In this document: positions 1 through 64,000 of the stretch, piece after piece
Position numbering within the stretch: position 1 is the stretch's first letter
Layout of the letters: every line of letters begins with the position of its first letter
The notes under the pieces: model-generated
Databases searched by the model: none
What the model was told of the DNA's origin: nothing
What the model saw: only the letters and a program-made list of their open reading frames with translations
Made by a program: the position numbers and the translations under genes
From: Branchiostoma floridae
Taxonomy: Eukaryota > Chordata > Leptocardii > Amphioxiformes > Branchiostomatidae
NCBI RefSeq assembly: GCF_000003815.2
Contig: NC_049990.1
Location: 10,142,601-10,206,600 of the forward strand
Direction: 5' to 3'
Length of the DNA stretch: 64,000 nucleotides

Positions 1-703
1 CCGGCACGTCTCCCTTACGAGGAAGCGTGCCGGTAAATTTTCTGACTACTACGATATCTCCGCGACCCAACCTCTGCTTGGAGAATAATAGAATTCATGT
101 AATGGCTAATACATACCACAAATATACAGTCGGTGCATTTTTTATGTTTGATTCGGATCCGGCGAACTAAAAGTACCGGAACATACCTCATCCAAGTACG
201 TTGTAGCACTAGTTTGTCGTAGTTTGTAACATACCTGGTAACTAACAGACCAGTGAGCTACATGTTGACGTGTTATTTATATTTTAATGTATTCTGTATT
301 TCTTCTGACGGCTAGCCCTTTGTAATAGCTTCGGCTAGTTGGGCGGCCTTGGCTGACTATTATTCATGAATAAATAAACACATACGATTTAATTGAGTGA
401 ACTACGACATATTTCACTTTTGTCTGGAATATAAAATCATACCACTGGTTTACCAGAAACCTTTTGTCGACGTCAGCTTTTCCTCTTGTAAGAGTCAGCC
501 TTTTGTAAACGAATTCGTACTGTACATTAATCAATAGAATAGTGTGACCGCGTTAGTTCAAAACCCACTTGCATTTTGATAAAAAAATTGCCAGAAAACA
601 TGTGTCTAGATATCCAAGCTGTGACTAAAATTGTAAAGTTGTCTGTATCAGATGTTAAGCATTTTATATCCCTTTTCAACACATTTGTATTCACAGGAGT
701 AAC
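1..703. other. Non-coding sequence upstream of creatinase
   Basis: I see no convincing gene here. Bases 1-8 (CCGGCACG) pair perfectly with 26-33 (CGTGCCGG), giving a short hairpin at the window edge that could be the end of a repeat. A splice-acceptor-like TCACAG ends at 696, just before the creatinase ATG at 704, so a non-coding 5' exon may lie upstream, in this stretch or outside the window. Confidence 0.5.
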
Positions 704-3700
704 ATGTTGAAGTTGCTGGCGTCAAGTTCCCGGATTCTCTGGGAGAAGGGTCTGCCCAACTTACAGAGGTTGACAGCTGCAGTACCAATAGTTATCGCAA
801 GATGTCAGCATTCCCCAACAGGCCAGGGGTCAGGTCCAGCATCAGTAGGGGGTCTAGGTGAGGAGTTTCTTTTGTTCGGGTGTGGGGGGTAGGGGACCCA
901 AACTAACGTTTGTATGAGTCTGGGAGACACGGGGATTTAATATGAATTTTCCTTTATATGTTTACAACAGGTTCCCTACCGAAGTACGACATGACGGCTC
1001 GGCTCTTGGACATGCAGAACGGGCAGAAGGTAATCTCTACAACAGGTTCAGTTAAGATTCATGGCAATGAAAACTGTCTACGGGCCGTCTAGCCTTACAA
1101 CTATACTAGTAATATAAAGTGGCTAACTAGTTTACGTTACGTTTCTGAATCATTCGGATCACCAATAATACACCCCTTGACGCAGTTTCTTGCCTGCGTA
1201 CTTTGTACGTGTGGGGTGACTGGAGGTTTAAAACTACTTCATCTTAGCCACAACCGTTCCATGATTCCATGTACCTCATATTCTTACATGCTGAATCAGA
1301 ATTTCACCGCAATGCTGCACTGCAGAATGAACAGAATGACACGTCCTACTCTTGACAGGTCAAACCGACCTTCTCAGTGGAGGAACTCCAGAGAAGGCTG
1401 GACAGGCTGCGTGCTCTCATGCTCAGCAGTAATATAGATGCAGCTCTCTTCACTTCCTATCATAACATCAACTACTACTGCGACTTTCTGTACACTTCAT
1501 TCGGTCGGACCTACGGGCTGGTCGTCACCATGGACAAGGTGCTCTTCTTATCCCCAGGTACGTCACATCCGGTGACATGACTTTCCCACAGTCAGTGTTT
1601 GCACTCACGTGACTATGACGTAAGTATTTCAACCATGCTAGATGATTAAACCCAGGTATTGCCAGGTGAATTTGGATTTGGATTCTGTACTGTCACTCGA
1701 ACTGTACATGCTTATCTTTGATCTACGAAAGTATGCATTCTTGACTAATCGTTGGAGTTTGGATCACTTGACCTCATAAAGGCGTGATATTTCTAAATAT
1801 AGCCTATTGCTATAACCTGGTGATACAAGGGGATCAGAAAGTAGTAGTGACGTTATCAGTTTACTTACTTACTTTGGCCGAGCTCCCGCTCGAACCAGGC
1901 TTGAGATAGCTCTCCAACTCTCCCTATCCTCCATCAGGGACTTGATTTTCTTCACATCGGTAAGGTTGGTGTCATGTTTCAGGTTGTCTAAGAACGTCAG
2001 CTTTGGTCTCCCTCGGCTTCTTTTCCATTTTGTTGGTTCCCAGAGTACAAACTTAGAGGCAACGATGTCTGGGTGCCTGACGCAGTGAGCTGCCAATTTC
2101 ATCCTTCTTATCCTTATTTTCTCAGTGACTAATGGCAGATCTTGATATAATTGCTCATTAGTAAGTTTCTGCTCCCAGGAGATATTTAGGCACATTCGGA
2201 ACATTTTTGTGTAGCATCCATTTATCAGTTTAGTGTTATATATAACCATGAAGTTATCACCTGTCGCCACTCTACTGCTCCCTAAAAACTATTCATTAAC
2301 AAAATCTATCAGCAAGCGTTTGACTCGGAACTCTTTTTAGTGCACATTGGTAGTGGGCCTGATTTTCCTTTTGAAACCTTGCAGCCGTTGACGGCGGTCA
2401 GCCCTGGAGAAGGACGCAGATCGGTGAGAACGTCGTCTACACCGACGTCTGGCAGCGGGACAACTTCTACCACGCAGTCCAAGCGGAGCTAGCCGGGCGA
2501 GGCCTCATGACGCTCGGCGTGGAGTTTGACGACATGACGCTAGATGGCTTCACGAAGCTGAACCTCGCTGTGCCCGACATGCAGAAAGTAGACATAGGGA
2601 AGCCTGCCATGCGCCTGCGCATGAAGAAATCGGACGAGGAGATCGCACTCATCAGGTGTGTACGTCCAACTTTTTCTTGCTATGTATCGTCACATTTCAC
2701 TGATCTGACAGGTGTGCCCTGAAAATGGAACAATAAATGTGTTTAGGGCTTTATTTTGATGTCTAATGTAGTCTTATCTATATTATAATGGCCAAAATAC
2801 ATATCTTTATATAGAATATATTGGTTGTTGGAGCAAACTTTTCAAGACGTTAACCCAAAAGATTCTAGAATTCAGTTAGAATGGTTGAATATTAATTTCT
2901 TGTATTCCCCACCCGTTCCCAAATTCCTGTATCTGTGGTCCATTTTGCTGCGGGGTTGGAACAGAGAGGGCGCGCGTATTGCCGACCTGGGCGGGTGGGC
3001 TGTGGTGGAGGCGCTAGAAGAGGGCGTGCCTGAGTATGAGCTGGCGATGCAAGCCTCCAACACCATGATACGGGAAGTGGCCAGGGCCTACCCGCATGGA
3101 GAACTCATGAACAGTCAGTACAAACTTACTTATGCAAGTAGAGTTTTGGGATGCGACGTCAAGGCCGCCATGTTGAATGGTTAAACTCAGACGAGTCAGA
3201 CTTCATGTGTATGATGTGAAATGATTATTCCTCTTTGCCGGGATATTATATCGTTCAAATTGAAATTTAGTATGCCAAATTGCCAATGTTAAAAAATCTT
3301 CAAGCGCCAGTTCTCAAGACTGACTTTGTCCCCTTCCTTCAACTCAGCTTGGGCCTGGATCCAGTCAGGGATCAACACTGACGGAGGACACAATCCTCTG
3401 ACGTCACGGCGCGTGCGCAATGGAGACATCATGTCACTCAACACCTTCCCCATGATTGCTGGGTATGACCGTAATTTGTCACGTTTTCAATTGACTCATG
3501 AAATTTCATTTGATATGGAGCCTTGAGATTTTTGAAAGGAACTTGGATCACCCTACAGTCATTTTTTATTTGCTAAACTGTATGAGATCATTGACTCTAG
3601 TAAACCTATTAAACAGCCTTACTTATGAATCGTCTATATTTGCATGACTACGACGTACGTAATTACTGGACGCTTAAATTTGAACTTGGCTAATTTGCAT

Positions 3701-5157
3701 ATACAGTAACATAATCACGACAGTGTAACGTAATCATAATACTGTACATGCGAAATTTAAGGTCTTAGTAACTATTCTAGGTTCAACAGACCAGCCAGTA
3801 TTGTGTGTCCTATATTCATTGTATATTTTGGAGTAAATCCTATTTGCATATCTCTGTCCCAATATCTCAGGTACTACACTGCCTTGGAGAGGACATTGTT
3901 CTTGAACCACGCCTCCGACGCACATCTTGCTATCTGGGAGATCAACAGTAAAGTAAGGCCGGTTGCCATATTGCCATGTCACATTCGTCTCAAGCATGGG
4001 TTTATATTAACATAGCAAACTTTGTTATCAAACTCATTGTATTTTTTTCTCGTGTGTGCGATTACATAATTGTTTTTAAATTTGTGTGTTGTTTCATCGA
4101 TAGACATGAGCTCTTTTACTTTTACTTTATTTGGACCAGTCGTGAATGTATTTTATACAAATGTACGTTAACTGACATGACTCATGAGACAAAAACGGTT
4201 GAACGACATTTGTGGACGGTCGGTCCTGTGAGTGCAATTGCCTTAGTTGGAAAAGAGTGTAGACCTTTTCAGAACTTCTGAGTGTTTTAAGTCTCATGTC
4301 TCTACTGTGGTGTACACCCCTGTGCCTACTAGGTACACCGGCGGGGCCTGGAGCTGATCCGACCGGGAGCGCGCTGCTGTGACATCGCCGCTGAGCTGAA
4401 CGAGATCTACCGGGAACACGGGGTGTTGAAGTACATCCCCATCGGCTACGGACACTCCTTTGGCTCTCTCTGTCACTACTACGGGAGGGAAGCAGGTCTG
4501 GGAACAGATTTACTACAATATTTGGTCGGGATTCAATTTTGGATACATTAGAAATTCATTCATATTTTCTTGAATCACCATGCTCAAAGCAACTTGAGGG
4601 CCCAAACTTATAGCACTTTTTTTCTGAGCACAAGAGCTAACTTGTTCATAACGCATGATATCAAAACCGGAAGATCCTCGGCAGTACCAAGGAAAGCCGC
4701 AGGGGGGGGAGGCAAAATCTGACAATTTCTTCGATAAGTCATGACATAACCACACCACTAGTACTGCTAAACCACAAACATACTAACGCTACAAAAACAT
4801 GCATCGACTTCTACGTAGCCGAAGCTAATAATCAAAGATTTTTGAAACCCTTTTTTTTAACCTCCTTGGTAAAACCATACATTTAAAGCAAGGAATTCGT
4901 GCTACATTGGAATGTGCATCATGTATATATGCTTTCTTCTGTCCTCGTTCCCAGATTTGGAGCTGCGAGAAGACATCCCGACCGTTCTCGAGCCCGGGAT
5001 GGTCGTCTCCATGGAGCCGATGATCAGTATTCCAGAGGGCATGCCGGGAGCGGGCGGTTACCGGGACCACGACATCCTGGTGGTGACGGAGGACGGGGCG
5101 GAGGACATTACAGGCTTCCCCGTTGGTCCGGAACACAACATCATCAAGAAGACATAG
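704..5157 (+). CDS. Creatinase (creatine amidinohydrolase), nine coding exons
   Basis: Hydrolyses creatine to sarcosine and urea. Exons: 704-857, 971-1029, 1359-1557, 2385-2655, 2965-3113, 3348-3462, 3871-3952, 4333-4495, 4955-5157; phases join without a break to give 464 residues. From about residue 70 the product aligns nearly end to end with bacterial creatinase of the pita-bread (M24) fold, about 403 residues. Pseudomonas creatinase active-site residues have counterparts at a constant offset of 60: His232 to His292 (in GINTDGGHNP), Tyr258 to Tyr318, Glu262 to Glu322, Arg335 to Arg395, Glu358 to Glu418 (SMEPM). Phe62/Arg64 match the FGR at 119-121. The first 60 or so residues are extra, with Leu/Arg/Ser-rich sequence and few acids, suggesting a mitochondrial presequence (inference). 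The metal ligands of M24 aminopeptidases are not expected here. The family call is firm; the start codon is less certain because a 5' intron may exist. Confidence 0.9.
1861..2270 (-). mobile_element. Non-LTR retrotransposon 3' fragment in creatinase intron 3
   Basis: A minus-strand frame (2270 to 1869) encodes the C-terminal tail of a non-LTR reverse transcriptase polyprotein: a LTNEQLY segment, KIRIRRMKLAAHCVRHPD, a WEPT motif, RGRPKLTF and a terminal MEDRESWRAI. This matches the region after the RT domain in many animal elements. The minus-strand 3' end runs into a short (AAGT)n tail near 1860, typical of target-primed insertion. It is 5'-truncated, lacks any RT catalytic motif and lies antisense within the intron. 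I cannot assign the clade with confidence. Confidence 0.7.
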
Positions 5158-5227
5158 CCATGCCCGTATAAGGCATTAGTAAGGTCGTCAAAATAATCGT
5201 TATTAGAACATCAGCCGGATGTAATCG

Positions 5228-5233
5228 AATAAA
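5228..5233 (+). terminator. Poly(A) signal AATAAA of the creatinase gene
   Basis: A canonical AATAAA lies about 70 bases after the creatinase stop codon and is the first one downstream. Position fits a short 3' UTR. Confidence 0.5.
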
Positions 5234-6310
5234 GGATGAGCTTGTTACATTAAAAGACATAATTACCTGCTTGAAAAACAATACGAACTTATAGTAGATT
5301 AATACAACGCCAATACTGACTGAAATCCCATGGTAACTTAGTTGTTCATATTTTGACAAACTTCTCTTTTTTAGTCCAGCTGACACGTCTACTTAGACTA
5401 ATTATACGTTTCGAGCCGTAACACCCATCATAATACGTAATATTAATTACTTATGCACTCACACACACGCCAATTTCGCTTTTATATTGAGTTTGAACAT
5501 GCAAACCCCATTTAATCATCCTATGCGGTTTTCAACATGAACCAGGTTTTCTGCGTGGAAAGATCGTTTTTGCGCGCTCCCCCAAAATACGGCCAGCGCG
5601 CTCATAGAAGTCTAGTTTGCACCAGAAGATAGCGGTCACCAATAGCCAAAGGGCTAGAGGTGCTCTGCTGCTGTGGTGATCTTGAAATACTTTGCCGCTA
5701 CAATCAGTGATTTCGACTCTTTCTGCATCTTGTCCGCGCACTTCCCTATTAATTTAAACCCAGTTTTAGTTAATAGCCACAGGCAGCTGATATGAGGACG
5801 ACTTATAAAAATCACCGCGTTCCTGAAGAAGACGAAATGAACTTTTAAGTTCATTCGGTGAAAACTAAAAAAACTATTTTGACATTTTGCAAATCGTGTT
5901 CGATAGAAACGTTATCATCGGCTCATTAGTCTTTCTTTAACCTCCTTGATTACATGTACTCCGTATAAAGGTTATAAATTCAAGGAACTTTCAGGTCCCC
6001 GAAAACGCGAATGGAACGTTCCAAAGATCCTCCCTTGTCACGTGACAACCTTGCGGCCCGAAGTATCGTTTGCTCTGATAGGAGAATGTTGACATTTTGT
6101 GTTGAACTTTTCCGGCTCAAATATCCATTAACAATCGAAATCCTTCATCTGAGACTGTTTGTCCACATTGGCGAGGAGATGTAGCGTTCAGCCAGGCGGT
6201 ATATGGACAGATTCTGTGGGAAAGATGTGTTCAACAAGTCCTCGTGCCGAGTGGCTCAAGCCAAGGAACCCCCCAGATTTCAACATCACTCAGTACAACG
6301 TGGATAAGAA

Positions 6311-6319
6311 TATAAATAG
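6311..6319 (+). promoter_or_regulatory. TATA-like motif before the EF-hand gene start codon
   Basis: TATAAATAG lies 27 bases before the ATG at 6338. If this were a working TATA box, transcription would begin almost at that ATG, leaving practically no leader. Either the motif is incidental, or translation begins at a later ATG, or the promoter is upstream. Confidence 0.25.
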
Positions 6320-6337
6320 GGGGAAGGTTCTGTAAAT

Positions 6338-9300
6338 ATGGCGTCTTCCAGTTTCTTAAACCCGACGGTTTGTGAGGTGAGTTACGATGATGAGATCCGG
6401 GCTGGTGGACAACGGGAGGTGGTGGCGGCGTACTCCCGACCGAGAACCGGCGGGCTGTCCCCTCCCCGCGCCCGCCCGCAGGTTCTCCGCGACACGCCGT
6501 CCCTGTCCTTCGGAGACTACGAGGAGTACCGGGAGTACGTCAAGTGCATCTACCGGGACAGCAGGCCCGTCTCACAGCTAACGTACTCGGTAAGGGAATA
6601 GTCAACAACAGAGTGGTGTAAATAACAAAAAGTGGTGAGATATATGAGGGCCTGCATGCCTTTTTCCGTTAACCCTCTCAACACGTCATAAATTTTTTTC
6701 CTGTATACCATATACGACATATAATTTCAGTCTATACAGGTGTCAATTAGTACTTTTTGTGTATTATTATTACAGCTGTTATGTAAGGAGTAGACTAGGG
6801 AAACTATATATTGCTGGAAAGCTCACAGAATGGCCTTTCCAAAACAAGCAAAATAAATATCATACCATCAATCTGAGGACAGCAATCGTCATGGAAACCA
6901 CTCAAAAACACATTTGCAACACTCCCAAAAAAGCTTCACAAAAGAAAACATTTGGCTAGGGACTGAGTTTTTTGTGTCACTTATCATAAAACTATGTAGA
7001 AATACTCAATTATACATACACAATGCTGGTATGCTGTTAGAATGACCAAAAACTAAAAATCAAAGCATGATTTCAAATAAGTTCAGTGTTGATAAACAAA
7101 TATTCACCCCAATAATAGTTGTGCCCCCCTCCCCACACCTGTAGTTGTACTATTAAAATAATGAATATGCCTTGTGCTAAATGGCAATTTATTTTTCTGG
7201 ATGTTCTCCACATATCAGGGAGTCAAATAAATCCTATTACTTATGACTTGGGTAGAGAAACAGTATCAGAGTATCTAAAATGTCAATTGAGACCAGTGAC
7301 CTTTCTGACCTGACCTGGTCCTCCTCATGCCCCAAGAAAAACAACAAGGAAGCATGCATGTAGAACTCATTAGACACGGTGATATCAGCTCATTTGATCT
7401 CAACAAAAACAGCTGGGTGTTTGCCTTGCTGTCCCTCAAGGATTTCCCTGTCATCACTCCTGTAAGCCACCAACAAAATTATCCACCAAATTGTCTCCAT
7501 TTCTGCTAAATTTACTAAATAAACCTGTAGAAAACTGAAGCCAAAACACACGCTGGAGGCCTCAGAAACAGGACTCAAATGCTACATCCCTTCTGGTTGG
7601 TCAAAGATACAAGCATCCTGATTGGCAGACTCTGCCAAATTTCCCATTTCACAGTAGTCAGTTTGAATTTCCCGCCGGAATTAAACCTGAAGCCACGATC
7701 CTGGCTTCTCGTGTCCTATGGGAAAGCCACGATAGTGGCTTCTCGTGCTGAGAGGGTTAAGCGTTACGAGCCATTTTAATTCACCGTTAATCGTTACCGA
7801 CCTGCTTTAATTCAACGTTAATCGTTATCGGTATATTCTTCGTGAAGCGTTATTGGTCGTTTTATTTCAACGTTAATCGTTATTTGTTATCATAAATTCA
7901 TCGTTAAGCGTTACCAAGAAATTATTCGTAACAAAAACCCACGAAGTCAAACGCCAGAGTCCCTGAAAATGCGGCGTTTCAAAGGGTCCAGATTTCAAAA
8001 TTTCCCGGTCTCCCGGCCTTCTGCTCTGAACATGGTAAAATCTGTTGCGGAAGCGTCGCTCTCAAAAACCTTTTCAAAACAGATTTCGGTGTCACATTTA
8101 GCTTTGTTTCAGGCAAAATGTACTCCTCGAAGTGCAGAAAATGAGGTTTCTCCGGACCTCCCTTGCGACGCGTCGGCTTGTGCCTTTGACCCTCACGACG
8201 ACATGGCGAAAATATGTTGGTGGCGTGGGTCCTCGCCCCAGCAAAATTTGTCCTTCAAAATGCAGGAAATGGCGTTTCAGACGGTCCAGATTTTGAAATT
8301 TTCCCGGACTTATTTTGCAACGTCTCGTGACTTCCGAGCTCGATATAGTAAAAAATATGTCGGGGTGGAGGTCAAAGCTATAACCAGGTGTAATTTTGAT
8401 GAAAATGCCAGTAAGCTAGCAAGATGGTCTGTCGGGAAAATTTGCCGAAAAATGCAGAAAATAGCATTTCAGAGGGTAGTGACTTAAAAATTTCCCGTGG
8501 AGCATACCCCCGGACCCTCCTAGGATGCATCGCGCCTTCGGCGCTGCATGTGCTGAAAATTTTGTCAGCAATATAATAATTCACCACCCCATAAGAAATT
8601 TGCTGTCGCCGCCTCTGTAGAGAGAAGTTAGGAGAACACTGCCCCGGGGAAGCAAAAGTCATTGACGCAGCTGACATTGTCCCTAGTTATTCCTCCGAAT
8701 TCTGGACTCCTTTTCCGTCTCACAGTGTCATTTTTCAGATACTTTTACCCATTGAGCGTTGTACGAATAGGAATGCACGTCAATCATTGCAGTTATGCTT
8801 TGTAACCCCTTCTGAATTTACCGTTAAGCGTTACCAGGCCTCCTGAATTTACCGTTAAGCGTTGCCGGGCCTCTTGAATTCACCGTTAACCGTTACCAAG
8901 ACCCCCCCATGCAGACCCTCATATATTGAAGAAAACAAAAAGTGCACCTGTCTCTGAAAACCCAAAGGGGTGCTTGCGTTCGAAATCACAGGGGTTGGGG
9001 GTATGGTTATGATTCTATTTATTTATTTAGATTTTAATCATCTAACATTTTATATTTTGATTTTATTTGATTATTATTTTAGAGACCCCTGAATTGGTGT
9101 TTGATTACCTTTTCTTCTAGTCACCAAAGTGGAATGAACGAAGGCAAAAGTTGCTGACAGTCTAATATCTCTTTTTTGGGATTAGTGGCGTACAAATAAG
9201 TCAAAATTCACAACGGTCATTACATCTGAACGGTGAATGCAGAATGCCCTTGACTCATCAACCACCTGTAGCCAAAGGCAAAGAGTCTACTATAATCTTT

Positions 9301-12300
9301 TCTAATGCTGTGTTGCATTTTACTGTGGCCATCTTAGGTGAGAAATGCGCCATATATATGCTGTTTCCATGTGAAAATTTTTTGTTTGACTCCCAACAAA
9401 GCTATATAGCAGGTAAGGTTATCAACTGAAATATTTCTCATTCTTCTCCGAGCAGGTGTGTGTTGTGTATACACAAACCTTTTCACAAAAGAATTACATA
9501 TATAGTCAATACCTGGAGCAGATTGTTGTAGTTTATGTGGCATTTTTGAACGGGTCGATGTAGCTTAATCGTTTTTAATAAGTGCATTGTTCAGTTGCAC
9601 ATAAATATAGAGCCGTTGCTTTGTCTTATCAGTCCTGTTGTACTTTCACCTGTATGACCCGTAATTGCGATACGAGGATGTCGACTGTATCAACCTGGGA
9701 CTGTTTGTTTACTCAGCGTGGTTACTTGGCGTATTGAGTGGCCTGTGTGGCCATTGTTCAGAATGAATGGGTATTCACCTCTCCACACTACGGTAAGGAC
9801 GGTGTTTAATCCCCCCCATGCTGCCAAACCCTGTAACCAATACAAATCTGATTTCATGCCAAAAAAGGCCAACCTCTAAGTCTGACTAATTGCTGGATAA
9901 TCTTACACAAAAGTCTAAAGGAAATATCACCTTTCTGTATAATTGAAAAGAGGATATCCCCCTCCATTTGTTACCTTAATGTTAGCCCCACTGGTATTAC
10001 AGTAATTTGAAGGAGTCAATGGCTAGAGCTTTAAGGTACAAAATGTATGATCTTGTAGCTTAAGTGAGTTCCAGCATTAGTTACTGTTATGTATCTACGG
10101 GTCAACTAAGATAGGATTGTTTCTTGGGAGGGTCTTTTTAGCGAATGCCCACAAACGCCCACTCTAGAGAAGTCCGCGCTGCACGAATCTCATTTTTTTT
10201 GCTTGGAATATGTCCACGTTGTGCTCCCATGTATTAATCCTGAGTTTCAAGTCAATCCATTGACCCGAAGTGACATAAATCAAAGTTTTCGATTCTCGAT
10301 GGTCTTTTTAGCGAACGCCCAGCAAAATGTCTTTTTAGCGAATGCCCACTATATCCACAAAAATATCGGCCGTCGCGCAACGACACCTAAACCTACCGCC
10401 ACAAACATGTTCAGGATGGTGTCCCATTGATGTGTACGGAGTTTCCGTGCTTTACAAGCATTTTAAGTCCCTGTTTTTGGTCAAAATGTACGGCGACGAT
10501 ACTACCATACTTTAACTATAGCAATTCAAAATGGCGGGCACTAGTCATGTGACCTCCTTGCGGGACTGTTCTATAAGTATCGCGGGAGGGACTGTTGTAG
10601 CATAGCTTCTCATACAACCATTTTAGAGTGAATTCTGAAGAAGATTTTCATTTCATAGTGCTATCATCTGACTGATATTTACAATGTGGTCATTTTTTCT
10701 GTGCTATTATTACCCAGGTTTGAGGAACTAAGTGCAAATTTGGATATTGATTCACCTCAGTGCCCAATTAATGTACAAAAGGCTCAGACACATTAGTGTT
10801 ATAAACCTGAATAGGGGCAGGTAACCAATACTAGAAAAACATAGCTATTTATTATTAACAATACTATTTACATTATAATAATAACTCTTAACCAAACTGG
10901 ACTTTTCTTAAATTTATTTATCACAGAAACATTGTTACAATGAGGATTTGATTAGATGAGTATCTGTTACAGTGTGTACAAACTTATTTCAAATACAAAA
11001 ATGTATTTCGTTTCACTTCCTAAATATTTTTAAAGTATTGGAAGAAGTTGACACATAAACAATATTAATTGCATTATTTATGTGCAGTAAAATGTGACCA
11101 CATGCTATCAATAGCCTAATAAAATGTTGGAACATGGCACAAGCGGGCTCCTCTTCTGAGTACAGAAAGGAAATGTTTTATAACATTTAGTTATGACGTA
11201 GAAAATTTCAATTGTAAAATGTACCTTTATTAACATTTACAAACAAATTGTTTTTTTCTCTTCTTGATAAATGACAACAATACAGGTAAGTAAGGTGTGT
11301 TTCCTTTTATAACAGACTAGGTAAGACACCGTACAGGTAAGTAACGTGTATTTCCTTTCAGTACAGACCAGGTAAGACACCGTACAGGTGAGTAAGGTGT
11401 GTTTCCTTTTATAACAGACTAGGTAAGACACCGTACAGGTAAGTAACGTGTATTTCCTTTCAGTACAGACCAGGTAAGACACCGTACAGGTGAGTAAGGT
11501 GTGTTTCCTTGACTAGAGACTAGGTAAGACACCGTACAGGTGAGTAACGTGTATTTCCTCTGATTACAGACCAGGTAAGACACCATACAGGTGAGTAACG
11601 TGTATTTTCTTTGATAACAGGCCAGGTAAGACACCATACAGGTAAGTAAGGTGTGTTTCTTTTATAACAGACCAGGTATGACACCGTGCATGTGAGTAAC
11701 GTGTATTTCCTTTGATTACAGACCAGGTAAGACACCATACAGGTGAGTAACGTGTATTTCCTTTCATTACAGACCAGGTAAGACACCGCACAGGTGAGTA
11801 AGGTGTGTTTCCTTTGTCTATAGACCAGATAGGGTATTACACAGGTGAGTAAGGCGTCTTTCCTTTGCCTATATACAATATAGGCCATTATACAGGTGAG
11901 TAAGGCGTCTTTCCTTTGCCTATAGACCAGATAGGGTATTATGCAGGTGAGTAAAGCAACTTTCCTTTGCCTGTAGACCAGATAGGGTATTATACAGGTA
12001 AGTAAGGTGTCTTTCCCTTGCCTATATACCAGATAGGCCATTATACAGGTGAATAAGGTGTCTTTCCTTTCCCTATAGACCAGATAGGCCATTAAACAGG
12101 TGAGTAAGATGTCTTTCCTTTGCCTATAGACCAGATAGGCCATTATACAGGTAAGTAAGATGTCTTTACTTTGCCTATAGACCAGACAGGGTATTATACA
12201 GGTGAGTAAAGGAACTTTCCTTTGCCTATATACTACCATATAGGCCATTATACAGGTGAGTAAAGCGTCTTTCCTTTGCCTATAGACCAGATAGGTATTA

Positions 12301-15300
12301 AACAGGTGAGTAAAGCAACTTACTTACCTGTATAATGCCCTATCTGGTCTATAGGCAAAGGAAAGACGCCTTACTCATCTGTGCGGTGTCTTACCTGGTC
12401 TGTAATCAAAGGAAATACACGTTACTCACCTGTGCGGTGTCTTACCTGGTCTGTTATAAAAGGAAACGTACCTTACTTACCTGTATGGTGTCTTACCTGG
12501 CCTGTTATCAAAGGAAATACACGTTACTCACCTGTATGTTGTCTTACCTGGTCTGTAAACAAAGGAAATACACGTTACTTACTTGTACGGTGTCTTACCT
12601 GGTCTGTGAACAAAGGAAATACACGTTACTCACCTGTATGGTGTCTTACCTGGTCTGTAATCAAAAGAAATACACGTTACTCACCTGTACGGTGTCTTAC
12701 CTGGTCTGTTATAAAAGGAAACACACCATACTTACCTGTATGTTGTCTTACCTGGCCTGTTATCAAAGGAAATACACGTTACTCACCTGTATGGTGTCTT
12801 ACCTGGTCTGTAATCAAAAGAAATACACGTTACTCACCTGTACGGTGTCTTACCTGGTCTGTTATAAAAGGAAACACACCATACTTACCTGTATGTTGTC
12901 TTACCTGGCCTGTTATCAAAGGAAATACACGTTACTCACCTGTACGGTGTCTTACCTAGTCTGTAGTCAAGGAAACATATCTTACTCACCTGTACGGTGT
13001 CTTACCTGGTCTGTAATGAAAGGAAATACACGTTGCTCACCTGTAAGGTGTCTTACCTACTCTGTAGTCAAGGAAACACACCTTACTCACCTGTACGGTG
13101 TCTTACCTGGTCTGCTATAAAAGGAAACACACCTTACTTACCTGTACGGTGTCTTACCTGGCCTGTTATAAAAGGAAAGACACCTTACTTACCTGTATTG
13201 TTGTCATTTATTAAGAAGAGAAAAAAACAATTTGTTTGTAAATGTTAATAAAGGTACATTTTACAATTGAAATTTTCTACGTCATAACTAAATGTTATAA
13301 AACATTTCCTTTCTGTACTCAGAAGGGGAGCCCGCTTGTGCCATGTTCCAACATTTTATTAGGCTATTGATAGCATGTGGTCACATTTTACTGCACATAA
13401 ATAATGCAATTAATATAAAAATAAAATGAAAATATTTAGGAAGTGAAACGAAATACATTTTTGTATTTGAAATAAGTTTGTACACACTGTAACAGATACT
13501 CATCTAATCAAATCCTCATTGTAACAATGTTTCTGTGATAAATAAATTTAAGAAAAGTCCAGTTTGGTTAAGAGTTATTATTATAATGTAAATAGTATTG
13601 TTAATAATAAATAGCTATGTTTTTCTAGTATTGGTTACCTGCCCCTATTCAGGTTTATAACACTAATGTGTCTGAGCCTTTTGTACATTAATTGGGCACT
13701 GAGGTGAATCAATATCCAAATTTGCACTAAGTTCCTCAAACCTGGGTAATAATAGCACAGAAAAAATGACCACATTGTAAATATCAGTCAGATGATAGCA
13801 CTATGAAATGAAAATCTTCTTCAGAATTCACTCTAAAATGGTTGTATGAGAAGCTATGCTACAACAGTCCCTCCCGCGATACTTATAGAACAGTCCCGCA
13901 AGGAGGTCACATGACTAGTGCCCGCCATTTTGAATTGCTATAGTTAAAGTATGGTAGTATCGTCGCCGTACATTTTGACCAAAAACAGGGACTTAAAATG
14001 CTTGTAAAGCACGGAAACTCCGTACACATCAATGGGACACCATCTTGAACATGTTTGTGGCGGTAGGTTTAGGTGTCGTTGCGCGACGGCCGATATTTTT
14101 GTGGATATAGTGGGCATTCGCTAAAAAGACATTTTGCTGGGCGTTCGCTAAAAAGACCATCGAGAATCGAAAACTTTGATTTATGTCACTTCGGGTCAAT
14201 GGATTGACTTGAAACTCAGGATTAATACATGGGAGCACAACGTGGACATATTCCAAGCAAAAAAAATGAGATTCGTGCAGCGCGGACTTCTCTAGAGTGG
14301 GCGTTTGTGGGCATTCGCTAAAAAGACCATGCGTTGTTTCTTGACCTGGTTTAAAATTGGAGCAGCCGTCTTATCTTCAATGGAGTAGTCTTTCATAGAT
14401 ATATAGACCTTTGATTTTGAAGTCGTAAAAAGAACAAGACATCAAAGATCTCCTACCTTTGTGAAATGTGTCCAGTATCTGTGAACTTGTTTTATTCCTT
14501 ATTGTGAGTTTCTTGCATATTGTGTTTACTGGTAATGGATATTTCCCTCTGGCTCCCTTTGACCAACAGAGATGGACGATATATCATATGGCAGAAAATG
14601 GAAGACAGGAAACGAGATAACCTTTTTTGGGACCTTTGACCTAACTTGTTCCTGACTGCCTAGCATGTGGAAAACATCATTTGTTCCTGTCAATCTGTGT
14701 TTACACCATTTTCTTGTCATTTTACTGTATTCAGGTACAACTACGGAGTGTTTGGCAAGTCCATGAACCAAGAAATTGAAAAACTAAAAGGGGCCCGAAA
14801 TGAGCATTAGGTTGTTCTTTTGTCATGTGGCAAGTCTCAGTTGCCCAATCCAATGCCTGAATACCTCCAACTGTCTGGTAAATGTTTGACCAGTAAGATA
14901 ACAATCAGAAGTGCACACCTGGCTTTCATCTGCCTAATCTATGGATTACTCCTCAAAGCCCATCAGAAGCCAGTTACTGCATACATATAGTTACATCTGA
15001 AATCCTATAGCAACTGTGGATATACCTTAAAGGAACAACAATGAGGCAATATGTAAAAGATTTGCTTTCAGCATTAAGAGAATTTCTTTGCTCGCATAAC
15101 AGTAACCATTTTTGTCAGATTGCTTACATGATACAGACACGTTTTGATAGCAACAACATCTCCAAAGTGTAAGTCTCTTTAGTTATTTTTTACATACCTT
15201 TAGGGACCGTACGGCATTTAGCGAGGGGGGAGGGCCGGTCGCCAGGGGGGGGAGGGCCAAGCAAAAAAATATTTTGCCAGGGGGAGGGCCAAGCAAAAAA

Positions 15301-18300
15301 AAATTGACTTGGGGGGAGGGCCAAGCAAAAAAAAAAAAACTTGGTCTGCCAGCAAAATATGTCCCTTAAAATCCAAGAAACGGCGTTTCAGAGGGTCAAG
15401 ATTTCAAAATTTTTCTGGACCTCTGCAAGGGATCGCCGATGGTTGGCGCTCGGGACACAGTGAAAATGCGAAAGGGAGGGGGCGGAGCTTATGCATGACG
15501 CCCTCGAAAACCCTTTTCACTTACAGAAATGTTATTAAACTCTAGATTAATCTGCCAGCAAAATTTACCCCTGTCTTATTGCCCTCAAAATGTAAGAAAT
15601 TGCGTTTCAGAGCTAGAGGGTAAATATTTGCAAATTTCCCTGGACCCCTTTTGACGTGACCGGCCTCGCGCCTTTGATGACCGACATCTTGATAATGTGT
15701 TTGGGGGGGATTTAATTTGTATTTCTAAATTGAAATGCCATTAAAGTTAGCTTTATTTGTCAGCAAAATATTTCCCTCAAACTGAAGGAAATAGCTTTTA
15801 AGAGGGTCAAGATTTCAAAATTTTCCCGGACCTACCTTGCGATTCTTCGTGCCTTTGGCGCCGGACATGGTGTTCGGAACGACTCGTTCTCAAAAACTTG
15901 AAACCCACGTATTTTTTTTTTCATAGAAATGTCATCTAACCAGCAAGTTTTCCCATAAAAAAAGCAATGCAGGAAATCGTGCCAAAAAAGCGTGGCATTT
16001 CTAAAAGATCTCCTGCAAGTCTGCGTTCTCACGCCCGCCGGCGGTTAGAGAGAGGCGACCGGTCCGACCCCGCCGTGGGAAAATCAGCGTCACGCGTCGG
16101 CGCCCCCTCCCCACTATAGTTTTGCTTAGTCGAATCGTGCTGTCGTTTTGGTTTTCATTTTTCCCCCCGATTTTCCGTAAGAACCACAGAACCAAGAAAA
16201 AGTTCAAAATATATGTAAATTGAAAATAGTTTCCGGCAAGCCGCTCAGGTCCGCGAGCTTGCAAATACGTAAATTTAGGGCGCGGGGCGCGCGCCGCTTC
16301 GTAGCGCAAATCTACTAGAAATCCAGATACAAATGCTTTTTAGGTGTTGTTTTAATATCAAAACAATGAAATAGCTTCTATAAAGCAGATATTTATCCCT
16401 CTATTAAGCAGATATTTCGAGCCATTCTGTTTTCCTTTTTTACTAGGGGTCAGAGAGATCTGCTTCTCGATGAAAATCATGAGTATGACGCAAAGCACAT
16501 TTCCAAATGGGAGCGCAGTGTTTTATTGGCGTCTTGAATATTTTTTTTTCAAAGTTGATAGGAGGGGGGAGGGCCTAGCAAAAAAATATTTTGCCAGGGG
16601 GAGGGCCTAGCTAAAAAAAAATTACCTGGGGGGAGGGCCTAGCAAAAATTTTTTGACCCGACCCTCTGGCGACCGGCCCTCCCCCCTCACTAAACGCCGT
16701 ACGGTCCCTTAGAATGATAGGGAGTTAGGATATCATATTGGTAAGGTGAATCTAAGGTATGTTCATTGTTTGCACACGATTTAAAGCCAATGTTTGAAGT
16801 CTGTTTAATGAAGTTTTCTATGATGTTTTGAAGGCAAGAAGTTTCAGGTCGCTAAGTGCTACAAGCAAACTTTCTTGACTTTGAGAGCAGTGTAATTAAT
16901 ACACAATGTACCAGCTATCACTCAGGGCATCAAATACCTAGTCTGGGTGTCCTCCTTATTTAATAGTTTGCCAGGGCTCCCATACCCCATTTGATATACT
17001 AACAGGTTCAATAGTTGCCTTGTTAGTTTACTGGGGCTTCAATGCTCCCCCCTTAGCAACTGGCCATGGTTGCTAAGGGGAAGTTTAGGAGTGCCGGAAG
17101 ACGGCAGATGTTATCCTGACTGCAAAATATGTTCTGCAATTTGCAGCAGAAAAGAAATCAAAACATACAAATAGTTGCAGGCTACAAAAAAAATTATAAT
17201 ACTGCCCAGAGGAATTTGTCCTTCTAACTGGAAATCCATTCAGATAGTATTTTTGATAGCCAAGTAGCAGCCCTGGGTGCAAATTTTGAAATAGATTTAA
17301 AGGTGACAACTTCTGTGATACATGGAAGGAAAGATTCACAGGGACGAAGATAACCTGTTATTTGGTCACCATAGCAACAGGAAGTCCTGAGATTTAGGTC
17401 AGTAAACTCGTTAACATGAAGGCTCACTAATCTTCCTAATGTGTTTTTAATCGTGCTAATTGTTATGTACCTGTTCCAGGCTTGAGAACTCAAGAGATAA
17501 AATATGGTGCCTTAAGGCCTGTGACGGTAATAACAGATTATTTTGTGGTTTGGGGGAGTCAGGTAGGTCTGTATGTTTACAGAGTTGGATATTTGAAAAA
17601 ACTCTATTCATATGCTATTTATGTAACACCCCAAGACAATTCTTTATCTAGAATCTACAGATATTTTGGCTTTTTACATGGACTGGATAGATCAATGGAA
17701 AAATTATCTTGAGAAATTTCTGAGACACAATTTCCTTACCCGAGACGATAATGGTGAAAAAAGAACGAAAGTGATAATGAATTTATGATTACCAATTAGA
17801 CAATAACAGTAGGTTTATGGAACTTAAAAACCTTAGATTGAAGTCATATTTGCATGCACATTCTACAACACTGAGGTATGAGTTTTCTCGTGGTATTTAT
17901 TGATTGATATTGATTTGTATGTATTGGAATGGCCCCTACTGAAGCATCTCTTGTAAACTAGTCTAACTGGTAATTGAAATTTGCATGTAAAGCAGCAAAG
18001 CTCCTAACCTGACCCTCCTCTTATGTTTGAAAGTGGAATAGCCTGGAGAAATGTTGTACCATGTTGTCATGGTAACCTCCCAAACAGCCACAGGTGTAAT
18101 CCTTGATCCAGGCAAACTGTCATAATGTTGTATGATAAATTACTTTAGTTGCATTCATTAAATCACTGTTTCTACTTTTGAATGATCACTGTACTTGTTG
18201 TTATAGTCTTGAGAAAAGTTGTTAAAAACTTCCAAAAACATAAACATATTCAATTTCATGTTTTTACAACTTGAATAAACAAATTTGCAATGCCTGATGT

Positions 18301-21300
18301 ACAATGGCTATCTTTCAAATCAGAATAAATTCCAAGGCAAGATGTGTCTTTTGCCTGTCTCAGCATTGCTATGTACAACATGCATGCAGGCAGTTTTATG
18401 ATCTACTTGTTATTGAATAATCTCCTAGCTATGGTAAAACTGAGTCTTTACTATTTGACGTTTGGGTTCGTTGACAAGAAGGCTGAGTCTGTTCTTTTGA
18501 TCTCTTTGTACAAACACTACTAATCTGAGTAGTTTATGTTCAGAAGCACCTATTATTGACAAGTTTCCATGGCTGCAGTAAAAGGCTTGTAGTACTTCCC
18601 TGGGTACTTCATGCTTGGTTTATAGGCATGTAGTTGGCTAGGAGACAGGTCTGTACTGGAATGGCATCGCCTTGTTTTTGCCCCGAGCTGGTACAGAGTG
18701 ACTTGTGTGTGGCACTTACAAGTCTAGCCTTAGGGGCAGAGACAACCCAATCCTTCTGAGAAAGTGTTCGCCATGAGTGGGGGTTACAGGACAGCTATAA
18801 GGAGACCATATATTCCCGCAGTGGTGAGTCGAAGGATTTATGACCTGCAAACCTAAGTTATTAAGGGTTTAGTTTCATACTCATGAGCTTTGTTACAAAA
18901 TGTTTACTTTGTGAATTTGGTTTAAAGGGCCTGGAAAAACTGTTTTCTTTTTAGCATTGGCTGTTTTTCTTGTAAGAAGAATATGATTCAACCATGTCTT
19001 ATGGATTTGCCACCCAGAGGTTTTACAAGGTTTGACTTCAGGCCTGACTTTTGGCAATAGGTCAGACCAATAACAAAACATACATTGTAGCTACCCAAAT
19101 CCAATCAGGCCAAGATTTTACATGTCGTCAAGTTTTCTATGGTTATAATTGGCTTGTGTAGTCAACAGTGAATACAGTAAATCCTTAGATGTTCTAGTTA
19201 GAATGTTATCAGTTATCCTTGAATGTGTTACTGTAAGAAAGCAAGAAAGCTCATGATAAGTCATACACATAGTTTCAAGCTTTTTTTCCTTATTGTTCCT
19301 GATGATGATGATGATGATGATGATTGTTCCTTATTGGTTCTAAGGTATAAACAGTCTTTGATATATTTGGCTATTTATACACAGTAAGGGTTATCGCCTC
19401 CCAGAATGTAGTTGAATTTATCTATCAAAGACAAATTCTTTAGAGCAAGAAAAAAATGTAAACAACTTTATCATCATGTGTTTATCATTATATCGTGAAC
19501 AATCCATAAAACAAACAAAGTGGCAACAATGGAGCGATACAAGAACTTTGATCTAATCAATAAGTGTGCACTACAGGAAAGTCCACTGGAATAGTTCTCC
19601 TTGTGTCAAACTCATAGTCTTGCAAAACAGTTCAGTCCTTCCCGCACCTGTTGAACAGGGTCATTATAGTAATAGCAGGACACTCCCCAGTGCATCCTGA
19701 CAGACATCATTAGGGCCCGGCAAATCGGCCCATTTTAGAACAATACCCGGAGATTTACCGACAAAGGGACATGTGGCAGGGAATGTGCCAGGGAACGTCC
19801 GCAGGTGCCATGATTGATGATTGTTATTTTTTCATGGCCTTTTTTCTGTCCCGTTTGCAGTTTCATTGACTGTGGAGCCATGGAGGAGCCGTTTTTGCAG
19901 TGTATTCCTATAAGGATTGAACCTCATGTATGTGTATTAGAAGTATACTAGTGGTGGAAATGAAGGTGTTAGAGAATGATAGGAGACTGTTGGAAGGTGA
20001 GGAAGCATGGTGTTAATGATTTGGCAGGTGTAATCTTTATGTCCCAACATGATTGTATAGTAGTTAGTACTCTTACTAGCTGGGTCATAATTCTTTTTAC
20101 TCCACAGCCGAGAAATACCCCCAGCACTCCATTCATCGGCAACACACAGACTGTTCTCCACCAGCCGGATGCCTGGGAAGCCGGGGCACGGCGAGAACGC
20201 ATCCACACTGCCCCCTGTAGTGCGACTCGCCGAGTCCCCACGGCACGGACCATGCCCGGCGCGGTGCGCAGCACCCCCACGGTCCCCAACCGGGTACCGA
20301 CCAGTCACAACATCAACGCTGAGACGTTCCGTAGACCACAGTGGATACCAGCTTTGAATGCATGGGTACCTGAAAATAAACAGGTAAGAAGAAGTCTTAG
20401 AGTGAAGAACTTGATGTCCTATTTGTTTTTGTTGTTGTGTGTGTGTTTGTCGGTATAAAGAAAAGTTTTGGTCTGCAGGTAGCTGCTGTAAGCATAACCT
20501 AGCCATTTCCTTTTTAACTGCAGTTGCTTATGTTTCTTTTCTACGGGATGTTATAAACAGAAAGTAATAACTGGCTTGTCATGACTTTTGTTGGCATAAT
20601 AGGTTACAGAATTCAAGAAAACTTGACTGAGTCAATTCCTAGTAACAACAGGTGAAATTCATGCCCAGCTTCGCTTTGATCGTCTTAGCACTTTAAGCCA
20701 TATTGACTTGTATTGATTGAGGGGATTTAGAGAATTAGGGGCTTATGTAAACTTGCTAAGTTTAAAGGTAGAAGAATGCATTGTGAAATATAAAACGATA
20801 AAACTTGTTGCTACAAGTAAGCATGTAAACTCCAGCAAAAATTTTAGATTAGAATGTTACAAATACTATTATCATAGTATGATAGTACGCCTATAGCAAA
20901 ATTGTAGTTTCAGTGTTTTGGAAAAAAATTACCGTTTCGACAATAGAAAACAAAAAGTTAAGCATATCACAATGTCTTCATTATAAAGAAACAACTGTAC
21001 AATTTTGGACATTTAGCTGTTTGATAGAAAAGTAATCTTCCTTTTCTGACTGTCCTCATGTATTGCTACAAAAAAAAGTTTTTTGGAAATATTTCTGACA
21101 GGTTGTTGGCCACAAAAATAAGAAGTTACAGTTGTATGGATTATATCCTTGTGTAACAGCATTTAGCAGCTTGTGGATGTAACCACTTTCATTTCGTTAC
21201 ATTGTAATTTGTTTGTATTACCTCCACTCCAAAGTGGTCACACAATGGCCAGGATACGCTCACCTGACCCCCGACCCATGACGGCTATCGTGTTCTCTAC

Positions 21301-24300
21301 GGCGCGACGCTCAATGGGCGGGGACAAAGGGTCCGGGGTAGGGCGTTTGTTTGGAAACACCTCCTGCATTGTGGAGGTTTATTCTGTGGGAGTTAGGGTT
21401 TCACAAGGAAAAGAGGATGTGGTCACACTGCCTAACAGTATTAGACATGGTGCAGTGGTAGGGTTATTTTGGGATGTAAAGTATAAAGGTAGTGTTTGGA
21501 TAAATCTTCCACCTGTTTAGCCACTTCTTTTACCTACCACAGGTAGGGAGCCAGACCAGTTTCTCTGTAATAAAAGTGTCCACTGTCAGTACTAGGGATA
21601 CTGTAATTCATTAAATTCATTTGCTAGATCAAAATTTCATGATCTTGTATAAACATACTTTTGCAATGGTTTTATTTCACAGTCGGAGGGAAAAGGAGGT
21701 TTTCACGATGCTTCAAATTTGAGGTTTAAACAGTTCTATAGTACAGTCTGATTATACATTGGAAATCATTATTTGCGGTACAACTTTGCAGTGGACAGGT
21801 AACTGCAAAAATGATAAAACAACCACAAAATTCAAGATTTACGATATCTTTGAGTTTATTGTATAAACTCTAGCAGCAAAAAAAAGAATGTTGAGAATGG
21901 TGGTTAAAAAATTGCAAAGTTTAAAGATAAGGCAAACAAGTATGAACTCTTCACACTCTTGTCCTACTTTCAGTTTTCCCCTTTCAACATCGCTTCCACT
22001 TCGGTCTTTATTATGTTAATTTTTCAGGTCCACACACCCTTAAATTATCGAGTTCTCTGTATGCGATACAAAAGCCTGATAGAGTTTTGATAGCCTCTTG
22101 AGGTGTCCATGGTAACAACCCCTTCATATCAGCTGGTACCAGCATTTATGAGCACTTAAGTACGGCAAAATCTGAGCATTCACTGCATTAAAACACAACT
22201 AGAATACAACCATGTATGGGAATGTAACTTAAAGATATTATGTAGAGTCTTGCAGCAACCTTTTTCAAAGGCTCTGACATGATCCATACAAAGTTTTGAC
22301 GACATGCCTTTGTTATGATCATTGGCATGTAACGGGGTCCCAACCATATGGCACTGAATGACCATTGTGGGTGGTGCATTTCCATATCTATAAGAGCCTC
22401 AAATGGCTGGAGTAGGACGTGTATTATTGCTGAGTGGTGGGCCAGGTTCAATTGCAGCAGGATTGTATACGTGGACATGTAGGTTATGAACTAACACTGA
22501 TAATCATGGATGGAGGTTTTAAGTATGATATAGCCACTATCATCAGGAAGAGATATGTGGGAGAGGTAGGTCACAGTGTTTCCAATCTCCAAGCAGATGG
22601 ATCGTAACGTATTAGGACTGCTGGGATTCTAATGAGTGTCAGAAAAACCCAGCTGTCTGGAAATGTTACAGTCTTCCACCTAGCTTCTGCTTGGAGGTAA
22701 TTTGTGTTGAGTTGTTTGCATTGTGCAAAAGTGACACACAATGTTTAGCATAGATGTTTGGCAATCATAAATCTACATTGCATCTGAGAATGGCAGCTGT
22801 ATTTTCAAGTAAGCTAATTTGTCATCAAATCAATGCATCACTTCATTGACTATACATATNNNNNNNNNNNNNNNNNNNNNNNNNNNNNNNNNNNNNNNNN
22901 NNNNNNNNNNNNNNNNNNNNNNNNNNNNNNNNNNNNNNNNNNNNNNNNNNNNNNNNNNNTGTACCTACTTTTTGTGATGTTGATATTCTGGTTTTCAGAG
23001 AGAAAAAGAGTCTGCTTACATCAACTTTGTGGGTGCTGTTAGCTTGCTGGATAGGGGGATCTATCATGAGGTGAGAACATCAGTTGCTATAATCTATACC
23101 CTCTTCCATTCTATTACAGCAACCATTGTGTTAACAAGTATCACCACAGTTATTCTCTTGGTCTGTCCATTATTTGATAGAAACAACTGCATGTACATGT
23201 ATGTACTATGTACGTTTATGAAGATTAGACATGCAGGTAATAATATATGCCAAAAAGCAGTTACTCAAGCAACTGGATATGATTTCGGAAACGGTCAGAC
23301 GTTTCAGACAACCATCCGGTGTCTTTCGTCAGTGTCACTGGAGAAATCTTGTTGGAGAGAGTTTATATTATGTACTACGTATCTCTCTTGCAACCTTGCT
23401 GTAGTGTGTGGCTGTCCTTTCTCCTTTACAGCAAAGCTGTTGTACATGTAATCAAAGTGCATGCATACATTTGACATACCACTTACATGTAGCTATGGTA
23501 CGTTAAGTTATTTTGCTTGTCTGCTTTCTTTCAGGAGCCCAACTTAGAGGGAAGAGAACCACCACAACCATGTCCAAGATTTATGACGTAGGTTTAAATT
23601 TTGGTGTAATAATTGACTTTGGAGATGGCAACCATGTTGATGGTTTCCAAGTGGTGCCAAAATTTTTGGAGGAATGTTATACATTAGAAGAGTATGTGGA
23701 TGTAGGGGTTAAAAATGTCAAGAGAATGTCAATTATGAGTATTGAGTAGCTTTATGGCAGCCTGTGTTGTTGTATTTTAATGAACATATAATATGATATA
23801 ATTTGAATGTTTCAGCCACATGACGCAGTCTATGCCCATCGGACCCGTCAATGCTGCTAAGTCTGTGAAGAGGATAACCAGTAAGAGGTCGCCGACGATT
23901 CCCAAGACTCCCTTTAAGGACCGTAGGAGAGAGGACCTGCTACCAAAATCACTAACCAGGCCTCCTCAAAGTGAGCTTCAGTTCTGTGATGATATGATAC
24001 ATAATTTAACACTTTTAGGGATCACCAGACTTTTTGTGTCATTGGGACACAACACTTTATAATCCATAGGACTAAGGGTCCGTCCCGGTGTAGTTGATCA
24101 AACCAAGTAGGACTTGCATTAGATAGCCTCCTTGATCAAACCTGTAACAGTCAGTCTTAAGCAGATTGTACTTGTTGTACAGGTGTGTTATGCCTTGAAG
24201 CAGTTTATTGGTTTTGCAAAACAAATAAATGTGTGTTATGCCTTGTGGAAGTTTATCTGTTTTGCTGAAGTACAAGAGGCAAGTAGATTCAAACCCGGGC

Positions 24301-27300
24301 CGCCAGCTTACAAACCTAACGCTGCTTATTATACTAACCACAAAAAGTCAGACCATTTGGCACGGTCAGTTTTTGAACCCCACTGTTATACGATTGCTAA
24401 ACAAAATGATACACAAATAAATAAACAAAATATATGATTTTGTAAGTGAACTGCCTTTTTGATGCATGTTTCTCTTCTAGCTGTAACATCCTGTTCTTAT
24501 GACATTTGTAGGATATGTGAGACAAAGTGTACCGCATTATGACGATAGACAGGAGGTGAACGCTGAAGACATACTTCTCTCCGTGCCTCGCTCCCCGCCA
24601 CCTAGCGTACAGGACAGCGAAGTGGCAAGGGACGAGGAGCTAGAACGACATGGAACCTTAAGGTACACTAAAATCTTCTTGAAGTTCATGCATAAGAAAG
24701 ATGCAGCATTGTTGATAGATACCAAAGTCTCCAAAATAAAGGATTATGCAGATGTTATAACAGTACTGAAACACAAAGGGAAGATTTTCTTTTCTCTCCT
24801 CCTTGATTCCTGTTTTAAATGTCTTACATGGTCGTAGAACTACACAACAGTTGTCATGCAAAAACTGTTGCTGTGGACAGCAAAAGCAGCATGTGCAGGT
24901 TACTTAGGCCATGACATATGATGATACCAGATGCATTTATTACTCATGCACCATGATGTACTATTAAGTAAAACATTTGAATTCTCTTCCACAGTGACCC
25001 TCTGCACCGTCGAGAGGAGCTGGCAGACGTGGAGAGTCTAGGACAAACAGCAGGTGACCCAGAGGATGATGGGATATTCTCCATGCTGAGTGGTTACCAT
25101 GGTGATGTGGTGCAGCGCAGGGGTTCAGGTGTCAGTGGTGGTGCAGGTGCAGGTGTGAGCTCAGGTGGTAGTGACTCAGGTAGCAGTGAGGAGGAGGGGC
25201 TGCAGGTGGCAGCAGGTGTGGACACTACTGGTGGTGCAGGTGGAGGGATGGGGGTGACATCTGTTGGTGGGAGCGTCAAAGGTAATTTTTGCTGCACACC
25301 ACTGTAATACACTACTAACAGTGTCGTGATGTAATTGTTGAATTAAATGCTATAATTACCCAAAATGTCAAGGGTGAAAATTGTATACTTGGGCTATGGG
25401 CAAAACAAGATTTTGTGGTCAATGTTATCACATGAACATTTCGGATCACAATCTGACTTATCTTTTGGGGATCCATTGTCAGAATGTATTAACTGCTTTT
25501 CAAACTACAGTCAAAACTACAAGCCACATAAAAACAGTCCCAACCATTTTTACATAGTTAAACCCACCGTATCCTGAGTAACTACCTGACGTCAGTAACC
25601 GTTTTTCTCAGTCCCTTAGGTCTGGTTGGTTACTCAATCCAGGTTTGACTGTATTTGTGAAAGGGACAAAAAGACGGTTACCGTTCCCTGTGCCAAAAAA
25701 GAAACTCTTGAAATCTAGTTGTTTAAAAGACATGTAAGAAAGAAGAAGACAACATTTTTTTGATTTTGTTGACCAACAAAAGTAACTTCCACTGACACGT
25801 TCAGTCCAGATTAATGGTTTTACTTATAATGTAGTGTCTAACTGTAACTCCTATCCACCAGGGCTTGAGTTGTTACATGCTGTCCTGAAGAACCTGCTAG
25901 GCTCCACCAGTGTGGAGGACATAGACACAGAAGTGCTGAGGACGACCCTGGATAAACACCTGGAGGAGTGCGGCACCTGCACACACCTGGTGCGACAGGT
26001 GGTGAGGAGCCAGCTGGGCCCTGTACCTGACAATTACCTGCTGTCTGGACTAATCAGCATTCTGCCTCTCCTGTCCACAGGCATGTTACCATGGTTACCA
26101 TTCCTGGTGCATGGTGGTGGTGGAGGGACCTGTCTATCACCTCTGTTTCATTCTTTCCAGACATAACTTTTGCAATATGGCTCCATTTCCTCAGGGCTGA
26201 GACTGTTGAGCACCTGATGACCATGTATTGATGGTCGAGATCAATGATGAAAGGTCATTGGAAGACCATAGAAAATCATTTAAATATTTTTGGAAGACCT
26301 CAGGGGTCATTGAAATCCTTGAAAGAACACTGAGAGATCATTTGAAAGACCTTCTGGATCATTGAGCACTCATGAAAAGATTGTTCAGACAGCCATCAAC
26401 TTTGTGGAGGCTCAGCAGTCTGCAATTCTGTGAAGTTCCTACTTCACTTTTGGTGTTTTTGCAGGACACATTGGGAGGAGTAGTAGTTTGCAAACAACTA
26501 CTGGTTTTACCATATTCTTTCAGCTCATCCGCAGATGTGAGGAAATTCCAATCTCCCAAAGGATGTCATTTTTGCTGTCACATTATACACATACATTTCC
26601 TATCATCTTTGGTGTAAAAATGTAACTAGGGATTAAGGATGGTACATGTATCTNNNNNNNNNNNNNNNNNNNNNNNNNNNNNNNNNNNNNNNNNNNNNNN
26701 NNNNNNNNNNNNNNNNNNNNNNNNNNNNNNNNNNNNNNNNNNNNNNNNNNNNNTGAACAGACAGGTGAAGGGAACACTAGTGGTGAAGGGGAGGTGCAGG
26801 GAACTGCTGGGGAAGGACAGAGCCTGACGGATGAGGAAACATTGAAAGGTAAGTCTTAGAATAGAATCATCTTCCCAAGGAAGACACTATTGTAGAAGTT
26901 ACTTTGTATTATGGTAATACCATCGACATCTATCTATTGGCCTATTTATCTATCATCCATCCATCCAGTAAAATTATGTACTCATCCATCCATCCAGGTA
27001 CCTATCATTCTCATACAATTTATTTATCCATTGAATTCTGTCTATTCATCTCACACCATCCCTCTATCCAATATTCATCCATACATCCATTTTACAATAT
27101 GCAGTGCCCTCTAGTGATGACTGTAAGAAGTGCAGCTTTATGCTGTCTAAAGTCAGTGTTAATGAATGTTTTGACCAAATGTTTTTTTGGGGGGGCAAAT
27201 ATTATGCTATAACCTTCAACACTTTAATTACATATGTCTGCAGTTGTCTTTGATTACATGTATCTGTAAGTTTTATCATGACAATCTTTAACTTATCATG

Positions 27301-30300
27301 ATTATCCTATGCTTTCTGATAGAAAATATTATTAATGATTCCCAAAAGACAACATTGCCAAGAGTTCTGTCAGTCTATTTTGCTCTACAGTGACACATCT
27401 TCGTGAAATGATATATTCTTCATCCTTTATATCCTTTTTATCCTTCAATATCCTTTATGACAGTTAATCTTTCAAGATCAACAGAGCAAAAACAATACGT
27501 AGCTTAATGTCATATTCCAGCCCTTAGTTACAGTTCTACTACTGAAATATTCAAATGATCCCATCACTGGCAAAAATCAATCAATCAACCAACCAATTAG
27601 TCAACCAATCAGTAACCTTTATTCAGATTGGGTCACCCTTGCCCATCCTTCCTTGAGGTCCAGTGGGAGGTTGTTGCTGAGCAACCTTTGTCCAGAGCAC
27701 AGGGAAAACAACACCATCTGACCTCCGGACAGGGACACTGTCGTCTGGGATTTTTCTTGGGAAGTGATTTTTGCATGAATGAGACAGACATTCAGTTAAT
27801 TTCAAAAACAAGTTAGAATGATAGGCAATTCTCTTTCTTTTCTGGGACACCATTAAATGCAGCATTTTTGATAGTAGAGGGCAATTGAGTAATCTTCAAT
27901 TCCACTGTACTGTATTTACAGGCAGGTCTAAGAAAGACAGGAAGGAGAGAAGACGAACTCCTACTACGTCAGTTGAGGCAACTGAAGATAAAGTAAGTAC
28001 AGAAATCCTTTTAACACCGGAACTGGAGTCAGCTAAATGTATGAAAGATCATCTAAAACATACATCATGATTTGTAAACATGTATAATCATTTTCTATCA
28101 TAGTTATTACTTAAGATTAAAAACCTCACTAAATATTTTTCCTATATAAGGGACCGTACGGCATTTAGCGAGGGGGGAGGGCCGGTCGCCAGGGGGGGGA
28201 GGGCCAAGCAAAAAAATATTTTGCCAGGGGGAGGGCCTAGCAATTTTTTTTTTACTTGGGGGGAGGGCCAAGCAAAAAAAAAATAGCTTGGTCTGCCAGC
28301 AAAATATGTCCCTTAAAATTCAAGAAACGTCGTTTCAGAGGATCAAGATTTCAAAATTTTTCTGGACCTCTGCAAGGGATTGCCCGAGGTTGGCGCTCGG
28401 GATACAGTGAAAATGCGAAAGGGAGGGGGCGGGGCTTATGCATGACGCCCTCGAAAACCTTCTTCACGCACAGAAATGTTATTAAACTCTAGATTAGTCT
28501 GCCAGCAAAATTTACCCCTATCTTATTGCCCTCAAAATGTAAGAAATGGCGTTTCAGAGCTCGAGGGTAAATATTTGCAAATTTCCCTGGATCCCTTTTG
28601 ACGTGACCGGACTCGCGCCTTTGATGACCGACATCGTGATAATGTGTTCGGGGGGGATTTAATTTTGTATTTCTAAATTGAAATGCTATTAAAGTTAGCT
28701 TTGTTTGTCAGCAAAATATCTCCTCAAACTGAAGGAAATAGCTTTTAAGAGGGTCAAGATTTCAAAATTCTCCCGGACCTACCTTGCGATTCTTCGTGCC
28801 TTTGGCGCCGAACATCAAAAACTTGAAACCCTCGTATTTTTTTTTTAATAGAAATGTCATCTAACCAGCAAATTTTCCCATAAAAAAGCAATGCAGGAAA
28901 TCTTGGCAAAAAAAGCGTGGCATTTCTAAAAGATCTCCTGCAAGTCTGCGGTCTCACGCCCGCCGGCGGCTAGAGAGAGGCGACCGGTCTTACCCCGCCG
29001 TGGGAAAATCAGCGTCACGCGTCGGCGCCCCCCTCCCCACTACAGTTTTGGAAGTCGAATCGTGCTGTCGTTTTGGTTTTCATTTTTCCCCCCGATTTAC
29101 CGTAAGTTATTACCACCACAGAACTAAGAAAAAGTCCAAAATATATGTAAATTGAAAATAGTTTCCGTACTGTACGTAAATTTAGGGAGCGGGGCGCGCG
29201 CCGCTTCGTGGCGCAAATCTACTAGAAATCCAGGTACAAATGCTTTTTAGGTGTTGTTTTAATATCAAAACAATGAAAAAGCTTCTATAAAGCAAATATT
29301 TATGTCTCTATGAAGCAGATATTTATCCCTCTATTTAGCAGATAGTTTGAGCCATTCTGTTTAACTTTTTTTACTAGGGGTGAGAGATCTGCTTCTCGAT
29401 GAAAATCATGAAAAAGTATGACGCAAAGCACATTTCCAAATGCGGGAGCGCAGTGTTTTATTGGCGTCTTGAATATTTTTTTCAAAGTTGATAGGAGGGG
29501 GGAGGGCCAAGCAAAAATATTTTGTCTTGGGGGGAGGGCCTAGCAAAAAAAAAATTACCTGGGGGGAGGGCCATGCAAAAATTTTTTGACCCGACCCTCT
29601 GGCGACCGGCCCTCCCCCCTCACTAAACGCCGTACGGTCCCTAAGCTCTGCGTTGTCTTCATTTTTCTGGAATATTGATGCGTTATTTTTCTGATTTACT
29701 CCCAGGCACCAAAGTCCATAATGAAGAAGACCAAGACACAGCCCAGAAGAGTCTCGGCCCCACGTGTGACCATTGAGACAGAGCCCCAATCCTCCATATC
29801 CCAGCAGACAGACACAGACGTGCCCACTGCTGTAGAGGACTACCCCATAGAGGAGGAGATCGAGTCTGTTTCTGAGGTCTCCACTATTGAAGTCCCACAG
29901 CCCAAGCTTATCCTGGATAATAAAGGTGATAACTGCAACCTGTGTGTCATTATCAAATCTGCCCCACACTCCCAGATAATTATTACTACCCCCTAAGTAA
30001 ATGTACAAGTCTGTTACAATGACATAATGCATAAAACATAATAATGGACAGTTGACATCATTATAAATCTATGATTGTGAAGGTTCTCAACCAAATGTAA
30101 TCACTGCCTCAGCTGAGTAAACAACTCTTGTGTACTTACCTGTCTTGGGTCTTGCTTCGTCACCGCAGTGTTTGTCTGTAAACAACATTGTTTTTCACTT
30201 AATGAATTCTATTTCAACTTAGCATTATTTCAACTTTAGTTTTAACTATGCTGTTGATAGTTGCGTTGTGTCCTTCTTTTTTAGCTTCTTAGTTTTTTTA

Positions 30301-33300
30301 ACCCTTTAGTACTCAGATGTAGCTTTATTTTGCATCTGAAGATGATTTTATATCAGGTAGAGAAAGCTGAAGTGAGTGGTTCTAAATGTTTGTCAATTGT
30401 AGTCACCTGTTGTTGTGCATACCAAGGTTTGAAGTGTTCTTTACCCAGAGCTTATGTGCCATCTTTGTTTGATCACCAGGTAAGAAGAAGGGAAGGGACC
30501 TGAAGTCAGAGCATGCATGCAGACAGAAGTCTCCCAAGGTGTCTGCAGTGTTCTCCTTACGGAGCCCCAAGCCGAGAGACACGACGTTACAGGACGAGCT
30601 GCGGAGGCAGCAGCTGGCAGAGGAGAGGAGGGCGAAGGCGGCACAGATGTACGAGAAACTGAGGAAGAAACCGGCAGACCGAGGGGATGAGATGGACGAG
30701 GGGGAGAGGGACAGGGCACTACAGCAGGACTTTAAAGACTGTGAGTTTATCCACAAAGGCATTGCTTGTGTAGACTCTTGTATTCAATTGTCTTGTGTGG
30801 TTATTTTTCTACAGACGGCTCTTTGTTGATAACAGTGGAATCATCATTGGTGTAAATGTACTTTTTCAAGTCAGCTGTTATTGAGTTTATTGAGTTAAAT
30901 GTAACAAGTAAGCAAGTAGAATTGTTTTGTATGTGTCCAATCATTGATACCTATCCTAACGTAGTCCCATCCACAATCAGTATACATTTACTGTGAATTT
31001 TGAATGAGGAACATTTCTTAAACTAAGTTATTTCACTTTGTAGTTATTTCACTTGAGTTTGTGCATTTCTACAGTACAGTTTACCGTAATGTTTAAAATC
31101 TTGAGATGTTTAGGCCATACAATGTACATGTAGCTATAAATGAAACATGCTAAAGGAAATAGTGTTGCATGATAATACATGTATTCAATTTTAGCATGTT
31201 TTATCTTGTTCCAGATGGCTTCCTCTCAAAGTATTGTATCTTCAACAAGGACAAACTCAGGATGTACCGCAAAGCCTTTGATGCTGTAAGTTCTCCATCT
31301 TTTGGACATTCTGGTAATCTTCACCATTCAGACAACAAAGTGTAGATTGTAATTGTATAAGTGGATCTACATGGTTCCAGATTTCCAATCATTTCCACTT
31401 CAGGCTTCTTACAATAGAAACTATTTTGGTCAGCTCTTGGTTCACCAACAGTCAGCATTTCCTTTCCACTTTCACTTTACCATTTGTATAAGAAAAGAAA
31501 ATTTGTAATTTCTATTCTCACTGTAATAGGCATAGATAGAAGCAAAAAATCTGCGTCAAAGATGTATCATTGATATTGTAGACATTGACTCCTTGGTTTT
31601 TCCACAGGAATGATAATCATATGGTAGGGTTATAGTATTATGCTGTATTGCCATGGACTGTATACCATTGTTTGTTACAGGTTGATGAAGACAAGGATGG
31701 TTACCTGTCAGGACCGGAGGCTCTGATGGCCCTGAAGGGTGTGGTGTACTCGGGCTCACTCAGTGATGCAGAGGAATACTATGTTTACAGGGTAAGGACT
31801 TTACCTTGTGTAGTAACTTACTAAAATACAACTTTCTTCTGTAAAAATATGGATTAAAAAAAACGATATTAAAATCTTTGACGGAAGGAAGTTTAGAATG
31901 CCACTATATTTAGTACAGTGGTTGGTATTACCCAGGTGAAATGTTACAGTGTACAAATGTAAATTTCCTTAAGAATTGATGTTTCCTCAACATGTTCAAT
32001 CATTTGACAAATGCAATATATGTGAATGTGGATTGTGACTGGAAAATGTCCTCATCTTGATTGAATACTGATAGAGTATGCATATTTTCACACTGCTTCT
32101 TCAAATGGACAATGAAGATTTGTCCACAAGTGAGTATTCTTCTCTTTATCTTTGTTTCTATTCTGTGACAGGCTTTTTGCACATTCAGTTCTGTCCTAGC
32201 TTCAGTGAAAAATTGTATGACAAAGACAGGTACGTCTCAACTGATCCACAGAATATTGATATGAACCAAGAGGTATTTTTTCTAACACCCTCTTTGTTTT
32301 AACAGATACTGGAGTTAGCAGACTACAAAGTAACAGAGGGAGCAGACTTCAAGTTATTTGCAGTGATGTCTGCCCTGTCTCAAAGAATAGCCTCCCTAGA
32401 GTGAGTACAGGAAAATTCTTTTGTCAACAATTTGTAGAATCTAACAGCATCAATTGTGAATCGGATATTCAAATAAAACTGAACTATGGGTTTAATATGT
32501 TAAGAAGGACAGCTGAAGCAATGAGATGAAATTAGTATGCAAGGTAGAACAGCTTTTGGTAAATATGATTATTCTAATTACATTTACAGTTGATTACTTA
32601 TTATACAGTTGTGAAATGTAATGTGAATATCTTTTTTTTCTTCAGCAATTTTATGAAAGATCTGATCAGAAAGGTGGACTTTAAGTCTCTGGAGTACAAG
32701 ATGTTTCGTCTAAAGGTATGTCCCAAAATATACTACCAGATGTGCCATATTTCTCACTTATTGCACTCGACACACAATATGTGCACAACTTACCAAACTG
32801 CAGGACTCTCACACTGTCCATGGTGCTGATATCTTGGTGCTGGTCCTTCCAGTGTTTCCCCTTAGATGTCCTACAAATACAGGATATTAATTCATCCCCG
32901 ATTGCTGACATTTTTACACCGAAAATTGGAAAAGTGCTTGTTTTCCTAGTTGTTCTGTTTATCATATGATGTCAGAAGTTCAAAACACATTATTTGGCAT
33001 GTTAACTTGCCTTGCATGTTGTTGTCGATGCCTGTTTCATTTTCATCCAATTCAACTCACCTACTTTAACTCTTACAAAAGTATAAACAACCAAGAAATG
33101 AAATACTGTCCCCTATGGAATAGAATATCGTTATGTTACTTCTCTCATCTTTGTTATGAACCATTCAGCAACTGTTCCTGTGTAATGTGGACCCCTCGTC
33201 CAATCGGATTCCCCTGGAACATCTCATGTTGGAGCTGCAGGCAGGGGGGGTCAGCATGGAGCACCAGAGGGAGGTCCGGGCGGAGTTGGCTCACCTGGAC

Positions 33301-33399
33301 AACCTTGACCTTCTGGACTTCCTGGCTTACGTGCCACTCTTCACCATGATCCACCAGTCAGTAGTCAATAATCCTTTTGATAACCAGTGGAATAAATAG
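6338..33399 (+). CDS. Uncharacterised EF-hand protein, about 18 coding exons
   Basis: Exons: 6338-6589, 20108-20383, 21235-21337, 22999-23070, 23535-23587, 23816-23970, 24512-24662, 24995-25281, 25862-26080, 26765-26848, 27922-27992, 29706-29925, 30480-30740, 31215-31285, 31681-31791, 32306-32400, 32646-32715, 33169-33399 (TAG), roughly 926 residues. Phases agree at every junction except 20383/21235, which is off by one base. The N-terminal two thirds are basic, Ser/Pro/Thr-rich and low complexity (a Gly/Ser/Ala run in exon 24995-25281), with a short helical exon at 25862-26080. Exon 30480-30740 encodes a charged coiled-coil-like helix. Exon 31681-31791 has a canonical EF-hand loop, DEDKDGYLSGPE, with Asp at 1, 3 and 5, Gly at 6 and Glu at 12. 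The C-terminal 150 residues look like a compact folded domain. I recognise the type (EF-hand protein) but not an orthologue. Exon 25862-26080 uses a GC donor. The exon at 26765 abuts a gap. Confidence 0.75.
6669..7760. mobile_element. piggyBac-like MITE flanked by TTAA
   Basis: TTAA at 6669-6672 and 7757-7760 flank a roughly 1.08 kb segment whose ends are inverted repeats: CCCTCTCAACACG at the left and CGTGCTGAGAGGG at the right (12 of 13 bases pair). TTAA target duplications with termini beginning CCC are the signature of piggyBac transposons. No transposase frame is present, so it is non-autonomous. The right end has small palindromes built on GCCACGAT. It lies in intron 1 of the EF-hand gene. 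Confidence 0.65.
7757..7921 (+). repeat. Short tandem repeats built on CGTTAATCGTTACC
   Basis: Five or six diverged copies of a roughly 25-45 base unit with core ACCGTTAATCGTTACC (also written GTTAAGCGTTA) follow directly on the piggyBac-like element. The same unit recurs in the same orientation at 8805-8903, so the two clusters bracket 7922-8804 as if they were ends of another mobile unit. Confidence 0.6.
7960..8515 (+). repeat. Diverged copies of the module found inside the 1.5 kb Harbinger-like elements
   Basis: About four diverged copies of a 150-200 base module: AGCAAAATTTGTCC, then CAAAATGCAGGAAATGGCG, TTTCAGAGGGTC, AGATTTCAAAATTT and CCCGGACC, followed by a Ser/Asp-type CG-rich stretch. 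The same module recurs as about four copies in each element at 15203 and 28150. The frame 7969-8487 stays open through it but has no recognisable protein, so I treat it as repeat. Confidence 0.55.
8805..8903 (+). repeat. Second cluster of CCGTTAAGCGTTACC repeats
   Basis: Three near-tandem units of about 32 bases, each containing GAATTTACCGTTAAGCG or GAATTCACCGTTAACCG followed by TTRCC. They match the cluster at 7757-7921 in direct orientation. Confidence 0.6.
11282..12313 (-). repeat. Left array of 51-bp tandem units in the foldback element
   Basis: About 20 units of 51 bp. Two subtypes occur: an outer one (ACAGGTAAGTAACGTGTATT, pyrimidine run, ACAGACCAGGTAAGACACCG) and, from about 11820, an inner one (TTTGCCTATAGACCAGATAG then GGTATTATACAGGTGAGTAA). 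Because 51 is a multiple of three, frames stay open for long distances as a 17-residue repeat (11520-12248 minus, 242 codons). The long frame is a consequence of unit length, and I do not call it a gene. Confidence 0.85.
12322..13200 (+). repeat. Right array of 51-bp tandem units, inverted relative to the left
   Basis: About 17 units of the same 51-bp repeat, reverse-complemented. Almost all are of the outer subtype; only the first is of the inner subtype, whereas the left array has about ten inner units. The two arrays have therefore expanded or contracted independently. The frame 12335-13120 (261 codons) is the same 17-residue repeat. Confidence 0.85.
15203..16708. mobile_element. PIF/Harbinger-like non-autonomous element, copy 1
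   Basis: A 1.5 kb element with terminal inverted repeats of about 43 bases starting GGGACCGTACGGC and continuing into a G-rich stretch (ends pair with about two mismatches). It is flanked by the 3-base duplication TTA (15200-15202 and 16709-16711). TWA duplications are typical of PIF/Harbinger elements. Subterminal GGGGGGAGGGCCAAGC units followed by A-runs are repeated three times at each end. The interior holds about four copies of a roughly 205-base module beginning GCCAGCAAAATATGTCCC. No transposase frame is visible. Confidence 0.75.
18773..18823 (+). CDS. Candidate alternative first exon of the EF-hand gene
   Basis: ATG at 18773 opens 17 codons (MSGGYRTAIRRPYIPAV) ending at a good donor, GTGAGT, at 18824. 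It ends in phase 0, which matches the next exon at 20108. There is no obvious acceptor directly before it, so it would act as a first exon with its own promoter downstream of the transposon-rich part of intron 1. The evidence is only a start codon, a phase match and a donor. Confidence 0.3.
19301..19324 (+). repeat. (GAT)n microsatellite
   Basis: Eight perfect GAT units in intron 1 of the EF-hand gene. Confidence 0.8.
22860..22959. other. Assembly gap (100 N)
   Basis: Exactly 100 N, the usual placeholder for a scaffold gap of unknown size, just before the exon at 22999. Confidence 0.95.
23209..23440 (+). repeat. Dispersed palindromic repeat family, copy A (one arm)
   Basis: Contains GAAGATTAGACATGCAGGTAAT, a CCAAAAAGCAGTTACTCAAG segment, GACGTTTCAGAC and TCTTTCGTCAGTGTCACTGG. 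The same string of motifs occurs near 38925-39095 and twice in inverted orientation at 56975-57345. This copy has mainly one arm. It lies in an intron of the EF-hand gene. Confidence 0.6.
24180..24420 (-). repeat. Possible SINE-like dispersed repeat
   Basis: On the minus strand there is a GGGTTTGAATCTACT stretch resembling a tRNA B box, and a TTGAACCCCACTGTTAYAC string on the plus strand shared with about 62091-62110 in the last importin-5 intron. Two loci sharing short similarity suggest a dispersed repeat. A SINE origin is a guess. Confidence 0.25.
26210..26370 (+). repeat. Diverged minisatellite built on GATCATTGAAAGACC
   Basis: Five or six irregular copies of a roughly 25-30 base unit with GGTCATTGGAAGACC, GGTCATTGAAATCC and GATCATTTGAAAGACC variants, in the intron after exon 25862-26080. 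Confidence 0.55.
26654..26753. other. Assembly gap (100 N)
   Basis: Exactly 100 N, ending 11 bases before the exon that starts at 26765. Sequence of unknown length may be missing from this intron. Confidence 0.95.
26943..27105 (+). repeat. Imperfect (CATC)n / (ATCC)n repeat
   Basis: Interrupted CATCCATCCATCCA-type runs over about 160 bases of intron. Confidence 0.6.
28150..29641. mobile_element. PIF/Harbinger-like non-autonomous element, copy 2
   Basis: Second copy of the element at 15203, in the same orientation and highly similar along its whole length, with small indels (about 30 bases missing near 28815). It has the same termini and is flanked by TAA at 28147-28149 and 29642-29644. It lies in the intron between exons 27922-27992 and 29706-29925 of the same gene and ends only about 60 bases before the latter. 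Confidence 0.75.
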
Positions 33400-33511
33400 C
33401 TACCAGTTATATGTAAGGTAATTCCTCCAGGTAACATGTATCAGCCATCCTGAGAAAATATGTCGGAAGATATCTGCAACACAATGTCCCCCAGTTTAAT
33501 GCAGTCCTGCA

Positions 33512-33848
33512 CAGGGCTCTAGCCAGCTCGAAATTTTTATCCGGCAGCCAATTCCCATTGTCGCAAAAACCCCGAAAATTATCTGATTTCGACTGAACTG
33601 AGACCTTGACAAACGGGTTTTTAATGAGATAATCGTATGCGAAAAAGCGCCGACACACATCGTAAACAATAATAACAATAGCAAAACAAACAGTGTGTGG
33701 CTTTCCGACCGTGGACGGCATCCCCAAGCCGCCTGTAGCTTCCACCAAGGATTTTTGTCCATCAAGGTTGACGGATTGGTTTTAAAATTTTTCCATACGC
33801 AGCAAATTTCTGTCAATTGACGGAAAAATGACACTGTCTAGAGCACTG
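33512..33848. mobile_element. hAT-like MITE in the presumed 3' UTR of the EF-hand gene
   Basis: A 337-base element whose ends are inverted, CAGGGCTCTAGCCAG and CTGTCTAGAGCACTG, flanked by 8-base near-direct repeats GTCCTGCA (33504-33511) and CTCCTGCA (33849-33856). CAG...CTG termini with an 8-base target duplication are characteristic of hAT elements. There is no transposase frame. It starts about 110 bases after the stop codon. Confidence 0.65.
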
Positions 33849-34840
33849 CTCCTGCATATCTTAATTGTGCGTATCTTCGGGGATGCTGCACTAGATATAT
33901 CCCTCAGACACAGTTTCTTAAAGTGGCGGATATGTTATTGGAGCTTACCTTGTTGTCGCTTCAATGTACATGTGTAAAGCCTCTCGTTTACAGGATTTTA
34001 GCAAAGCAAGAGCAGAACTTTACTCAATAACTGTCAAGGCTTTGGCGTTTAAATGTGAAACTGAAAGTAGTAGCCTGTTTTCCTTGAAAAATGTCTGTCG
34101 TACCTGTTGTGCAGCATCTGTGAAAGGACTTACGGAGAAATTTGGCCAAATATTCAATTGTCAGGATCAAGGACATTTTCAGTATATCCAAATATTGAAT
34201 ACCATGGCACTGCTACTATATGTAAAAGTGTATATGTTGCATGTGTGTTATTACAATGCATAGTTGAACATCAATATGACAATATATCCATATCTTTCAT
34301 CATCAATCTAGCTCTGGACTCATATATGTACTACTAGACATCTTGGGGCACTATTTACTGATTTTGATAGGGTTGAATATCTTGGCATGCCTATTCATTT
34401 TCAATGCAATCCAATCTATTCTATCGGGTTGCTTGAATGTTTATTATGAATCCATTTATCATCTTTTATACAGCATACTGAGGATAAATATCTGGTCATG
34501 ACATCAGCAACCTTGTTTTCTTCCTCTTACTCAATGGAAAAAGGTTAAATTTACTTCATGGAAAAATGTGAGAAATGTTTTTAGCTGTAAATATTTTGCA
34601 ATACTTCAGGATGTCAAGTTTACAGCAAAGTGCATGAATGGGAACATTGTTTATAAAACTACATTTTGTATATAATTGTCGTTTGTAACTGTTACAGTGA
34701 AAGTCTCTGGCCATGCAGAATATGTTGCATGTTAAAGTTGGTCTTGTATATTCTATATCAGAGAAACATGACATTGTATATCAAGCTGTATTGGGAAAAA
34801 GATTATCATTAGCTTATTGTGTAACAACTAACATGACAAC

Positions 34841-34846
34841 AATAAA
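34841..34846 (+). terminator. Likely poly(A) signal of the EF-hand gene
   Basis: AATAAA about 1.44 kb after the stop at 33399. It would give a 3' UTR that includes the hAT-like MITE. I noted no earlier canonical signal. Confidence 0.35.
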
Positions 34847-35464
34847 CAGTGAAAAAATGTTGTATTAGTCCCGGACTCTGTCTTTCTCTATATATGTTGT
34901 TGCATGAATGTAAATGATATATGTTGTGTAAATACATGTAGGTTGGCATTTCTGTCTCCAAGCAGAAGTTTCTGTAATATGAAGAAGAACAGGATGGGAA
35001 CCTCAGTACCACTCATTGGCACATACAGGAGAAATTGTATGGACATGTGTCTTCTACAGCTGGGATCTCATTGAAAATGTGGCTCATTGGCGTTGCTGTA
35101 CATCATTAGCATGATGCACACCATTATAAAGTCAAATCTAATGTCAAAGGTAGTGACACCGCCAATGTACTGCAGTCCAGTAAGATGGCACAGAGAATGA
35201 TGGGAAAGGCAGCACTACTTGCCCTGACTAGCTTGTGGGCTGAAATGTTCAATCATTTGAAGTGCAGGTAACAAATGAAAGTACAGTAGGATGTGAGGTC
35301 ATCAGTTTACTTACCCTGTATTTACAAGTACTGTATGGTAAAATAATAATCTAAGCGATAGTGCTCTGCTTGAGGACAATACAATCATGGTACTAAAAGT
35401 GATGGACAAAAGTCCCTATAGGCTACAATTCCACAGAAACAGTAACAGACTTGGAACAAAACAA

Positions 35465-35470
35465 TTTATT
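35465..35470 (-). terminator. Possible poly(A) signal of TMEM19
   Basis: TTTATT on the plus strand is AATAAA on the minus strand, about 1.4 kb beyond the TMEM19 stop codon. If used, the two convergent genes end about 600 bases apart. Confidence 0.25.
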
Positions 35471-36497
35471 GATGTCTCTCATACTGCTTCTTAAACAGTC
35501 TGGATGAACAGTGAGGTAGACCACTATGGTCCTTGTGCGTTTTAAGTGTACAGACTGACAACACAGTGGGTTTTGATATTATTATCATTTGTTAGAATGG
35601 CCACAGCTTCACAGCAACATTAATGCCCCCATTACTGGGACATCTTATGGTTGCAAAATATCACATGATCCAACGTAAGCATGAACAAAAGGTCAAAGTG
35701 CTGTGAAAACTGCAAAATATACAATCTTGTGAAGAAACGATGACAATATAACAAATGCCAAGGCATACTGCAACAAAATACATGTATATAGATATCTAAA
35801 TTGGTACCTTTCTTCCTCATCAGAACACAGGGAAAAGATGTCTTGCACAGCAATATGTATAGCATTAACCTGGATCATTTTTGATAACCTCATGATGCAA
35901 AAAAAAAAGTACTCAATGGAACAAGTTTTGATTGTGGTTGAATACAAGTATTCAATAAATCCACCCACTAACTGCTCATATTTTGATACCAACAGTTGCA
36001 GGAAGCCATTCTACATTTGTAGTTGTAACTTTTTTTTCTGAATTTCATTCATCAATTCACTAGGGGCAGATGTTACATACTCATGGTTCGAATTGTTACA
36101 AGTAATCAGCCCGATATGTTTAGAGACTCCCATACAGGCTTGTCTTTTGACATCATCAATACCATGTTGGATTACTACCTGTGTCTGTAAAACACACCAA
36201 GATGCTATAGCTTATACATGTAATTAATCCAATTACCCACCAACATAGTCGCCAGGGAATTAGAACTATGATAATGATGACGTCAAGGAAAAGCCTGTAC
36301 ATGTATATGATTACCACAGGATGTCTGTTTCATTTTCAGTTTTTCTTTCACCCATCTACTTAATTTATAAATAGTCTTTGGAATGCTGTCCAGAGCTGTA
36401 ACTGGCTCCTCTCCCTAAGGGCCGACAATGTTGGGCGAGCCGTATAGAACCATGATTAGATCAGGCTACTATTCCATTATATTACTCCATTATATCT

Positions 36498-36821
36498 CAG
36501 GGATAAACAAGTCCACTAGCCCTATTGTCCAGGGCAAGTGAAAGTGCTGTTCGGGCAAGTGCATGTCCTACCCCACTTGTCCGATCGGGCAAGTAAGATT
36601 TTTCCATTGATTTTAGTTTAATTTTGATATACTTGTTACTTTTTACAGTCATGACATCAAGCAATTGTCTACAGAGAATTCCATTGCTGGAAGTGAAAAT
36701 GCATATACTAGTAACAGTGACATTTGAATTTTGGGCAAGTGAAAAGTTGGTTCGGGCAAGTACATTTTTCATGCGCTTGCCCGATAGGACAAGTGGATTT
36801 TAGAAAACTTGTTCAACCCTG
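36498..36821. repeat. MITE-like repeat with CAGGG...CCCTG ends
   Basis: The ends are inverted: CAGGGATAAACAAGT at the left and ACTTGTTCAACCCTG at the right. The body repeats GGGCAAGTG motifs in both orientations. The same family occurs in reverse orientation at 48255-48548 and as a solo end at 52755-52786. A clear target duplication was not found. It would lie in the TMEM19 3' UTR if that extends to 35.5 kb. Confidence 0.55.
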
Positions 36822-36885
36822 TATCTTCTATATCTATACGGAATCTACAATTTAAGTATGCAAGGCCTAATCCAGAAGTTCATAT

Positions 36886-42138
<5,253 letters not shown>

Positions 42139-42324
42139 CCTCTACCAACGGTGTAGTTGACGAAGTATGACTCAAACACACCCATACGTGACCTACATAC
42201 GCCACTGTGTACACAGCTTGATGTAAGAGCATGTAATGCAGGCTGCCAAACTTCACATTACTAGGGTAATTAATTATGCGACCTTTGACCGTTTAAGGCG
42301 GGAAATACGAAGGCCGCCTTGTAA

Positions 42325-42332
42325 TGACGTCA
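42325..42332. promoter_or_regulatory. Palindromic CRE-type site near the TMEM19 start
   Basis: TGACGTCA, the consensus site for CREB/ATF factors, lies about 190 bases upstream of the TMEM19 ATG, in the expected promoter region. Binding is not shown. Confidence 0.35.
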
Positions 42333-42429
42333 CAGGAGATGTTGGATCGCAAGAATGTATCTTGCATTTCCCCATTTCCAAAATACGTAGAAGAATTTTT
42401 CCCTTTCTAAATCTCCCACACTTCTCTTC

Positions 42430-42752
42430 AGAAGGAAAAGAGCAGACATAATTCTTCTCTACAAGATAACACATGGGTTAGTCACATGCAGAACCAGTAA
42501 CCACTGCAACCTCTGTAGCAGAGTTATGCTCACGCCTAGCCTGGCAACCTCCACAAGAGGCCACTCGTACAAGTACCAGATACAGTGCTCCAAGGGTCCA
42601 AGGGCCAATTTTTACCCAGCAAGAGTGATACCCATGTGGAATAAGCTCTCCGAACAGACGGTGACCAGCAAATCAGTGAACTTGTTCAAATCAAGGTTGT
42701 CGGCTGAGTGGAACTCACACAAGGACCTGTACGAATACGAGTTCTCCTACTG
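42430..42752 (+). mobile_element. Non-LTR retrotransposon C-terminal fragment
   Basis: A frame reading RKRADIILLYKITHGLV, then CNLCSRV, RGHSYKYQIQ, FYPARVIPMWNKLS and VNLFKSRL resembles the C-terminus after RT in CR1/L2-like elements, similar in layout to the end of the element at 39953 but a different family. Only the 3' part is present. A (GGAA)n tract follows directly, possibly grown from its tail. Confidence 0.7.
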
Positions 42753-42769
42753 AACCAGTAGGTTGCAGT

Positions 42770-42836
42770 GAAGAAAGAACGAAGGAAGGAAGGAAGGAAG
42801 GAAGGTAGGAGAGAAGGAAGGAAGGAAGGAAGACCA
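42770..42836 (+). repeat. (GGAA)n microsatellite
   Basis: Interrupted GGAAGGAAGGAAGGAAGGAA runs immediately downstream of the retrotransposon fragment. Confidence 0.85.
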
Positions 42837-43989
42837 GATGCTACAGCCCCGCAGTTTAACTATGTACAGCCTCATTACTCTAACGGGTACCTACTGGCTG
42901 TCGCTCAAGGTGAATACTCAAGGTGAATTAATGTGCTATCGGACTAAACAAAAGATAGAAGTCAGTGTTTCAATTTTGGTGACTTTACATATGTTGAATG
43001 ACCTTCAATCTTTAACCTCCCTTATCTACCTTATCACAATACTCACAAATGCAGCATATGAATGCAACTTTGCTGTGTGGTGAGAACGTTTAATATAAAT
43101 ATATGAACTTTTAAGACAATAGCAGCGTTGACCATGTGCAGTAATTGTTTAAGACATTTGTTCGTGCAATATCTCCCTGCCTCCCTCACTAAATGAACAA
43201 AATGGTTTTGAATCGAAAGATCCAAGAAGGAAAAAAAGGACCAAGTTCCTGTTTCTGTATTAGAAATTGGGAAAATCAGTGAAGGCAAACTGTAATCCTT
43301 GAAATCAACTTTGTCTGGACTTTCCAAGTCTTTGAATAATGCTATATCCTAGCTCCAGTCCGTTCTTTTGAACTGTAGTCTGCCTTAAGTCCTTTGCTTC
43401 CAAGTGTAGCCTGGTTCCAATCTTTTCCTTTCACCATTCTGCTAACATCTCTATTTCTACTTTTCACCTATCTAAATAGCCAAAGCTTGTTTATATGACC
43501 AGCATGTTCATGTAAAAATATACACTGGAACAGTAAAGTCACAAGATTATAAAACAAACTTTAACAAAGGTTTATTTCAACAAGCATCTGATGTATTGCC
43601 AGAAAGTACCTATGTATGAAAACAGGTTTAGTTCTTTCAACAGTATGAGTCACACTGACTATGAGCAATAACACTGGTTAGCTTTCCTTGTGATGACCAG
43701 TAACAATACTCTCCAAGCAGAGGCTGGTGGGAAAAATCGTGACCTTTTCCTTTCATAATTTTTTTTTCGACCGGCCTTCCCGTTAGTACAGTAACAACAT
43801 TTTCGCGTTACTGTATGACTACAAAGTGCACATTAAGTCTATAGGAAAAGAGCTTCTGACCAGTCCAACAAGTAAAAACGTTTTTGTACTGGTACCAGCA
43901 CCAACCCTAGTTATGACTCATAAACCTACAACAGTCTTGAATAAAATCTAATGACGAACAACAACACAGTGTGCAAATTGTGACATGGA

Positions 43990-44795
43990 AGGCTACAACA
44001 TGTAGCCCTCCTCCTCGTCACAATGTCCCTTGAATTCTCCACTTGGGTCCGGATATGCTTTGTTGACTGCCCGAACGACACAAAAAGGAATGACCCTTCG
44101 TACACATATGCTTCCTCCTCGTCCCAGTTGTGGAGCCAAAGAGCACTGTCTGTACACCTGCGCTCTGTCTCTGTAGGCTCGGTTGTCCACTTCAGGGACT
44201 TCTTGAACTTCCAGGGCTTCATCTTCATTTAATATCATCTACGCGAACATCATATGATCACCATCACCGTCATCATAGTAACCATCATCATCTTCTTTTC
44301 TCTCTTCTGAAACCTCGAAATTTGCAACCATTGCTGCCTTCAACACATAACGTTACTTGTTCAGGACGACGACGACGACTCTTCAGTCACACAGCATTGC
44401 ACAGAGGATGTCGCCGCCAACCCTTTCCGTCTCAGCTTCCACCAGGTCGTGACAACACACGCTCTCGCGCCCAGTCTTCATCTGTCTGCATTTCCCGCCG
44501 CATCTACATCAGACGAAGTGATGCAGCCTCCACTTGACGGTCTCTTCGTCGGTCTCGTCCCACTGTCGTTGGCTGACAGCCGCGATAGTCTCCGGTTCAG
44601 CAGGCGGGGAGACAGAAGCCGCAGCCCCCGCTGCCGCCACCACCATTGCCCCCTAGCCTCCCCACTTTCTACTGTCGACGACCTTGAGTGCGAGTGCCTT
44701 GGTTGGAAGTTGTAAGGAACAATATTGTTCGGGTCGAATTCCCAGCGCTCCATGATGATACCTCGAAATTTGTCAGTGCGGTCGGGCCCTAGCAC
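43990..44795 (-). CDS. Possible small gene on the minus strand, structure unresolved
   Basis: Two minus-strand segments have coding-like composition. 44795 downward opens MLGPDRTDKFRGIIMERWEF and continues for 105 codons; in an overlapping frame a segment ending in VSQRQWDETDEETVKWRLHHFV also looks protein-like. 44238-43993 encodes 81 residues with EDEALEVQEVPEVDNRAYRD and an acidic end, FKGHCDEEEGYML; a second frame in the same segment (44228-43926) is open for 100 codons. I cannot settle the frame or the splice junction and recognise no family. Its position, starting about 350 bases from importin-5 in the opposite direction, suits a divergent gene pair. It may instead be non-coding or a degraded copy. 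Confidence 0.3.
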
Positions 44796-45146
44796 GCACG
44801 TGTGCTGCTGGTCTTCTCACCGCCGCCGTGGTTGTAACGTTGATCAAATTTGCATTTCTGACAGATGTCGCTAGATGTCAGTGTTGCAGTGTGAACATCA
44901 AGATCTTGCAAATATTGCAAGAATCGTCCTTTATTTCAGTGGAGGCTGAATGCAGTTTCTTATCACTACAGAGGTCAAGAGGTTTGGTTTTCATTTAGCG
45001 ACGCCCCCGACCTACTTGCGTTAATAGTTCCGTACGCCTTCTGGCTTTCTTGTTTCTCGTGAACACAGTGAGGCATCAAGTTTCCCGCCAAAAGTAAGGT
45101 GAAAGGTCACAGCGCAGGACCGATCGCCGGCCTTTTCTCCAGCAAG
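44796..45146. promoter_or_regulatory. Probable promoter region of importin-5, possibly bidirectional
   Basis: About 350 bases with several CG dinucleotides, no clear TATA box, and CACGTG at about 44799-44804, between the importin-5 ATG and the minus-strand candidate gene. Promoter activity is inferred from position. Confidence 0.4.
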
Positions 45147-48100
45147 ATGGCGGAGCAGGCACAGTTCGAGACTCTGTTGGCCAACTTAATGAGTCATGAC
45201 AACGACGTCAGGAAGCAATCCGAGGTAAGATGAACCCTTCGGTAGAGTCTTAGAATATCTGTGTCTTCTGTAAGTACCAAATCTGCGACTCCTAGTCTGT
45301 AATAGCGGCAAATTTGGCTGGAACATGTGAGGTGGTACCGGCATGGTTCGTCCTGCCCCTAGCGATGCTCATGACTACTCCATGATGTCATTTGTAACAG
45401 GATCTTGCCTCTTCAAAGTACGTTTTCAATGCCACTGTACAGCCAAGGTCGACTGCAGGAGACTGTGAATCTAATAACAAATTTTTTGGACATCCAAGCT
45501 ACTCATATGTAGTTTAATAGTTCATTTTCGAAGCGATGTTGGAACTCACTTCCGGGTTGCGCCATCGCATGGTGGTGGTTGGGTAATCTCCAAGCAGATG
45601 TTGGTGTAATAAAAGATCAGAACTCCGACCGCTGCTCACCCAACATGTGCAGACAGTAGACAGATGTAGACAGGGGTGAGTGGTTGTTGGAGAACCCCGG
45701 CAGTCAGGGAATGTTAAGCAAATGTTACAGTGGTCCTTTCCAAGTTCCCACTAATCTCAGTATCAGCTTGAACACTGGAATCAGGATCTTACTATACTTT
45801 AACAATGTACTGTAAGTCTTGAAATGTTCACTTCAGGGTAGTTTTATTCTCATAGGATTTGCTGTGACATCTCCAAAGTGAATTCATGATGCTACAATTA
45901 CACATTTCCACTGATCTAATAGTGCACTATAGAGTCTACAGAATTGTTTCAACTGCAAACTTAGTAGTACACAGCGAAAAATTCTTCTCCGCTCCTACTG
46001 TGAAATTAGGTCCCAGTGAAATCAAAAGACTTTACAGTATCGTCTTAACACGTTAAACACCAGCATGTGCCAGTATCAACTCCACATGGACCATTCCTAG
46101 ATCTAGTGCCAACATTCCAGCACAATCTAGGTCTTACTCTTACTACTTGTATGATGTCTTACACCTGTCGTGTGGTGTCACTGTTAGTTTTTGCTAGCAG
46201 AGGGAACATAGGCCAGATGCAGAATAGGTATCCATATATAATTGTGCATGATGAACTGAAACTTCTTGCTACACTCTAGATGTGAAATGAACCTAGAAGC
46301 AATGACATCTTGTGAGCTTTCAGAATATTCAGCATGTATTCCTGAGTAAATCAATATTATATCAATACATGCATCACACACCTGTAACCCTCTTACATGG
46401 TAAACAAGAGATTATATTTATAAACCGGATAGTGAGTAAGTGAAAGAAAGTAATGCTGAATTGAGTTGTGCATCTTTACGTGCTCACTATTAGGCATCTC
46501 TCCGTCTCATAGCTTCGTAGGTTATGCTCAATGTTGCAGAATACCAGAAAATCAATGGTTATCTTCATGTAATGTTATTTGTATTGATCTGTGTAGCTTG
46601 GAGGGATAAGGAATGACTAGAGGCACTAGGGAGTTTTCGACATGATATGTGTTACATCCCTTTTCACACCACTGTACCTTTACTAGTAATAGTCTAGTCC
46701 AACACTTACATCACAGTTTGTGTTCTTGGGTCCAGGTTCCAGGAAGCTAATTTGTAAATAAGTCTTTATGTCTTTCATGGTTTTTTTAAAGACGTTAGGT
46801 AAGGCCTTCACAAACATGATTTGTATGATGCTCTCTTTATCGATAAAGAGACAAATTTATGCATTTATAACGTAATACCACAAGAAAAAAATTGTAGTTT
46901 TGCGTTGTTAGTCTTAAAAGGACAAAAATCCTATCAACGGTGATGATACAAGTATAACTCAATATGGACTGTCTTAGCATCCCACTCACTAACTTACTGA
47001 CCTCATTTATGGGATTCAAACCTGACTTCCTTTAAATTTAAGTGAACCTTATGAAAGAAGGAGTATTTCTGATGAGGATGTTTGTTCTGTCCACAGACGA
47101 TGTACGATGGCATCCCGGTGACCAATCGTGCTCAGTTTCTGCTCCAGGCCTCCAGGAATGCCAACGCAGCGCCGGAGGTACGTTATTCTCTTCCTATAAC
47201 CATGTCATTTGGTCCTGAACAGGGTTTGAAATACTGAGTGAAGATGCACTTTTGTGCACCAAAGTTTGGAGTTGTGCAGCTTCATGTGATTTTTGTACAC
47301 TGTGCTTGTACTACGTTGTAGATATTTGTGTAGAGTTACAAGTAAAGGTTGTGCACTTCTATACACTCAGCATATGTTGGATTTTCAATTGTCCGAAAAA
47401 AGTAGCTATTATAGAAGTTGGGTTCATCTCAGTTTTTAAGAGCCTGACACTCTTGACAAGTTTTGATAATATTCCACTTTATTTCATACTTGGATTTTTT
47501 TCTGTCCACCTAAACTATAATTAAGTAAGCTGCGCAGGCGTATATTTGTATCTATTCCCCCTAAATAACTTTTCAGCCCTGCTTCAGCATTCCATTGAAT
47601 ACGTAATTGGATACTTAAGATAAGTATCATAGCTTATATGCCATGTACAAGGATGACACAGTGTGGTACAAAAGTAGGACCAGGAGTTAAATATTCACTT
47701 CTGGCTTTCATTGAGTCACCTACTAGTACTTTATCATTATACACATATTTCTGTCTCACTCTCAGTCTGTGGACACCCATAATTACACTGTCTTATAGAT
47801 CTAGTCATAAGAAAATCAATATGAGGCAAAAATTAGATTGCAAAATTTGGCAACATCCTGAATCTGAATAGGTTGGCTAATGTAACTGTCCTTTGGCACA
47901 ACACACCAGCTTTTGTTTGATATATGCAGCCAGTACTTAGGGACAATGGTATGTCTGTGTGCAGGATACAATGTACACGTTGGAAATCTGCCAGGTACAT
48001 GTACAAGAAAACCATTCTAGGCTCATTGGTGTTCCTCTATATATAGCCTGCTTTGGAGAGTACTAAATTTGCATGCAGTATTTGCTTGATTTGCATTATC

Positions 48101-51100
48101 TGTGCTTGCACAGCTGTGTGGCCCTAGGGCTAAGAAAATGGAGATGGGCACCGTCCTACACATCATATGGTGTAGGGAGGACTCAACATAGCTGAAACAC
48201 TGATTCCTTATAGAAACTCCAAGTAGACAAACAGTCCCATATTGATAACACATAGAAAATCTACTTGCCTGAACTAACTTTTCACTTGTCCAGACATTTA
48301 AATTACATTTGGCTAAGTATATTCAATTCCATCAATGTAATTCTTTTATTATTGGCTCTATTTTTCTGTGTTAACCTATGCTTAATGTTATGACTGTGAA
48401 AGTGAAAGTTAACAAGTATATCAAAATCTCTCTCATGGAAAAATCTTAATTGCCAGGTCGGACAAGTGGGGTAGGTCATGCACTTGCCCAATCAGTACTT
48501 TCACTTACCCTGGACAATCAGGCTAGTGGACGTATCCAAACTTGTTTCATATAGCTTCAGTTACTGTAAATGCGGTGGTTTAATGTTCGCGGTTTTTGCG
48601 GTGGCCGCTTCACCACGAACTTAAAACCACCACGAACATTTTTCCATAGCAGTAAGAAACTACGGTGCATGGTGCTAGCGTGAACTTAAAACCACCGCAA
48701 AAAGTCCTTTTTCCCGCTTCGGTAAAATTAAATCCCGCAAACTTAAATGCATTAGATTACAGTATTTCATCAGTGACTGGAGTCCAACAGGCATTTAACC
48801 AAACTATGAATCGATGTAAATGACATAGTGAACTACTGGTTCTGTGACAGGTGCGTCAGATGGGCGCGGTCCTGCTCCGCCGGCTCCTGACGATGTCGTT
48901 TGAGGAGGCGTGGCCGACCTTCCCGCCCGAGCTGCAGGCCGCCATCAAGACCCAGCTGCTGGCCGGGATCCAGCAGGAGACCACGCCCAACGTCAGGCGC
49001 AAGATCTGTGACGCAACAGCTGAGCTGGCCCGTAATCTCATGGGTGGGTGACAGCACTTCTGTTATCTTCGAACTTACTTGAATTGCAACAGGGACGATA
49101 CTATGTGGCCATTAGGAAGCTAACTAGCTGATAGTGTGATCACATACATATACATATACAGTACAAAAATGAACAAAGCATAAATGTCTTGAAAATTTCC
49201 TAGTATGTATTAGTTTGCAGCTTTTGTGGTTACTTCTTCTCTTTAAACTCAAACTCAAATGCACACATTTTAAAAAGTTCTAAGCAACCTGCAATAGGAT
49301 ATTCTTATAAGATAATATAGGCTTGGTTTATTATGAATCAAAATTTGTGTAAACATTGATACTCAATTTCCTTGTATGGTACATGATCTGGTTCTAGTGA
49401 CAAAGAAAGCAAACTTACAGCAAACACAAAATGATTTTTACTCCACCCCTGTCCTACAGGTGATGATGGTACGAACCACTGGCCAGAAGCGCTGAAGTTC
49501 CTGTTCGAGTGTGCGAGTTCCCAGGACCCCGGCCTGAAGGAGAGCGCTCTCAACATCTTCTGGTCAGTCATTGGTTCATTCAAGTGTCAATCACTCTCAA
49601 ATTTTCCTCCAACATGTCAAGCACAGAGGCCTATCCAAGTTCTATAATCAATGCTCAGTGAAGCATATTGACTTTAAGTTTAAAGTGACAACCAAAGCTG
49701 AAAGTATTGCCTTCTGTGTTCAGTTCTATCCCAGGAATCTTTGGGAACCAGCAGGCCCACTACCTGGAGGTCATCAAGCAGATGCTGTACCAGTGTATGA
49801 CTGACCAGTCCAGTCCACAGGTACAGTGCAGAAACTGTTCCATCTTATATAGTAATGGCATAGGCACCAGTGTTCAGCCACTAATGGTACTAGTTAAATT
49901 GTATACATGTAATGTTACAATTAACATATAACGTTATGACTCATTAGACTGTATGTGATTTCTTTGGACGCAAAACATCAAACAAGACGAATACGTAATT
50001 TCTGACTTTAGATTAATTGTTACACAATACTCCGGTCTGTCCTAAAGATGCTGACTAAAACCCAGTTCTTTCCCATAACAGACTCTCACAGGGATGGAGT
50101 TTTTTTTTCTTTTTTTAAGCACTCTAAGCTCAATATAACCTAAGGGATGATCCCCACATCCTCAATTTACACAGTGCTGCTGGCAGGCTTCAATCAAACC
50201 TCCACATCTAACGTTACATGCAAGCATGTCCAAACCTCACCTAGCGGGGGTACAATAGACGATAAACTGTGCAGGAATCAGTATAGCAGGTACTACAGTC
50301 AGTTCACAAATGTACACTTTTTATACAGGTGCGAAGGTTGGCTGCCAAAGCCACCGCTAATTTCATCCTTGAGAACGAGAATGACGCCACGCTGCAGCGA
50401 CAGTTATCCGATCTCCTTCCCGGGATCCTACAGGTACAATTCTAATTGTTTCACATTGGTTTTTGAAGGGTGTTCATTTTGCGGGGATAGCGCCTAACTT
50501 ACTTACTTAGTTGTTTTACAACACTCTTTTTGCCCCCTTCCCTACAGAGCCTGTCTGAGAGTGCTTCTACCCAAGATGACGACTGTGTCCTGAAGAGTAT
50601 GATTGACCTGGCAGAGAACACACCCAAATATCTACGTCTACAGCTGGACTCTGTGCTCAACATCAACCTTCAGGTAGTGACTTGGGCTGCAGTTCTTATT
50701 CAATCTGCTAGATGTCACTTTTGATGAGATGTAGTCTAAGCCACACATCAGTTACCATTATTTTGGATAATTGCATGTTAACCTCCAGGAAAATTGAAAA
50801 ATTCCAAATTTGAGACACTGTGCCAGCCTTAGCAAAACCTGTACTATATTTCTATACTACAGTTGTTGTTTTTTTCAAAATAGAAAAAAATGGACAGGCA
50901 AATCTGAAAGCAACAAATAAATTTTGTGTGGCCTTATCCAATAGCCAAATGTTGATTTTTGTAAAGATTTGTGAATGGTTACAGGGTGTTTCCAAAATGA
51001 AACACACCTTTGTTGACTGAAAGACAGTGTGGGGCCTACATGTACATTACAGCATGGGGGTCTAAACCTACACTCAAACTATGCTATGCTAGCTACTGGA

Positions 51101-54100
51101 ACCCTTTGACTCTATTTGACTGTCTTGCCCTGTTGTGTGCATCTCAGATCTTGTCCAACTCTGAGCTGCCTGACCAATGGAGACATCTAGGGTTAGAGGT
51201 CATCGTCACGCTGGCTGAGACGGCCCCGGCCATGGTCCGCAAACGTACAAAACTCATTCCTGTCCTGAGTAAGTGAAACGTTTTGTAATAATACAGTCAG
51301 AAATTTCTTCCTTCTTTCAAAACTGTGAACTTTGGAAATTGCTTCAATCCTTTCAAAACTGTGAACTTTTTTTCTGACTTTTGACCTTGACCCCAGTCCC
51401 TCAGGTCATGGCCCTAATGGTTGACCTTGAAGAAGAAGAAGACTGGGCCACTTCTGACGAGGCTGAAGATGAAGATAGTGACAGGTCTGATTTTTTTCAT
51501 TTCTGCTCAATTTTGAAAAAAAAACTTCCAATGCCTTAGGCCATTCTAGTAGTAGTTATTCAAACCATGATCCTATTGTCTTATTTAGGATTGTAGTAGG
51601 GAGTGAAGTCAGGATTGTTTTTTATGTTGTTAGAAAAAAGATCTGATTTGTTATAGTCACAATCATGGCTGTTCCTTGCAAAAGTGCCACCTGTTGGAAC
51701 TGATACAAACTGCATGCAGTACTGTCAGGAGGGGAAATGGACAATGCACTGATGTACCAAAAACTTTTATCCAATCACCAAGTTGATGAATATGAATCAA
51801 GCTAAACGATTATTGTGGGTGTAGCTGCATCTCTATCTTTACAGAAGCATGTTGCTACTTACAGTACGTATCACACAATTGTCTGCGATTGTTGTTTCCA
51901 GTAATGCCATCGCGGGTGAGACAGGGCTGGACAGACTGGCGTGTGGGTTGGGAGGGAAGACAGTCCTGCCCCTCGTGTCCGCTGCACTGCCACAGATGCT
52001 GCAAAATGGTATGGCTTACTTGTAGTATCTTATCATTATAGTGTTGTTGTTGTTGTTGTTGTTGTGGCTATCTGCGTCAACATTCAAATGTCCCTGGAAA
52101 AGTTGTGCTAGTAAAGATATTTTGGACTGTTTCATGATTTATAGATGGTGTCATTCCAAGGCATTCTGTAGACTTGTTTTAAAATCCTACCCAAAGTGAG
52201 ATATATGAGATATCTCTTGTACAGTAGTACATGTACATAGTGTGTATTCAACCTATACTACATTTCTGTTGAAAACAAGGTCAGATATTTCCTAAACCTT
52301 AAGAATGTACCAACCATTTTGCAATGTACTATTGCTAGACTATTTAGAATGGAAGCATTAAAAGAAGCACATATAAATATAGGAGCTAAGATAATGGAAT
52401 CCAGGCTAATCATAGTAGTAGTGCTAGATTTTTAATGTAGACACACACATTGTTCCTATCCCAGCTGACTGGAGATACCGCCATGCCGCCCTGATGGCCA
52501 TCTCAGCCATCGGTGAAGGCTGTCACAACCAGATGCAGGCCCACCTACCCAGTGTGGTGGAGGCCGTACTGCCCTTCCTACAGGACATGGTGGGTTCACA
52601 CAGCCTTGTGTTGTAAACTTGTAACTACTGTAAAATTATTAGATACAGGCACACCTCCCCAGTGTGGTGGAGGCTGTACTGCCCTTCCTACAGGACATGG
52701 TGGGTTCTATCAGCCTCATGTGGTTCCTACTATATAATCCCTTGGTTGTGAAATAATGAATTTTAGAAAACTTGTCCAACCCTGGCAATGGTTTTATTTT
52801 GCATTCATGATTTTTTTTTTTAAATGTGACTGTTACGAAGTTTCCATTTTTTTCCATGTAGAAAATGACAGCTAGATCTAGTAGTATGTTTCTTGTTACT
52901 AACTTTTGTCTGTCCCCCCAGCACCCCAGAGTCAGATATGCAGCCTGTAATGCGCTGGGACAGATGGCCACGGATTTCGCTCCACTCTTCCAGAAGAAGT
53001 TCATTGATAAGGTATGTACATGTTTATGGATATCATAGCCTTTTCTTTTCAATATTTTTGGCTGGGGTAGGAAAACAGAAAAGAGGAAAATGATGATTGT
53101 TGAGAGCTATGAAATGATAGGGGGACACTGTCTGTACATGTACACTGTATTCTGCAGTTGGTTCCTTTTTGTATGCATGTGGTCTAATGTTGAACGCCTA
53201 ATGAAGGGACTAAACTGTGGAATGTGATTGATTGATTGGTGTTGATTGATTGATTGATTAATTGATTGATCTACCCTGCAGGTTATCCGAGGCCTGCTGA
53301 TCGTGTTGGATGACTTCCAGCACCCCCGGGTTCAGGCCCATGCCGGCGCAGCGCTCGTTAATTTCAGCGAGGACTGTCCCAAGAGCCTGCTGCTGCCGTA
53401 TCTGGACCCCATTCTGGCCAAGCTCGAACATGTTCTGAGTGTGAAGATTCAAGAGGTGTGCAGTTTGTTATCACTTGCAAATAGATTTTTATTTGTTTTT
53501 ATTCAGAAGGCACTTCTCCTTTTCTTGAGGCGAGAGCTCTTGAAAGTACAAGGGTTTAACATTGGATTGAATGCTGAACATCCCCTCACATGCTGTAAAA
53601 GATGTAACTTTGTAAGGACTAATAGACTGATCCTATCTGTCCATCACAATTAGCAGTTCAACCAATGGTAGCATGGCAATTAGAGTTTCAACCAATGAGA
53701 GAGCAGCCTTATGTTCAAATATTTGCAATTTTAGGTGTGCACTTTTTGCATTTCTACATTATAACAGGTGGGCAAGGCTATGAGACTAGCCTATGTACTT
53801 TTCAATAGAATGATATTAGCTTCATATACTTTTCGTCCTTTCATGATTTAAGATTGGTTATGTTTCCTCAGGTTCTTGCCAAGGGAACAAAGATCGGGAA
53901 AAATGCAGATGANNNNNNNNNNNNNNNNNNNNNNNNNNNNNNNNNNNNNNNNNNNNNNNNNNNNNNNNNNNNNNNNNNNNNNNNNNNNNNNNNNNNNNNN
54001 NNNNNNNNNNNNNNNNNNNNNNNNNNNNNNNNNNNNNNNNNNNNNNNNNNNNNNNNNNNNNNNNNNNNNNNNNNNNNNNNNNNNNNNNNNNNNNNNNNNN

Positions 54101-57100
54101 NNNNNNNNNNNNNNNNNNNNNNNNNNNNNNNNNNNNNNNNNNNNNNNNNNNNNNNNNNNNNNNNNNNNNNNNNNNNNNNNNNNNNNNNNNNNNNNNNNNN
54201 NNNNNNNNNNNNNNNNNNNNNNNNNNNNNNNNNNNNNNNNNNNNNNNNNNNNNNNNNNNNNNNNNNNNNNNNNNNNNNNNNNNNNNNNNNNNNNNNNNNN
54301 NNNNNNNNNNNNNNNNNNNNNNNNNNNNNNNNNNNNNNNNNNNNNNNNNNNNNNNNNNNNNNNNNNNNNNNNNNNNNNNNNNNNNNNNNNNNNNNNNNNN
54401 NNNNNNNNNNNNNNNNNNNNNNNNNNNNNNNNNNNNNNNNNNNNNNNNNNNNNNNNNNNNNNNNNNNNNNNNNNNNNNNNNNNNNNNNNNNNNNNNNNNN
54501 NNNNNNNNNNNNNNNNNNNNNNNNNNNNNNNNNNNNNNNNNNNNNNNNNNNNNNNNNNNNNNNNNNNNNNNNNNNNNNNNNNNNNNNNNNNNNNNNNNNN
54601 NNNNNNNNNNNNNNNNNNNNNNNNNNNNNNNNNNNNNNNNNNNNNNNNNNNNNNNNNNNNNNNNNNNNNNNNNNNNNNNNNNNNNNNNNNNNNNNNNNNN
54701 NNNNNNNNNNNNNNNNNNNNNNNNNNNNNNNNNNNNNNNNNNNNNNNNNNNNNNNNNNNNNNNNNNNNNNNNNNNNNNNNNNNNNNNNNNNNNNNNNNNN
54801 NNNNNNNNNNNNNNNNNNNNNNNNNNNNNNNCATTGAGTGTATCAGTCTCATCGGGCTGGCTGTGGGGACACAGAAGGTAGTTGTTATGTTAACTAAGAT
54901 GCTAAGCTTTATCCTATACCTCTATTTTGTACTCTGTGTAATAGTTGTAGTTAATATTGCAAATGTACAATTTCCGTAAAGTTCTTCATATTTAGCTAAT
55001 ACATTTACGCTGCATTTGGGGCTGAATTCAGACTGTCATTGTTTGTTTGTATGTACTCTTGAGTCCCCTACATGAACAGCTTACATGTTTGTTTGTTTGT
55101 TTGTGTGTATAGTTCATGCAGGATGCAGCTGACATGTTTTGTTTGTTTGTTTGTGTGTATAGTTCATGCAGGATGCAGCTGACATGTTTGTTTGTTTGTT
55201 TGTTTGTGTGTACAGTTCATGCGGGATGCAGCTGACATGTTTGTTTGTTTGTTTGTTTGTGTGTATAGTTCATGCAGGATGCAGCTGACATGTTTTGTTT
55301 GTTTGTTTGTTTGTTTGTGTGTACAGTTCATGCAGGATGCAGCTGACATGTTTTGTTTGTTTGTTTGTTTGTTTGTTTGTGTGTACAGTTCATGCGGGAT
55401 GCAGCTGACATGTTTGTTTGTTTGTTTGTTTGTGTGTACAGTTCATGCAGGATGCAGCTGACATGTTTTGTTTGTTTGTTTGTTTGTGTGTACAGTTCAT
55501 GCGGGATGCAGCTGACATGTTTGTTTGTTTGTTTGTTTGTGTGTATAGTTCATGCAGGATGCAGCTGACATGTTTTGTTTGTTTGTTTGTGTGTACAGTT
55601 CATGCGGGATGCAGCTGACATGTTTGTTTGTTTGTTTGTTTGTGTGTGTGTACAGTTCATGCAGGATGCAGCTGACATGTTTGTTTGTTTGTTTGTGTGT
55701 ACAGTTCATGCAGGATGCGGCTGATGTGATGCAGATGCTGCTGGCCACACAGACAGACTCCCAGGCCCAGGAGATGGACGATGATGATCCTCAGGTACAA
55801 CAGTGCTACAGGCTATTGTTTCACGGACTATTGTTCAGTACTGCATTGTTCTTCCTTAAGGCTGACTTCATGAATGGGTGTAACTAATAGAGAAGAAAAT
55901 GTACTAAAACTTCTTCAGACTGATAAAACTGATAACATCTTTCTGTAATATTGAGGGCTTGTTTGTGTTATATAAACGTGTAGATTTACATTCACATCCA
56001 TTGTTTTCACATCCATTGTCTTTCCCTGACGGTATATTTCCGGTTGTCCCTGTGCCCATTTACAAAGCTTTAATGTTTAAATGGATGAGATGAAGATGAG
56101 ATAGTAACATTGCTTCAAAGCATCTTCTTTTCTGCTGACTAAACAGCCACATGCAATGTTATGATAATTTTCTTCTGTAGTTTGCCATGACAGTACTGTC
56201 TATGACACTCTATGACTCATTGTTTCCCCCCTTACTGTCCCAGATGTCGTTTATGATCTCAGCCTGGGCGAGGATGTGTAAGCTGCTAGGGAAACAGTTC
56301 CAGCAGTACCTGCCTGTGGTCATGGGCCCACTGCTCAAGGCTGCTGCTATCAAACCGGAGGTCGCACTCTTAGATGGTCAGTCTCTCATACAAAACCTGT
56401 TAGTGTCAGAATGGCTATCTGGGGATTATATATACCTTTACAGAATGGAAACGTGTCGTTTTTGTTCCATTTCTTCTTCTTCTTCTGTAAACAAATAAGG
56501 GCATTGACTTCGACCAGGCTGCTGTCACCTTGGTTACTGAAGGGATAGTAGACACCCTGTGGTGCTTGATTATATAATGTAGCAAGTGGCAGGACAGAGA
56601 TGGAGGGGCTGGTTGCAATATATATGAAAGTGTTTGAGGAATAACAAACAGCAGTAGTACATGTTAGGCTAGACAATGTGAACGCAAACTGAACATGCTT
56701 GTTTACAAATGTTACCTTTTTTATAGTTACTCTGATATTTTGTTTCTTACACCATGATTGTCATCTGCTTGTTTGTGCTATGTTCCAGAGGATGACATGA
56801 AACAAGTTAGTGAAGACGATGGCTGGCAGTTTGTGTCCCTGAGTGATCAGGTAAAATTGCGTCCTTGGTGTACTGTCTTCACTTCTTCACACTACAGTTT
56901 TGTCACCTACCAATACTTCAGAGACAGCTTCATTATTATTACGGCCTAACTCACATTGTTTTGTCTCTCGCCAAAAAGCAGTGACTCAAGCAACTGAATA
57001 TGACTTTGGAGATGGTCCGACGTTTCAGACACCATCCGATGTCTTTCGTCAGTAACACTGGAGAGAACTTGTTGGAGAGCAGTTTTTATCCTTGCTGTGA

Positions 57101-60100
57101 AGTGATATGCAAAAGAGATCTAGATGGAGAATAGTTTTATCCTAACTATGAATTAATATGCAAAAAGGGGAGGAAGACTATTTTTTTCAACTGCTCTCCA
57201 ACAAGATCTCTCCAGTGTCACTGACAAAAGACAACAGATGGTGTCTGAAACGTCTGATCATTTCCGAAGTCATATCCAGTTGCTTGAGTCACGGCTTTTT
57301 GGCGTATCTTATTACCTGGATGTCTAATCTTCATCGACATGTTTTGTTTCTGTATTGTAGCAAAGTTTTGGCATCAGGACAACAGGTTTGGAGGAGAAGA
57401 GTACAGCGTGTCAGATGTTGGTTTGTTACGCTCGAGAGTTGAAGGAGGCATTCGCAGACTACACAGAACAGGTGGTGAAGCTCATGGTGCCGCTGCTCAA
57501 GTTTTACTTTCATGATGATATCCTTTTAGCAACTGTTCTTTAAGATACAGCTGTTCTTTAAGATACAGGTATTTCTATTAATGAACTTGCAGTTGACAGC
57601 AATCAGGGTTCGAAATTTATTTTTGGGATTAGTGCACCCACAGAAAAAAATTGGGTGCACAGAACCAATTTTGGGTTCACCAAGAGAAGGGGTCTAGACA
57701 AATGTATTCAACTCTTGTAGCCATTCAGAACTAATTTCCTTTTAACTGAGAGGAATCTTGAGATTTAATTCTGCAGAAGGGAGAAAATGAAGTGTTTGTT
57801 GTTAGTTAAAGTTACCCAACAAAAATATCCATGGTGGTTTTAGGTTTGCAGTAAAGGAAAGAAGTCACTGCAAAAACTGTTAACACTAAACTAGTGCAAA
57901 CATTTCCTCTTGAAAAGTACATGTACATATATTGTATGTATATAACAGAACAGAGCAGCTAGATTTCTAGGATATTGGAGATTTCTTTTTCACAACCAGA
58001 ATGCCTCTTACCTGCTGACGTTTCGATGTCTGTCATGATCAAAGATCTTCCTCAGAGCTTCTGATTGGAATTCTACCTACCTGATGAAAGCATTTTTGGA
58101 AGCTAGATTTCTTGTTTTATTATATCATCCTTAACCGCGGTACTTGTGAGATTGTCGGCTGCAGAGATCATGCCGTGCCTGATCGAGTGTGCGACGACCA
58201 AGGGCGAGGTGTACATGCGGGAGATGTGGAACTTCATGTGCCCCGAGATCATCGCTGCCATGGGAACAGAGCCGGAGAGCGACGTCCTGTCACAACTCAT
58301 GGAGTCTTTCGCTAAAGTAAGGACCCTCCGTGATGCTTTTTGCAGTAACATGTTAGATGTACTCTGATGTTTATTTGATATTTTTCTGTCCCCAATAAAG
58401 CAAATTTGTAAATGCTAAATACATTGTAATGCATTAGATAGAACAAGCTAAAAAATTTAGTTCACTGCAGCACTGTTGTTATTTTCACCAATTTTTTTAT
58501 AATTTAGCTATTGCATAAATTGTAAAAGTATGACTTAGAAGACAACGAAATTCACAAAACGTAAGAAAATTTGTTTTTTTATCTCTGACCTTTGTTGAGA
58601 AATCTTTCAAACCCCGCAGTGCCACAACGGTGCCCAAAATGTAGTGAGATACCACCTTAAGGAAGGACAATTCGTATACCTTTCAAAAACACCCAAAAAC
58701 CTTTTGTTCTCTGCACTCAAGATTTACGCAACATCACATTATTCTTTTGCCGTGCCCAGTGTGTTGAGTTGCTGGGGAAGGGCTGCCTGAGTAATAATGA
58801 ACACCTGTCCAGTCTGGGGAAGACCATCAACGACCATCTGGAGGCACACTTCCACAAGCAGGACGAGAGGCAAGGTGGGTAACCATGGTTACAGTACTGG
58901 TGTTAGCTCTTGATGTTGTACTATATACCTAGGTACTTTTTGTCTTTTTAAGTTCTACCATACAAAGGAAATGTACAGTCAGATTTTGGTGGTAGATTAC
59001 AATTCATTCACGATGAATTTCATCAGTGGACCAAGTACAAAATTGGAAGCTGCAAATGTTTTGGGTGATAACTTTGTGGATTATTGCCAATTGTTGCATT
59101 ACACTATTTCTTTAATTGGGGGATCTGAATACAGAGTTTAATTCCTTTTGTTTCCAGAAAGGAGAAAAGATGAAGACATGATGAGGTGGTAGAAGAAAGC
59201 TTACAGGAACAGGTGAGTGTTTAAGAAAGTGCAATGCTCAAAGTACAATGTGCATCTTGGGAGGAATTGTGGATTGACAAACTTCAAGCATGGCCTCTAG
59301 AATACTGCCAGAAAAGTGCTTCCCTTTTCTCTTATCATGTCACCAAATTTGTAAATCCACATTTAAATGTACTGATCATCTTAAGACGTTTTTCTGCTTG
59401 ATCCTTTTCTTCTAGAATGAGGATGACATCTACATGTTGAGTAAGGTGTCGGACATCATCCACTCCCTGCTGGGGACACACAGGGAGGAGATGCTGCCGT
59501 TCTTTGAACAGCTGATGCCGCACTTTATCAAACTGTTGGTAGGTGGCGCTGTGGTGTGAAAGACTCCATTTCATACTGCTAACATGTGCAAAATTTCATC
59601 ACACAAGATAACAGAGCTACAGCTGAAATTTTTACATGTACTTGCTCAAGGTTTTGTGTCATGGTAACTCTTTTTTTTAAGTTTTAGTAAATCGTTGTTT
59701 TTAAATGTATATATTGTATTTGTGTATGGGCCATGGTGCTTGAAATAAACAATAAACTAAAACAAAACTAAACTGTTATCGGGACCACTTCCTGACATCA
59801 TCACCTTGTGTGTAGATCAGAGCCAAATCTGTTACATCATCAGTTTGCATCCACACAACTGGGTTCGGTTCTAACCTCTGTTTGTTTCTGGATTGCAGAC
59901 GAATGAGAGACCCTGGTCAGACAGACAGTGGGGCTTGTGTATCTGGGATGACGTGGTGGAGTACTGTGGACCGGTGAGTAGAAATCATTGCACCAATTCA
60001 TTATTACCAAAAGCACAGCTTTTTCTCACAATTTTCTCTGTTAATGAGAAGTATGTATGACCAGTCAATTACCAAGCTTCATGATGCAATAATATTCTGG

Positions 60101-62337
60101 CAATAAATGTGTTTAAGTGCACAACAAAGTTTGCTCAATACCTTATTTTATGTGTTGTTAAGCATTAGGGGAGCCTTATTTTGTACCAGATTGCCATTAT
60201 TTAGACCACACTTCACAGATGTGTTTCTGAAACACCACCTTTGTATCTGCTCGCCATGGACCACTCGTTGCTGGTGTAATCTTTTAAAACACCATTCTTG
60301 CTATAACTTCTTGCAATGTTTTTACACAACTCTATGTGAACACAACAGGTGTCCTTCAAGTACCAGCAGCACTTCCTGCAGCCAATGGTGGCGGCCATCA
60401 CCGACAAGAACGCCGAGGTTCGACAGGCCGCAGCGTACGGCTGTGGTGTCATGGCGCAGTTTGGAGGAGAAAACTATAAACAGGCCTTGCAAGGTGACAT
60501 TTCTGTTTTGTCATTTTTGAAAAAAAAATAGTTTTTAGCCCAATACAATAACATTGATATCTTGAATGCAGTTGAGATACAAAGTGCTTCTCTGTTGGTT
60601 ATTATGTTTTCCCTGTATGTTCTTTCTCCTAGCAGAAAAGGTTTATGGAAAAGGTAGGGCTGTGCACCAGGCCTGGCTACCTGGGCCTGTCGACCTGTAC
60701 TGGCTATCATGTCTGGCCACTCACGACAGATACCCCCATTCATAGCTCCAATTCTTTTTTACACTCGCACACACTACTTTGGGGCGAGCCTAATGGTATA
60801 GTAGCTTGACACAAGGCTAGAGGGAAGACATTTTGCATTTTTGCAAAAATGTTGCCTTTCTAGTTTGTTATGTTTTGTCCAGTGAAAACTGCTAGCAATT
60901 CAAACTGCAGGAAATTCTTTCATTGAAACTTGAGCACTAGATTCAGTCTTGCTAACCGTTGAAAATCTTTGACTCTTTTTCAGAGGCACTTCCCAGACTA
61001 ACCCAGGTGATCTCGGATCCCCAGTCCCGGGAGGTGGAGAACCTGCCCCCCACGGAGAACGCCATCTCCGCGGTGACCAAGATGATGAAGTACCAGCCGG
61101 CCAGCGTGGACGTGGACGCCATCCTGCCCCACTGGTTGTCATGGTTACCAGTCAAGGAGGACAAGGAGGAATGTGTCCACATCTACAACTTCCTCTGTGA
61201 TCTGGTAGAAAAGTAAGGGCTAAGATGGATTGATTGCTCAAATATCAGTGTTGTTTATGTATGCAGTCAAATCTTTACAAGTAGCCACATCTACACACAA
61301 TTGTAGGGTCCACCTGACCAATCTGGTCACTTTGTAGTGACCACCTGTACACATAGACCAGATCTTCTTAGTTCCCTGATGAGTTGTCTTCTTGGGCACT
61401 TTTGACAGATGACTGCAGTGTCTTCTTTTGAATTTGTCCCACAATATTCAGCTGTGCTGTGACTGTTGTGTTGTAGCCTGTATGAAAATCCTACGACAGT
61501 CATTTTAAGCTCTTTGTTCACTCTTACATTTGACCAAATTGTACGACACTGTGTCTTGCAGGAGTTGTCATAAACTAAACTGACTTCCTCCAATATGCAC
61601 ATGTGCAGTGTGATTTGAGGCTGAAATTTCACTGATAACCATCATACATAACACAATGTTATGTTTGTGATTCTTTTCTCTCAGCAACAACGTGATAGTG
61701 CTGGGCCCCAACAACAGTAACCTGCCCAGTGTGCTGGGGATCATAGCAGACGGGATAGCAGCAGAGGCGCACAGCCAGGATCAGGGCCTGACAGAGAGAC
61801 TCAAGACTATCATCAGACAGATGCAGGTCAGTGTAACAACACTAGAAAGGTACGGATAAGGGTCCAGAGCTTTATTTGGCCTTAGAGGTAGTGGTTTTTA
61901 TATCCACTGTGTCTTTGGCAGTCTTGGAAGTCTCCTTTCATCACCTTTTTCCTCCCTATTTGAAGTCAGGTACACATTTATATTTTTCCCATTTGCAAAA
62001 CATCAAGCCAGGAATGCAAGGGTATAAGAGGCAGGTAAAAACAGTCTCCATGCCAAATCCGGGCCACAAACACAATGCCTTGGTGGCTCTTGAACCCCAC
62101 TGTTACACTAGGAATCAAACCCATATGCATTAACTAGTTTACTCACACGACCAAAACACACCCCTAAAAAGACATCCAACCACATGTCGTCCTCTACTAA
62201 GGTCAAAACGCCATATAATGATTTTCCTGTTTGTCTCATTGTAGGGTCTGGGTGACCTGTGGACGACCTGTGTTGGCCAGCTGACCCCCGATCAGCAGCA
62301 AGCACTCATCAAGTTCATGGAGGTGCCGCAGACATGA
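45147..62337 (+). CDS. IPO5: Importin-5 (karyopherin beta-3 / RanBP5), 28 coding exons
   Basis: Nuclear import receptor of the importin-beta family: binds cargo such as ribosomal proteins and histones and releases it on RanGTP. Exons: 45147-45224, 47097-47177, 48851-49043, 49460-49562, 49724-49820, 50329-50433, 50548-50673, 51148-51268, 51397-51484, 51902-52008, 52465-52589, 52922-53011, 53282-53455, 53872-gap, gap-54877, 55705-55794, 56244-56376, 56789-56850, 57361-57517, 58144-58316, 58760-58874, 59158-59212, 59416-59538, 59899-59973, 60349-60493, 60984-61212, 61685-61826, 62245-62337. About 1,055 codons are visible and roughly 45 are lost in the gap, near the vertebrate length of about 1,100. 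It matches human IPO5 throughout, for example [51 protein letters not shown] and [16 protein letters not shown], with HEAT repeats and an acidic loop ([12 protein letters not shown]). Exon 22 carries an apparent one-base deletion, and intron 19 is AT-AC. The visible start of exon 14 departs from the family after AKGTK. Confidence 0.95.
48255..48548 (-). repeat. Second copy of the GGGCAAGTG MITE-like family
   Basis: Reverse complement of the repeat at 36498-36821, with shared segments such as CCCACTTGTCCGAC and GTCCACTAGCC. The ends are more eroded. It lies in importin-5 intron 2. Confidence 0.6.
48561..48765. repeat. Palindromic MITE-like repeat (TTACTGTAAATGC ends)
   Basis: About 205 bases with inverted ends TTACTGTAAATGC and GCATTAGATTACAGTA, and internal paired arms (GGTGGTTTAATGTTCGCGG against CCACGAACTTAAAACCACC). 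The fold is near-palindromic along its length. It lies in importin-5 intron 2, about 85 bases before exon 3. Confidence 0.65.
52042..52065 (+). repeat. (GTT)n microsatellite
   Basis: About eight GTT units in the importin-5 intron after exon 10. Confidence 0.8.
52641..52729 (+). repeat. Partial tandem copy of importin-5 exon 11 with its donor site
   Basis: The last 18 codons of exon 11 and about 25 bases of the following intron are repeated 110 bases downstream. The copy reads [18 protein letters not shown] in the same frame, differs only at three third-codon positions, and keeps the donor GTGGGT at 52700. AG of ATACAG just before GCACACC could act as an acceptor but would not restore the frame or the first part of the exon. 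Confidence 0.85.
52755..52786 (+). repeat. Solo end of the GGGCAAGTG MITE-like family
   Basis: GAATTTTAGAAAACTTGTCC followed by AACCCTGG matches the right end of the repeat at 36498-36821. Confidence 0.5.
53225..53270 (+). repeat. (ATTG)n microsatellite next to exon 13
   Basis: Interrupted GATTGATTGATT run ending about 10 bases before the exon 13 acceptor, so it partly replaces the usual pyrimidine tract. Confidence 0.75.
53913..54831. other. Assembly gap (919 N) inside importin-5
   Basis: The gap interrupts exon 14 or the sequence after it and the beginning of exon 15. About 45 residues of importin-5, by comparison with the human protein, are missing here. Confidence 0.95.
55075..55704 (+). 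repeat. Minisatellite made from the 3' splice site and start of importin-5 exon 16
   Basis: Eleven copies of a 47-62 base unit precede the real exon 16. Each has (TTTG)n, GTGTGTACAG or GTGTGTATAG, then TTCATGCAGGATGCAGCTGA. Copies start (TTC) at 55113, 55163, 55216, 55269, 55327, 55389, 55442, 55496, 55549, 55599 and 55656; the twelfth, at 55705, is the exon itself. A TATAG/GCAGG type and a TACAG/GCGGG type alternate over part of the array, implying growth by two-unit blocks. Copies end in GACATG where the exon has GATGTG and then run into the TTTG tract. Confidence 0.9.
56975..57345. repeat. Dispersed palindromic repeat family, copy C (both arms)
   Basis: Left arm 56975-57080 (CCAAAAAGCAGTGACTCAAG, GACGTTTCAGACACCATC, CTTTCGTCAGT) is mirrored at 57190-57345. 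The right arm ends 15 bases before importin-5 exon 19. The same family is at 23209 and 38925. A full-length palindrome with related single arms elsewhere suggests a MITE. Confidence 0.7.
57518..58143 (+). other. IPO5: U12-type AT-AC intron of importin-5 (intron 19)
   Basis: Exon 19 ends CATGATG and the intron begins ATATCCTTTT, the U12 5' splice consensus. Near its 3' end TCCTTAAC (58128-58135), the U12 branch-site consensus, precedes the terminal AC (58142-58143). Joining G of exon 19 to TTGTGAGA of exon 20 restores phase and gives [13 protein letters not shown], matching human HDGVRVAAAESMP. No GT-AG alternative that keeps phase and protein similarity was evident. Confidence 0.9.
59158..59212 (+). 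other. IPO5: Importin-5 exon 22 with apparent one-base deletion
   Basis: Read in the phase set by exon 21, this exon reaches a TAG after DEDMMRW. One extra base after GAAGAC would give an acidic [11 protein letters not shown]-like sequence matching the human DYDEQVEESLQ and would also join exon 23 in phase. Either the assembly has lost a base or this allele is frameshifted. Confidence 0.8.
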
Positions 62338-64000
62338 GGACATAAACAGCTGTCCACTGATAAACAATACAAACCCTATGGCTAAAGAAACAAGTTTCCC
62401 TAAACAAAGCATCTTCTGTATAATTTGGCCTGGTCTTCAGTATAGAAGATTTCTTTTGATGCTCAATTTGCCTTGTTTTTGTGAGGTGAGAAAATGTTTT
62501 TACACTACATGTGTATGCTATCTTGTTGCAAGCATCTTGTTGATTCCAATATTGTTACTTTCTTTAAGTTACAAGACTTTGAGAAAAATGTTCCAAAAGA
62601 CATTACAAAGAGGTCAAATGTGTTGATCAGTGAATTTTTCTTGTAATATTTTGTGAGCTGGATAGTTTGGCATTTTAACCTTGGCACAGTACGTGTGCAG
62701 TTATTGTTTTGTTTTTTCTCATAGGTGAAATTAAGTTGACAAATGTGACTGCTGCATAAAAATTACAATACAAATCTATGCTTGACACAGATTATGATAA
62801 GAATTCCACAGTAATATAATGTGATCTAGTCCATGTAAATGAGTGGTACGGAGGTTCGTACCCACGTAGATAAAGTTTGTACTACTTGTACATTAATCAA
62901 ACAAGCTTTGTCCATAGATTCCTTACCGTGATGAAGAAACAAGGTGACTGTGATTAAAGTGGTGAGAAGTTCCACTAAAGATGGTTCTTACAGTGAGGTG
63001 CATGGTTAAGAGTTGAGGGGCTGATGAATTACTGTATCCTGTAATATTAACCTCTGAAAAATAACCAGCTATATACTAGCTATTTGCATGAAAATCTAAA
63101 GCAAAGTTGTATGATACATATATGATGTATTAACATTTAAGGCCTGTGTCTCATTGAAAATTAATACATCTTGTTTACCTTATAATGGACAGTGTGAATA
63201 GGAGTATGTCAATTTCTCTTTGAGGAAATTCTTCAAACATTGTTGATAAAAACTTATAATGTGTAAAAAAATCATTGTTGTGGTGAGGCTAAGTACTAGT
63301 AGTCATCCCCTTATTAGTCACTTCACTGTTTGAACAGTGTGCATGCATGGTGGGTTGCATTTTGGGTAAAGGTGAAGACCCCTAAGCCATAAACAAAACA
63401 TGTCTGGACATGTACCAAGCATGTTCTAGACAAGAACTGTTTGCAAGTTATGGGCCTTGGCCTTTGACATTACATTGGCAGTTCAATCCCTGATTAGGCT
63501 TATTGCAGCTTATAAGACAGTTGTTGGTCCTTAGCTATGTTTCAGCACCTTTGTGGTTGTTGTGAGGTCCTGTCATTGCCATTCCATTTGTGGTCAAGTG
63601 TCTTCTTTTTTTTCTTCTTATGTGTATGCAACAAATTAATATGCTTTAGTTTCTTTGCTGTAGTAGCACATGCAGAGACATTGAAAAAGCAGTTGAACAG
63701 TGTGTCAGGAAGGCAAATGCAAGTGTTACCTTCAAAATTTTGTGGCTTTCGTAACAGACCGCAGACATGGTACAAGTACATGTACTTAATATATCAGTGA
63801 ACGCAAGCAGGACAAAATCGATCAATTGCCCAAAAACATACCTTTTTGCTTGCTTGTGTGAAGAAAAATGTTCCAGTGCTATCTTAATGAAAATATGTGG
63901 ACATGCTTATCGACAAGAAAACTTTGAAATGCTGCACAGAGGGCTGAATTAAGCCATTAAGAACTTTAACATGTAGATTACCATATTACTTTTTGGTACT
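62338..64000. other. Importin-5 3' UTR and downstream sequence
   Basis: No further gene is evident up to the window end. No clear AATAAA was found close to the stop; ATTAAA near 62954 is a weak candidate. Open frames here are short and lack similarity I can recognise. Confidence 0.5.

Follow-up and report, generated by a model that had tools for sequence, protein, structure and literature searches.

Twelve near-identical 3' splice sites before one importin-5 exon: a probable mirage minisatellite in the amphioxus Branchiostoma floridae

How is one exon entered when twelve near-identical 3' splice sites stand in a row before it, and how could such a row have come about? Both questions are raised by a locus in a 64,000-nucleotide stretch of Branchiostoma floridae DNA (hereafter the window), in which a tandem array precedes what a preliminary description, made from the letters alone, had named exon 16 of importin-5. 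The identification of the gene held. Much of an importin-5 gene lies on the + strand of the window, and pieces of its open reading frames, used as a query against PDB chains, matched three importin-5 chains with E = 2e-123 to 2.3e-123, which we take to be human, as well as four chains of importin subunit beta-3 (E = 1.6e-28 to 2.5e-27). Open frames with GT-AG junctions run through the exons between 47097 and 53455; they resume at the readable end of exon 15 and continue through the exons after it, a run of N close upstream of the array masking the gene before that end. The junction that holds the array is made up as follows, with a slash at each splice boundary:

54833 to 54877, + strand: readable 3' part of exon 15, donor AAG/GTAGTT, aligning with importin-5
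54878 to 55704, + strand: intron containing the array, 827 nt
55705 to 55794, + strand: true exon after the array, 90 nt, donor CAG/GTACAA, aligning with importin-5

At 827 nt this intron ranks second by length among the 25 introns measured in the gene. In the open-frame model exon 15 (end 54877) is joined to the conserved exon by the acceptor at 55705 only, and the open frame aligns with PDB importin-5, which bears out both the exon limits first proposed (54877, and 55705 to 55794) and the claim that only the last acceptor enters the full exon. No Pfam family was found in the 112-residue frame at 55549-55887. The gene model has two exceptions, one AT-AC intron and one frame break. The intron, at 57518-58143, begins ATATCCTTTT and ends TCCTTAACCGCGGTAC, giving the joined frame FYFHDVVRLSAAE; these are presumably the ends of a U12-type AT-AC intron, and just inside it, at 57533-57568, is a perfect two-copy repeat, CTGTTCTTTAAGATACAG, with an acceptor-like ATACAG at its end. 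The frame break falls in an exon drawn at 59158-59212, with the gene open downstream in another frame; an error in the sequence or a wrongly placed boundary may account for it.

The array was delimited in two ways. A search of both strands for TGTAYAGTTCATGCRGG, allowing up to two mismatches, gave 12 matches, all exact and all on the + strand between 55106 and 55714, against a chance expectation from 100 dinucleotide shuffles of 0.06 on average and 1 at most. The matched acceptors (TGTAYAG/TTCATGCRGG) are arranged head to tail, and Tandem Repeats Finder reported an array at 55086-55724 with a period of 53, 11.9 copies, 90% matches and 6% indels. Its parts are:

55086 to 55112, + strand: TTTG tract and acceptor 1 (TGTATAG)
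55113 to 55704, + strand: eleven extra units, each a 24-nt exon-like start with CTGAC, then (TTTG)n and TGTAYAG

Acceptors 1 to 6 end at 55112, 55162, 55215, 55268, 55326 and 55388, and acceptors 7 to 12 at 55441, 55495, 55548, 55598, 55655 and 55704, so that the eleven units measure, in order, 50, 53, 53, 58, 62, 53, 54, 53, 50, 57 and 49 nt. Every one of the eleven is laid out as TTCATGC(A/G)GGATGCAGCTGACATG, T3-4 G, (TTTG)3-6, (TG)2 or (TG)4 and TA(C/T)AG. The eleven extra copies of a 3' splice site plus exon start that were originally described are thus upheld by 12 exact matches where 0.06 were expected, and their anatomy, an intron end followed by an exon start, had been read correctly. 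Two figures needed adjustment: a unit length given as 47-62 is correct in its upper value and becomes 49-62 bp when measured, and the 20 or so exon bases ascribed to each unit are better described as a 24-nt exon-like part, of whose first 20 bases 18-19 are shared with the real exon. This 24-nt part has one variable position among the 11 units and differs from the real exon at 3-4 of its 24 bases; beyond base 20 the unit departs from the exon, which has TGTG, and reads CATG as in the intron flank. Tandem Repeats Finder also gave a period of 107, but a two-unit higher-order repeat was rejected, the permutation test for alternation giving p = 0.09.

Amphioxus genes are known to carry structures called 'mirages', which are minisatellite-like tandem copies of exon-intron boundaries (PMC3087553, PMC3902484; all papers are cited here from excerpts). 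The excerpts place them in Adh3 and in the globin genes BflGb6 and BflGb9 (PMC3087553), add PGBD5 and cite TnC (PMC3902484), and report them on both 3' and 5' boundaries (PMC3087553, PMC3902484); the repeated boundaries have been proposed to give rise to new introns (PMC3087553). The BflGb6 mirage has the make-up seen in importin-5, an intron's 3' end together with the 5' portion of the following exon, and splice signals survive in many of its units, though not in all; it has 6 and 3 units, of 150-160 bp, in two haplotypes (PMC3087553), compared with 11 extra units of 49-62 bp in importin-5. The importin-5 unit lengths fall inside the 10-72 bp range of the Adh3 mirage (PMC3087553). Within the excerpted parts of PMC3087553 and PMC3902484, importin-5, a TTTG microsatellite and a branch-point-like motif in each unit are not among the mirage features, and a search of the open-licence literature for importin or IPO5 together with minisatellite found no paper. 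In our judgement the array is probably such a mirage minisatellite; slippage or unequal exchange would have produced it, and exon definition would lead to use of the last acceptor.

The copy number comes from one assembly and one sequence, and a misassembly that produced the array or its copy number is an explanation to which we give a low probability. A run of N close upstream would favour it, as would the reports that one globin mirage seems to be wrongly assembled in the draft genome (PMC3087553) and that one locus was found in two versions, with 2 versus 7 and 3 versus 6 repeats (PMC3902484, in excerpt). However, the 11 units comprise 10 distinct sequences, units 3 and 8 being the only identical pair, which disfavours simple duplication of one read; the array runs unbroken into the real exon; and in the published case, as excerpted, re-sequencing spoke against misassembly (PMC3902484).

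The units repeat more than an AG. All eleven extra units contain CTGAC, a good fit to the animal branch-point consensus, 29-42 nt ahead of the end of the next acceptor, and the upstream flank has a CTTAC whose A, at 55083, lies 29 nt 5' of the end of acceptor 1. In all 11 units the stretch from the A of CTGAC to the next acceptor is free of AG, and so is the corresponding stretch of the upstream flank. For the true acceptor this gives:

55675, + strand: predicted branch-point A (CTGAC), from the motif only

This A, 29 nt short of the end of the true acceptor, falls in the stretch of unit 11 that resembles the exon start. With a CTGAC in each unit and no intervening AG, each unit is a candidate complete 3' splice site, and the choice of acceptor is therefore probably one among twelve predicted branch-point/AG modules and not one among AGs behind a single branch point. 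The branch-point motif was rejected as a gene-wide property, CTRAY occurring in that range in 6 of the gene's 23 other introns versus about 13% of shuffled segments, and for this reason the branch points of the units stay motif predictions. NAGNAG tandem acceptors are likewise near-identical acceptors competing at one intron end, but they lie three bases apart (PMC3250501, in excerpt), compared with 49-62 nt in importin-5, where each has its own candidate branch point.

The acceptors were scored with a matrix built from the gene's 23 other GT-AG acceptors, which themselves score 6.72 on average with a range of 1.18-10.97 (leave-one-out). Seven acceptors of the array (3, 5, 6, 7, 8, 10 and 12), including the true one, are identical letter for letter from -20 to +3 and score 8.46; the TAG acceptors 1, 2, 4 and 9 score 5.38, and acceptor 11 scores 7.23. 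All twelve end in CAG or TAG and score inside the range of the other 23. Among 826 other AGs in the gene, with the array and the N stretches excluded, 1.3% equal or exceed the score of the true acceptor and 5.2% that of the TAG acceptors. Because seven of the twelve, the true one among them, are identical, the local sequence from -20 to +3 is unable to pick the right acceptor. The 24 real donors of the gene score no lower than 2.27 (leave-one-out), and the highest score among the array's 108 GTs is 0.68. As no GT of the array reaches the level of the weakest real donor, the units are unlikely to serve as internal exons, and that role was rejected.

We computed the consequences of upstream acceptor use with the rest of the array kept in the exon. 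The reading frame is changed by 8 of the 11 extra acceptors, in agreement with the expectation that upstream use would often be out of frame, and an early stop follows for 10 of the 11, 66-243 nt past the acceptor. Every one of the ten stops is a TGA, placed at base 18 of either a unit or the real exon: eight belong to a CTGAC and two to the CTGAT of the exon, at 55722, so that the predicted branch-point motif doubles as a stop. The stop at 55722 lies 70 nt ahead of the exon end, and nonsense-mediated decay follows a 50-55 nt rule; transcripts stopped early through upstream acceptors should be targets of that decay.

These properties bear on whether the array has a function. The extra acceptors could be decoys in a regulated or tunable element, leading some of the pre-mRNA into early-stop transcripts, with copy number setting importin-5 output; we think this unlikely. 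It would fit with all 11 extra acceptors scoring within the range of the gene's 23 others and with 10 of 11 giving an early stop, every such stop being the TGA within CTGAC or within the CTGAT of the exon. CFTR exon 9, which has one acceptor where the importin-5 array has twelve, offers a parallel. There too a UG/U-rich tract stands directly before the 3' splice site, and the excerpt connects UG-rich sequence at that place and TDP-43 with missplicing of the exon (PMC12171016). Against decoys, regular splicing is reported as undisturbed in the published mirages, so far as the excerpts go (PMC3087553, PMC3902484), and recent expansion alone predicts near-identical units. An unstable splicing rheostat, in which twelve near-equal complete 3' splice sites have their own branch points, CTGAC doubles as the TGA stop that ends most wrong choices, and copy number, varying between alleles or even between cells, sets the amount of importin-5, seems to us improbable to a slightly greater degree.

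Acceptor 9 is the sole one among the 11 that meets no stop through 56376, and it adds 52 residues in frame. A real protein variant could come from this acceptor, but we consider such a variant very improbable: translated, the repeats give an insert rich in Cys, Phe and Val within a conserved protein, and acceptor 9 belongs to the TAG group, whose four members score lower.

What could single out the last acceptor is the exon that it yields. Acceptor 12 gives an exon of 90 nt, acceptor 11 one of 139 nt and acceptor 10 one of 196 nt, and acceptors 9 to 1 give exons of 246-682 nt, each of which would exceed every one of the 23 other complete exons in the gene model (55-229 nt, the 55-nt one being that with the frame break). 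From these exon lengths and the conserved protein we infer exon definition as the rule by which the last acceptor is taken. Acceptors 10 and 11 also give an exon of ordinary length, so length alone cannot single out the last, and these two would be the likeliest leaks. Another rule, linear search, has the first AG downstream of the branch point chosen (PMC1431707, in excerpt), and this counts against the last acceptor: a search starting from an upstream branch point, if one were used, would arrive at an upstream acceptor. An open frame runs through the last acceptor, a result that fits undisturbed regular splicing, and published mirages, so far as the excerpts go, appear to leave regular splicing undisturbed (PMC3087553, PMC3902484).

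A mirage in importin-5 could have formed as follows. The 3' end of the intron would have been duplicated in tandem together with some 20 nt from the start of the following exon. The intron flank ACAGCTTACATG and the exon GCGGCTGATGTG have a short similar stretch in common, and the initial duplication may have joined these two. On our reading a single crossover there fails to explain the variable bases 15 and 19 unless substitution followed later. Expansion and homogenisation would then have proceeded through slippage or unequal exchange, the TTTG tract perhaps helping. Normal mRNA would still be made with the last acceptor, since that acceptor yields the conserved 90-nt exon beside its donor, as exon definition would have it, and missplicing to any of the others would in most cases bring in an early stop, with nonsense-mediated decay clearing the product. 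The upstream edge may preserve one more, degenerate copy:

about 55034 to 55085, + strand: possible decayed 13th unit, with a TTTG tract, TGTAC and CATGAACAGCTTACATG, the CTTAC (A at 55083) included

With the TTTG tract counted, the score of this edge unit was reached by 0 of 1000 shuffles, and without it, over 55051-55085, by 86 of 1000; the sequence signal for a decayed unit thus comes mainly from the TTTG tract.

A second boundary duplication was found in the same gene, this one at a 5' splice site:

52531 to 52610, + strand: first copy, exon end and donor (the exon ends at 52589)
52641 to 52722, + strand: second copy, within the intron, again exon end and donor

The donor of the second copy, if used, would add 111 nt that include a stop. 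At the start of the second copy is ATTAGATACAG, a possible acceptor, and for that reason the copy could act as a duplicate part-exon. An enrichment of boundary duplications in the gene was rejected: 2 of 51 boundaries carry one versus 14 of 2000 controls at a score of 50 and 43 of 2000 at a score of 24 (0.7-2.2%), which is too few to claim.

Other repeats occur elsewhere in the window. A 4.2-kb palindrome at 10131-14328 has outer arms (10131-11039 and 13420-14328) that are 99% complementary, and its interior holds two facing 51-bp minisatellite arrays with units like tiny introns (CAG/GTAAGT...TTACAG); we take it to resemble a foldback-type element. A similar 32-bp unit, GGGGGAGGGCCAAGCAAAAA, forms short tandem arrays at 15247-15344, 16565-16648, 28195-28280 and 29497-29591. 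A LINE-like element is marked by a 431-codon open reading frame at 39953-41248 that encodes an RVT_1 (reverse transcriptase) domain, E = 3.7e-33.

The importin-5 array is a probable new case of the known amphioxus mirages, and the mirage reading would place a conserved nuclear transport gene among the genes that bear them. With seven acceptors alike over all 23 scored bases, the choice among them cannot depend on those bases. Clean use of the last acceptor, if it occurs, would speak strongly for exon definition, or for a rule based on position, and against a search that starts at the first branch point and runs 5' to 3'.
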